From: a virus
Strand: one strand, 5' to 3'
Length of the DNA stretch: 31,899 nucleotides
Virus record (IMG/VR): IMGVR_UViG_3300042876_001171
Span: 1-31,899 of that record
Part shown: positions 1 to 31,899 of the stretch, piece after piece
Layout of the letters: every line of letters begins with the position of its first letter
Position numbering within the stretch: the stretch's first letter is position 1
Translations under genes and position numbers: made by a program
The notes under the pieces: generated by a model
Told to the model about the DNA's origin: nothing
The model's database searches: none
What the model saw: the letters and a program-made list of their open reading frames with translations, nothing else

Positions 1-201
1 GGGCGGGACAACGTGGCTCACCAGCACCGAGTGCTGCGCCACGCTATAGAACTCGCTGCAGTGCCCGGTGAAGCGGCAAATGTGAGACAGCGCGTGCGCG
101 ATGTCCTCAATGTCGAACTCGCATTCTTCAGGGGCCGCCAGATCGAAGTACCGGCCACTCGCCAGCAGGATCGTCGGGCCTTTGATCATCGTCACCGTCA
201 T
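1..201 (-). CDS. HD-domain phosphohydrolase, N-terminal part (runs off the left edge)
   Basis: The reading frame starts at ATG 201 behind the ribosome site GGAGAA and stays open for 67 codons to base 1, so only the N-terminus is present. It contains a segment [17 protein letters not shown] (residues 31-47) followed by [13 protein letters not shown], typical of HD-superfamily metal-dependent phosphohydrolases (YfbR/nucleotidase-like) found in many phage early regions. The histidine of AQHS would be the first metal ligand; the HD dyad lies outside the window. The likely role is hydrolysis of nucleotides in the phage-infected cell; the substrate is inferred only. It is the last visible gene of the leftward early operon, 102 bases after its neighbour. 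Confidence 0.85.
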
Positions 202-212
202 CGCATTCTCCG

Positions 213-261
213 GGGCCGAAGCCCAACTGGTTGGTCGAGGCGAGGCCCAACAGGCCCCGCC
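213..261 (-). promoter_or_regulatory. Two stacked hairpins in the leader of the HD-domain gene
   Basis: On the minus strand this spacer can fold into a 9-bp stem (253-261 with 239-247, one G-U pair, 5-base loop), and then a GGGC-UUCG-GCCC tetraloop hairpin (213-224) just upstream of the ribosome site. No U-run follows, so an intrinsic terminator is unlikely. It may stabilise the 3' part of the message or control translation of the HD gene; this is inference from structure alone. Confidence 0.4.
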
Positions 262-303
262 CGTTACTCGCTTCGGTCAGGCCGTGCACCTGTTGTGCCC
301 GCC

Positions 304-600
304 TCACCTCCGACGTTCGGCGTCAAACACATGCGGCAAAGCCTTCTTCAGCAGCCGCTCGGCGCATTCGTCGGCTACCGCGTCCTTGTAAAGCCGCGTC
401 ATGTGCTCCAGCCCTTTGCGCAGCACGTCCGTCTGCACCTCGATGGGCACTGGCGGGTCGGAGTCCATGTCCACGGCCAGCGTTCGGCGGCCGTCTATCA
501 ACTCAGCCCACTCGCGCAGCCACTGGCCCAGCCGGTCGCGCCAGTGCCTCGGCGTGGCGTTGCAGTGCAGCTTGTAGGTGTAGCTCGCTTGGTGCTTCAT
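304..600 (-). CDS. Hypothetical phage early protein, 98 aa
   Basis: This 98-residue protein begins at ATG 600, preceded by AAGGAA at good spacing; an upstream start is possible but has no better ribosome site. It is charged, with WRDRLGQWLREWAEL near residue 20 and a predicted helical second half (VLRKGLEHMTRLYKDAVADE), and it has no membrane segment. I do not recognise a family. It lies 4 bases after the preceding gene of the leftward operon and is therefore probably cotranscribed from the promoter near 3899. Its function is unknown. Confidence 0.7.
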   Translation of the reverse strand: MKHQASYTYKLHCNATPRHWRDRLGQWLREWAELIDGRRTLAVDMDSDPPVPIEVQTDVLRKGLEHMTRLYKDAVADECAERLLKKALPHVFDAERRR

Positions 601-604
601 CGCT

Positions 605-961
605 CTATTCCTTCGCTTCGGACACACGCCTAACCCCCGAGTCGAGCTGACCCGCCACCGGCTCCCACAGGTGCGCCCACCGCTCGCGCCACTCCGTCAG
701 CGCGTCATCGTGGCCCGCCAGGCGATCCACTTCGTGCAGCGCCGCCAGTGCTGCGTCGCGCACTTGCGCGGCGCTGTCGCGTGCCCGCTCCGCGTCTGAC
801 ACGGCAGTGCTGCAGCGCGCGTGCTCTGCGGCCCGAGCCATTTCTGCGATTACGTGAGCAAAGATCACGCACGAGGCGAGCGTGACGAAATCCTTGCGCG
901 CCGGATCAGGCCACGTAAAGAAAAGCTGCGCCTCTGCCTCAATTCGCTCTTTGTCGATCAC
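605..961 (-). CDS. Hypothetical phage early protein, 118 aa, alanine-rich and helical
   Basis: The gene starts at GTG 961, which overlaps the TGA of the upstream gene (GTGA), an arrangement repeated along this operon and a sign of coupled translation. The product is Ala/Arg/Glu-rich with heptad-like stretches (about residues 35-80) that could form a helical hairpin, and it ends EAKE. It begins IDKERIEAEAQLFFTW. No known family or catalytic motif is visible. Membership of the leftward early operon suggests an early, non-structural role. Confidence 0.7.
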   Translation of the reverse strand: MIDKERIEAEAQLFFTWPDPARKDFVTLASCVIFAHVIAEMARAAEHARCSTAVSDAERARDSAAQVRDAALAALHEVDRLAGHDDALTEWRERWAHLWEPVAGQLDSGVRRVSEAKE

Positions 962-1599
962 GTTTCCCCCAACTCGTTCACCACTGCCGCCCAGGCGCTT
1001 TCCTGCCGCGAGTTCAGAACCCGGAACGTCTGCCCGGCGCTGGCCTCTGCAGCGTTCGCATCACGCACAGACCGCACCAGCGCGCGCAGCCGCTCCAGCC
1101 GCGTCCGCGCCCGCCACAGCGCCGCCACGGTGTGCGCTATCGACTCCCCGCAGTGGCCCGGCTCGTCGGTGAGCATGTGCATCTGCCCCTGCTTGATCAG
1201 GTGCTCGGCGATCAGCGCCGCGTGCCGGCTGGCGGCGCACGTGTTGGTGGGAAAGTCCCGCGCCTTGCGCACGGCCTTCAGCGCGGCCTTCTGGTGCTCG
1301 TCAAGCGGTGGGCGCTTTGCGGGCTTCGGCGGCTGCACCGTCACGTCGCCGCTGGCGATCCAGAGGCAGTTGCCGACGGCGGGGCTGCGCCTGTCGGCGT
1401 GGCCAAGCGCCCACTCGCCCGGGTAGGGGTCGAACGCATCCATCAGCCACAGCGCCCTTAGCTGCAGCACGGTGCCCTTGAGAGCCAGCACCTCGGGCAG
1501 CGCTGGGCAGCCGGCGTAGGTGGGCCGCGGCGTGAACACGGCCAGGACGCCCGGGCCGTAGCGGTGCGAGGCCCAGTCGAACCGGGGTTTGCTTGCCAT
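958..1599 (-). CDS. Hypothetical phage early protein, 213 aa
   Basis: The chosen start is ATG 1599, with AAGAAAG upstream. A GTG at 1614 that overlaps the previous stop (GTGA) would add five residues and is a real alternative. The product has a Pro/aromatic-rich N-terminal half (PGVLAVFTPRPTYAGC) and a helical C-terminal half beginning around PPLDEHQKAALKAVRKA, which also holds a His/Cys-containing stretch (CAASRHAALIAEHLI, HMLTDEPGHCGES). The His/Cys residues do not match a zinc motif I know. It is the largest gene of the leftward operon and has no recognised function. Confidence 0.68.
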   Translation of the reverse strand: MASKPRFDWASHRYGPGVLAVFTPRPTYAGCPALPEVLALKGTVLQLRALWLMDAFDPYPGEWALGHADRRSPAVGNCLWIASGDVTVQPPKPAKRPPLDEHQKAALKAVRKARDFPTNTCAASRHAALIAEHLIKQGQMHMLTDEPGHCGESIAHTVAALWRARTRLERLRALVRSVRDANAAEASAGQTFRVLNSRQESAWAAVVNELGET

Positions 1600-1610
1600 G
1601 CTGTCTTTCT

Positions 1611-2114
1611 TCACAGTGTTTCCGCGTCGATCACGCACACGCCCGCCGGCACGGTGGGGCTCAGCATCAGGCGCCGCACGCGGGCAGCGACGCGGGCCTC
1701 GCACTCGTAGAGCTGGGCGTGGGTGACGGCGGCCAGCACGTCGGAGTAGGCCGTCAACACGTCGCCCAGGGCCGCGAGCTCGGCGGCGCGGGCGGCGCGC
1801 ACGCCGGTGTGCTGCTGCCGGGCCAGGATGGCGGCCACGGCGTCTTGCCCGGCCTGTACGAGGCCGGCGTCGTCGCGGCACACGCCCATGCGAACGAACT
1901 CCTCGATCAGGTTGATGGCGTCGAACAAGGCCGCCCACTGCGGGCGCTGGGCCGTGGCGGTGCGCACCGCGGCCAGGGCGTCGCGCAGGGCCAGCAGCCA
2001 CGCCACGCGGTCGTCGCGCGTCAGCAGCGCGGCGCCGCGCATGGCCATCACGTGGGCGTACCGGTTGACCGGGCGCGCACGGTAGGGCTTGGCCGGTTTG
2101 CGGTTGCGGCCCAT
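1611..2114 (-). CDS. Hypothetical phage early protein, 167 aa, basic N-terminus
   Basis: The start is ATG 2114, giving MGRNRKPAKPYRARPVNRY, a strongly basic tail of about 20 residues that could touch nucleic acid. The rest is helical and Ala-rich (DDRVAWLLALRDALAAVRTA, AILARQQHTGVRAARAAELA). Longer readings upstream overlap the preceding gene and look non-coding. Only 4 bases separate it from its upstream neighbour. I cannot assign a family. Proteins with this look (basic tail, then an Ala-rich helical body) recur in Burkholderiales prophage early regions, but that is a general impression, not a match. Confidence 0.68.
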   Translation of the reverse strand: MGRNRKPAKPYRARPVNRYAHVMAMRGAALLTRDDRVAWLLALRDALAAVRTATAQRPQWAALFDAINLIEEFVRMGVCRDDAGLVQAGQDAVAAILARQQHTGVRAARAAELAALGDVLTAYSDVLAAVTHAQLYECEARVAARVRRLMLSPTVPAGVCVIDAETL

Positions 2115-2118
2115 CGCG

Positions 2119-2442
2119 TCAACGCCCGGGGCGGGCCACGCGCACCAGGTGCGGCTGCTCGTCGTGGCGCACCAGCACGCCGGTAGCCACGCCGTAATGC
2201 AGCGCCTCGCGCGCCATGTCCACCACGGGGGGGCTGTGTTCGCGCTCGTCAAGCATGGGCCTGACGTCATACCAGGTGTACCGGCCGCAGGCGCTGCGCT
2301 GGGCGGGGCAGCTGGTCTCGACGTCGGCCACCACGGCATCGCTGGCGATGCGCATGGCGGCTTGCATGCACGCGTACAAGTCCGCGGGCACAGGCACGGG
2401 GGGTTCCGGCGCGGGCTGGGGGTGCATGGGGTCGGGGTGCAT
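2119..2442 (-). CDS. Hypothetical phage early protein, 107 aa, Pro/His-rich N-terminus
   Basis: ATG 2442 is preceded by GAGGAC at 8-9 bases, which fixes the start; a second in-frame ATG lies at 2427. The first residues repeat MHPDPMHPQP and continue Pro-rich. A compact domain follows with several Cys and Trp/Tyr residues (SCPAQRSACGRYTWYDVRPML), and the end is HDEQPHLVRVARPGR. No family is recognised. It is in the middle of the leftward operon, 4 bases after its upstream neighbour. Confidence 0.65.
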   Translation of the reverse strand: MHPDPMHPQPAPEPPVPVPADLYACMQAAMRIASDAVVADVETSCPAQRSACGRYTWYDVRPMLDEREHSPPVVDMAREALHYGVATGVLVRHDEQPHLVRVARPGR

Positions 2443-2446
2443 GGGG

Positions 2447-2845
2447 TCAGTCCTCACGGTCGTTGGCGGCCAAGCGCTTGACGTCAAGCCAGCCGGCAGG
2501 GGCTACGCGGGCAAAGCTGCCCAGGTTGGTGCCGCCACGTGGCAGCGGCCCGGTGTGCGGCTTTGCGCGCTTTGCCGGCGGGGGGTGGGCCGGGGTGGGT
2601 GGCACGATGGCGCTGTTGTTCAACGGGTGCAGCGGGCGGGGCTGCGGGCGCCACGCGGGGCGGTCAAGCTGGCGGGCAAGGCCGCTGATGCAGATGCGGT
2701 AGTGGTGCACCTGCAGCGCGGCGTCCAGCGTGCGGGGCCAGCCGGGGCGGGCAAGGTGCCGGTATGCCAGCTCGAGCTGCTGGCGGGTGGGCTCGGCGTC
2801 GGCCGGCTCGGCGGCGGGCTTGGCAAGCGGGCGGGCGCGGATCAC
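2447..2845 (-). CDS. Hypothetical phage early protein, 132 aa
   Basis: The gene starts at GTG 2845, overlapping the upstream stop as GTGA and preceded by GAAGGG. The N-terminal half is helical (PTRQQLELAYRHLARPGWPRTLDAALQ, broken by Pro), and the C-terminal half is Pro/Gly-rich and probably disordered, ending with LDVKRLAANDRED. Nothing in it marks an enzyme or a known DNA-binding fold. It is cotranscribed with the other leftward early genes by position. Confidence 0.65.
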   Translation of the reverse strand: MIRARPLAKPAAEPADAEPTRQQLELAYRHLARPGWPRTLDAALQVHHYRICISGLARQLDRPAWRPQPRPLHPLNNSAIVPPTPAHPPPAKRAKPHTGPLPRGGTNLGSFARVAPAGWLDVKRLAANDRED

Positions 2846-3105
2846 AGCCAGCCCTTCGAGGCCGCCCAGTGCAACAGCGTGGCGGCGGCCAGCAGCGCGC
2901 ACACGCCGAGCATCAGCCACACGATGCCGTCGCCGACGCGGCTGTCGTTGGCGGCGTCGTCGCCCTGCAGCTCGCTCGCCGCGTGCGCCCCGTCGGGGTG
3001 GGTGCGGTGCGGCGCGCTCCAGGCGCTGCGGCCGATGTCGTCGCCCGTCCAGACGCCGGTGTCGCGCCGGCCCTGTTGATCGGCGCCGTGGGGGATGTAG
3101 GCCAC
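2842..3105 (-). CDS. Small C-terminally anchored membrane protein, 87 aa
   Basis: GTG 3105 stands 7 bases after a near-perfect GAGGAG, which decides the start. The first 58 residues are polar and Asp/Gly-rich. Residues 60-80 (IVWLMLGVCALLAAATLLHW) form one clear transmembrane segment, and a short tail AASKGWL follows, so it is a tail-anchored or type II protein with its soluble part probably in the cytoplasm. The next gene upstream also encodes a single-span peptide. Small membrane proteins expressed early by temperate phages can act in superinfection exclusion; that role is inference here. Confidence 0.7.
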   Translation of the reverse strand: MAYIPHGADQQGRRDTGVWTGDDIGRSAWSAPHRTHPDGAHAASELQGDDAANDSRVGDGIVWLMLGVCALLAAATLLHWAASKGWL

Positions 3106-3116
3106 GGTGAGGCTCC

Positions 3117-3227
3117 TCAGTTGAGGCCCTGCGCGGCCATCGCGCCGATGGCGGCGGCGGCCAGCACGCAGACGACGGCGCGGGCGAGATCGGCCCAGCG
3201 CCACGGGGGCGAGTAGTGCTGCCTCAT
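3117..3227 (-). CDS. Single-span membrane peptide, 36 aa
   Basis: This very short gene starts at ATG 3227 and overlaps the stop of the upstream gene as ATGA, so it is probably read by translational coupling; its own ribosome site is poor. After a polar and aromatic head (MRQHYSPPWRWAD), residues 15-33 (ARAVVCVLAAAAIGAMAAQ) make a membrane helix. It is too short for family assignment. Its conserved place in the operon, overlapping start and clean hydrophobic segment argue that it is real. Confidence 0.55.
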   Translation of the reverse strand: MRQHYSPPWRWADLARAVVCVLAAAAIGAMAAQGLN

Positions 3228-3421
3228 CGCTGCACCGGGCGGTCGAGGAGCCACCCGCGGCCCGTGGCGCGCACCACGCGCACGGCGCGCAGCCATTCGC
3301 GCTGGTTGCGCTCGCTGTCGGGCCACAGGCGCTGGGCGCGCTGCAGCATCGGGTCTGGCCGGGCCGGGGGCGGCGCAAGGCGCAGGGTTGGCAAGGTGTG
3401 CAGGGTGGTGCTGGCGCTCAC
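3224..3421 (-). CDS. Hypothetical phage early protein, 65 aa
   Basis: The start is GTG 3421 in a GTGA overlap with the upstream stop. The product is basic (SERNQREWLRAVRVVRATGR near the C-terminus) with a Pro-rich linker after residue 15. It may bind nucleic acid or a protein partner, but no motif is diagnostic. It overlaps the next gene downstream by 4 bases, so three consecutive genes here are translationally linked. Confidence 0.6.
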   Translation of the reverse strand: MSASTTLHTLPTLRLAPPPARPDPMLQRAQRLWPDSERNQREWLRAVRVVRATGRGWLLDRPVQR

Positions 3422-3723
3422 GGCTGCACCTGCACGAGGCTGCCGAAGTCGTCGATCACCGCGTGCATCGGCCCGCTGATCCAGCCCGTGACACACACAG
3501 CCCACAGCCCGGGCATGCACCAGCGGCTGTGGCGGTGCCACTCCAGGCCGTCGGCGCCGCCCATGTAGCCGGTCAGGCCGCCGCGGTGCCACCAGACGGC
3601 GGCGCGCGCAGCGGCACTGCCAGGGCGGGGCGCAGAGGGCGGGGCGCTGTTGCGCAGGCCGAGCGGGGCAGCCGGCGGCGGCATCAGCACCGGGGGCTGG
3701 CCGTGGATCGCGTAGCCGTTCAT
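3418..3723 (-). CDS. Hypothetical phage early protein, 101 aa, Gly/Trp/Pro-rich
   Basis: ATG 3723 follows AGGAGA at 6 bases, so the start is well supported. The sequence has a Pro-rich N-terminal third and a Trp/Gly/His-rich region (AVWWHRGGLTGYMGGADGLEW). It ends in a short hydrophobic stretch CMPGLWAVCVTGWISG, which is too short and interrupted to be a confident membrane span. I do not recognise it. It is the second gene of the leftward operon. Confidence 0.68.
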   Translation of the reverse strand: MNGYAIHGQPPVLMPPPAAPLGLRNSAPPSAPRPGSAAARAAVWWHRGGLTGYMGGADGLEWHRHSRWCMPGLWAVCVTGWISGPMHAVIDDFGSLVQVQP

Positions 3724-3869
3724 CGCGTGTCTCCTGACCCCGGGGTGGGGTGTGGGAGAGACGAGAGCACACACAGCGCCGGGCTGCGGCCGTGGGTGCG
3801 ACGGCGCAGCTTGTGCGCTGCGAGTACGAGGCGCAGATCGTCTGCGCGGATGCTGGCGGGGTGTGGCAC
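3720..3869 (-). CDS. First gene of the leftward operon: basic 49-residue protein
   Basis: The frame opens at GTG 3869 behind a strong GGAGG (3876-3880, 6-base spacing) and ends in a TGA that overlaps the next ATG as ATGA. It lies about 20 bases downstream of the predicted leftward start site, so it would be the promoter-proximal cistron. The product begins PHPASIRADDLRLVLAAHKL, followed by Arg-rich RRRTHGR, which suggests a small basic helical protein. In lambdoid phages this first leftward position is where N-type antiterminators (small, Arg-rich) sit. That comparison is positional only. Confidence 0.55.
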   Translation of the reverse strand: MPHPASIRADDLRLVLAAHKLRRRTHGRSPALCVLSSLPHPTPGSGDTR

Positions 3870-3898
3870 TGGGCGCCTCCGTCGGTGTGACGGCGGCA

Positions 3899-3927
3899 AT
3901 GATGCATAAACGTATCGGTCATGTCAA
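3899..3927 (-). promoter_or_regulatory. Leftward early promoter (PL-like)
   Basis: On the minus strand a perfect TTGACA (3922-3927) is followed after 17 bases by CATCAT (3899-3904, 4 of 6 to the -10 consensus). Transcription would start near 3892, about 12 bases before the ribosome site of the first leftward gene. Both boxes overlap operator dyads at 3900-3917 and 3925-3942, so a bound repressor would block it. Confidence 0.72.
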
Positions 3928-3967
3928 TACAGCGACGCATCATTTCCTGTGATACGGTGGCATTGGG
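3900..3967. promoter_or_regulatory. Left operator cluster: two 18-bp dyads plus one half-site, 25 bp apart
   Basis: Site 1 is TGATGC-ATAAAC-GTATCG (3900-3917). Site 2 is CAATAC-AGCGAC-GCATCA (3925-3942). A half-site TGATAC (3950-3955) begins exactly 25 bp further on. The centres at 3908.5 and 3933.5 are 25 bp apart, as in the right cluster at 4819-4861. The sites cover the leftward promoter and precede the HIRAN gene. Binding by the repressor and the Cro-like protein is inferred from position and symmetry. Confidence 0.72.
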
Positions 3968-3975
3968 GGGTGCTT

Positions 3976-4446
3976 ATGAGCGGACTGTTCCTGGTGGTGT
4001 TGATCGCTTTTGGCGTCGGAATCCTGATCTGGCTACTGGTGCCAAGGTCATCGACTCACGCGTCGGATCAGAACTCCGCGGGTGGGCGCCCGGTGATGCC
4101 GCGCATAAACGGCAACGGCAGCTACGCGATCGAGGTGGTGGGCGAGAGCCACTACCAGGCCAGCTTTGAGGCTCTGCTGGGTGCGTTGGCGTACACCGAG
4201 AGCGAGATAAGCGGCGATGCCGTGCTGCAGCTGCAGGACGACAATCCGCATGACAGCCAAGCCGTGGCCGTGTTTGTCGAAGGCCGGCAGGTAGGCCACC
4301 TGTCGCGAGACATGGCGCGCACCTTTCGTCAAGCACTGCGGCGCGATGGCTTCGGGCAGTTACGAAAGGTCGCTGTCGGTTGCCGCATCTATGGCGGCGG
4401 CACAGAAGGGCTCTTTAGCGTGAGCCTAGATCTGCCGGAGGCTTAG
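3976..4446 (+). CDS. Membrane-anchored HIRAN-domain protein
   Basis: The start is ATG 3976; an ATG at 3949 would put extra polar residues ahead of the membrane segment and lies within the operator cluster. Residues 3-23 (GLFLVVLIAFGVGILIWLLV) are a transmembrane helix, followed by a polar linker to about residue 45. The rest resembles a HIRAN domain: VVGESHYQASFEALLGAL, then LQDDNPHDSQAVAVFVEGRQ and VGHLSRDMARTF. HIRAN domains in HLTF/Rad5 bind DNA 3' ends; bacterial and phage stand-alone forms are poorly understood. The gene sits between the left operators and the repressor gene, with which it converges and overlaps by 32 bases. A role in immunity or exclusion is inference. Confidence 0.8.
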   Translation: MSGLFLVVLIAFGVGILIWLLVPRSSTHASDQNSAGGRPVMPRINGNGSYAIEVVGESHYQASFEALLGALAYTESEISGDAVLQLQDDNPHDSQAVAVFVEGRQVGHLSRDMARTFRQALRRDGFGQLRKVAVGCRIYGGGTEGLFSVSLDLPEA

Positions 4447-4786
4447 GGCCGCCCGTCTCGCGAGGGAACAGTGCCCGCGCGACATCGATGACTTGCCGCA
4501 GCTGCTCGTCGGTCAAGTGCCGCATGACGGCCTCTGCTTCGCCAAGCAAGACACGCGATGACAGTGGTACCTCGCCCATCAACTCGCTCAGCGTGACCCC
4601 GAGCGCTCTGGCTAGCGCTTCAAAGTTCTCGACCGTCATTTCCTTCGTCTTGCCGCTGAGGTAGCGCGACAGCGTGGGCTGCTCCACGCCCGCCGCTTCA
4701 GCCAGCTTTCGGTCGCTTGGGAACCCACGAGCGTCCCGCAGCTCGCGGATCCGCTCGCGTGGGTCAAAGGTGCGCCGGTAATGCAT
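4415..4786 (-). CDS. Phage repressor, XRE/HTH family, short form (CI-like)
   Basis: The 123-residue product has an N-terminal helix-turn-helix (about residues 20-70) containing RKLAEAAGVEQPTLSRYLSG with KTKEMTVENFEALARALG after it. I chose ATG 4786 because the candidate promoter at 4833-4862 would start transcription near 4826, downstream of the other possible ATG (4837). The C-terminal part (to GSR) is only about 50 residues and shows no S24/LexA-type peptidase, so RecA-driven self-cleavage is unlikely. It probably binds the 18-bp dyads at 3900-3942 and 4819-4861 and keeps the lysogenic state. Its 3' end overlaps the convergent HIRAN gene. Confidence 0.85.
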   Translation of the reverse strand: MHYRRTFDPRERIRELRDARGFPSDRKLAEAAGVEQPTLSRYLSGKTKEMTVENFEALARALGVTLSELMGEVPLSSRVLLGEAEAVMRHLTDEQLRQVIDVARALFPRETGGPKPPADLGSR

Positions 4787-4809
4787 CCGTGCATTCTCAC
4801 GGCTCGGGG

Positions 4810-4837
4810 TTGCGCAGGTGATGCGTGTCTGTATCAT
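4810..4837 (+). promoter_or_regulatory. Rightward early promoter (PR-like)
   Basis: TTGCGC (4810-4815) and TATCAT (4832-4837, 5 of 6 to consensus) are 16 bases apart. The start site would fall at about 4844-4846, on or next to the ATG of the cro-like gene. The promoter is overlapped by the dyad at 4819-4836 and followed by the one at 4844-4861. The -35 box is weak, so confidence is moderate. Confidence 0.55.
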
Positions 4838-4861
4838 CGCGACTTATGCATCACGGTATCA
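4819..4861. promoter_or_regulatory. Right operator cluster: two 18-bp dyads, 25 bp apart
   Basis: Site 1 is TGATGC-GTGTCT-GTATCA (4819-4836). Site 2 is TTATGC-ATCACG-GTATCA (4844-4861). The centres are 25 bp apart, identical to the left cluster, and the 10-base string TTATGCATCA of site 2 recurs inverted at 3900-3909. The sites cover the divergent promoters of the repressor and cro-like genes and the cro start codon, as expected for a CI/Cro switch. Confidence 0.75.
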
Positions 4862-4862
4862 A
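4833..4862 (-). promoter_or_regulatory. Candidate repressor promoter (PRM-like)
   Basis: On the minus strand TTGATA (4857-4862, 5 of 6) and GATGAT (4833-4838, 4 of 6) are 18 bases apart. It overlaps the rightward -10 box on the other strand, so the two promoters would exclude each other. Transcription would begin near 4826 and leave a leader of about 40 bases before ATG 4786. Confidence 0.42.
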
Positions 4863-5166
4863 CTTGTCCGCGCTGGCCCGCAGCCTTATCGACCGACGCC
4901 TGTTCACCACCAAGACCCTAGGTGAGGCCATCGGCTTGTCGCAGCCATCGGTGTCGCGCTTGGCCAGCGGCAAGACTAAGGAGATTGGTGCATATCCAGC
5001 GCTGAGGCTCATCGAGCTGGCGGGCGGGACTGTGACGCCTCCTGTGGCGGTCGAAGTCAGGCTCAAAGAGCCAGCCAACGCTCCTCCCATCCCCGCGCCT
5101 GCCGTGGCCGCCAGCCAAGCCGCACAGCCGTCCACCACCACGAAGGCCACCCATGCCGCAGGCTGA
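4846..5166 (+). CDS. Cro-like XRE/HTH regulator, 106 aa
   Basis: The start is ATG 4846 (MHHGINLSALARSLIDRR); a GTG at 4825 would extend into the operator. The helix-turn-helix spans about residues 20-50 (KTLGEAIGLSQPSVSRLASG). It carries SR-x2-SGKTKE, which the repressor encoded on the opposite strand also has, so both probably read the same operators. The C-terminal third is Pro/Ala-rich and likely disordered. No ribosome site precedes the ATG, and the predicted transcript starts almost at it, so the message may be leaderless. It would be the first gene of the rightward early transcript. Its last codons and stop lie in a 35-base segment repeated at 5538. Confidence 0.8.
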   Translation: MHHGINLSALARSLIDRRLFTTKTLGEAIGLSQPSVSRLASGKTKEIGAYPALRLIELAGGTVTPPVAVEVRLKEPANAPPIPAPAVAASQAAQPSTTTKATHAAG

Positions 5167-5185
5167 CCGCCGCCGCCTGCTGGCG
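5151..5185. repeat. Cassette 3' flank, copy 1 (35 bp)
   Basis: This segment runs from the last codons of the cro-like gene through its stop to 5185, and it matches 5538-5572 at 34 of 35 bases in the same orientation. Each copy lies just beyond the 3' end of one of the two minus-strand genes at 5208 and 5577. Confidence 0.85.
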
Positions 5186-5207
5186 ATCCTTGCCGCGGGC
5201 TGCGTGG

Positions 5208-5456
5208 CTAGTTCCTGGTGCCGGGCGGCCGCCGCAGGTGGTCGAAGCCGCCGGTCTTCGACATGTCTTCCAGCACGTTCAGCAGGTACAGCGCATCCAG
5301 CAGCGGGATGGTCAGCCGCCACGCGGTCGGGGCCTCGTTGTTGGACGGTGGTTTGGTGTAGCCAAGAACCTCCATCTGCACAACTGTGTGCTGAGGGTCC
5401 GGTGATCTGGCGCCGAGTCTGGCGCCCTCGACTCGCGTGATGAACATGTGTTCCAT
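5208..5456 (-). CDS. Cassette gene A: hypothetical 82-aa protein
   Basis: ATG 5456 follows a strong AGGAGGG in a leader that is 63/66 identical to that of the next minus-strand gene (5577-5837). The product starts MEHMFITRVEGARLGAR, has an amphipathic beta-like part (TVVQMEVLGYT), then a hydrophobic helix-like stretch TAWRLTIPLLDALYLLNVLE, and ends PPGTRN. It has no known motif. It points against the rightward early transcript, as extra genes (morons) expressed in lysogens often do. It could act on host physiology or on other phages; this is inference. Confidence 0.7.
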   Translation of the reverse strand: MEHMFITRVEGARLGARSPDPQHTVVQMEVLGYTKPPSNNEAPTAWRLTIPLLDALYLLNVLEDMSKTGGFDHLRRPPGTRN

Positions 5457-5519
5457 GGGTGCCCTCCTGGTGAGGCTGGTCGTCGTGGGGATGTCCAGCG
5501 TACACCGGGCAGGGCGCCC
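5454..5519. repeat. Cassette 5' leader, copy 1 (66 bp)
   Basis: It contains the start codon and ribosome site of gene A and matches 5835-5900 at 63 of 66 bases. I see no convincing sigma-70 promoter in it, but its conservation ahead of two different genes suggests it carries the expression signal. Confidence 0.88.
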
Positions 5520-5537
5520 TCCACAGCAAGGGGATGG

Positions 5538-5572
5538 CCATGCCGCAGACTGACCGCCGCCGCCTGCTGGCG
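5538..5572. repeat. Cassette 3' flank, copy 2 (35 bp)
   Basis: This is the second copy of the segment at 5151-5185 (one mismatch). It marks the junction between the two cassette units and ends 4 bases before the stop codon of gene B. Because copy 1 contains the cro-like gene's 3' end, copy 2 is probably the derived one. Confidence 0.85.
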
Positions 5573-5576
5573 CCCC

Positions 5577-5837
5577 TTAAGGCATGTCCAGCTCCAGCAG
5601 CACCCGAGGCGGTGATGCCGCTGCGGAGAAATCGAAGTGGCGTGCTGTACAGCGGAACTGGCGAATGTCCGGCCCAGGGTGCATGCGAATCGATAGCAAG
5701 TCCCCGATGCCCGGGAGAGGGCACCAGCCGGGCGTGCCGGGCTGCAGTGACATCGCCTCGAATGGGCCTGCTCCAACGCCTTCGTACTGCGTGGCGAGCG
5801 CATCTGCACGCCCGATGAACTGGGGTTCGACTTTCAT
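5577..5837 (-). CDS. Cassette gene B: hypothetical 86-aa protein
   Basis: ATG 5837 follows AGGAGGGGGCCC in the conserved cassette leader, which decides the start over longer readings. The product (MKVEPQFIGRADALATQYEG at the start, VLLELDMP at the end) shows no clear similarity to gene A although its leader is nearly identical, so the flanks were kept while the cargo differs. It has alternating hydrophobic residues and looks like a small beta-rich cytoplasmic protein. No family is recognised. It lies antisense to the rightward early transcript. Confidence 0.68.
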   Translation of the reverse strand: MKVEPQFIGRADALATQYEGVGAGPFEAMSLQPGTPGWCPLPGIGDLLSIRMHPGPDIRQFRCTARHFDFSAAASPPRVLLELDMP

Positions 5838-5900
5838 GGGCCCCCTCCTGGTGCGGCTGGTCGTCGTGGGGATGTCCAGCGTACACCGGGCAGGGCGCCC
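5835..5900. repeat. Cassette 5' leader, copy 2 (66 bp)
   Basis: This is the second copy of 5454-5519 with three mismatches, two next to the start codon and one in the ribosome-site region. Similarity stops sharply at 5900, which marks the cassette border. Confidence 0.88.
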
Positions 5901-5945
5901 GCCAAACCCTGCGAGGGGTGTCTCTTTCACTCCGCTGGTGCCGGC

Positions 5946-6059
5946 CTATCCGGCGGCTGCCTTCTCCTCCTGCGGCGGCCGGGGTGACCTGGCCCTCGGC
6001 CCACGGGCCGGGGGCGTTTTCTTCAACCGCGGCTGAGCCGCCAGCACTGCACACGCCAT
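5946..6059 (-). CDS. Possible small basic, proline-rich protein, 37 aa
   Basis: An ATG at 6059 opens a 38-codon frame with a basic/proline-rich sequence containing QPRLKKTPPARGPRARS and ending EEKAAAG. Its start codon overlaps, on the other strand, the ATG of the RHH gene at 6058, and its ribosome site (AAGG) is very close to the start. No non-coding explanation is obvious for the ordered Lys/Arg/Pro pattern, but GC-rich DNA can give this by chance. Treat it as tentative. Confidence 0.3.
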   Translation of the reverse strand: MACAVLAAQPRLKKTPPARGPRARSPRPPQEEKAAAG

Positions 6060-6273
6060 GAGCCTTGACCGCAAAGACCTGCGCATCAAGTTGGACCCCG
6101 ACGATCACGCCGGCCTGCAGCTGCTGGCCGACGCCGAAGACCAGGACATGAGCGCCTGGGCCGAGGCCCTGCTCAAGCGCGAGATCCGTCGTCGTGTGCA
6201 TGCCGCCATCTTGCTGGCCAAGCGCGCGGAGCGCTTGGGATTAGCCGGGAGTGCACTCCCGGCTGAGCGCTGA
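6058..6273 (+). CDS. Ribbon-helix-helix type DNA-binding protein, 71 aa
   Basis: The protein starts MSLDRKDLRIKLDPDDHAGL, with a beta strand (DLRIKLD) followed by two helices (DDHAGLQLLADAEDQ, then MSAWAEALLKREIRRRV), which is the layout of Arc/MetJ-like ribbon-helix-helix proteins. These bind DNA as dimers through the strand. A basic tail RRRVHAAILLAKRAERLG follows. A perfect 22-bp palindrome lies in its last codons and a related site 42 bp further on, which could be its own targets. It comes before the replication genes and may control them. No toxin partner is seen. Confidence 0.72.
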   Translation: MSLDRKDLRIKLDPDDHAGLQLLADAEDQDMSAWAEALLKREIRRRVHAAILLAKRAERLGLAGSALPAER

Positions 6274-6303
6274 CATCAGGGAGTGGCCGGGAATGGACTC
6301 CCT
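6243..6303. promoter_or_regulatory. Two related palindromes, centres 42 bp apart
   Basis: Bases 6243-6264 form a perfect 22-bp palindrome (AGCCGGGAGTG and its complement). Bases 6286-6303 are a related imperfect site, GCCGGGAATG-GACTCCCT. The centres (6253.5 and 6295.5) are 42 bp apart, four turns of B-DNA. No T-run follows, so termination is unlikely. They lie between the RHH gene and the winged-helix gene and look like operators. Confidence 0.55.
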
Positions 6304-6333
6304 AGACACGGCAAATGCCGCACAGGTGCGTTG

Positions 6334-6639
6334 ATGCGGCCGCTTGGTGACATTGCCCGCGCCATGCTGCAGCACGCCAGCACACCGGGCACGGTGCGCG
6401 AGGTGTGCGAGCGGGCGCATGTGGGCTACGGCACGGGGGCGTACACGGCCAGCCGGCTGCTGAGTGCCGGGCTGCTGGTGGCGGATGCGAAGGCGCCGGC
6501 GCCCCAGCGGGCTGCCCGCGGCCGCCCGCCGATGGTGGTGATGGTGGCGCCTGAGCACGATGACGAAGGCGTGGTGCACCTGCTGCAGCGCGCGTTCGCG
6601 CTGCGGCGCCCCACTGCTTTGGAGTGGGACGCGCTGTAG
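6334..6639 (+). CDS. Winged-helix-like DNA-binding protein, 101 aa
   Basis: The start ATG 6334 follows AGGTGC at 7 bases; longer readings run through the palindrome at 6286-6303. The N-terminal 65 residues fit a winged helix: MRPLGDIARAMLQHASTPGT, a turn, then REVCERAHVGYGTGAYTASR as a recognition-helix region and LLSAGLLVADAKAPA as the wing. The rest is Val-rich (PPMVVMVAPEHDDEGVVHLL). It stands directly before the primase-helicase gene in the same frame, so a replication-initiation or regulatory role is likely. The family is not assigned more closely. Confidence 0.65.
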   Translation: MRPLGDIARAMLQHASTPGTVREVCERAHVGYGTGAYTASRLLSAGLLVADAKAPAPQRAARGRPPMVVMVAPEHDDEGVVHLLQRAFALRRPTALEWDAL

Positions 6640-6681
6640 CAGCGCCCCCGCAAACCTCAACGCTGACCGCGCGGGCAACGC

Positions 6682-9426
6682 TTGCCAGGACCTCACTCCC
6701 CCATCGACTTTGTGGCGCTGGCCGATGCGCTGCTGCATCGGGCGCACACGCTGCTGTCTCAATGGATACCCGGCGGCCACATGGAGGGCCACGAGTACGT
6801 TGGCCCCAGCCGCCGAAGCGGCGGCGTGGGCGACAGCCTGAAGGTCAACACCACCAATGGGCGGTGGGCCTACTTTGCGGGGGACGACAGCGACAGCGGC
6901 GGCGATCTCGTGTCGCTCTACGCCTGGCTGAACAATCTGCCGCAAGGCAAGGCGGCGCTGCAGCTGATGGACGAGCTGGGCTGGCAGCGCTCGCGCACGG
7001 CTGCACCGGCGGGCGGTGACGCGGCAGCCGGCACGCCGGCCTGGCCCGCGGATGTGCCGCCCGATGACGAGGCCATGCTTGCCCCGGCAGCGCCCAGCCC
7101 CGCGCGAGCGCCTGATGCGCCGCCGCCGGCGCCGGTGGCCCGCCAGGAGCGGTGGGTCAGTGTTCTGCCAGTGCCGCCGCATGCGAAGCCGCCCCGCTCG
7201 TTTGTGTTCGCGTTCAAGAACGAGAAGCTGGGCGCGTGGCAGGAGATCGAGGCTGCCAAGGTCTGGGAGTACCGTTTCGAGCGCGAGTTGTTCGGCTACG
7301 TGTGCCGCTTCGAGCGGTTCAACAGCAGCGGCGAGCTCACCAAAGACACGGTGCCGCTGACGTGGTGTGAAGACACCCAGGACGCGCGCCGCGGTGCCAA
7401 GTGGCACTGGAAGACCTGGGCCACGCCGCGCCCGCTGTACGTGCCGGCCACGCTGCTGAGCGGCGACCCTGCCAACGTGCCGGTGGTCATCGTGGAGGGC
7501 GAGAAGTGCGCGTTGGCCGGGCACGAGCTGCTGGGCCACGAGTTCGACTTTGTGAGCTGGCCCGGTGGCAGCCGCAGCTGGGCACTGGCGCGCTGGAGCT
7601 GGCTGATGGGGCGCACGGTGTACCTGTGGCCCGACTGCGATGCGGCGCGGGTGAAGCTGAGCCGGGCCGAGCGCGAGGCCAACGTCGACCCGGCCACCAA
7701 GCCGCTGCTGCCCGAGGCCAAGCAGCCGGGCATGCAGGCCATGGTGGGCATTGGCCAGTTGCTGCTGGCCGAGCAGGGGTGCGACGTGCTGCTGTGCCCC
7801 ATCCCGAAGCCGGGCGCGGTGGCGCACGGCTGGGACATCGCGGACGCCATCGCCGATGGGTGGGACGCTGCGCGCGTGCGCGATTTCATCCGCTCGGCAC
7901 GGCCCTTTGCGCCCCCTGACGAGGCCGTGCGTGCGAAGGCGGGCGATTCCGTGGCGGCGGCGGCGCAAGCCGCGTCTACCCCTTCCAGGGCTGCCGCAGG
8001 GGAGGGGGAAGGCGACGAGGCGCTGGGTTGGCTGGTGCACCTGCTGCGCAGCGGCTCGGGTGCTGTGCGCAACGTGCGCGAGAACATCGTGCTGGCCCTG
8101 GACGGGCTGCCGGGCACCAAGGTGCGCGGCATCGAGGCTTGCGCCGGGTTGATCGGCTTCAACGAGTTCAGCAACAACATCGAGAAGCGCCGGCCCACGC
8201 CGTGGGGCACGCCCGCGGGCGACTGGATGGAAGCTGACGAACTGCTGCTGGGCGACTGGCTGGTGCGAGAGCACCGCATGCCCAGCATGCCCCGCGGCGC
8301 GCTGGAAGAGGCGGTGATGGTGGTGAGCAGGCGCCACAGCTTCCATCCCCTGCGCGAGCGCATGGAGGCCTTGCGCGGCAAGTGGGACCAGCAGCCGCGC
8401 CTAGACCGCTGGCTGCGTCTGACGATGCTGGAAGAGGACGAATGGGACGAATCCGATCCGCTGGTGCGCTATCTGGCGCTGGCTGGCACGTGGTTCGTCA
8501 TGGGCATGGCGGCGCGGGTGATGCCCGAAAAGCGCGAGGGCGCGCAAGTGGTGGTAGGCCCTGGCACCAAGTTTGACTACATGCTGGTGTTCGAGGGGCC
8601 GCAGGGCTGGGGCAAGAGCTCGGCGGCGGCGGTGCTGGGCGGCGAGTACTTCGCCGACACGGGCCTGGACCTCGAGCACAAAGACTCGCTCATGAACATC
8701 CAGGGCGTCTGGGTGTACGAGTGGAGCGAGCTTGAGAACCTGAACAAGCAGGAAGTGGGCGCGGTGAAGCGCTTCGTTTCCAGCCCGACGGATCGGTTCC
8801 GCGCCACGTTTGACCGCCGGCCGGCGAAGTACCCGCGGCAGGTGGTGTTCATCGGCACGACGAACGAATCGCACTACCTCACAGACCCGACGGGCAACCG
8901 CCGTTTCTGGCCGGTGCGCGTGACGCGGCCGCCCGACCTGACCTGGCTGCGGGCGAACCTGGAGCAGCTGCTGGCCGAGGCCGTGCACCGGGTGGACGCG
9001 GGCGAGCGTTTCTGGCCCACGCGTGATGAGCAGCGACTGCTGTTCGATCCGCAGCAGCATGCTCGCACGGTCGAGAGCGGTATGGAGTCAGCGATCCGCG
9101 CGTTCTTGTATGACGAGACGCAAAAGACCTTCCCGAATGAACAGGCAGGTACGGCGTTGAACGAGATCGCCCTGGGCGAGCTGCTTAGGAGGATCGGCTT
9201 CAGCACGGACAAGCAGACCGACGCGGTGGGCAAGCGGGCGGGCGCAGTGATGAAGGCGCTCGGCTGGGAAACCCGCAAGACCAGCTTGCCCGGTCGGCCG
9301 CGTGTGTACGTGCGGCCGAGGAATGAACCGCGTTTCGAGGCGGGCGCAAGCCCTGGATCGAACGATGACAGCGTAGCCGGCGGCCAATCGCTGGCGCATG
9401 GAGACCCCGATGGGAACCCCTTCTAG
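6682..9426 (+). CDS. Primase-helicase fusion with VapE/VirE-type ATPase, 914 aa
   Basis: This is the replication enzyme of the phage. Residues about 30-95 resemble a CHC2-type primase zinc-finger fold (GDSLKVNTTNGRWAYFAG, then GGDLVSLYAW) but lack the zinc-binding cysteines. Residues about 265-330 look like a Toprim core: VVIVEGEKCALAGHELLG with the acidic motif WPDCD. The C-terminal half matches the virulence-associated E family: Walker A EGPQGWGKSS near residue 640, acidic WVYEWSELENL, and FIGTTNESHYLTDPTGNRRFW. The start is uncertain: TTG 6682 is the first start after an in-frame stop, GTG 6712 is also possible, and neither has a good ribosome site. It would synthesise primers and unwind DNA at the phage origin. 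Confidence 0.85.
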   Translation: MPGPHSPIDFVALADALLHRAHTLLSQWIPGGHMEGHEYVGPSRRSGGVGDSLKVNTTNGRWAYFAGDDSDSGGDLVSLYAWLNNLPQGKAALQLMDELGWQRSRTAAPAGGDAAAGTPAWPADVPPDDEAMLAPAAPSPARAPDAPPPAPVARQERWVSVLPVPPHAKPPRSFVFAFKNEKLGAWQEIEAAKVWEYRFERELFGYVCRFERFNSSGELTKDTVPLTWCEDTQDARRGAKWHWKTWATPRPLYVPATLLSGDPANVPVVIVEGEKCALAGHELLGHEFDFVSWPGGSRSWALARWSWLMGRTVYLWPDCDAARVKLSRAEREANVDPATKPLLPEAKQPGMQAMVGIGQLLLAEQGCDVLLCPIPKPGAVAHGWDIADAIADGWDAARVRDFIRSARPFAPPDEAVRAKAGDSVAAAAQAASTPSRAAAGEGEGDEALGWLVHLLRSGSGAVRNVRENIVLALDGLPGTKVRGIEACAGLIGFNEFSNNIEKRRPTPWGTPAGDWMEADELLLGDWLVREHRMPSMPRGALEEAVMVVSRRHSFHPLRERMEALRGKWDQQPRLDRWLRLTMLEEDEWDESDPLVRYLALAGTWFVMGMAARVMPEKREGAQVVVGPGTKFDYMLVFEGPQGWGKSSAAAVLGGEYFADTGLDLEHKDSLMNIQGVWVYEWSELENLNKQEVGAVKRFVSSPTDRFRATFDRRPAKYPRQVVFIGTTNESHYLTDPTGNRRFWPVRVTRPPDLTWLRANLEQLLAEAVHRVDAGERFWPTRDEQRLLFDPQQHARTVESGMESAIRAFLYDETQKTFPNEQAGTALNEIALGELLRRIGFSTDKQTDAVGKRAGAVMKALGWETRKTSLPGRPRVYVRPRNEPRFEAGASPGSNDDSVAGGQSLAHGDPDGNPF

Positions 9427-9496
9427 CCCGACCTGGCGCTTCGACGCCGTGGCGATGCGCTGGCTGGGGGCAGGCCATCGAGGCGTTGCCATGTAG
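9410..9496 (+). CDS. Possible 28-aa peptide overlapping the primase end
   Basis: An ATG at 9410, behind GGAGA at 5 bases, opens a 28-codon frame that overlaps the last codons of the primase-helicase gene in another frame. The sequence begins MGTPSSPTWRFDAVAMRW. The good ribosome site and overlap favour translation, but nothing else supports it. Confidence 0.28.
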   Translation: MGTPSSPTWRFDAVAMRWLGAGHRGVAM

Positions 9497-9530
9497 CGGC
9501 CTGCGACCCGGCGCCCCGGGACCTGCGCTG

Positions 9531-9733
9531 TGTCCACGTGTCCGCGTTCCTCTTGAGGAGTGCTGAGGCCTTGAAGAACCAAGAGCCCGGCGACCTTGGC
9601 GGAGCCTTGCCCGGAATGACCCGGGGTGTCCACGAACCGGCCCGCAGCGCGTGTGACGGGCGCAGGCGTCTGCGCAGGCAGGCGCGCGCGAGCAGACCCA
9701 GGCATTCATCTCTCATCAAGGGGAACGTGGACA
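9531..9733. repeat. Three TGTCCACG boxes in a 238-base gene-free stretch
   Basis: TGTCCACG occurs at 9531-9538 and 9627-9634 and inverted at 9726-9733, about 96-99 bases apart. Each lies in a 9-mer that matches the high-GC DnaA-box form TTGTCCACA at 7 of 9 positions. The stretch between the primase gene and the gene at 9735 otherwise holds no convincing gene. An origin is possible but weakly supported. Confidence 0.3.
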
Positions 9734-9734
9734 G

Positions 9735-10022
9735 ATGGACAAGGCAGAGCAGCAGGGCAGGTGGGCATGGGTTCCGGCGCTGATGCCCGGCGTGGCGCGG
9801 TTGATGGCGGACAAGAAGCGGGAGATGGGCGCGGCGCACGTCAACCGGTGCTGGGAGCGCGGGGTGGTGCGGCGCGAGCCGGGGTGGTTCTTCGCACGGG
9901 AGGGTGCGGTGGCCATTGGCACGCCCTGGCCTGCCATCGCCGATGTCGCTGGATGGCAGGTAACGCCGAACCAAGCGATGGTGTTCTTGCAACCATTGGA
10001 GGAGGCACATGCCGGCACGTGA
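9735..10022 (+). CDS. Hypothetical phage protein, 95 aa
   Basis: ATG 9735 starts a 95-residue soluble protein with an N-terminal helical part (VPALMPGVARLMADKKREMG) and a C-terminal part rich in Trp and Val (PGWFFAREGAVAIGTPW). AAGGGGAA lies upstream at a slightly long distance. The gene overlaps the next by 14 bases, so it is in the same operon. I do not recognise a family. Its position between a primase gene and a late regulator suggests a role in replication or the early-to-late switch, but the sequence gives no direct evidence. Confidence 0.68.
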   Translation: MDKAEQQGRWAWVPALMPGVARLMADKKREMGAAHVNRCWERGVVRREPGWFFAREGAVAIGTPWPAIADVAGWQVTPNQAMVFLQPLEEAHAGT

Positions 10023-10359
10023 CGAGCGGATCGAGGCGCGGCTGCAGCGGTGGGCGCAGTGGGTGACGGTGGGCGATGGCTCAGGCTTTCCCACGATGAG
10101 CGTGCTGCACCGCGAGTGGACTCCTCCCAGCCCGGGCACGACGCCGACCCTCAAGGTATCGGCCACCAGCGACGTGCGGCAGACGCACCGCGCGCTTGAG
10201 CAGCTGAGCGCCCGACTCAAGAACACGGTGGTGGTGCACTACTGCCACAAGGTGCCGTTGGCTGAGCAGGCGCGGCGCCTGGAATGCGCTGAGAGCACCG
10301 TCGTGCAGCGGGTAGCGCTGGTGCATCAGCGCTTGGTGGCGCTGTTGCGCGAAACCTGA
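10009..10359 (+). CDS. Sigma-70 region 4-like protein, probable late antiterminator or activator
   Basis: ATG 10009 follows GGAGGAGGCAC, a strong ribosome site inside the preceding gene. The last 45 residues form a helix-turn-helix of the sigma region 4 type: VVVHYCHKVPLAEQARRLEC, then AESTVVQRVALVHQRLVALL. Phage late regulators (Q-like antiterminators, ArpU-like proteins) often consist of such a domain with a variable N-terminus, here containing RLQRWAQWVTVGDGSG. A promoter and terminator follow at once (10370-10467), as after lambda Q. It therefore probably turns on the head, tail and lysis genes. The mechanism is inferred from context. Confidence 0.68.
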   Translation: MPARDERIEARLQRWAQWVTVGDGSGFPTMSVLHREWTPPSPGTTPTLKVSATSDVRQTHRALEQLSARLKNTVVVHYCHKVPLAEQARRLECAESTVVQRVALVHQRLVALLRET

Positions 10360-10369
10360 AGAAGGAGTT

Positions 10370-10397
10370 TTGCAAGAAATTACTGATGGGCTAGATT
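10370..10397 (+). promoter_or_regulatory. Candidate late promoter (pR'-like)
   Basis: TTGCAA (10370-10375) and TAGATT (10392-10397), 16 bases apart, lie in a short AT-richer island right after the putative antiterminator gene. Transcription would start near 10404, about 25 bases before the terminator at 10429. Match quality is moderate (4 of 6 in each box). Confidence 0.5.
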
Positions 10398-10428
10398 CAT
10401 GCAGACTCGGGGCTCAGACCCTGAAGAC

Positions 10429-10467
10429 AACCCCGCCCGGTGCAAGCCGCGGCGGGGTTTTGCTTTC
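10429..10467 (+). terminator. Intrinsic terminator in the late leader (tR'-like)
   Basis: AACCCCGCC (10429-10437) and GGCGGGGTT (10451-10459) form a perfect 9-bp stem with a 13-base loop, followed by TTTGCTTTC. It stands between the candidate promoter and the HNH gene, so late transcription should need antitermination or read-through. A coding start upstream (ATG 10399) would run through this hairpin and is less likely. Confidence 0.7.
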
Positions 10468-10953
10468 ATGCCCACCGCTGCCCCCAAACCCTGCTGCCAA
10501 TGCGGCGTGCTTGTCACTGACGGCACCACGCGCTGTGCGGCGCACAAGCGCAAAGCCTGGGCCAAACCTGTCGAGCAACAGGGCCGCGGCGGGCGCCCGT
10601 GGCGTCGCAAGCGCGAGGCTGTGCTGGCCCGTGATGCGGGGCTTTGTCAGCCCTCGCGGCGCCATGGGTTGCTTGTCCCGGCCACGACGGTCGACCACAT
10701 CGTCCCCTTGGCCCGCGGCGGCAGCGATGACGACACGAATCTGCAGGCCATCAGCGCCAGCGTCCACGCGGCCAAGACCGCGGCCGAAGCGGCCGGCGTG
10801 GAGTGGGACGAAGACGCCTGGTTCGCCCGGCAGGGAGGGGGGGTGCAAATCTCTGGCACCCCCCGGCCGGACACCGATCTACCAGTAGCAGTTTTTTTTG
10901 CGGGGGTTTCAGGGGAGGGGGTACCCCAAACTGAAGGGTGGGGTGTACTCTGA
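10468..10953 (+). CDS. HNH endonuclease, packaging-associated, 161 aa
   Basis: ATG 10468 lies directly behind the terminator hairpin. An N-terminal Cys cluster (CCQCG, then CAAH) precedes the HNH core: RKREAVLARDAGLCQPSRRH, TTVDHIVPLARGGSDDDTNL and HAAKTAAEA, with D76-H77, N91 and H100 as the expected catalytic and metal residues. HNH proteins next to the terminase assist DNA cleavage at packaging in many HK97-like phages. Two of the usual zinc cysteines before H100 are Ser and Val here. The last 40 residues are coded by a hairpin-rich, homopolymer-rich stretch and look unstructured. The stop overlaps the small terminase ATG (TGATG). Confidence 0.85.
   Translation: MPTAAPKPCCQCGVLVTDGTTRCAAHKRKAWAKPVEQQGRGGRPWRRKREAVLARDAGLCQPSRRHGLLVPATTVDHIVPLARGGSDDDTNLQAISASVHAAKTAAEAAGVEWDEDAWFARQGGGVQISGTPRPDTDLPVAVFFAGVSGEGVPQTEGWGVL
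10838..10899 (+). other. G-tract hairpin and T8 run in the 3' end of the HNH gene
   Basis: GGGGGGTGC (10838-10846) and GCACCCCCC (10856-10864) form a perfect 9-bp stem with a 9-base loop. A T8 run stands at 10892-10899, 28 bases beyond the stem, so this is not a standard terminator. The element is just upstream of the small terminase gene, a usual place for cos or pac sites, but no known cos motif is seen. Confidence 0.45.
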
Positions 10954-11513
10954 TGGGTGCCCGTGGCCCGAAGCCGCTGCCGGCGAACGTGCACCTGCTG
11001 CGGGGCAACCCCAGTAAGCTGCCCGTGGGCCAGCTGCTGGACAGCCTGCAGCCCGAGATCGAGATCCCCGGCTGCCCGCCGCACCTGCTGCCCGAGGCCC
11101 GCAAGGAGTGGCGGCGCATCACGCCCGAGCTGCAGCGCTACGGCCTCATCAGCAAGCTCGACCGCAGCGCGCTCTCTCTGTACTGCCAGGCCTGGGCGCG
11201 CTGGGTGTGGGCTGAGCAGCAGCTGCGCCGCTCGATGGCCCTGGCCGAGCAGCGCCGCGCCGAGGCCGAGGCCGAGGGCCGCGAGTACACCGGCGGCGAC
11301 GGGATGACCGTGCCCACGCCGAACGGCCACATGACGTACAGCCCGCACTGGGTGATCGCCAACAAGGCCATGGAGCAGGTGAACAAGTACCTGGCCAGCT
11401 TTGGCATGGACCCCGCCAGCCGCGGCCGCGTCAACCCCAGCAACCACCTGCAGCGCACCTTGCCCGGCATGGGTGCCGACGACGGTGATGGCAGCGGCTT
11501 CGCTGCCCTGTAG
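10953..11513 (+). CDS. terS: Terminase small subunit, P27 family
   Basis: The protein begins MGARGPKPLPANVHLLRGNP, the signature of P27-type small terminases, and continues with the helical core PEARKEWRRITPELQRYGLI and DRSALSLYCQAWARWVWAEQ. It recognises the packaging site on phage DNA and brings it to the large subunit. The start ATG 10953 overlaps the HNH stop, with G-rich sequence upstream. At 186 residues it is a little longer than the family average, through an acidic insertion near residues 95-115. The large subunit follows after 4 bases. Confidence 0.9.
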   Translation: MGARGPKPLPANVHLLRGNPSKLPVGQLLDSLQPEIEIPGCPPHLLPEARKEWRRITPELQRYGLISKLDRSALSLYCQAWARWVWAEQQLRRSMALAEQRRAEAEAEGREYTGGDGMTVPTPNGHMTYSPHWVIANKAMEQVNKYLASFGMDPASRGRVNPSNHLQRTLPGMGADDGDGSGFAAL

Positions 11514-11517
11514 CCCC

Positions 11518-13224
11518 ATGCGCGACTTCGCCGCCATCGCCACCACCTACGCCACCGACGTAGCCGAGGGCCGCATCGTGGCCTGCCGCTGGGTGCGCCT
11601 GGCTTGCCAGCGCCACCTGCGCGACCTTGCGCGCAGCGAAGCCGGCGAGCTGCCTTTCGTCTTCAACCCCGAGATCCACGACCCGCGCCGCAACAAGCAC
11701 TACCGCCCGGCCCAGCGCGTGTGCCACTTCGCCGAGCTCATGCCCCACATCAAGGGCGACTGGGCGGCGCGCGGCGAGCGCATCCAGCTTGATCCCTGGC
11801 AGGTGTTCGTCCTGGCCAGCATCTTTGGCTGGGTGCACCGCGAGACCTTCAAGCGCCGCTTCACGAAGGCCGACCTCTTCGTGCCGCGCAAGAACGCCAA
11901 GAGCACGCTGGCCGCTGTCATTGGCCTGTACATGCTGGCCGTCGACGGCGAGCACGGCGCCGAAGTCTTCAGCGGCGCCACCAGCCGCGATCAAGCGCTT
12001 GAAGTCTTCCGCCCGGCGCGGCTGATGTCTCTGGCCAGCCCCGACTTCAGGGCGCAGTTCGGCGTCATCCCCAACGTCAGCAACCTCGCTGTGCTTGACA
12101 CCAACAGCAAGTTCGAGCCCCTCATCGGCAAGCCCGGCGACGGCGCCAGCCCCAGCTGCGCCCTGGTGGACGAGTACCACGAGCACGCCACCAGCGAGCT
12201 CTACGACACCATGTGGACTGGCATGCTCGCCCGCAGCCAGCCGCTGCTGCTGGTCATTACCACCGCTGGCAGCAACATCGGCGGCCCGTGCTTCCAGCAC
12301 CAGCTCGAGCTGCAGAAAGTGCTCGAAGGCGCCGTGGTTGACGAGCGCCGCTGGGGCATCGTCTACACCGTCGACAAGGGCGACGACTGGACAGACCCCG
12401 CCGTGCTGTGGAAAGCCAACCCCGGCCTGGGCGTTTCCATCAACCCCGAGAAGCTGCTGGCCGACCAAGCCGAAGCCGTGCGCGATCCGCGCAAGCAGGC
12501 CGTCTTCAAGACCAAGCACCTGAACGTGTGGGTCAACGCTGCCAGCCCGTGGCTGAACCTTGAGCAGCTTGCCAAAGGCGGCTCTGGCGGCCTGCAGCGC
12601 GAAGACTTCAAGGGCGAAACCTGCTGGGTGGGTCTTGACCTTGCCAGCAAGCAAGACATCGCCAGCGCCGCGTGGCTCTTCCGGCGTGAACAAGCCGGCG
12701 AATGGCACTACTACCTCTTCAGCCGCCACTGGCTGCCCGCCGCCGCCGTCCAGAAGCCCGAAAACCAGCACTACCAAGCCTGGGTGACGGCCGGCCACCT
12801 GGTGCAGACCCCCGGCAACATGATCAACCTGCGGCAGATTCAAGAGGAGGTTGAAGCCTCCGCCGAGCAGCACGTCATCGCCGAGATCCCGATGGACGCC
12901 TGGGGCTCGCGCGAGATCGCTCCCGCGCTGCAAGACGCCGGCTTTGCCGTGGTCGACGTGCCCATGACCACCCGCAACCTCAGCGAGCCGATGAAGCTCA
13001 TCGCCGCGCTCATCGATGCCGGCCGCTTCCACCACGACGGCAACCCCGCCACCCTGTGGATGTTCAGCAACGTGGAAGTGTTCGAGGACCGCAACGGCAA
13101 CATCTTCCCGCGCAAAGGCAGCGCCGAAAAGAAGATCGACGCGGCCGTGGCCACGGTGCTGGCCATGGGCCGGGCGATGCTGGGCGAGGCGGCTGAATCC
13201 ACCCCCGAGATCTACGTCCTATGA
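11518..13224 (+). CDS. terL: Terminase large subunit, Terminase_1 (HK97-like) family
   Basis: This 568-residue motor-nuclease packages DNA into the prohead. The start ATG 11518 is the first after the small-subunit stop. Features in order: Q-motif-like region IQLDPWQVFVLASIFGW (residues 89-105), Walker A-like PRKNAKST (123-130), Walker B ALVDE (215-219), coupling motif VITTAGS (246-252), and a C-terminal nuclease domain opening with WVGLDLASKQD near residue 370 and an acidic residue in KKIDAAVATV near 540. Length and motif order are normal for the family. Its stop overlaps the portal start as ATGA. Confidence 0.95.
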   Translation: MRDFAAIATTYATDVAEGRIVACRWVRLACQRHLRDLARSEAGELPFVFNPEIHDPRRNKHYRPAQRVCHFAELMPHIKGDWAARGERIQLDPWQVFVLASIFGWVHRETFKRRFTKADLFVPRKNAKSTLAAVIGLYMLAVDGEHGAEVFSGATSRDQALEVFRPARLMSLASPDFRAQFGVIPNVSNLAVLDTNSKFEPLIGKPGDGASPSCALVDEYHEHATSELYDTMWTGMLARSQPLLLVITTAGSNIGGPCFQHQLELQKVLEGAVVDERRWGIVYTVDKGDDWTDPAVLWKANPGLGVSINPEKLLADQAEAVRDPRKQAVFKTKHLNVWVNAASPWLNLEQLAKGGSGGLQREDFKGETCWVGLDLASKQDIASAAWLFRREQAGEWHYYLFSRHWLPAAAVQKPENQHYQAWVTAGHLVQTPGNMINLRQIQEEVEASAEQHVIAEIPMDAWGSREIAPALQDAGFAVVDVPMTTRNLSEPMKLIAALIDAGRFHHDGNPATLWMFSNVEVFEDRNGNIFPRKGSAEKKIDAAVATVLAMGRAMLGEAAESTPEIYVL

Positions 13225-14525
13225 CCACGATCCTCGACCTCCACGCCCGCCGGCATGACAGCCGCGTGCTCACCGCCTGGCTGGCCACCCGCCCGGGCGC
13301 GGCTGAGCGGGTGCAGAGCAACGTGCACACCGTGGCGGCGCTTGAGCGTGGCGACGGCCCCATCACGCACCAGCAGCTGGCGGCGGCGCTTGGTGGCCTG
13401 CCGTCGTCGGCTGGCGTCGTCGTCAACGAAACCGTCGCGCGCAGCGTCTCGGCCGTGTGGGCCTGCGTTGACCGCATCGCCGGCGCCATCGCATCCATGC
13501 CGCTGCCCGTGTACGAGCGCACCGGCGACAGCCGCTCCCGCGTCGATCACGATGTCTGGTGGCTCCTCAACGAAGAGCCCTGGGACAACCTCAGCGCCGC
13601 CACCTGGCTTGAGTACCTCGTCGGCTGCCTGCTGCTGGGCGGCGATGCGTTCGCCGAGATCCTGCGCCCCGGCTTCCGCTCCGCGCGCATCACCGGCTTC
13701 CGGCCCCACCACTGGAAAGACGTCTCCGTCGGCTTCGACCCCGATGGCCTGCTGATCTACGACGTGCACGACAACATCACCGGCGAGATGCGCCGCGTGC
13801 CCGCTGCCGACATGATCCACGTGCCCGGCCTGTTCTTCGACGGCAAGCGCGGCCTGTCGGTGCTGCGCGCCGCAGCGCGCGATGCCGTGGGCATCAGCAG
13901 CGCCGCGGCCGACTTCTCCGGCCGCTTCTTTGCCAACGGCGCCGCGCCGTCGGTGGTGCTGAAAACGGCCAAGGCCCTCGAGCCCGGCCAAGCCGACGCC
14001 CTGCGCACCAGCTTCGAAGCGCGCTTCACCGGCCAGGGCAACATGCACCGCCCCATCGTCCTGGCCGGCGGCATGGAGCTTGAAAAGCTCTCCATCACCC
14101 CCGAAGACGCCTCCCTGCTCGATACCCGCCGCTTCCAGGTCGAAGAGATCGCCCGCATCTTCGGCGTGCCGCCGCACATGATCGGCCACACCTCGGCCTC
14201 TACCTCGTGGGGCACCGGCATCGAGCAGCAGAGCATCGGCTTCGTCAAGTACACCCTGCAGCGGCACTTGGTGAAGATCGAGCAGGAGCTCAACCGCAAG
14301 ATCTGGCCGACGCGTGCGCGCTACTACGTCGAGTTCTCGGCCGTCGGCCTTGAGCGCGGCGACACCAAGACGCGCAACGAGGCCTACCGCATCGCACTCG
14401 GCCGTGCGGGTGAGCCCGGCTGGATGTCGGTCAACGAAGTTCGCCGCGCCGAAAACCTGCCGCCCGTTGAGGGCGGCGACATCATGGGAGCGCCCAATGC
14501 GCAAACTCCTGCAGCTCCTGGCTGA
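13221..14525 (+). CDS. Phage portal protein, HK97 type
   Basis: The 434-residue protein forms the dodecameric channel at the capsid vertex and docks terminase and head-tail connectors. It carries typical portal segments: VWACVDRIAGAIASMPLPVY (residues about 80-99), RRVPAADMIHVPGLFFDG, and near residues 310-330 the conserved IARIFGVPPHMIGH followed by TSWGTGIEQQSIGFVKYTL. The C-terminal end is DIMGAPNAQTPAAPG. It starts at ATG 13221 in an ATGA overlap with the large terminase, and its last 29 bases overlap the protease gene. Confidence 0.95.
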   Translation: MTTILDLHARRHDSRVLTAWLATRPGAAERVQSNVHTVAALERGDGPITHQQLAAALGGLPSSAGVVVNETVARSVSAVWACVDRIAGAIASMPLPVYERTGDSRSRVDHDVWWLLNEEPWDNLSAATWLEYLVGCLLLGGDAFAEILRPGFRSARITGFRPHHWKDVSVGFDPDGLLIYDVHDNITGEMRRVPAADMIHVPGLFFDGKRGLSVLRAAARDAVGISSAAADFSGRFFANGAAPSVVLKTAKALEPGQADALRTSFEARFTGQGNMHRPIVLAGGMELEKLSITPEDASLLDTRRFQVEEIARIFGVPPHMIGHTSASTSWGTGIEQQSIGFVKYTLQRHLVKIEQELNRKIWPTRARYYVEFSAVGLERGDTKTRNEAYRIALGRAGEPGWMSVNEVRRAENLPPVEGGDIMGAPNAQTPAAPG

Positions 14526-15252
14526 CAACCGCGGGCCGCGCGCCCCGGTGCAGCTTGAGGGCTCCACCCTCTACGTCTACGACGCCATCGTCGGCACCAA
14601 CGCCGAGGCCGAGTTCTGGGGCGGCGTCAGCGCCGAGGCGCTGGTGCCCGTGCTGCTGAATCAGCCCGAGGGCGCCACCCTCACCATGCGCATCAACAGC
14701 GGCGGCGGTGATGCGTTCGCGGGGCAGGCCATCCTCAACGCAATGCGGCAAAGCCCCGCCACCATCAACGTCGAAGTCGACGGCCTGGCCGCCAGCGCCG
14801 CGTCGATCATCGCCCTCGGTGGCGACCGCGTGCGCATCGCTGAAGGCGCCATGGTCATGATCCACAACGCCTGGATCATCGCCATGGGCAACGCGCAGGA
14901 CATGATCGAAACCGCCGCCCTGCTGTCCAAAGTGGACGACACCGCCGCGCAGCAGTACGCCGACAAGACCGGCAAAGACAAAGCCCGCATGGCCGAGCTC
15001 ATGGCCGCAGAAACCTGGTTCAGCGCCTCCGAGGCGCTTGACATCGGCCTCGTCAACGAAATCGTCAAGCCCGCCGCCAAGGCCCAGGCCCAGGCCAGCG
15101 CCCCGGCCAAGGTGTGGAACCTCTCCGCCTACAGCAAGCCGCCCCAGGCGGCCTGCCAAGCCCCCCAGCCGCCGGCCGAGCCGGTGCTGAGCCCCGAACA
15201 AGCCCGCGCCCTCATGGCGCGGGTTGACAAACGCTGGCGCCGCGCAGCATGA
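14497..15252 (+). CDS. Prohead maturation protease, ClpP/S14 type, 251 aa
   Basis: ATG 14497 follows GGGAG inside the portal gene. The protein has the ClpP crotonase-like core: RINSGGGDAFAGQAI (residues 66-80) for the oxyanion region, GLAASAASIIALGG with the probable nucleophile Ser100, and MVMIHNAW with His123. The next block, EETAALLSK-like helices and AETWFSASEALDIGLV, closes the domain. A Pro/Ala-rich tail runs from about residue 200. It should cleave the capsid protein's N-terminal scaffold region and other prohead parts. A terminator-like hairpin follows the stop. Confidence 0.92.
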   Translation: MRKLLQLLADNRGPRAPVQLEGSTLYVYDAIVGTNAEAEFWGGVSAEALVPVLLNQPEGATLTMRINSGGGDAFAGQAILNAMRQSPATINVEVDGLAASAASIIALGGDRVRIAEGAMVMIHNAWIIAMGNAQDMIETAALLSKVDDTAAQQYADKTGKDKARMAELMAAETWFSASEALDIGLVNEIVKPAAKAQAQASAPAKVWNLSAYSKPPQAACQAPQPPAEPVLSPEQARALMARVDKRWRRAA

Positions 15253-15274
15253 CGCTGCAGACGCCCTCGTACCG

Positions 15275-15297
15275 GCCCGCCTTGTGCGGGCTTTTTT
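15275..15297 (+). terminator. Intrinsic terminator between protease and capsid genes
   Basis: GCCCGC (15275-15280), a 5-base loop and GCGGGC (15286-15291) are followed directly by six T. It lies inside the structural operon, where it may tune the ratio of upstream to capsid transcripts or be bypassed by antiterminated polymerase. A second small hairpin (GCCCG-CT-CGGGC, 15300-15311) follows. Confidence 0.75.
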
Positions 15298-15336
15298 GTG
15301 CCCGCTCGGGCGCCATCCCTACCTGAAAGGTAACCC

Positions 15337-16617
15337 TTGAAGCTGCAACAACGCCTCCAAGCGCTGCGTGCCGAGCGTGACACCGCCGCCACGACTCTGC
15401 GCCAGCACGTCGAAACCAAGACCGGCAACGGCTGGACCGCCGACGACACCGCCAAGTACGACGCCGGCCTTTCCGACATCGACCGCATCGATGCCGAGAT
15501 CGACCGCATCGAGAAGGTCATCAAGACCGAAAGCGCCGTCAACCAGGCGCTTGACCGCCGCGCCGGCACCCGCGACATCAGCGACCAGCGCGCGCAAGAC
15601 GAAGCCAACGCCGAGATGGCCGTCTTCATGGGCTGGCTCAAGAACGGCATGCAGGGCCTCACGCCCGAGCAGCAAGCCGTCGCGCAGCGCCACCTCACCA
15701 CGGTGCAGGGCGCCGGCGTCGCCACCGGTGCCGCCGGTGGCTTCACCGTGCCGCAGGAGTTCCTGGCCGTGCTGGAAACCTCCATGCGCGCCTACGGCGG
15801 CATGCGCGACGTCGCCACCATCATCCGCACCGCATCGGGCGCCGACATGCCCATGCCCACCAACAACGACACGTCCAACTCCGGCTCGATCATCGCGGAG
15901 AACACCGCGCAGTCCGTGCTCGACGTGACGTTCGGCCAGGTCATCCTGCGGGCGTTCATGTACACCAGCGGCATCGTCCCGGTGAGCTACCAGCTTCTCA
16001 ACGACACCGCCTTCGACATGGGCACCTGGCTGGCCAACCAGCTCGGCCTGCGCCTGGCGCGCATCGAAAACAACCACTTCACCCTGGGCACCGGCGTGGC
16101 CACGCAGCCGCAAGGCATCGCCAACGCTACCGTGGGCCTCACCATCGGCCACACGCAAGCCACGGGTGGCGCCACGGGCTACACCTACCCCGGCCTCGTC
16201 ACGCTGCAGCACAGCGTCGATCCGGCGTACCGCCGCATGCCCAACTGCGTGTGGATGATGTCCGACACGGCGCTGCGCCAGGTGCGGCTCATCGTCGACA
16301 CGCAAAACCGCCCGATCTTCGTGCCCGGCTACACCATCGGCAACGACGCTGTCGGCGCCGCCCCCGACACGATCATGGGCCACCGCCTCGTCATCAACCA
16401 AGACATGCCCGTGCCCGCAGCCAACGCGCGCTCCGTGGCGTTCGGCGACTTCTCCAAGTACTTCATCCGTGAAGTGCAGGGAATCCAGGTCGTGCGGCTG
16501 AACGAGCGCTTCGCCGATGCGCTGCAGGTTGCCTTCTTCGGCTACCAGCGCGTTGACGGCCGCATCCTGGACGCGGGCACCAACCCCATCCGCCTGCTGC
16601 AAAACAGCGCCACCTGA
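15337..16617 (+). CDS. Major capsid protein, HK97 fold, with N-terminal scaffold domain
   Basis: The start is TTG 15337 with AAAGGT 7-8 bases upstream; no better start fits the N-terminal coiled coil. Residues 1-95 are helical and charged (KLQQRLQALRAERDTAATTL, SDIDRIDAEIDRIEKVIKT) and correspond to the delta/scaffold domain of HK97-type capsid precursors. The mature part probably begins around residues 115-135, near GAGVATGAAGGFTVPQEF. The fold is then seen in TIIRTASGADMPMPT, FMYTSGIVPVSYQLLNDTAF and the C-terminal VVRLNERFADALQVAFFGYQ-type strand. The upstream protease would remove the N-terminal domain. Confidence 0.95.
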   Translation: MKLQQRLQALRAERDTAATTLRQHVETKTGNGWTADDTAKYDAGLSDIDRIDAEIDRIEKVIKTESAVNQALDRRAGTRDISDQRAQDEANAEMAVFMGWLKNGMQGLTPEQQAVAQRHLTTVQGAGVATGAAGGFTVPQEFLAVLETSMRAYGGMRDVATIIRTASGADMPMPTNNDTSNSGSIIAENTAQSVLDVTFGQVILRAFMYTSGIVPVSYQLLNDTAFDMGTWLANQLGLRLARIENNHFTLGTGVATQPQGIANATVGLTIGHTQATGGATGYTYPGLVTLQHSVDPAYRRMPNCVWMMSDTALRQVRLIVDTQNRPIFVPGYTIGNDAVGAAPDTIMGHRLVINQDMPVPAANARSVAFGDFSKYFIREVQGIQVVRLNERFADALQVAFFGYQRVDGRILDAGTNPIRLLQNSAT

Positions 16618-16635
16618 CCCGCCGCGCCATCGCGT

Positions 16636-16668
16636 GCACCAACGCGCCCATCGCGGCGCCGTTGGTGC
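16636..16668 (+). other. Long inverted repeat after the capsid gene
   Basis: GCACCAACG (16636-16644) pairs with CGTTGGTGC (16660-16668), and inner GCGCC/GGCGC bases can extend the stem with one bulge. No T-run follows. It could protect the abundant capsid message from 3' decay or act as a weak pause site. Confidence 0.5.
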
Positions 16669-16702
16669 CTCGTAAAGCGCGCAACAAAGTCAACGAGGGC
16701 CT

Positions 16703-17074
16703 ATGAGCATCCAGCCCAACAACAACCAAACCACGCCCAGAGTCATCAATCACGGCGACGGCACCCACTCTGAAGTGGCTTTGCTGGCCGGCACGCGCGA
16801 GTACGCCGTGGCCGCCAAAGTGCGGCTGAACATCGCCGCCGCCACCGTAAACATCGAGCTGCCGCCGCTGTCCAGCGTGCGTGAGATCTACGTGCTCGGC
16901 TCGGCGCGCTGTTTCTTTCGCACGGGCGACAACAACGTGACGGCCAGCGCCGCCACCGCGCACCCGCTGCCTGCCGACGAGCGCTTTCACCTGCGCGTGC
17001 CGGCCGGCCACACGCACATCGCGGTTGTCCGCGATGCGGCCGATGGCGTGCTTGACGTGGTGCCGGTGGCCTGA
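16703..17074 (+). CDS. Small beta-rich head-region protein, 123 aa
   Basis: ATG 16703 follows GAGGGCCT. The sequence is beta-strand rich (VRLNIAAATVNIELPPLSSV, FHLRVPAGHTHIAVV) without membrane or catalytic features, and it lies between the capsid gene and the spike-like gene, whose ATG overlaps its stop. A head decoration or attachment function is likely by position. I do not recognise the family. It could form the anchor on which the next protein is displayed. Confidence 0.75.
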   Translation: MSIQPNNNQTTPRVINHGDGTHSEVALLAGTREYAVAAKVRLNIAAATVNIELPPLSSVREIYVLGSARCFFRTGDNNVTASAATAHPLPADERFHLRVPAGHTHIAVVRDAADGVLDVVPVA

Positions 17075-18540
17075 TGTTCGGCGTAGGCAACACCGGCCGG
17101 CTGAGCGTGGGCTCGGTGCGGCGCCGCGCCGCACTGCCGGCGCTGCCGCCGCTTGACCTGATCACGGCTCCGTCTGCGGGTGCGTGGTCGGTGTCGCGGC
17201 TCTTGCGCACGGCTTACAACGGCCCGGCCCTGCGCCTGCGGCGCGACGTTGACAACGTAGAGCGCGACGTGTTCCAGGCTGCCGGCTTGGTGCAGCCCGA
17301 CGCGCTGCTGGGCGTCTGTGGCACCAATCACCTGCCCAACAGCGAAACCATCACAGCGGCGGCGGGATGGACCCCTACGGGGTTGGTGACAAGCCAGATC
17401 GGCACTGCTGGCGCGGATGCCGTGTGGGACCTGCGCGAAGACACGGCCAACAACCGCCACCGCATCGCGTCGCCCTTGCTCACTGCGACGGCCGGTCAGG
17501 CGGCGCGGTTTGTGTTCGAAGCTCGCGCAGCGGGTGCGCCGTTTGTGCAGCTCCTGTGCAACGCGGCGCTCACCCCCGCACGGACAAACATCAACCTGCT
17601 AACCGGCGAAATCGTCAACAGCCTGCCAATAGCGCCGACGATCACCATGCTGCCAGACGGCTGGGTGCGCGTGGATGCCTCGTTTACGGTTGCAACGGGC
17701 AATGGCGCGGTGCTGGTGCAGCTTATCCAGTCGATGAGTGATCCGCGAGACCCAGCTTCGTATGTCGGCAACCCGGCGCGCGGCGTGGAGCTGCGCCGCA
17801 TCCAGGTGCAGTTTGTCACCACGCCGCCGGGCTACTGCCCTACGTTTGGCACTGCCGTTACGGCAGTGAGTTCGGGTTTTGTGGTCACCGAATATGACCA
17901 AAGCGGCAACGGCCGCAACGTAACTCAGGCCACGGCACTCAATCAAATAAGGCTTGTCAATGCGGGCGTGCTCGACACGCGCAACAGCCGCCCTGCGCCT
18001 GTGTTTGCGGGCAACCAGTGGTTAGAGCGGAGCGAGCCCGACTTTCTCTACGCCCCCGGCGCCGCCACTGTGTGCGCGGTGGTGGCAGGCCCCGCCCAGG
18101 TTGACATGCGTATTGTGGCGCATGGGTCTACCGTCAACACTGCCCCGATATACGCGCCAACGCAAACCGCCAGCCCTACAACTACGGCGCTTTCCTCGTT
18201 TTTGCGAAACGATGCAGGCAATTCGCCAATTATTCCAAACGGCGCGCAGCAAATTCCCGGCGCGTTTGACGACACGCTTCGTGTGATGAGCACCATTGAC
18301 ACGGGTACGCAGTTCCGGCACGCGGTCAATGGGGCGCTTGGCACGAATATCTCGTACACGCGCATCGGCGTTTTAACCCTCAACCGGTTTGCCATTGGCG
18401 CCCTGGCCCGCGGCTCAGTCACCAACATCTTTACCGGCACCGTGCCCGAGGTCATCGTGTTCGCGTCCGCCCTGTCCGCCGCCGACCGCCAGACCTTGGA
18501 GCGCAACCAGGGCGCGCATTACGGCATCACTGTCGCTTAA
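17074..18540 (+). CDS. Head-located spike/decoration protein with carbohydrate-binding domains, 488 aa
   Basis: Residues about 27-80 (LITAPSAGAWSVSRLLRTAY, GPALRLRRDVDNVERDV) and 265-300 (GFVVTEYDQSGNGRNVTQAT) resemble two ends of an arabinofuranosidase B-like/concanavalin-type domain common in phage surface proteins, where these blocks are normally close together. Between them, residues about 82-257 form a jelly-roll-like module (NHLPNSETITAAAGW, RIASPLLTATAGQAARFVFE, DGWVRVDASFTV). This resembles carbohydrate-binding modules of phage fibres. The C-terminal part ends VPEVIVFASALSAADRQ, a LamG-like ending. It is coded within the head module, so it may decorate the capsid and bind surface glycans. 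Patches near 18130-18260 are less GC-rich than the neighbours, which suggests recent exchange. Confidence 0.75.
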   Translation: MFGVGNTGRLSVGSVRRRAALPALPPLDLITAPSAGAWSVSRLLRTAYNGPALRLRRDVDNVERDVFQAAGLVQPDALLGVCGTNHLPNSETITAAAGWTPTGLVTSQIGTAGADAVWDLREDTANNRHRIASPLLTATAGQAARFVFEARAAGAPFVQLLCNAALTPARTNINLLTGEIVNSLPIAPTITMLPDGWVRVDASFTVATGNGAVLVQLIQSMSDPRDPASYVGNPARGVELRRIQVQFVTTPPGYCPTFGTAVTAVSSGFVVTEYDQSGNGRNVTQATALNQIRLVNAGVLDTRNSRPAPVFAGNQWLERSEPDFLYAPGAATVCAVVAGPAQVDMRIVAHGSTVNTAPIYAPTQTASPTTTALSSFLRNDAGNSPIIPNGAQQIPGAFDDTLRVMSTIDTGTQFRHAVNGALGTNISYTRIGVLTLNRFAIGALARGSVTNIFTGTVPEVIVFASALSAADRQTLERNQGAHYGITVA

Positions 18541-18560
18541 CTCACCGAGAGGAATCACCC

Positions 18561-18962
18561 ATGCCTCGCAACTACGACACCACGCTCGGCCTGCCGTACC
18601 CGCGGGTCACGCGCATCGTCATCGAGTATCCAGAGTCTGGCCACCCTGTCGTCGAGTACGTGGAGCGCACGGCCATCGTCGACGCGGCCGGCTCCGTGCG
18701 CCTGCTCGATGGTGGCGGCCAGCAGGTCCGCATGCAGATGCCCCCGCCGCTGCAGCCTGTGCAACGCGTCAACCCGGCCACGGGCGCAGTGATGCCCGGC
18801 ACCACGTCGTCGCGCGAGCTGCTGCTGGGTATGACCGCGCTCATCCGCCGCGATCAACTGCTGCGCGACGGCGAGATCAACCCCCTGGCCCCGGCCGAGC
18901 CTGCACCCGCTCCCGCACCGGCACCCGCCGAGCCGCCGGCCCCGCCACCAGCCGAGGGCTGA
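18561..18962 (+). CDS. Hypothetical head-region protein with Pro/Ala tail, 133 aa
   Basis: ATG 18561 follows GAGAGGAAT at good spacing. Residues 1-100 begin MPRNYDTTLGLPYPRVTRIV and are beta-rich, then helical with SSRELLLGMTALIRRDQLLR. From about residue 108 the tail is a low-complexity Pro/Ala repeat (PAEPAPAPAPAPAEPPAP), a flexible linker typical of surface or periplasm-spanning proteins. Its stop is 2 bases before the next GTG start. The role is unknown; it may accompany the spike-like protein upstream. Confidence 0.72.
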   Translation: MPRNYDTTLGLPYPRVTRIVIEYPESGHPVVEYVERTAIVDAAGSVRLLDGGGQQVRMQMPPPLQPVQRVNPATGAVMPGTTSSRELLLGMTALIRRDQLLRDGEINPLAPAEPAPAPAPAPAEPPAPPPAEG

Positions 18963-18964
18963 TC

Positions 18965-19447
18965 GTGCTGGTCGCCCACTACATCGGCGCCCACAAGGGC
19001 GACACGCTGCTCACTCGCCTGGGCTGGGCCGTGGTGCGCCTGGTGCAGCGCGGCCCGTGGCGCCGCGTCACGCACGTCGAGGCGATCCACGAAGAGCACG
19101 ACGACGGCACCGTGACGATTGCCAGCAGCAGCCTGCGCGACGGCGGCGTGCGTGACAAGCGCGTGCGGCTCACCCCGGGCCACTGGCTCATCGTCGACGT
19201 GCCGCAGTGGAGCGTGCGCGACAGCCTGCGCCTGCTGGCCGTGACCTATGGCGATGGGTACGACGTGTCCGGCGCGGGCGCCACGGTGCTGCCCCTCCGG
19301 CACCGCGAGGGCCGATGGTTCTGCACCGAGTGGGTGGCGCACCCGTACCTAAAGGCCTCGCACCTGTTCGGCCCGGCGCAGCTCGCCGCCATCACCTTGT
19401 CGCTCGGCGAGGACGTGACCGAGCGGTTCTTCGCCGCGCGTGCCTGA
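18965..19447 (+). CDS. Permuted papain-like (NlpC/P60-YiiX-type) protein, 160 aa
   Basis: GTG 18965 stands behind GAGGG just after the previous stop. The order of motifs is that of circularly permuted papain-like enzymes: histidine first, in RRVTHVEAIHEEHDDGT (residues about 37-53), and cysteine later, in REGRWFCTEWVAHPYLKAS (about residues 115-133). YiiX/LRAT-like members cleave amide or ester bonds; the substrate here is unknown. N-terminal VAHYIGAHKGDTLLTRLGWA fits the family opening. Its site in the head-connector module is unusual, because the tail region carries its own NlpC/P60 protein (25832). It could be an injected or structural enzyme; this is inferred. Confidence 0.68.
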   Translation: MLVAHYIGAHKGDTLLTRLGWAVVRLVQRGPWRRVTHVEAIHEEHDDGTVTIASSSLRDGGVRDKRVRLTPGHWLIVDVPQWSVRDSLRLLAVTYGDGYDVSGAGATVLPLRHREGRWFCTEWVAHPYLKASHLFGPAQLAAITLSLGEDVTERFFAARA

Positions 19448-19448
19448 C

Positions 19449-20030
19449 ATGCCCACCACCCTGCGCCCACTCAACCCGCCCACGGCGCTGCCGGTCAGCC
19501 TGGCCACGGCCAAGCTGCACTGCAAGGTCGAACACAGCGCTGACGACGCGCTCATCACCTCCATGATCCGCGCCGCCGCCCGCTCGGCCGAGCAGCAGCT
19601 CAATCGCGCGCTCATGGCGCAAGAGTGGCTGTGCAGCCTGGACGAGTTCCCCACCGCCGGCATCGTGCTGGGCAAGCCGCGCGTGCTCAGCATCGCCAGC
19701 ATCACCTACACCAACCCCGCGGGCGCTGATATCACGCTGCCCAGCAGCGCCTACACGCTGGATGCCGACGCACTGCCCGGCCTGGTGCTGCCCGCGCTGG
19801 GCACCACGTGGCCGGCCACCCGCGCCCAGCCCAACGCCGTGCGCGTGACGTTCACCGCCGGCTACGGCACCGATGCCGCCGCCGTGCCCGAAGACGTGGC
19901 CGTGTGGCTCCTGCTCCAGGTGGCCACGCTCTACCGCAACCGCGAGGCCTTTGCCCAGGGCGTGAGCGTGGCCGAGCTGCCCGGCCGCTTTGCCGACGGC
20001 CTGCTCGATGCGCAGAGGCTCTACTGGTGA
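19449..20030 (+). CDS. Head-tail connector (phiE125 gp8 / HK97 gp6-like), 193 aa
   Basis: The protein opens with LRPLNPPTALPVSLATAKLH and a helical block DDALITSMIRAAARSAEQQL, then a beta domain with SITYTNPAGADITLPSS and VRVTFTAGYG, and ends LPGRFADGLLDAQRLYW. This is the layout of adaptor proteins that form a ring below the portal. ATG 19449 is one base after the preceding stop; a GTG at 19440 is less likely. The stop overlaps the next gene's GTG. Confidence 0.88.
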   Translation: MPTTLRPLNPPTALPVSLATAKLHCKVEHSADDALITSMIRAAARSAEQQLNRALMAQEWLCSLDEFPTAGIVLGKPRVLSIASITYTNPAGADITLPSSAYTLDADALPGLVLPALGTTWPATRAQPNAVRVTFTAGYGTDAAAVPEDVAVWLLLQVATLYRNREAFAQGVSVAELPGRFADGLLDAQRLYW

Positions 20031-20380
20031 GCCTGCCCGCACTCAACGCTGGCGCGCTCGATCAGCGCGTCACCATCCAGGCCCGCACCGTGGGGCAAGA
20101 CGAGCGCGGCCAGGCGCGCGACACGTGGGTGGACGTGGCCACCGTCTGGGCGCGCGTGGCGCCGCGCCGCGGGCGCGACTTCTTTGCCGCCGCGCAAGAC
20201 CAAGCCACCTTCGACTGCACCGTGTGGCTGCGCTACCGCACCGACATCACCGCCGCGCACCGCCTGCTGTGGCGCGGCCAGCCGCTCAGCATTGAGGGCC
20301 AGCCCGTCGACGTGGCCGGTGCCGGCGTCATGCTCGAGCTGATGTGCGTGCAGGGTGTGCGCGCGGGGGCCGCCGGATGA
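20027..20380 (+). CDS. Head-tail joining (head closure) protein, 117 aa
   Basis: GTG 20027 overlaps the previous stop as GTGA. The short beta-barrel sequence has family landmarks LDQRVTIQARTVGQDERGQ, VDVATVWARVAPRRGRDFFA and HRLLWRGQPLSIEG, matching the SPP1 gp16/HK97 gp7-type stopper family. It closes the head after packaging and provides the platform for the tail. Length is normal for the family. It overlaps the next gene as ATGA. Confidence 0.9.
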   Translation: MSLPALNAGALDQRVTIQARTVGQDERGQARDTWVDVATVWARVAPRRGRDFFAAAQDQATFDCTVWLRYRTDITAAHRLLWRGQPLSIEGQPVDVAGAGVMLELMCVQGVRAGAAG

Positions 20381-20856
20381 AGGCCACCGTCACCGGCATT
20401 CCCGATCTCAAGGCCGCGCTGGCCAACGTGAGCGCGCAGCTCAAGCGCCGCGTGCTGCGCAACGCCCTGGCGGCCGGCGCCCGCGTGGTGCGCGACGATG
20501 CCCGCTCCCGCGCGCCCGTCATCAACGCCGCCGCCGCACCGGTGCGGCGCGGCGTGCGCAAGCCCGGCACCGTGCGCCAGGCCATCGTGGTGCGCACCAG
20601 CAAGCAGGCGCGGCGTGAGGGCAACGTGGGCGTCTTCGTCAACGTGCGCCCGGCCAAGCGCGGCGCCCGCGGCGCCAAGAACCCGAACGATCCGTTCTAC
20701 TGGCGCTGGCTGGAGTTCGGCACCAAGTTCATGCAGCCCAGGGGCTTTTTGCAGCGCGCTGCCGACCGCCTGCCGCAGGCGCTGCAGGTGTTTATCGCGC
20801 AGGCCGGCCGGCAGATCGACAAACTCAACCGCCCAGGCGGCGGGGGCAAGTCATGA
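20377..20856 (+). CDS. HK97 gp10-like tail-completion/neck protein, 159 aa
   Basis: ATG 20377 overlaps the previous stop as ATGA. The sequence has the typical gp10 layout: GIPDLKAALANVSAQLKRRV, an Arg-rich helix (GARVVRDDARSRAP), GVFVNVRPAKRGARGAKN, then YWRWLEFGTKFMQPRGFLQRA, with WLEFGT as the recognisable core motif. It takes part in head-tail joining. Its stop overlaps the next start as ATGA, so these three connector genes are coupled. Confidence 0.92.
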   Translation: MKATVTGIPDLKAALANVSAQLKRRVLRNALAAGARVVRDDARSRAPVINAAAAPVRRGVRKPGTVRQAIVVRTSKQARREGNVGVFVNVRPAKRGARGAKNPNDPFYWRWLEFGTKFMQPRGFLQRAADRLPQALQVFIAQAGRQIDKLNRPGGGGKS

Positions 20857-21218
20857 GCGCCGAACTGGAGTTCCGCAACCTCCTCACCAGCCACCCGGGT
20901 CTGACCGCGCTGGTGGGCACGCGCGTCTCCGAGGCGGCCGTGCCCGAGGGCGCGGCGCTGCCCTATGTGGCGTTCAGCTCCCGGCACGACATCACGCACA
21001 ACCTGCTCAGCGAGGTCATGTCTGACCAAGTGCAGTTCACGGTGCAGTGCTGGGCCGAAAGCTCCAGCGCCGCCGCCGCGGTGGCTGCCCAGGTGATGCT
21101 GGCCGTGGCCGGTGCCAACGTGCAGCGCGGCGCCGTGGTGCTGAGCACCGAAACCGCGTACGACCCCGAACTGCGGCTCGATGCCGCCATCCTCACCGTC
21201 GAGTGGTGGGCGCTGTAG
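20853..21218 (+). CDS. Tail terminator (DUF3168-like), 121 aa
   Basis: The ATG at 20853 overlaps the gp10-like stop. The protein begins LEFRNLLTSHPGLTALVGTR, continues LPYVAFSSRHDITHNL and VQFTVQCWAESSSAAAAVAA, and ends LTVEWWAL, all characteristic of the DUF3168 family. Such proteins cap the growing tail tube and join it to the head. Length is normal. A spacer of 117 bases with a GC-rich hairpin precedes the tail tube gene. Confidence 0.9.
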   Translation: MSAELEFRNLLTSHPGLTALVGTRVSEAAVPEGAALPYVAFSSRHDITHNLLSEVMSDQVQFTVQCWAESSSAAAAVAAQVMLAVAGANVQRGAVVLSTETAYDPELRLDAAILTVEWWAL

Positions 21219-21335
21219 CGCCGCCGCACCCACCCCGCAGCCCAACCCACAGCGGCCCGCCCGGCACCCAGCCGGCGCGGGCCGCGCCGCTTTCATCAAC
21301 CGCCGGCCGCGCCGGCAACGCTAGAGGAGCATCTC

Positions 21336-21977
21336 ATGCCCAACATCCGAGGGCGCGGCATCCGCGTCGAGATCGGCGCCACCTTCGGCACCGCCAAGAT
21401 CGTGACGGCCGTCACCAAGGCAAGCACCGGCGTGGCCACGAGCACCGCGCACGCCATGACGAACAACACCGTCGGCTACTTCCAAAACGTGGTCGGCATG
21501 GTGCAACTGGAGCGACAAGCCTGCCGGCTGAAAAACGTCACTGCCAACGCTTTCGATCTCCAAGGCCTCAACACCACGCCCTTCACCGACTTCGTCTCGG
21601 GCGAGTTCATCAACGTGCTCACGTGGCAGACGCTGGCCGAATCCACCAACTACGAGCTCGGCGGCGGCACGGCCGAGCGGCTGAACGCCACGCGCCTGAT
21701 CGACGTGATCGCGCAAGAGGAGCTCGGCAACCTGCCCGCAGACACGCTGAGCATCGGCGTGCTGGCGCAAGACACCCCGCCCGCGGCCATGCTGCTGCTG
21801 GACAACGCGGCGCAGACGCAGGGCTTTGTGGTGGTGCGCATCACGCTGGCCAACGGTGCCGTGCGCGTGTGCACCGCCGAGCCCGGCCTGCCGGGTGAAA
21901 GCGTGCAGCAGGGCCAGCTCGCCACCGGCAACATCGAGTTCGCCGTCAAGGGCCTGGTGCTCAGGCTGGCGCCCTGA
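21336..21977 (+). CDS. Major tail tube protein, 213 aa
   Basis: ATG 21336 follows AGAGGAG. The product (MPNIRGRGIRVEIGATFGTA, later FVSGEFINVLTWQTLAESTN and GNIEFAVKGLVLRLAP) is a beta-rich tube subunit of the size seen in siphoviruses. Its place between the tail terminator and the tail chaperones fixes the role. The strong ribosome site fits high expression. No Ig-like extra domain is fused at the C-terminus. Confidence 0.85.
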   Translation: MPNIRGRGIRVEIGATFGTAKIVTAVTKASTGVATSTAHAMTNNTVGYFQNVVGMVQLERQACRLKNVTANAFDLQGLNTTPFTDFVSGEFINVLTWQTLAESTNYELGGGTAERLNATRLIDVIAQEELGNLPADTLSIGVLAQDTPPAAMLLLDNAAQTQGFVVVRITLANGAVRVCTAEPGLPGESVQQGQLATGNIEFAVKGLVLRLAP

Positions 21978-21979
21978 AC

Positions 21980-22363
21980 GTGAGCGCCACCGCAAAGCCC
22001 CCAGGCGCCTTTGACCCTGCCGACTACGTGGTGCGGCGCCTGCGCGAGCAGCGCCTGCGCTGGGTTGACGTCGGCCAGGGTCGCCAAGTGCAAGTGCTGA
22101 TGCTGCGCGAGACCGAGATGATCCGCCTGCGCCGCGACCCGCTGGTCGACATCGTGGTCGAGCAGGTCGTTGACTGGCGCGGCTTCAGCGAGGCCGCCCT
22201 CTTCGGCGCGCACGACGGCCCCAGCGACCCGCTGCCCTTCAGCCCCGCCGTCTGGGACGCCGTGGCGCGCGACAGCATCGAAATCGTCAGCCTCGTGGGC
22301 GACGTGCTGGTGCAGCACGCCACCCAGCAGATGGAGCAGAGGGCCGCCGCAAAAAAAGCCTGA
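21980..22363 (+). CDS. Tail assembly chaperone G (short product)
   Basis: GTG 21980 is 2 bases after the tail tube stop. The 127-residue protein (FDPADYVVRRLREQRLRWVD near the start, EIVSLVGDVLVQHATQQMEQ near the end) has the position and helical, charged make-up of lambda gpG-type chaperones that coat the tape measure during assembly. Its last codons contain seven A (22351-22357), where a -1 slip yields the longer GT protein. Confidence 0.82.
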   Translation: MSATAKPPGAFDPADYVVRRLREQRLRWVDVGQGRQVQVLMLRETEMIRLRRDPLVDIVVEQVVDWRGFSEAALFGAHDGPSDPLPFSPAVWDAVARDSIEIVSLVGDVLVQHATQQMEQRAAAKKA

Positions 22364-22614
22364 TCGCCCTCCTCGACGAACGGGCCGATGAAGACGGCGC
22401 CGAAGTGGAGGGCGCGGAGCTGCAGCAGCCCGACGCCGACGAAGCCACCGCCATCGCCGTGTTCCACGCGCTCAAAACCGGCCAGGGCGGCATTGACTGG
22501 GCGGGCCTGCCCACGATGTTGGAGTGGTTCGGCGTGTCTGACGTGGCCGGCCTGCTGCAGCGCCTGATCGTCATCAAGACCTACCGCAAACCCGCCGAGC
22601 GCAACGACGAATGA
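21980..22614 (+). CDS. Tail assembly chaperone GT (-1 frameshift product)
   Basis: In frame 0 the slippery run reads A|AAA|AAA|GCC|TGA. A -1 slip continues as AGC CTG ATC and stays open to 22614, adding about 85 residues that begin SLIALLDERADEDGAEVEG and contain AIAVFHALKTGQGGIDWAGL and RLIVIKTYRKPAERNDE. The extension has no strong start of its own, so it is best explained as the T part of a G/GT pair, as in lambda and most siphoviruses. The tape measure starts 13 bases later. Confidence 0.82.
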
Positions 22615-22627
22615 GGCACACCACACC

Positions 22628-24655
22628 ATGAGCAAGGGCCTCGCCACCCTGAGCATCAACCTCGAGGCGCGTCTGGCCGATCTGCAGGCCGGCTTCGACA
22701 AGGCCGCCCGCCTGGCCGAGAAAAACGCGTCTGAGGTCGAAGCGCGGTACAACCGGCTGGCCAGTGCGGCTGCCGGCGTGGGCGCGGCCATCGCCGCGGC
22801 GTTCTCGACGACGGTGCTGGTGCAGTTCGCCCGCGCCACCGTCAACGGCCTGGACGCCCTCAACGACCTGTCCGACGCCACCGGCGCCAGCATCGAGAAC
22901 CTCTCGGCGCTGGAGGACATCGCCGCCCGCACCGGCACCACGTTCGACACCGTGGGCTCGGCCCTGGTGCGCTTCAACGCCGAGCTGGCCGGCGCAACGC
23001 AGGGCAGCCAAACCGCCGAGATCCTGCGCCGCATCGGCCTGAGCGCCGAAGAGCTGCGCCAGCAAGACCCCGCCGAGGCCCTGCGCCGCACCGCCGTAGC
23101 GCTGGCCGAGTTCGCCGACGACGGCGACAAAGCCCGGGCCGTGCAGGCGCTGTTCGGCAAGAGCGTGCGCGAGGTGGCGCCGCTGCTCAAGGACCTGGCC
23201 GCGGCCGGGCAGTTGAACGCCACCGTTACCACCGAGCAAGCCAAGGCCGCGGAGCGCTTCAACCTGCAGTTGGCAGCCTTCAACAAGAACGCCATCGACG
23301 CTGGTCGCGCCATCGCTGGCGAGCTGCTGGGTCCGCTGAACCAGGTGCTGGAGCGGCTGAACGCTGCGCGGCAGCTGGGGCTGCTCTCAAGCGCTGGGCC
23401 GTGGCTCGAAGTGTTCAAGGGAAACACCTTCCTTGACGCCGCCGAAGGCGCAGCGTTCTACGCCCGCGAGTTGGAAAACCTGCAGCGGCAGTTTGCGAAC
23501 GTGGCCAGCACGGAAGCGGGCCGTTCGCGCACCGGACTGCTGGGCGACTTGGCCAAAGACATCGAACAGGCGGCGCGCCTGCGTGACTTCTACCGCCTGT
23601 TCGCGAAGCAAGACCTGCCACAGGCCAGCTACAGCAATGAAGGCCGCCCGCGCGGCATCGGCGATTTGCCAGACCCCACGCGCCCCGCCAAACCCGCCGC
23701 CCAGCCCTCCGCCGAGCTCTTCGGCCCGCTGCTCGATCCCGTCACCGAGGCCGCCCTCAAGCGGCTGGAGAGCACCGACACCGCCCGCATCGCCGCGCTG
23801 AGCGCCGAGCTTGAGCGCCTCATCGCCATCGGCGGCGACACGTCCACCGGCAGGCAGGGCGAGGCCTTGCGCGCGGTGCGTGAAGAGCTTGCCAAGCTCG
23901 ACCCCGAGCAAGCCAAAGCGGCAGCCAGCCGCGCCCGCCTGAACCAGCTGCTGGCCGAAACGCCCACCGGCCGGCTCAACACCGTGCTGGCCGACATCGA
24001 GCTGCTCAACGCCGAGTTCGCAAAGAGCCCCGAGCTCGTGGAGCAGTGGGCCGAGGCCGTGCGCAGCGTGACGGCCCGCCTGCCGCGCGACACCGAGCAA
24101 GCCCTTGACGAGCTGAGCGAGTTCACCAAGCAGTTCCAGCGCAACGTGCAAGACGTGCTCGGCGACAACATTGCCAGCGTCCTGAAAGGCGACTTCGACA
24201 GCATCGAAGACGCCTGGAAGACCATGCTCCTGAACATGGCCGCGCAAGCCGCCGCCGCCGAGCTGGCCAAGGGCCTGTTCGGCGCTGACGGCCGCGGCGG
24301 CTGGCTCGCCAGCCTGCCCAGCATCCTGGGCTTCGCCAAGGGCGGCGTCTTCAGCCAGGGCCAGCCCGTCACGGCCTTCGCCGACGGCGGCGTGCTCACC
24401 CGCCCCACGTTCTTTGGCATGGGCGGCGGCCGCATGGGCGTGGCCGGCGAGGCCGGCGCCGAGGGCATCCTGCCCCTGCGCCGCGGCCGCGGTGGAAAGC
24501 TCGGCGTCGAGGCCTACGGCGGCGGCGGCAGCAATCTCACGATCAACGTGGCCGCGGGCATGACACGCGGCGAGACCGTGGCCGCCATCCAACTTGCCAT
24601 GCAGCAGGTTGAGGGCAGCGTGTTGACCAAACTCCGAGACGCCCGGGTGCTCTGA
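22628..24655 (+). CDS. Tape measure protein, 675 aa
   Basis: The long helical protein starts MSKGLATLSINLEARLADLQ and contains many Ala/Glu/Arg heptads, a hydrophobic segment near residues 45-65 (AAAGVGAAIAAAFSTTVLVQF), and a Gly-rich C-terminal signature: GFAKGGVFSQGQPVTAFADG and GMGGGRMGVAGEAGAEGILP. This end is typical of tape measure proteins in phages of this kind. It sets tail length, and 675 residues suggest a tail near 100 nm by the usual rule of about 0.15 nm per residue. It follows the G/GT chaperones as expected. Confidence 0.93.
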   Translation: MSKGLATLSINLEARLADLQAGFDKAARLAEKNASEVEARYNRLASAAAGVGAAIAAAFSTTVLVQFARATVNGLDALNDLSDATGASIENLSALEDIAARTGTTFDTVGSALVRFNAELAGATQGSQTAEILRRIGLSAEELRQQDPAEALRRTAVALAEFADDGDKARAVQALFGKSVREVAPLLKDLAAAGQLNATVTTEQAKAAERFNLQLAAFNKNAIDAGRAIAGELLGPLNQVLERLNAARQLGLLSSAGPWLEVFKGNTFLDAAEGAAFYARELENLQRQFANVASTEAGRSRTGLLGDLAKDIEQAARLRDFYRLFAKQDLPQASYSNEGRPRGIGDLPDPTRPAKPAAQPSAELFGPLLDPVTEAALKRLESTDTARIAALSAELERLIAIGGDTSTGRQGEALRAVREELAKLDPEQAKAAASRARLNQLLAETPTGRLNTVLADIELLNAEFAKSPELVEQWAEAVRSVTARLPRDTEQALDELSEFTKQFQRNVQDVLGDNIASVLKGDFDSIEDAWKTMLLNMAAQAAAAELAKGLFGADGRGGWLASLPSILGFAKGGVFSQGQPVTAFADGGVLTRPTFFGMGGGRMGVAGEAGAEGILPLRRGRGGKLGVEAYGGGGSNLTINVAAGMTRGETVAAIQLAMQQVEGSVLTKLRDARVL

Positions 24656-24657
24656 CC

Positions 24658-25269
24658 ATGCCCACCATCGACTGGCCCGAGGCCCTCATCCCCCAAAGCG
24701 CGCAGCTCACCCTGCGCAAGGCCGGCGCGCAGTTTGCCAGCCCGTTCAACGGCACATTGCAGGCGCTGGACTTCATCGCCGAGCGCTGGACGCTCAGCGC
24801 CAGCCTGGCGCAGATGGCGGCGCGCAACCCCCGCGGGGTGGATGCGTTCTGCAACCTGCTGGCCGGCGGGGTGGAGCGCGTGCGCGTGTGGCCCTTCCAC
24901 ACCGGCGGCGTGCCGCGTGGCAGCCTGCGCGGCAACGTCACCGTGCGCGTGGCCGCCGCGCGGGGCGATACCGTGCTCAGGGTGCAGGGCGCCACGTCCA
25001 ACGCGGGCGGCGCACCCACCCTGCGCGCGGGCGACTTTCTCGGCTGCGCCGGCCAGCTCTTCCAAGTGGCGGCCGACTTCGCCCTGGCCGTGGGTGGCAG
25101 CGGTGACGTGCCCGTCATCAACCGCGTGCGCGGCACCATCGCCGTGGGCGCGGCCGTCACGTGGGCGCGGCCCACGTGCGAGATGGTCATGCCCGCCATG
25201 CAGGCCGGCCCCGTGCGCCGTGCAGGCGCCATCGAAAGCACCGCGCTTGACTTCGTGGAGGTGTGGTGA
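24658..25269 (+). CDS. Distal tail-type protein, 203 aa
   Basis: ATG 24658 is 2 bases after the tape measure stop. The sequence MPTIDWPEALIPQSAQLTLR and FASPFNGTLQALDFIAERWT is followed by a barrel-like middle with VRVAAARGDTVLRVQGATSN and ends IESTALDFVEVW. Order (tape measure, this gene, hub, NlpC/P60, J-like) is that of distal tail proteins in siphoviruses and gene transfer agents. It likely forms the ring at the tail tip. The stop overlaps the next start (TGATG). Confidence 0.8.
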   Translation: MPTIDWPEALIPQSAQLTLRKAGAQFASPFNGTLQALDFIAERWTLSASLAQMAARNPRGVDAFCNLLAGGVERVRVWPFHTGGVPRGSLRGNVTVRVAAARGDTVLRVQGATSNAGGAPTLRAGDFLGCAGQLFQVAADFALAVGGSGDVPVINRVRGTIAVGAAVTWARPTCEMVMPAMQAGPVRRAGAIESTALDFVEVW

Positions 25270-25835
25270 TGCGCACCATCGCCCCCGCCGCCCAGGCCGT
25301 GCTGGCCGGCCCCGTGGTGCCCATGGCGCTGCTGCTCGATCTGGCCTTCCCCACGCCCGTGCGGCTGTGCACCGGCAGCGTGGCCATCCAGTGGGCGGGC
25401 AACCTGTACTTCGGCACCGGCACGCTCGGCGCCGTGGATGCCGTCACCGACGAGGTGCAAAGCACCCAGGGCCTGCGCTTCACGCTCAGCGGCGTGCCGC
25501 AAGACAGCATCGCCCTGGCGCTGGGCGAAACCGTGCGCGGCACCGGGTGCGTGCTGCGCCTGGTGATCCTGGACCCCACCACCCACGCCGTGCTCGATGC
25601 GCCCACCGTGTTTGCCGGCACGCTGGACACCATGGCCGTAAGCCACGGCGCTAAAGACTGCACCATCGCCGTCACCGCCAGCCACCGCGGCGACACCTAC
25701 CGCCGCCCCAAACCGCTGCGCTACACCGACGGCGACCAGCAGCTGCTCCACCCCGGCGACACCAGCCTGCGCTACGTGCTCAGCCAAGCCAACGCGCAAG
25801 ACGTGTGGCCCGCGGCGAGCTTCTTCCGCCAATGA
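25269..25835 (+). CDS. Tail hub-type protein (DUF2163-like position), 188 aa
   Basis: The start is ATG 25269, sharing an A with the previous stop; GTG codons just upstream are alternatives. The protein has VPMALLLDLAFPTPVRLCTG, AGNLYFGTGTLGAVDAV and a C-terminal ASHRGDTYRRPKPLRYTDGD with QANAQDVWPAASFFRQ. Such beta-rich proteins sit between the distal tail protein and the NlpC/P60 peptidase at the tail tip. The exact family is assigned by position and general look rather than by a diagnostic motif. Confidence 0.72.
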   Translation: MRTIAPAAQAVLAGPVVPMALLLDLAFPTPVRLCTGSVAIQWAGNLYFGTGTLGAVDAVTDEVQSTQGLRFTLSGVPQDSIALALGETVRGTGCVLRLVILDPTTHAVLDAPTVFAGTLDTMAVSHGAKDCTIAVTASHRGDTYRRPKPLRYTDGDQQLLHPGDTSLRYVLSQANAQDVWPAASFFRQ

Positions 25836-26275
25836 GCGCCGCGCTGCCCGCCCACCGCCTGCGCGACTGGCCCGAGCGCCTGGCGGCGCTGTTCGCCGCC
25901 CGCGCCGCCGAGCCCTTTGCCTGGGGCCGGCACGACTGCTGCCTCTTCGCGGCCGATGCCGTGCTGGCCGTAACCGGGCACGACCCCGCCGCCGATCTGC
26001 GCGGCGCCTACACCACCGCCGCCGGTGCGGCCCGCGTGCTCGAGCCCTTCGGCGGCGTGGCCGGCGTGGCCATCGCCCGCGCCGGCCGCGTGGTGCCCGT
26101 GGCGCTGGCCCAGCCCGGCGACGTAGGCCTGAGCCACCAAGACCCCGCCCGCCCCACCCTGGCCGTATGGGGCGGCGGCGCCTGGCACGCTGCCGGCGCC
26201 GTGGGCGTGGTGGTGGTGCCCACCGAAACCGTGGTGCGCGCGTGGCGCTGCACCGCAGACACCCCCGGAGCCTGA
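25832..26275 (+). CDS. NlpC/P60-type tail peptidase, 147 aa
   Basis: ATG 25832 overlaps the previous stop as ATGA. The probable nucleophile lies in FAWGRHDCCLFAADAVLAVT (residues about 29-48), the classic HDC context of phage cell-wall peptidases. Further on are AQPGDVGLS and LAVWGGGAWHAAGAVGVVVV, where the histidine near residue 123 could complete the pair. It probably cuts peptidoglycan stem peptides during DNA injection. Length is normal for the tail-tip form. Confidence 0.85.
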   Translation: MSAALPAHRLRDWPERLAALFAARAAEPFAWGRHDCCLFAADAVLAVTGHDPAADLRGAYTTAAGAARVLEPFGGVAGVAIARAGRVVPVALAQPGDVGLSHQDPARPTLAVWGGGAWHAAGAVGVVVVPTETVVRAWRCTADTPGA

Positions 26276-26279
26276 ACCC

Positions 26280-29200
26280 GTGCCGCAAGCCGTAGCCGCG
26301 TGGATTGCCACGTACACGCTCACCGCCACGAGCGTGCTCACGTACTCGCAGATCGTCGCGCTCACCTACACCGCCTTCGCCGCGGCCACCATCACCTACG
26401 GCAACCACCAGCGCCGCAAGCAGCAGCGCGCAGCGCGCGATGCCTTCAACGCCAGCGTCGAAGACCGCTTGGTGATGACGGCCACCGCCCAGGCCGCCCG
26501 CAGCCGCGTGTACGGCCGCGTGCGCAACGTCGACGGCGTGGTCTTCAAACACACCCACGGCGCAAACAAAGAGTTCTACACCCTCGTCATCGCCCTGGCC
26601 GGCCACGAGGTAGACGCCATCGAACAGGTGTGGTTCAACGACGTGCCCGTGGCGCTTGACGCCGCCGGCTTCGTCACCACCGCGCCGTGGAACATCACCC
26701 AGTCCTTCGGCAGCACGCTGAGCATGACGGTGGCCGGCGGCGCCGGCAGCGTCACGCTGCCGCCGGGCTTTCAGAGCAGCGTGCCGCCCCAGGCGCTGCT
26801 TGAGGGCGACGAGGGCTTCAGCTACTCGGTAGGCGGCACGGTTTCAAACGGCGTGTTCAGCGTCTCGGGCGCGCTGTTCGATGGCGTGTACCGCGTCATG
26901 TTCCAAGAGGCCTACACCGAAAGCCGCGCCCGCGTGCGCCGCTACACCGGCGCCCCGGGGCAGAACCTCTACAACGACCTCACCGCGCTGGTGGGCGCCG
27001 CCGTAGGCCCGAGCGACCGGTTCGAGGGCTTTGCCGCGCTGCTCGTCACGCTGCAGTACGACCAAGACGCCTTCCCCACTGGCGTGCCCAACATCAGCGC
27101 CGTCATGCGCGGCGCCCGGGTGTTTGACCCCCGCACCAGCACCACCGCGTGGACGGAAAACCCCGCCCTCATCGCCCGCGACTGGAGCCTGCACCCCCAG
27201 GGCGGCGGCTGCGTGGCGGCCGAGATCAACGAGCCCGCCTTCATCGCCGCGGCCAACGCGTGCGATGTCTCCACCACCTTTGCGCTCGCGCAGGGCGGCC
27301 CTACCGTGCGCCCGCTGTACCAGTGCGGCATCGTCATCCCGCTCGATGCCAACCCCGACGAGGCCCTGGGCGAGCTCTGCGAGGCCATGGCCGGGCAGTG
27401 GGGCTGGGCCGGCGGGCGCCTGAGCGTGCGCGCCGGTGTGTACCGCGCCCCCGTGGCCACCGTCACCGAAGACTGGGTCACCAGCGTCGAAGCCATCCAG
27501 ATCACCCCCGGCGCCAGCACCGCCGAGGCCGTCAACGTGCTGCGCCCCACCTATGCCGACCAGGGCCAGGGCTACGTGCAGACCCCCGGCCCCGAGGTGC
27601 GCGCCGCCGCCTACGTCACGGCCGACGGCCGCGAGCTGGTGCAAGAGCTGCAGCTCGGCGGCGTCACGCAGAGCGTGCACGCGCAGCACGTGTGCGGCGT
27701 GCTGCTGCGCGAGGCGCGCGAGGCCCTCACCGTGCAGCTGCCGTGCAACCTGCGCGCCTACCCGCTTGAGCTGTTCGACGTGGTGTCCGTCACCCTGCCG
27801 CGCTTTGGCTGGGCAGCCAAGCTCTTCGAGGTAGTGGCCTGGCGCTTCAGCCCGGCCGGCGGCGTGCTGCTCACCCTGCGCGAAACCGCCGCCGCCAACT
27901 ACACCGTGGCGCCCGAGTTCGACGTGCTGACCGCCAGCCCGAACACCGGCTTGGCCCGGCCCGAGGCGCCGCCCGCCATCACCGGGCTGGCGGCCACCAG
28001 CGGCGGCGTGGCGCAGATCGACGGCAGCAGCCTCGCGCGCATCCGCGTCACCTGGGATCCGGTTGCCAGCGAGGCCGTGCGCCAAAGCGGCAGCATCGAG
28101 CTGCAAGTGGCCGAGGTCTACGCCGGCCTGCCTGCTGGCGACTGGCCCGCCGTGCCGCCCGCCGCCGGCCGCGCCGTGGCGGCCGACATCTTCGGCCAGC
28201 GCATCGGCCGCCTCGTGGCCATCCGCGCCCGCGCCGTCAACACACTCGGCATGCGCGGCCCGTGGGTGCAGATCACCCACCAGGTCAGCGGCCGCCGCGC
28301 CCCCGTGGTGTGGCGCCAGGCCGCAGCCCCTGCCAACGCCAGCGTGCAGGACGGCGACGAGTGGGTCGACACCGACGACGCAAACCGCCGCTACCTGCGC
28401 GCCTCCGGCGCCTGGGTAGACGTGCGCGACGCCACCATCGCCACAGCCGCCACCACAGCCACCTGGACGGGCGTGAGCAGCCGGCCGGCCAACCTGGCGG
28501 GGCTGGGGGGTGGGGAGGCGATCCTGAACGACGCCACACGTCCAGGCGCTGGCAACCAGTACCGCAACACCGACTTCGAGCTTGAGCCTGTTGGGCACAC
28601 TGGCCCGCCCACGTGGTTCGCGCACTACAACAACGGCGGATACCCGGCGAGTCACCTTATCAGTGCCGGCGGCCCCATCGGCAATGCCAAGGTCTGGCGC
28701 ATAACGCCCGGCGTGGATGTGTTCAACACCTGGGGATTCCTGCTGTTCGCGGATGGCTGGACGGGCTGGCGCAACCACCTATCCTACGTCTGGAGCTTCT
28801 ACGCTCGCGCCCCGTCTGGCGGCAACATCGTCGGCGCTGGGTTCTTTGCAAATTGGAACCAGTGGCCAGAATCTGAGGAGTGGCTCGAAAACCCGCCGCT
28901 GTCTACGGATTGGCAGCGCTACGTGCTGCGCATCAATTTCGGGAACGAGGCCATTGACCCCAACGGGTTCGTGTCGATCACTGCCCCCCCGCGGGCCGGC
29001 GTGCCGCTGGAGTTCTCGTGCATCGCAGTTGAGCCAGGCCTTACTCCGTCTGGCTGGGCGCCGTACCAGTACGTCCACAACAACAGGCTGTACGGGCTCG
29101 GCACGGCAGGCTCGGGCACAGAAGTGGCGAACGCCGCACTGGTGCCCTCGATCAACAGTGCCGCCACCACAGCCACGTGGTCCGGCGTTTCCGGCCCCGG

Positions 29201-30155
29201 CCGGCCCGCCGACAACGCCACCGTAGGCGCCCCCGCCGGCACGCCCGTGGGCTCGATCCTGGCCGAGCAGGTGGAGTCGCAAACCGGTGCCACGGCCAAG
29301 GCCAATGCGGCGCAGTCGGCCGCGGAAAGCACCGCCGCCGCGCTCGCGGCACAGCGCCTGCGCAAAGACGCCGCCGACGTGCTCAGCGGCACCGTCAGCA
29401 TCAGCGCCACCGCCGGCGCCGGCTTGCGCGTCGGCACCCTCACATGGGACGCCGCCGGCAACCGCACCGGCGGCTCAGGCGTGGCCGTCACCCCAGGCGG
29501 CATCGTCGGGCACAACGGCACGGAGGTTACGTTCAGCTTCAACGCCGCCACCGGCGAGGTCGCCGTAAGGGGCGACATCAGCGGGTCCAGTGGCAACTTT
29601 CTCGGCAACGTGATCGTAGGCAGTGGCGTGAGCTATACGTCGGGCACTGGCGCGTTCATCGGCGTCGACGGCGGTGTTGCCAAGTTCAGGGTGGGATCGG
29701 TCGAAGAATACGTCCGCTGGACGGGCAGCGCCTTGGAGATCAAGCAAAGGGGCGCCATCCCGACCCCGGGCAGCTTCTACGCCACCGCAAACGCGTTTGG
29801 CGGCTGGGGCGCCATCGCCGGCATTGAGTTTCGGCGCAACGGTGAGGTCTACGTGCGCCAGGGCACCACCCAAAACCTGATCACCCCGGAGCTGGCCGGC
29901 CAGTGGCACGACCCCATCGGCGCCACCGTTGGAGACTCGTTCCAACTCCGCGTCGACATCGTGTCCGGGGATGCGTACATCCAAGGTGTTGTGGTCGGCG
30001 CCTGGGCGCCCATGAACACCACGCTGCAGATCATGATGACGGCCGACCCGCCATGGAGCTTTCGTAACGGGGATTTCGCCTATCAAATCCGCCGTGCGTC
30101 GGACCAGCGCGTCGTCAGCACCGGCATGCTGTATCTAGGAGCATACGCCGAATGA
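26280..30155 (+). CDS. Tail tip / host-specificity protein, J-like, 1291 aa
   Basis: GTG 26280 starts the central tail-tip protein. The N-terminal 35 residues are hydrophobic (YTLTATSVLTYSQIVALTYT), followed by a conserved J-like core: VFKHTHGANKEFYTLVIALA near residue 90, PNISAVMRGARVFDP near 270-285 and WTENPALIARDWSL. A fibronectin-III-like domain lies near 560-680. From about residue 720 the architecture is modular: TAATTATWTGVSSRPANLAG near 721, a Trp-rich jelly-roll-like module near 758-950, and a second SAATTATWSGVSGPGRPA near 960. A central-spike-like end reaches residue 1291. It should recognise the host receptor and trigger injection. Confidence 0.92.
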   Translation: MPQAVAAWIATYTLTATSVLTYSQIVALTYTAFAAATITYGNHQRRKQQRAARDAFNASVEDRLVMTATAQAARSRVYGRVRNVDGVVFKHTHGANKEFYTLVIALAGHEVDAIEQVWFNDVPVALDAAGFVTTAPWNITQSFGSTLSMTVAGGAGSVTLPPGFQSSVPPQALLEGDEGFSYSVGGTVSNGVFSVSGALFDGVYRVMFQEAYTESRARVRRYTGAPGQNLYNDLTALVGAAVGPSDRFEGFAALLVTLQYDQDAFPTGVPNISAVMRGARVFDPRTSTTAWTENPALIARDWSLHPQGGGCVAAEINEPAFIAAANACDVSTTFALAQGGPTVRPLYQCGIVIPLDANPDEALGELCEAMAGQWGWAGGRLSVRAGVYRAPVATVTEDWVTSVEAIQITPGASTAEAVNVLRPTYADQGQGYVQTPGPEVRAAAYVTADGRELVQELQLGGVTQSVHAQHVCGVLLREAREALTVQLPCNLRAYPLELFDVVSVTLPRFGWAAKLFEVVAWRFSPAGGVLLTLRETAAANYTVAPEFDVLTASPNTGLARPEAPPAITGLAATSGGVAQIDGSSLARIRVTWDPVASEAVRQSGSIELQVAEVYAGLPAGDWPAVPPAAGRAVAADIFGQRIGRLVAIRARAVNTLGMRGPWVQITHQVSGRRAPVVWRQAAAPANASVQDGDEWVDTDDANRRYLRASGAWVDVRDATIATAATTATWTGVSSRPANLAGLGGGEAILNDATRPGAGNQYRNTDFELEPVGHTGPPTWFAHYNNGGYPASHLISAGGPIGNAKVWRITPGVDVFNTWGFLLFADGWTGWRNHLSYVWSFYARAPSGGNIVGAGFFANWNQWPESEEWLENPPLSTDWQRYVLRINFGNEAIDPNGFVSITAPPRAGVPLEFSCIAVEPGLTPSGWAPYQYVHNNRLYGLGTAGSGTEVANAALVPSINSAATTATWSGVSGPGRPADNATVGAPAGTPVGSILAEQVESQTGATAKANAAQSAAESTAAALAAQRLRKDAADVLSGTVSISATAGAGLRVGTLTWDAAGNRTGGSGVAVTPGGIVGHNGTEVTFSFNAATGEVAVRGDISGSSGNFLGNVIVGSGVSYTSGTGAFIGVDGGVAKFRVGSVEEYVRWTGSALEIKQRGAIPTPGSFYATANAFGGWGAIAGIEFRRNGEVYVRQGTTQNLITPELAGQWHDPIGATVGDSFQLRVDIVSGDAYIQGVVVGAWAPMNTTLQIMMTADPPWSFRNGDFAYQIRRASDQRVVSTGMLYLGAYAE

Positions 30156-30571
30156 GGGCGCTGCATACCGACATGGCGGTAACCCTGCCGGGTAAGCGCT
30201 GGATTGCGCACCAGTTGATCGACGAGGCCGCCGGTTGCGCCCGGCGCAAGCACATCACCGAGACGGCCGGCCAGCAAGCCGTGTACCTCATCAAGCTGCA
30301 GCAGGCCGAGCGCTATCTGGCAGCCCTGGCGGCATCGGAGCAGGCCGAGCCCGGCGCCTACATCGCCGCGGAGGCCGCAGCGCTGGGCATGTTGCCGCAG
30401 CAGCTTGCGGCCGATGTTGTGGCCACCGCCGCCGCGTGGAACGACGTGCTCGGCCCCTCAATCGAGGCCGCGCGCCGTAGCGGCAAGGTGGCTGTGAGCG
30501 AGGCGCCCACCGCCGCCGCCATCAACGACGCCCTGCACCAAGCGCTGCAGGCGCTGCGCGCCATCGGGTAA
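30152..30571 (+). CDS. Hypothetical tail-associated protein, 139 aa
   Basis: ATG 30152 overlaps the J-like stop as ATGA, with AGGAG further upstream. The protein is helical and Ala-rich: RWIAHQLIDEAAGCARRKHI, AVYLIKLQQAERYLAALAAS and INDALHQALQALRAIG. Its place directly after the tail tip gene suggests a tail-fibre chaperone or minor tip component, but there is no diagnostic motif. It is the last gene of the tail module; a gap of about 80 bases with no gene follows. Confidence 0.72.
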   Translation: MRALHTDMAVTLPGKRWIAHQLIDEAAGCARRKHITETAGQQAVYLIKLQQAERYLAALAASEQAEPGAYIAAEAAALGMLPQQLAADVVATAAAWNDVLGPSIEAARRSGKVAVSEAPTAAAINDALHQALQALRAIG

Positions 30572-30654
30572 CTGCCGCACCGCCATCAACCCAGCATCAC
30601 CCGCAGAGTGCGCCCCACGAGGCGCCCGCACCACATCACCGTGAGGGGCCCCAC

Positions 30655-31035
30655 ATGAGGCTCGATCCAGCATCAGGAGCGCCAGCGATGGCCGACCCAG
30701 CTACCACCGCCGCCAGCGTCGCCGCCGCCGCATCCGGCATCACCATGGCCCTGCTGGGCGTGGACTACCACAGCCTGCTGTACGGCCTGATCGGCGCGCT
30801 CATCGCCGTCAGCCAGAGCCAACACACCAGCCGCTGGCGCGCCGTCGTCAGCGTGGTGCTGTCCACCGTCACCGGCGCCGTGCTGGGCACTGCCGTCGTG
30901 CAGGCGCTGGGCCTTGAGGGCCGGGCGTCACTGCTGCTGGGGTGCATCGTGGGCGGCGCGGGCGCGCAGGCCCTGGTGCTGGGCTTGGTGAGGGCGGCAG
31001 AGTCGCGCGTCTCGCGCATGGGAGACCGGCCATGA
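30655..31035 (+). CDS. Probable holin, with two candidate starts 11 codons apart
   Basis: The protein has three hydrophobic segments (about GITMALLGVDYHSLLYGLIG, VVSVVLSTVTGAVLGTAVV and ASLLLGCIVGGAGAQALVLG) and a short charged tail RAAESRVSRMGDRP, as expected for a small holin that permeabilises the inner membrane. Two starts each have a ribosome site: ATG 30655 after GAGGGG, and ATG 30688 after AGGAG. The longer form adds MRLDPASGAPA, with one Arg and one Asp, before MADPATTAASVA. The neighbouring membrane protein and lysozyme complete a lysis cassette. Holin is inferred from topology and context. Confidence 0.72.
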   Translation: MRLDPASGAPAMADPATTAASVAAAASGITMALLGVDYHSLLYGLIGALIAVSQSQHTSRWRAVVSVVLSTVTGAVLGTAVVQALGLEGRASLLLGCIVGGAGAQALVLGLVRAAESRVSRMGDRP

Positions 31036-31334
31036 GCGTCAGCATCGACGTGCTCGATTTCTTGCTGCTGGTGCCCGCAGGCTACGTGCTGCTCGGGTGC
31101 ATCTGCCGACTCAACCTGATGGAGCCCGGCAGCAGCGCCTGGGCGTGGCGGGCGGTGTACTTGGCGCTCGCCGCGTGGACAGGCCACGTAGCGGCCGACC
31201 TGGCCGCAGCCGGCGCCGTGCCCCTGCGCGACGCGCTGGGCGTGCTGGCCATGGCCCTGTACGTGCACCTCACGCGCCGCCGCTGGGCCAACGGCGTGCC
31301 CGAGGTAGCGCAGTGCAAGCGCGAGGGCGCCTGA
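31032..31334 (+). CDS. Small membrane protein of the lysis cassette, 100 aa
   Basis: ATG 31032 overlaps the holin-like stop as ATGA. Three hydrophobic stretches are visible: VLDFLLLVPAGYVLLGCICR, AWRAVYLALAAWTGHVAADL and LRDALGVLAMALYVHL, followed by a basic tail RRRWANGVPEVAQCKREGA. It could be a second holin, an antiholin or a membrane accessory of lysis. I cannot decide between these from sequence. It is directly followed by the lysozyme gene (1 base gap). Confidence 0.72.
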   Translation: MSVSIDVLDFLLLVPAGYVLLGCICRLNLMEPGSSAWAWRAVYLALAAWTGHVAADLAAAGAVPLRDALGVLAMALYVHLTRRRWANGVPEVAQCKREGA

Positions 31335-31335
31335 C

Positions 31336-31899
31336 GTGACGGCCGCCACCGCCACCGCCCGCGTCGAGATCGTCACCCAACCCGGCCAGCCGCCCGGCGT
31401 GGCCGCGGGGCTGGTCAACCAGCGGGCCATCACACCCGCCCTGGCCCTGCTGCCCGGCGCCATGGACACCCCCGAGGCCCGCGTGATGCTGCTGGCCAAG
31501 GGGCTGCAAGAGTCCCGCCTGACGGCCCGCCGCCAGCTGGTGGGCACGCCCCCGCGCCCCACCGGCCCGGCCACCGGGCTGTGGCAGTTTGAGCAGAGCG
31601 GCGGCGTGGTGGGCGTGCTGCAGCACGACGCCAGCCGCTACTGGATGCACCGCGTGTGCCACGAGCGCGGCGTGCAGCCCGTGCCCCGCGCCGTGTGGCA
31701 GGCCCTGCAGCACGACGACATCCTGGCCGCGGCGGCGGCGCGGCTGCTGCTGTTCACCGACCCCCGGCGCCTGCCGGCCCTGGGCGACGAGCTCGCGGCG
31801 TGGCAGTGCTACATCCGCACGTGGCGGCCCGGCAAGCCCCACCGCAGCACCTGGGCGGGCCTGTACGCCGTGGCGCTGGCCGAGGTGGTGCCGGCGTGA
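31336..31899 (+). CDS. Lysozyme-like transglycosylase (endolysin), 187 aa
   Basis: GTG 31336 follows the preceding stop by one base. The catalytic glutamate is probably E59 in MLLAKGLQESRLTARRQLVG, followed by PTGPATGLWQFEQSGGVVGV, the pattern of SLT/lysozyme-fold muramidases of phages. The C-terminal part holds AAAARLLLFTDPRRLPAL and CYIRTWRPGKPHRSTW. There is no signal peptide or SAR domain, so export to the periplasm should depend on the holin. It cleaves peptidoglycan glycan strands at lysis. The window ends exactly at its stop codon; no spanin gene is visible up to there. Confidence 0.85.
   Translation: MTAATATARVEIVTQPGQPPGVAAGLVNQRAITPALALLPGAMDTPEARVMLLAKGLQESRLTARRQLVGTPPRPTGPATGLWQFEQSGGVVGVLQHDASRYWMHRVCHERGVQPVPRAVWQALQHDDILAAAAARLLLFTDPRRLPALGDELAAWQCYIRTWRPGKPHRSTWAGLYAVALAEVVPA

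Follow-up and report, generated by a model that had tools for sequence, protein, structure and literature searches.

The immunity (immB) regions of the telomere phages N15 and phiKO2 contain three right operators (OR) between the divergent repressor gene and cro, and two left operators (OL) beyond the repressor gene, with an OL–OR distance of ~630–700 bp (PMC4997575). The repressor of these phages, CB, has no RecA cleavage site (PMC4997575). The cI and cro mRNAs of PY54, a phage related to N15 and phiKO2, are leaderless (PMC4488713). The PaaR2/YdaS system of CP-933P comprises a small CI analogue without a peptidase motif and a Cro-like partner, and its repressor gene is leaderless; the operators are 18-bp palindromes and are located at both PR/PRM and PL (PMC8630535).

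In this study, the immunity region of an IMG/VR virus contig (IMGVR_UViG_3300042876_001171) was analysed and compared with these systems; the contig, 31,899 bases in its whole length, is referred to as the window. The region is best read as the immunity switch of a temperate tailed phage, of the lambda/N15 type with two OL and three OR sites, in which five operators would be shared by CI and Cro, and we assign this reading a probability of about 0.86. The OL/OR-like design put forward in a preliminary description is strongly supported, because the five sites, their spacing, their overlap with promoters and the flanking repressor genes are alike in three phages.

Operator dyads and their conservation

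Four 18-bp dyads had been described in the window at 3900–3917, 3925–3942, 4819–4836 and 4844–4861, and both their positions and the distance of 25 bp from centre to centre within each pair are as claimed. The form given for them, TGATRC-N6-GYATCA, is matched exactly at 4819–4836 only, with one, two and one mismatches at 3900, 3925 and 4844, respectively. The inventory was sound for these four dyads and missed a third right-hand site, 4779–4796. The five sites, compared with those of two related phages, L005 (IMGVR_UViG_3300042691_035629) and L006 (IMGVR_UViG_3300021437_000035), are as follows (dyads, without strand):

3900–3917: OLa, predicted operator dyad, TGATGCATAAACGTATCG; holds most of the PL −10 hexamer (minus strand); kept in L005 (3422) and L006 (8266)
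3925–3942: OLb, predicted operator dyad, CAATACAGCGACGCATCA; overlaps the PL −35 hexamer; 25 bp from OLa; kept in L005 (3447) and L006 (8291)
4779–4796: ORa, predicted third right operator, TAATGCATCCGTGCATTC; covers the cI start codon; ORb is 40 bp away in each of the three phages
4819–4836: ORb, predicted operator, TGATGCGTGTCTGTATCA; holds most of the PR −10 hexamer; centre 41.5 bp upstream of the cI start
4844–4861: ORc, predicted operator, TTATGCATCACGGTATCA; lies across the cro start codon; kept in L005 (3999) and L006 (9079)

A fifth half-site, at 3950, had also been described. The motif TGATAC is present there, but the most distant relative, L006, has nothing like it at that place, and in L005 the nearest match lies at a deletion junction. 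A sixth operator at this position is therefore not supported, and the half-site probably has no operator role.

Frequent chance recurrence, named beforehand as one result that would count against the dyad, was not observed: no match with at most one mismatch occurs outside the reported dyads in the whole 31,899-base record. Matches with at most two mismatches numbered 9 in the window, against 2.45 expected. The summed mismatches of the two 25-bp pairs were 1 and 3, and the best 25-bp pair in 300 dinucleotide shuffles never had fewer than 5. When spacings of 19–60 were scanned, a sum of 3 or less was reached only by 25 (two pairs) and 40 (one pair, 4779–4796 with 4819–4836).

The two relatives were obtained by different routes. 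L005 was found by a Cro search, and its CI and Cro are 77% and 75% identical to the window proteins. L006 was retrieved by DNA pattern alone, using the right-hand operator pair in a scan of viral contigs, and the right-hand pattern matches the left cluster in L006; beside the sites, the retrieved stretch has genes for homologues of CI (48%) and Cro (42%). Blastn detected no DNA similarity between the window and L006. Site identity between these two phages was 72% for OR and 81% for OL, compared with 38% and 35% in the flanks. The spacings are the same in the window, L005 and L006 (OLa–OLb, 25 bp; ORa–ORb, 40 bp; ORb–ORc, 25 bp), and the distance between the OL and OR clusters is 919, 552 and 788 bp, respectively.

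Sites were also ranked with leave-one-phage-out matrices, in which the window was scored by a matrix built from the two relatives only and ORa was part of no training set. Across ~31,900 window positions, OLa, OLb, ORb and ORc took ranks 1–4 and ORa took rank 6. The same four sites were the top four in L005 and in L006, with ORa at rank 5 in each. Rank 5 in the window was an operator-like dyad at 6723–6740, CGATGCGCTGCTGCATCG, near the start of a primase/helicase ORF; it has no match in the retrieved stretches of the relatives and is probably due to chance.

Several other candidates and searches were considered. L007/L004 matches L005 at 100% identity across 6461 bp and was not counted as an independent relative. 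L013 was rejected as a CI relative, being a weak match (38% across 56 residues) whose operator-like sites did not exceed chance, and five genome-contig matches to the OL pattern were set aside as coming from unrelated phyla at about the number expected by chance. Single-sequence searches of viral contigs with CI and with the HIRAN-domain protein (listed below) gave no match, and neither did a search of genome contigs with the Cro alignment. Among phage records, no close relative was found and the window CI had no match; the window Cro gave weak HTH matches in two records, at 43% identity, and the L006 CI gave one in a single record, at 35%. Tyrosine integrases are present in the L005 and L006 records, and none was found in the window fragment. 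Two closely placed tyrosine recombinase matches were seen in each relative's record (G001, 13245–15141; G002, 26436–27713).

Promoters, start codons and neighbouring genes

Promoters were called by resemblance to consensus, and the calls are supported by invariance across the three phages:

3899–3927, minus strand: predicted PL promoter, TTGACA-17-CATCAT; hexamers and spacer length invariant in the three phages
4793–4798, minus strand: putative PRM −10 hexamer, GAGAAT, 6 nt before the cI start codon; CAAAAT and CAGAAT in the relatives
4810–4837, plus strand: predicted PR promoter, TTGCGC-16-TATCAT (TTGCNN-16-TATCAT in each of the three phages); 8 nt separate it from the cro ATG

The sequence of the leftward TTGACA promoter proposed to lie under the dyads was confirmed on the minus strand from 3927 to 3899; its −35 overlaps OLb and its −10 lies at the edge of OLa in the window, L005 and L006. 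The rightward promoter and the cro start, proposed likewise, fall within the 4819 and 4844 sites. The right half of ORb, with one further base, forms the PR −10; the cro ATG is at 4846. No PRM −35 was recognisable in the three phages, and the cI start codon is GTG in L006. The centre of ORb precedes the cI start by 41.5 bp in all three phages, close to the position expected of an operator through which a repressor could activate PRM. The PR −10 stands so close to the cro ATG that no room is left for a ribosome-binding site, and cro is therefore predicted to be leaderless; judged by the −10-to-start distances of 6 nt (cI) and 8 nt (cro) in the three phages, both mRNAs are probably leaderless.

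The genes around these sites are as follows:

3720–3869, minus strand: first leftward early ORF, about 49 aa, with a GTG start (chosen by eye) after GGAGG; similar ORF in L005
3976–4446, plus strand: HIRAN-domain protein, 156 aa (PF08797, 4.8e-8), with a hydrophobic N-terminus; between OL and cI
4415–4786, minus strand: CI-like repressor, 123 aa, with a Cro/C1-type HTH and a C-terminal helical hairpin, and no S24 peptidase domain
4846–5166, plus strand: Cro-like protein of 106 aa with an HTH, of which 37 residues align with CI at 51% identity

CI and Cro are both assigned to the Cro/C1-type HTH proteins (HTH_3/HTH_26 fold), and CI matched PF01381 (7.2e-11). The Pfam match of Cro (E 0.0059) is below the curated cut-offs, and its model matches P22 c2, CapH and similar proteins. 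Past the HTH, the structure model of CI contains only the C-terminal helical hairpin. No S24/LexA-type peptidase domain was found in CI, nor PF00717 in any of the three records; without a C-terminal peptidase/oligomerisation domain, CI falls outside the family of self-cleaving lambdoid repressors. The best whole-length fold match of the CI model was Bacillus SinR (1b0n_A), which has an HTH followed by C-terminal helices and is not a phage repressor; the TM-score on the query was moderate (0.52) at 7.3 Å rmsd, so only the HTH of CI is safely like SinR. The Q-P-[ST] and R of the recognition helix are common to CI and Cro, and the 51% HTH identity fits the use of one operator by both proteins.

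Between OL and cI lies a variable cargo slot, which holds the HIRAN protein, its remnant or a small membrane-type protein. The HIRAN gene and cI overlap tail to tail by 32 nt, and transcription from OL would run antisense into cI. The 5′ part of the HIRAN gene is deleted in L005, which accounts for the shorter OL–OR distance there, and the gene is absent from L006. In this slot, downstream of cI, L006 encodes a 104-aa hydrophobic protein (8328–8642, minus strand) at the position of lambda rex; Pfam and PHROG returned no match for it, and it is possibly a lysogeny-expressed exclusion gene.

To the right of cro, the window contains two direct repeats, 5451–5523/5832–5904 (73 nt) and 5151–5191/5538–5578 (41 nt), both 93% identical, which frame two small leftward ORFs; the arrangement may represent a duplicated cassette of small genes. 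L010 has a separate 50-bp repeat (6216–6265/6785–6834, 96%), which overlaps a stretch similar to window 5079–5156. Elsewhere in the window, ARAGORN called a tRNA-Ala at 15098–15187 (minus strand) inside a long plus-strand ORF (14314–15252), and the call is probably a false positive.

Proposed switch and alternative readings

In the three phages, divergent cI and cro genes have operators over the cI start, PR and the cro start, which both proteins would occupy, and a second cluster of the same sequence lies over a leftward early promoter past the repressor gene. In the proposed switch, whose anatomy fits the double-negative scheme of lambda, a CI-like dimer and Cro, with near-matching recognition helices, would bind the five common operators. 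OLa and OLb bury PL, ORb buries PR and ORc extends over the cro start, so that CI on OLa, OLb, ORb and ORc would keep both early operons silent. CI on ORb would probably also activate its own promoter, PRM, which has no recognisable −35, because ORb is centred at 41.5 bp, where lambda CI at OR2 activates. The activating acidic patch of lambda CI is not clearly conserved in the window CI when compared by eye. ORa, presumably the weaker site, would limit cI expression from its place over the cI start, and Cro on ORa would turn cI off in the lytic state; the relative preferences of CI and Cro among the sites cannot be read from sequence. As CI has no S24 domain, induction is probably achieved by a route other than RecA-stimulated self-cleavage, for instance through an antirepressor.

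That the dyads arose by chance, or as a by-product of promoter and start-codon conservation, is scarcely credible. ORa and ORc do cover start codons, and coding constraint may account for some of their conservation; the −10 hexamers, too, are part of ORb and OLa. However, at ORa and ORc the dyad is preserved although the encoded residues vary from phage to phage, and the dyads reach well past the promoter hexamers and persist where the flanks do not. The dyad pattern moreover found the third phage, L006, blind. Matrix ranks, the identity of sites versus flanks and the shuffles, none of which gave a comparable pair, refute a chance origin for practical purposes. It is improbable, though less remote, that the sites are used by one HTH protein only (most simply the Cro-like protein) or divided between the two, with CI acting elsewhere or with another specificity. 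The phiKO2 OL is bound by CB and not by Cro (PMC4997575), and shared use of operators therefore cannot be assumed; against this stand the HTH identity of CI and Cro, which includes the Q-P-[ST] and R of the recognition helix, and the location of ORa over the cI start and of ORb at the cI activator position.

The reading with five shared operators could be extended by a repressor-mediated DNA loop between the clusters, as in lambda, in which OL- and OR-bound CI would form a higher oligomer, giving tighter repression and control of cI; we give this slightly less than an even chance. In phiKO2, which has the same layout (three OR and two OL) and a comparable distance of ~630 bp, OL and OR are joined in vivo in a loop made by a repressor that is not cleavable (PMC4997575, PMC8053113), and the CP-933P repressor PaaR2, without a peptidase motif, octamerises (PMC8630535). 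The predicted C-terminal helical hairpin of CI could likewise oligomerise, and the conserved 25-bp spacing fits lateral contacts between dimers, which the cooperative binding suggested earlier would involve. However, CI is without the lambda-type C-terminal domain that makes octamers, and the OL–OR distance varies among the three phages, so that neither a conserved loop length nor a constant helical phase is seen. Somewhat unlikely, in our view, is a further elaboration in which the short CI hairpin would both oligomerise, possibly looping over variable distances, and receive an antirepressor, making this a minimal lambda-like switch with non-SOS induction.

Relation to known switches

What the analysis adds is a compact switch of five sites with a new operator specificity; the prediction reaches single-base precision, is supported by three divergent uncultured phages and is directly testable with reporters. 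The two-cluster layout of lambda and N15 recurs here with a much smaller, non-cleavable repressor.

The window shares with N15/phiKO2 the OR(3)/OL(2) layout and a repressor without self-cleavage. However, CB is ~200 aa long and the window CI 123 aa, and BLASTP finds no similarity between them; the N15/phiKO2 operator is TA-N10-TA, whereas the window sites have a different sequence. Without a significant CB alignment and with another operator, the window repressor does not belong to the CB family. The spacings are 26/23 and 23 bp in N15 versus 40/25 and 25 bp in the window, and the N15 prophage is a linear plasmid, in contrast to L005 and L006, whose records contain tyrosine integrases.

With CP-933P, the window has in common a small peptidase-less CI, a Cro-like partner, a (here probably) leaderless repressor gene, 18-bp palindromes and operators on both sides. 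As described, CP-933P differs in its operator, GTTTAGTAA, in its four equally spaced OR palindromes and in the toxin–antitoxin pair behind the repressor.

As in lambda, two clusters flank cI, with sites over PL and PR at a similar spacing (~24 bp in lambda), and the centre of lambda OR2 is 42 bp from the cI start, compared with 41.5 bp for ORb. Lambda has six sites and the window five, and the OL–OR distance is 2.36 kb in lambda against 0.55–0.92 kb in the three phages. The centre of OR3 precedes the cI start by 19 bp in lambda, against 1.5 bp for ORa, and lambda CI has a self-cleaving C-terminal domain, which the window CI lacks. The kind of switch is thus already known from lambda, N15/phiKO2 and CP-933P, and the window system is distinguished within it by its own operator sequence, the 40/25-bp right operator and the very small repressor.

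Follow-up and report, generated by a model that had tools for sequence, protein, structure and literature searches.

Prophages keep genes against other phages next to the repressor gene, a position that is a known hotspot for exclusion genes and is occupied in other prophages by rexAB or by bstA, the product of which acts on phage DNA replication (PMC8585504). Phage DNA replication is also halted by PdpSau, which is likewise encoded by a prophage (PMC10127798). Phage HIRAN proteins have been reported before (PMC6469090), and the occurrence of the domain in HipL and HipN as well as candidate links to defence are already known; the prokaryotic domains as a whole have been termed uncharacterized (PMC11090510). 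The pocket of the human HLTF HIRAN domain binds single-stranded DNA, with Y72 and Y93 stacking on a dinucleotide, its DNA binding is abolished in the NN90,91AA mutant, and the process that the domain serves is fork regression (PMC4666394).

The locus described here combines features of these systems. It lies in the window, i.e. the whole 31.9-kb virus record that was analysed (31,899 nucleotides), which shows the phage gene order of repressor, replication, terminase and tail, and it consists of a HIRAN gene (hiran) between matching operators beside the repressor gene (Table 1). L numbers denote individual loci.

Table 1. Features of the hiran locus and of the integron-borne relatives.
Feature	Coordinates	Strand	Basis or remarks
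hiran gene, predicted membrane-anchored HIRAN protein	3976..4446	+	ATG 3976, stop ends 4446, 156 aa
Shine-Dalgarno-like GGGGGGTG of hiran, strong	3965..3972	+	read from sequence
N-terminal hydrophobic helix, residues 2-21	3979..4038	+	hydropathy, AlphaFold2
HIRAN domain, about residues 45-156	4108..4443	+	Pfam, profile, fold, alignment
PL-like sigma-70 promoter TTGACA-17-CATCAT, left operon	3899..3927	-	10/12
Left operator OL1, TGATGCATAA	3900..3909	.	identical to inverted copy at 4844-4853
Left operator OL2, ATACAGCGACGCATCA	3927..3942	.	88% to inverted copy at 4819-4834
Xre/CI-type repressor gene	4415..4786	-	HTH_3 1e-10; ORF open to 4837
Right operator, TGATGCGTGTCTGTAT	4819..4834	.	TGATGCRT copy, inverted match of OL2
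PRM-like promoter TTGATA-18-GATGAT, for repressor	4833..4862	-	9/12
Right operator, TTATGCATCA	4844..4853	.	TGATGCRT copy, inverted match of OL1
Cro-like HTH gene, first of right operon	4849..5166	+	weak: PHROG transcriptional repressor 4e-5, Pfam HTH_26 0.006
Integron region, L042	3203-4243	-	attC-like repeats
Integron TM-HIRAN region, L042	5932-6520		attC-like repeats
Integron TM-HIRAN region, L039	5866-6450		attC-like repeats
Integron TM-HIRAN region, L040	5814-6440		attC-like repeats

Architecture of the hiran protein

The hiran product begins with a single hydrophobic helix, which a loose linker connects to a HIRAN domain that makes up the C-terminal two thirds of the polypeptide. The domain was assigned by Pfam (PF08797, E=4.8e-8, 33.1 bits against a curated cut-off of 24.7 bits), the sole other Pfam result being a sub-threshold match to Sarcolipin. 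A phmmer comparison with the human HLTF HIRAN domain gave E=0.006, and the family profile matched the solved structures of human HLTF (3e-7) and of the bacterial protein lp_0118 (3k2y; 3e-4). The AlphaFold2 model, built from an alignment of 40 window and locus sequences, has a mean pLDDT of 88.2, and its comparison by VIA-align with the bacterial 3k2y structure (Z 8.5 over 95 residues) and with HLTF 4xzg (Z 6.3 over 87 residues) placed both above the unrelated rows. The Cas12f, SmpB and eIF5A barrels that appear in the same listing at Z 2-5 were taken to reflect a common barrel shape only. An initial annotation of this DNA had read a HIRAN domain from the sequence and had proposed the comparison of a predicted structure with HLTF as a check; Pfam, the HLTF profile match, the model and the structural alignment all agree with that reading. 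Homology, the Shine-Dalgarno-like sequence and the fold also rule out an artefactual reading frame.

For residues 2-21 the best 19-residue Kyte-Doolittle mean is 3.09, and AlphaFold2 predicts these residues to be helical with pLDDT values of 91-95, in support of the single membrane-tethering helix of the initial annotation; from these values, the helix is expected to insert into the membrane. The linker that follows is poorly supported in the model (pLDDT < 50 for residues 26-33).

Residues N90, H92 and D93 of the window protein are the equivalents of HLTF N91, Y93 and D94. Among 40 homologues, N90 is kept in 39 and D93 in all 40, and 39 have H, Y or F at position 92. Because the equivalents of HLTF N91 and D94 are conserved, together with H, Y or F at the place of HLTF Y93, nucleic-acid binding by the hiran protein is plausible. 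Two further HLTF residues, R71 and N90, have no kept counterpart in the hiran protein, and its HIRAN domain is acidic (net charge -6).

The immunity region

The window contains five copies of the motif TGATGCRT, four of which (at 3900, 3935, 4819 and 4846) flank the hiran-repressor pair. Together with the PL-like and PRM-like promoters, they uphold the earlier placement of the gene, with the left operators on one side and the repressor on the other. The arrangement is that of phage lambda, OL - (rex) - cI - OR, hiran taking the place of rex; it differs in that hiran is convergent with the repressor gene, with an overlap of 32 bp. For the repressor, a start at 4786 is most likely, rather than one at 4837, since the PRM-like promoter and the operators occupy 4819-4862. 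No S24 domain was found in the window repressor in the record. In the interval that separates the Cro-like gene from the replication genes, a near-identical stretch, CTGGTCGTCGTGGGGATGTCCAGCGTACACCGGGCAGGGCGCCC, is present twice, at 5470-5530 and 5850-5905, about 380 bp apart.

OL2 is positioned between PL and the hiran start, such that any hiran promoter would overlap it. As OL2 sits where a hiran promoter is expected, and as a search for a plus-strand sigma-70 promoter for hiran found no good one, hiran may be under repressor control. With the gene convergent with the repressor, outside its operon and with OL2 at the promoter place, the lysogen may not express hiran.

The overlap of OL2 with the likely hiran promoter gives rise to the main rival of an exclusion function, namely that hiran is an immediate-early gene with a role in handling the phage's own DNA, and that CI at OL2 shuts it off along with PL. 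Once the DNA has been injected, or the prophage induced, its product would tether the phage's own linear ends or replication forks to the membrane or protect them there, much as end-protecting or fork-remodelling proteins do. The strong Shine-Dalgarno-like sequence is in keeping with such a role, as is the service of the HLTF domain in fork regression (PMC4666394), and the same arrangement is found in Nostoc phage Nsp-JY10, where operators at 4897-4911 and 4932-4946 lie just before the gene at 5001. This explanation is nevertheless judged unlikely, on the evidence from relatives presented below.

Recurrence beside phage repressors

No relatives came up when the viral and genome collections were scanned with the single sequence; NCBIfam gave no match for the hiran protein and PHROGs only weak, unannotated ones. 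Scanning with a four-sequence alignment yielded 76 homologous loci, 33 of them viral and 43 bacterial, and tblastn identified Nsp-JY10 (L002), in which hiran is convergent with an S24/Xre repressor gene at a distance of 3 bp. Distances were evaluated for the 27 viral records in which a repressor was called. The HIRAN gene is at most 150 bp away from it in 12 of them, against 1.2 expected for random placement (p 5e-10), at most 500 bp away in 15 (1.8 expected) and at most 1 kb away in 17 (2.6 expected, p 9e-12); the p values take no account of kinship among the records. HNH genes, used as a control in the same records, essentially never adjoin the repressor (one weak match). The distance statistics and this control rule out chance adjacency, and the homologues near phage repressors that the initial annotation had suggested looking for are present. 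On a maximum-likelihood tree, repressor adjacency requires 16 changes compared with 17.4 for shuffled labels, with at least 5 forced; the label being unclustered, adjacency has been gained or swapped in many times.

The operators recur as well. Copies of TAGCGANNNNCGCTA at 4897, 4932, 6095 and 6154 stand on both sides of the hiran-repressor pair in Nsp-JY10, and operators likewise flank the pair in a Phenylobacterium prophage (L061); matching operators on either side of the pair were sought in L013, and none were found. Four phages carry hiran flush with the stop of an upstream S24 repressor gene or overlapping it (by 0-4 bases), which implies co-expression in lysogeny. These four belong to the ten or so relatives that lie directly behind a repressor gene on the same strand, an arrangement that argues for lysogenic expression and hence against a gene reserved for the phage's own early replication.

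The lack of a detectable S24 domain in the window repressor, and the adjacent, convergent placement of the two genes, would suit a device for lysogeny control, in which detection of damaged DNA or stalled forks by the HIRAN domain would lift repression, providing an induction route for a repressor that lacks the S24 autoprotease; recognition of damaged DNA has at least been proposed for the domain (Iyer et al. 2006). However, an S24 domain is present in many of the HIRAN-adjacent repressors (L005, L008, L013, L015, L034 and the Nostoc phage), which rules out a strict dependence on an S24-less repressor, and the pairing does not track the absence of SOS cleavage. A membrane anchor would also be an odd choice for a repressor partner, and copies in integrons have no repressor. 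A role in lysogeny control is accordingly considered very improbable.

Two HIRAN genes in tandem (14908-15138 and 15298-15540) are located directly behind the S24 repressor gene in L011 (IMGVR_UViG_3300046471_000117), and in L034 the HIRAN frame (5624-6028), which adjoins an S24 repressor gene, is split into two pieces in the record. A group of Pseudomonas and phage proteins (L019, L021, L022, L054, L058, L060 and L066) shows an amphipathic-looking start, a long winged-helix-like middle and a HIRAN domain; in the phages of this group that were checked, the HIRAN gene lies far from the repressor.

The membrane anchor across homologues

Simple hydropathy and pattern rules divide the N-termini of the 76 loci into 29 with a predicted transmembrane (TM) helix, about 21 that look amphipathic (e.g. 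MGLLDWLF, MSWWKRIF) and a remainder with neither. The cI-operon relatives that BLAST ranks closest to the window protein (L005, L006, L008, L012 and L015) are without a membrane anchor. As anchored and unanchored members both occupy the repressor slot, the anchor is common but not obligatory. The charges that flank the helix carry little information for the window protein taken singly; a comparison of 30 anchored proteins found more positive charge on the C-terminal side of the helix in 20, from which the HIRAN domain is predicted to be cytoplasmic.

Other locations and turnover of the slot

The anchored architecture also recurs away from phages. A direct-repeat search revealed TM-HIRAN genes as gene cassettes, with attC-like repeats on both sides, in Lysobacter sp. 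M2-1 (L042), where the array includes an integron integrase (TIGR02249, 1e-151), and in two Luteimonas genomes. Recent work has shown that chromosomal integrons serve as reservoirs of antiphage genes (PMC12409362). In Kangiella spongicola (L041), a TM-HIRAN gene at 5917-6390 has cinA/pncC-like genes on one side and recA-recX-like genes on the other, with mutS close by, as assigned by eye.

Homologues in many bacterial chromosomes, including the Kangiella gene with its cinA/pncC-like and recA-recX-like neighbours, would be compatible with a moron gene that has a host-directed, non-phage role, for example in nucleic-acid uptake, repair or membrane stress. Such a role would not predict that the gene is linked so strongly and so often to phage repressors, and residence in integron cassettes suits a defence gene no less well, so that a moron with a host function is regarded as distinctly improbable. 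Standalone copies in bacterial chromosomes and integrons lack a neighbouring phage, which also speaks against a function in handling the phage's own DNA.

Two prophages related to the window, reached via a Polaromonas genome, have terminases 68-70% identical to that of the window and other genes in the slot. In one (L091, 9865-11369), the slot contains an unrelated 231-aa membrane/coiled-coil protein, convergent with the repressor, for which no phage relative was found in the annotated collection; in the other (L092), a zinc-ribbon protein is encoded behind the repressor. As these related prophages hold different genes there, the slot behaves as a swappable accessory slot. The exchange of hiran for unrelated genes among close relatives further indicates that it is not a core replication function, as service to the phage's own DNA would have it.

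Proposed function

The reading preferred here, with a probability of roughly 0.5, is that hiran encodes an accessory prophage protein of the exclusion or abortive-infection type, situated in the lambda rex slot, that catches phage DNA at the membrane. The N-terminal helix would tether the HIRAN domain to the inner membrane on its cytoplasmic side. There, phage DNA that is entering the cell or beginning to replicate would be bound in the pocket through its exposed 3' ends or its single strands and, sequestered in this way at the membrane, would be kept from circularising or replicating. The expected mode resembles that of AbiP and PdpSau, in which a membrane helix and a nucleic-acid-binding barrel halt phage DNA replication, although the domain is unrelated. 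We infer an action on incoming DNA, which the initial annotation had raised, more readily because of the rex/bstA-like slot, its recurrence in unrelated phages, its variable content and the integron cassettes. Counted against exclusion are the possible silence of the gene in the lysogen, the unanchored state of the nearest cI-operon relatives, the acidic domain, the unkept HLTF R71 and N90 positions, the distance from the repressor in the Pseudomonas-type group and the weakness of the PADLOC matches.

More tentatively, and with some doubt, the anchored proteins may form a widespread class of antiphage sensors of DNA ends, repeatedly recruited to the repressor slot and shuffled as integron cassettes. 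If so, this would be the first function assigned to standalone bacterial HIRAN domains. The recurrence in the slot and in integrons offers a concrete hypothesis of function, the capture of phage DNA at the membrane, and the pattern VGESxYQ...DNPHD...VGHLSR behind an N-terminal helix provides a sequence handle with which more members can be found.

Comparison with known systems

Within the HIRAN family (PF08797; HLTF, Rad5, HipL/HipN and BIT20_019 of phage DLP4), the hiran protein shares the fold, the motif NPxDxxA...VGHL and the pocket N and D, and differs in a helix (residues 58-73) inserted after the first strand, the VGESxYQ motif, the N-terminal membrane helix and the lack of a helicase or kinase partner. 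The PADLOC candidate PDC-M03B, a candidate family only, gives weak matches restricted to the HIRAN part (best E for the window protein 0.03).

BstA, of the Salmonella prophage BTP1, is like hiran in being a prophage defence gene found repeatedly 3' of the repressor, but it is a different protein, with no Pfam match in common, and is located in the cI operon. We know of no membrane helix in BstA. PdpSau of a Staphylococcus aureus prophage and AbiP of Lactococcus have a single N-terminal membrane helix joined to a cytoplasmic nucleic-acid-binding barrel (PMC10127798), the architecture predicted for the hiran protein. In contrast to hiran, PdpSau has a positively charged, OB-fold-like region and 278 aa, and its gene lies in the lysis module rather than beside the repressor; no sequence relation was detectable (hhalign probability 0.1%, a comparison made with the PdpSau sequence).

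The initial annotation had known of no described system with this layout. The combination has no counterpart in the open-access papers searched, in which no description of a membrane-anchored HIRAN protein, or of a HIRAN protein in an immunity slot, was found, whereas its parts are known (PMC6469090, PMC10127798, PMC8585504). In location hiran agrees with the lambda RexAB type, since both take the slot next to cI, in the window with operators on both sides, and the combination of DNA binding with a membrane component in RexAB (PMC12894663) is predicted for the hiran protein too. The organization differs: RexAB are two proteins, the DNA-binding RexA and the membrane protein RexB, encoded as a two-gene operon just downstream of cI, while hiran is a single, convergent gene for one polypeptide. 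Placed among the accessory exclusion proteins of prophages, the hiran product is probably one of a kind not yet described, which, if the exclusion reading is true, would achieve in one protein a RexAB-like coupling of DNA sensing to the membrane.

Follow-up and report, generated by a model that had tools for sequence, protein, structure and literature searches.

In this study, we examined a virus-derived stretch of DNA of 31,899 nucleotides (IMG/VR record IMGVR_UViG_3300042876_001171, positions 1 to 31,899; hereafter the window) and two small minus-strand genes within its early region. Genes A and B lie in a slot between a cro-like gene and the early regulator and replication genes, where they run antisense to the early transcript (Table 1). 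Neither has a significant match in Pfam or PHROGs. The fold predicted for gene A is beta-beta-beta-alpha (model pLDDT 80), and fold searches with it returned nothing significant; a relationship to BssS, whose order of elements is alike by eye, was considered and dropped, profile comparison with a poor three-sequence alignment being unsupportive. The structure model of gene B was set aside at a pLDDT of 46. Beside the cI repressor, the window also encodes a HIRAN-domain protein (3949-4446, plus strand; Pfam E 5.6e-8) with a likely N-terminal membrane helix.

Table 1. Features of the slot and its surroundings in the window
Feature	Coordinates	Strand	Evidence or remark
cI-like repressor, HTH_3	4415..4837	-	Pfam E 9.9e-11
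cro-like HTH gene, left of slot	4825..5166	+	PHROG transcriptional repressor, E 4.3e-5
Flank copy 1	5151..5185		repeat; overlaps cro stop
Cargo gene A	5208..5456	-	ORF, 82 aa
Leader 1	5454..5522	-	hairpin ending at gene A ATG; repeat, fold, covariance-model match 87.5 bits
Flank copy 2	5538..5572		duplicated together with unit
Cargo gene B	5577..5837	-	ORF, 86 aa
Leader 2	5835..5903	-	same hairpin, ending at gene B ATG; repeat, fold, covariance-model match 83.5 bits
tR1-like intrinsic terminator of early strand	5992..6015	+	
CopG-like early regulator, right of slot	6058..6273	+	phrog_7146, E 3.5e-12
Small winged-helix-like early gene	6334..6639	+	conserved right of slot; weak Pfam match only
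Primase/helicase with VapE-like domain	6682..9426	+	Pfam E 2.1e-60

The initial annotation described two repeats bracketing genes with unrelated products, and our comparison agrees on each count. The 35-bp flank copies are identical at 34 of 35 positions (38/41 in the extended alignment), and the 66-bp leader copies (5454-5519 and 5835-5900) at 63 of 66 (68/73 when extended). Both pairs are the strongest direct repeats within positions 4000-7600, and they form a tandem unit with a spacing of 387 bp between flanks and 381 bp between leaders. Between the repeats, the DNA of genes A and B agrees at 143 of 287 positions (0.498, against 0.495 for a shuffled null) and their proteins show no BLASTP similarity (E = 16). 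Because cargo identity equals the shuffled null and protein similarity is absent, the conserved frame indeed holds unrelated cargo.

The two repeats are not equivalent, and the leader is far more general. The flank consists of the end of cro plus adjoining bases, and its first copy is the boundary of the exchanged immunity region. A search of IMG/VR with a 28-bp flank core matched only two close relatives (L003 and L008); given this distribution and the overlap with the cro stop, we rejected the flank as a general cassette end. On its plus strand, the duplicated flank (window 5153 and 5540) reads MPQ(A/T)DRRRLLA, the ATG overlapping the cro stop in the first copy; this reading is possibly the relic of a cro-coupled gene.

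Copies of the leader occur well beyond the window. A distant phage located via its CopG-like protein (L007) carries the same leader before another gene in the same slot, and a relaxed leader pattern yielded further copies. A second pattern specified the outer stem, the Shine-Dalgarno (SD) sequence and the ATG, its interior left free because selection for inner structure was to be avoided. It was found in 54 IMG/VR contigs and in 4 of 399 genomes from the family of a Rubrivivax MAG, with zero matches for the reversed pattern; in a class-wide sample of 185 genomes, only the starting MAG carries it. A strict inner pattern gave 0 matches in the species genomes. With a covariance model built from 13 leaders, we found 64 copies in 53 loci, 11 of which carry two copies in tandem, and one phage may hold a third. 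Nearly all leader matches in the whole records searched fall within the slot. Rfam 15 contains no match to the leader at E up to 10, and no family gathering score was reached. Searches of phage and plasmid records with the slot DNA, and of phage records with the consensus leader, returned no match, and no description of the leader was found in open-licence papers. The leader RNA is a family absent from Rfam and from the open-licence literature searched. With regard to the plug-in frame proposed initially, the leader half stands, since this element stands in front of many genes that are unrelated to one another but share slot and orientation, and the half concerning the 35-bp flank does not. 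The initial annotation had staked its reading on the recurrence of flanking sequence around other genes; as the leader precedes dozens of them, that reading is not refuted on this count.

Small genes unrelated to one another occupy one fixed place in the early region of many temperate phages, each behind a hairpin leader. The 60 distinct cargo proteins form 45 clusters (phmmer E < 1e-3); since the proteins are so short, there are at most that many true families. Coding starts at the leader ATG, and differences between the closest pairs concentrate at the third codon position (2/2/15 and 1/0/5). Pfam and NCBIfam gave single weak matches, IraP, DUF2594 and BssS among them, and PHROGs matched few families, mostly of unknown function. 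None of 53 cargo proteins matched a PADLOC model, and the suggestion that the slot holds anti-phage genes is therefore not supported. The L037 cargo (92 aa, MKNVLISYDLHKLG...), for which no family match was returned, is reminiscent of the Cas2/VapD-like small nucleases. The slot itself is well preserved: scored with 13 reference neighbour proteins, 39 of 55 contexts have a cro or cI homolog on the left and 30 of 55 an early regulator or VapE on the right (our counts), with the cro-like match in the other orientation in one context (L044). L010, judged by inspection to resemble a Mu-like phage, has its leader and cargo (7933-8267, plus strand) flanked by a Ner-like gene and the transposase and running opposite to them; this would be the same slot in another type of phage.

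Cargo-strand RNA spanning GGNGGGCGCCC to the ATG is predicted to form a single long hairpin. Its outer stem buries the SD, which is held in the 3' arm (5468-5463 in leader 1 and 5849-5844 in leader 2), and its loop is carried by an inner stem of the form GCUGG/CCAGC or covariants of it. The core has the form TANNNT-GG (TACGCT at 5502-5497 in leader 1), and core and loop bases are conserved beyond what pairing needs. While the repeat with its ribosome site had been recognised initially, the covarying hairpin that encloses this site had been missed. Compared with shuffles, the fold of the two window copies is modest (z -1.4 and -1.6). Six additional leaders gave z values of -2.6 to -5.5, all with the SD buried in a long stem, and over the cargo-strand leaders the mean MFE z was -3.8 to -3.9, with 96% of SD bases paired in the predicted fold. 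Of the cells in the 62 distinct copies, 94.9% are paired, and at least one two-sided change occurs in 16 of the 18 pairs. Two-sided cells number 56, where shuffling leaves 11.6 and sliding the partner column no more than 18, figures to be read in light of an alignment fitted to the model, which favours structure, and of a search pattern that fixed part of the outer stem. In the unconstrained set, the inner stem is replaced by GCTTGC/GCAAGC, GCTGTT/AACAGC or GCTGTG/CACAGC. In L079 and L051, the outer stem of the second copy is entirely different, yet that copy, too, finishes with SD, stem and ATG. By computation, the SD therefore lies inside a conserved stem of the mRNA strand, which is one mark of an SD-sequestering leader.

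With moderate confidence, we interpret the leader as a portable translation-control element that acts on the cargo strand by sequestering the SD of small lysogeny ('moron') genes in a fixed slot. We commit to the cargo strand because the SD is predicted to be buried in the full leader and more open in a truncated RNA; the core resembles a -10 box, but no -35 is conserved. The probability of an unpaired SD was 0.05 for the full leader versus 0.49 for an RNA starting 7 nt past the TANNNT core, and the truncated RNA was the more open at the SD in 50 of 51 leaders. In the 51 leaders parsed, the core takes the forms TACGCT, TATGCT, TAGACT, GACAAT, CAAACT and others, sharing an A in the second and a T in the sixth position. 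A sigma-70 promoter upstream of the leader was rejected, as DNA conservation ends about 4 nt upstream and no -35 is present there. Mechanistically, mRNA entering from upstream would fold the hairpin and leave the cargo untranslated, and cargo would be made only where the hairpin is absent or opened. The simplest opening would be a transcript that starts inside the hairpin, just past the -10-like core, as in the fold-back inhibition of transposases. Expression of the cargo in the lysogen, as predicted from this arrangement, is plausible. Against SD sequestration speak the stronger fold of the opposite strand (see below), the missing -35, the modest z of the window copies, and a length rule that it leaves without explanation.

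This rule concerns the length from GGGCGCCC through the cargo ATG, which is 60, 63, 66, 69 or 72 nt in all 55 distinct copies of the GGGCGCCC type (window 5454-5522, L014, L016 and L031-L083). Within this clade, segments vary by one or two bases and indels compensate one another; divergent leaders outside it mostly break the multiple-of-three rule. A leader peptide or upstream open reading frame was considered as the source of these lengths and rejected, since in every frame some loci lack a start codon; substitution scores likewise single out none. More tentatively, and with a probability well short of even, this undescribed RNA family could be the standard insulated leader of a plug-in slot, in which transcription in the lysogen starts inside the hairpin, transcripts from outside stay silent, and the multiple-of-three length is a second constraint. 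If so, the leader would make a lysogeny-only gene of any small gene that follows it, and the length would reflect a constraint such as translation through the leader.

The main rival to SD sequestration with an internal start is that the cargo-strand hairpin is a switch opened in trans by a phage or host protein, a small RNA or a ligand, making translation responsive to a signal. The conservation of core and loop in excess of pairing needs would suit such a factor, as would the lack of a visible promoter with a -35 in or above the leader. However, neither a ligand nor a protein emerged as a candidate, many variants of the core are tolerated, and the cargo families are unrelated, so that there is no shared pathway for a switch to sense. 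We consider a switch of this kind rather unlikely, if still the strongest competitor.

The complementary strand, that of the early transcript, deserves separate attention. For the leaders of L014, L016, L031-L083 and the window, it has the more stable fold of the two strands in 48 of 51 cases by energy and 44 of 51 by z-score (mean z -5.0 versus -3.9). A wobble test of strand (GU versus AC) was set aside as not clean, because many AC cells come from a single pair that variant leaders do not form. A plus-strand tR1-like terminator follows the leader in 21 of 54 related contexts, compared with 5 of 48 controls. The better fold and the terminator together argue for an alternative in which the functional RNA is a hairpin of the early transcript between cro and the terminator, serving antitermination, processing or antisense pairing to the cargo mRNA. 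Yet the element always ends in a cargo-strand SD and ATG, even in divergent copies, and each cargo gene, not each early operon, has its own copy, which leads us to regard this alternative as unlikely, and a little more so than the switch.

Relatives of the window illustrate how cargo may be gained or lost. In L003, a different cI/cro pair is followed by the flank, a 99% identical copy of gene A and a leader whose outer end is that of window leader 2. In L005, the flank is followed by a decayed stretch of gene B without a leader, and a further relative of gene B stands behind the leader in L019. From these arrangements we infer that the L003 and L005 states arose through recombination between leaders or between flanks, a process that would remove cargo, while tandem copies would come from duplication or unequal recombination. 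A dedicated DNA recombination site that moves cassettes, comparable to an integron attC or a terminal inverted repeat, could account for the sharp left boundary, the inverted repeat and the tandem cassettes with different cargo. This is very improbable in our judgement: the leader lies 5' of each gene and holds its SD and start codon, its matches are nearly confined to the slot in the records searched, and ordinary recombination in repeats suffices for L003 and L005. The folded recombination site of an integron gene cassette, for its part, lies 3' of the gene. That genes A and B are nothing more than diverged copies of one duplicated gene is hardly credible: flanks and leaders are in register at about 93-97% identity, but cargo DNA sits at the shuffled null beside flanks at least 93% identical, the proteins share no similarity, A and B occur apart (in L003 and L019), and the same leader stands before dozens of other genes.

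To place SD sequestration on the cargo strand in context, it is useful to compare the leader with known systems. The transposase leaders of IS10 and IS200 carry a hairpin in the 5' region of the mRNA that encloses the ribosome-binding site and thereby keeps transcripts entering from outside from being translated (fold-back inhibition). The phage leader is alike in its 5' hairpin over the ribosome-binding site. It differs in preceding dozens of unrelated small genes in a fixed slot, where the IS10/IS200 hairpin guards one transposase, and in that its internal start site is putative. The structured 5' end of IS200 tnpA is the subject of PMC12594629. Like phage morons and lysogenic-conversion genes, the cargo consists of small extra genes, opposite to their neighbours and variable among related phages; the usual description of a moron includes a promoter and terminator of its own, whereas the cargo shares a structured 5' leader. 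The position corresponds to that between cro and tR1-cII in lambda, downstream of cro, with a tR1-like terminator and a cII-type or CopG-like gene following, although lambda is not known to have an antisense protein-coding slot there; we do not claim a sequence relation. Fixed phage loci with exchangeable genes are also outlined for P2-like phages and P4-like satellites, as hotspots of defence genes (PMC9122126). Those hotspots occupy another locus, while the cargo described here has no defence match and each gene is marked by a shared RNA leader.

The covariance model or the outer-stem pattern provides a sequence handle that pulls small, mostly unannotated cargo genes from metagenomes and works without prior knowledge of the cargo. 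The arrangement also raises a testable question, namely how temperate phages silence cargo genes in one state and express them in the other when these genes lie antisense within the early operon. Two cargo families have distant relatives that are lone reverse genes, without this leader, in Pseudomonas and other phages. One family, with a helical N-terminus and a probable zinc-binding C-terminus, stands behind very different leader sequences in L050, L082 and the second cargo position of L079; its distant relative JBD30_030 (L086 2498-2992) is such a lone reverse gene, lacking this leader, in DMS3/JBD30-type Pseudomonas phages.
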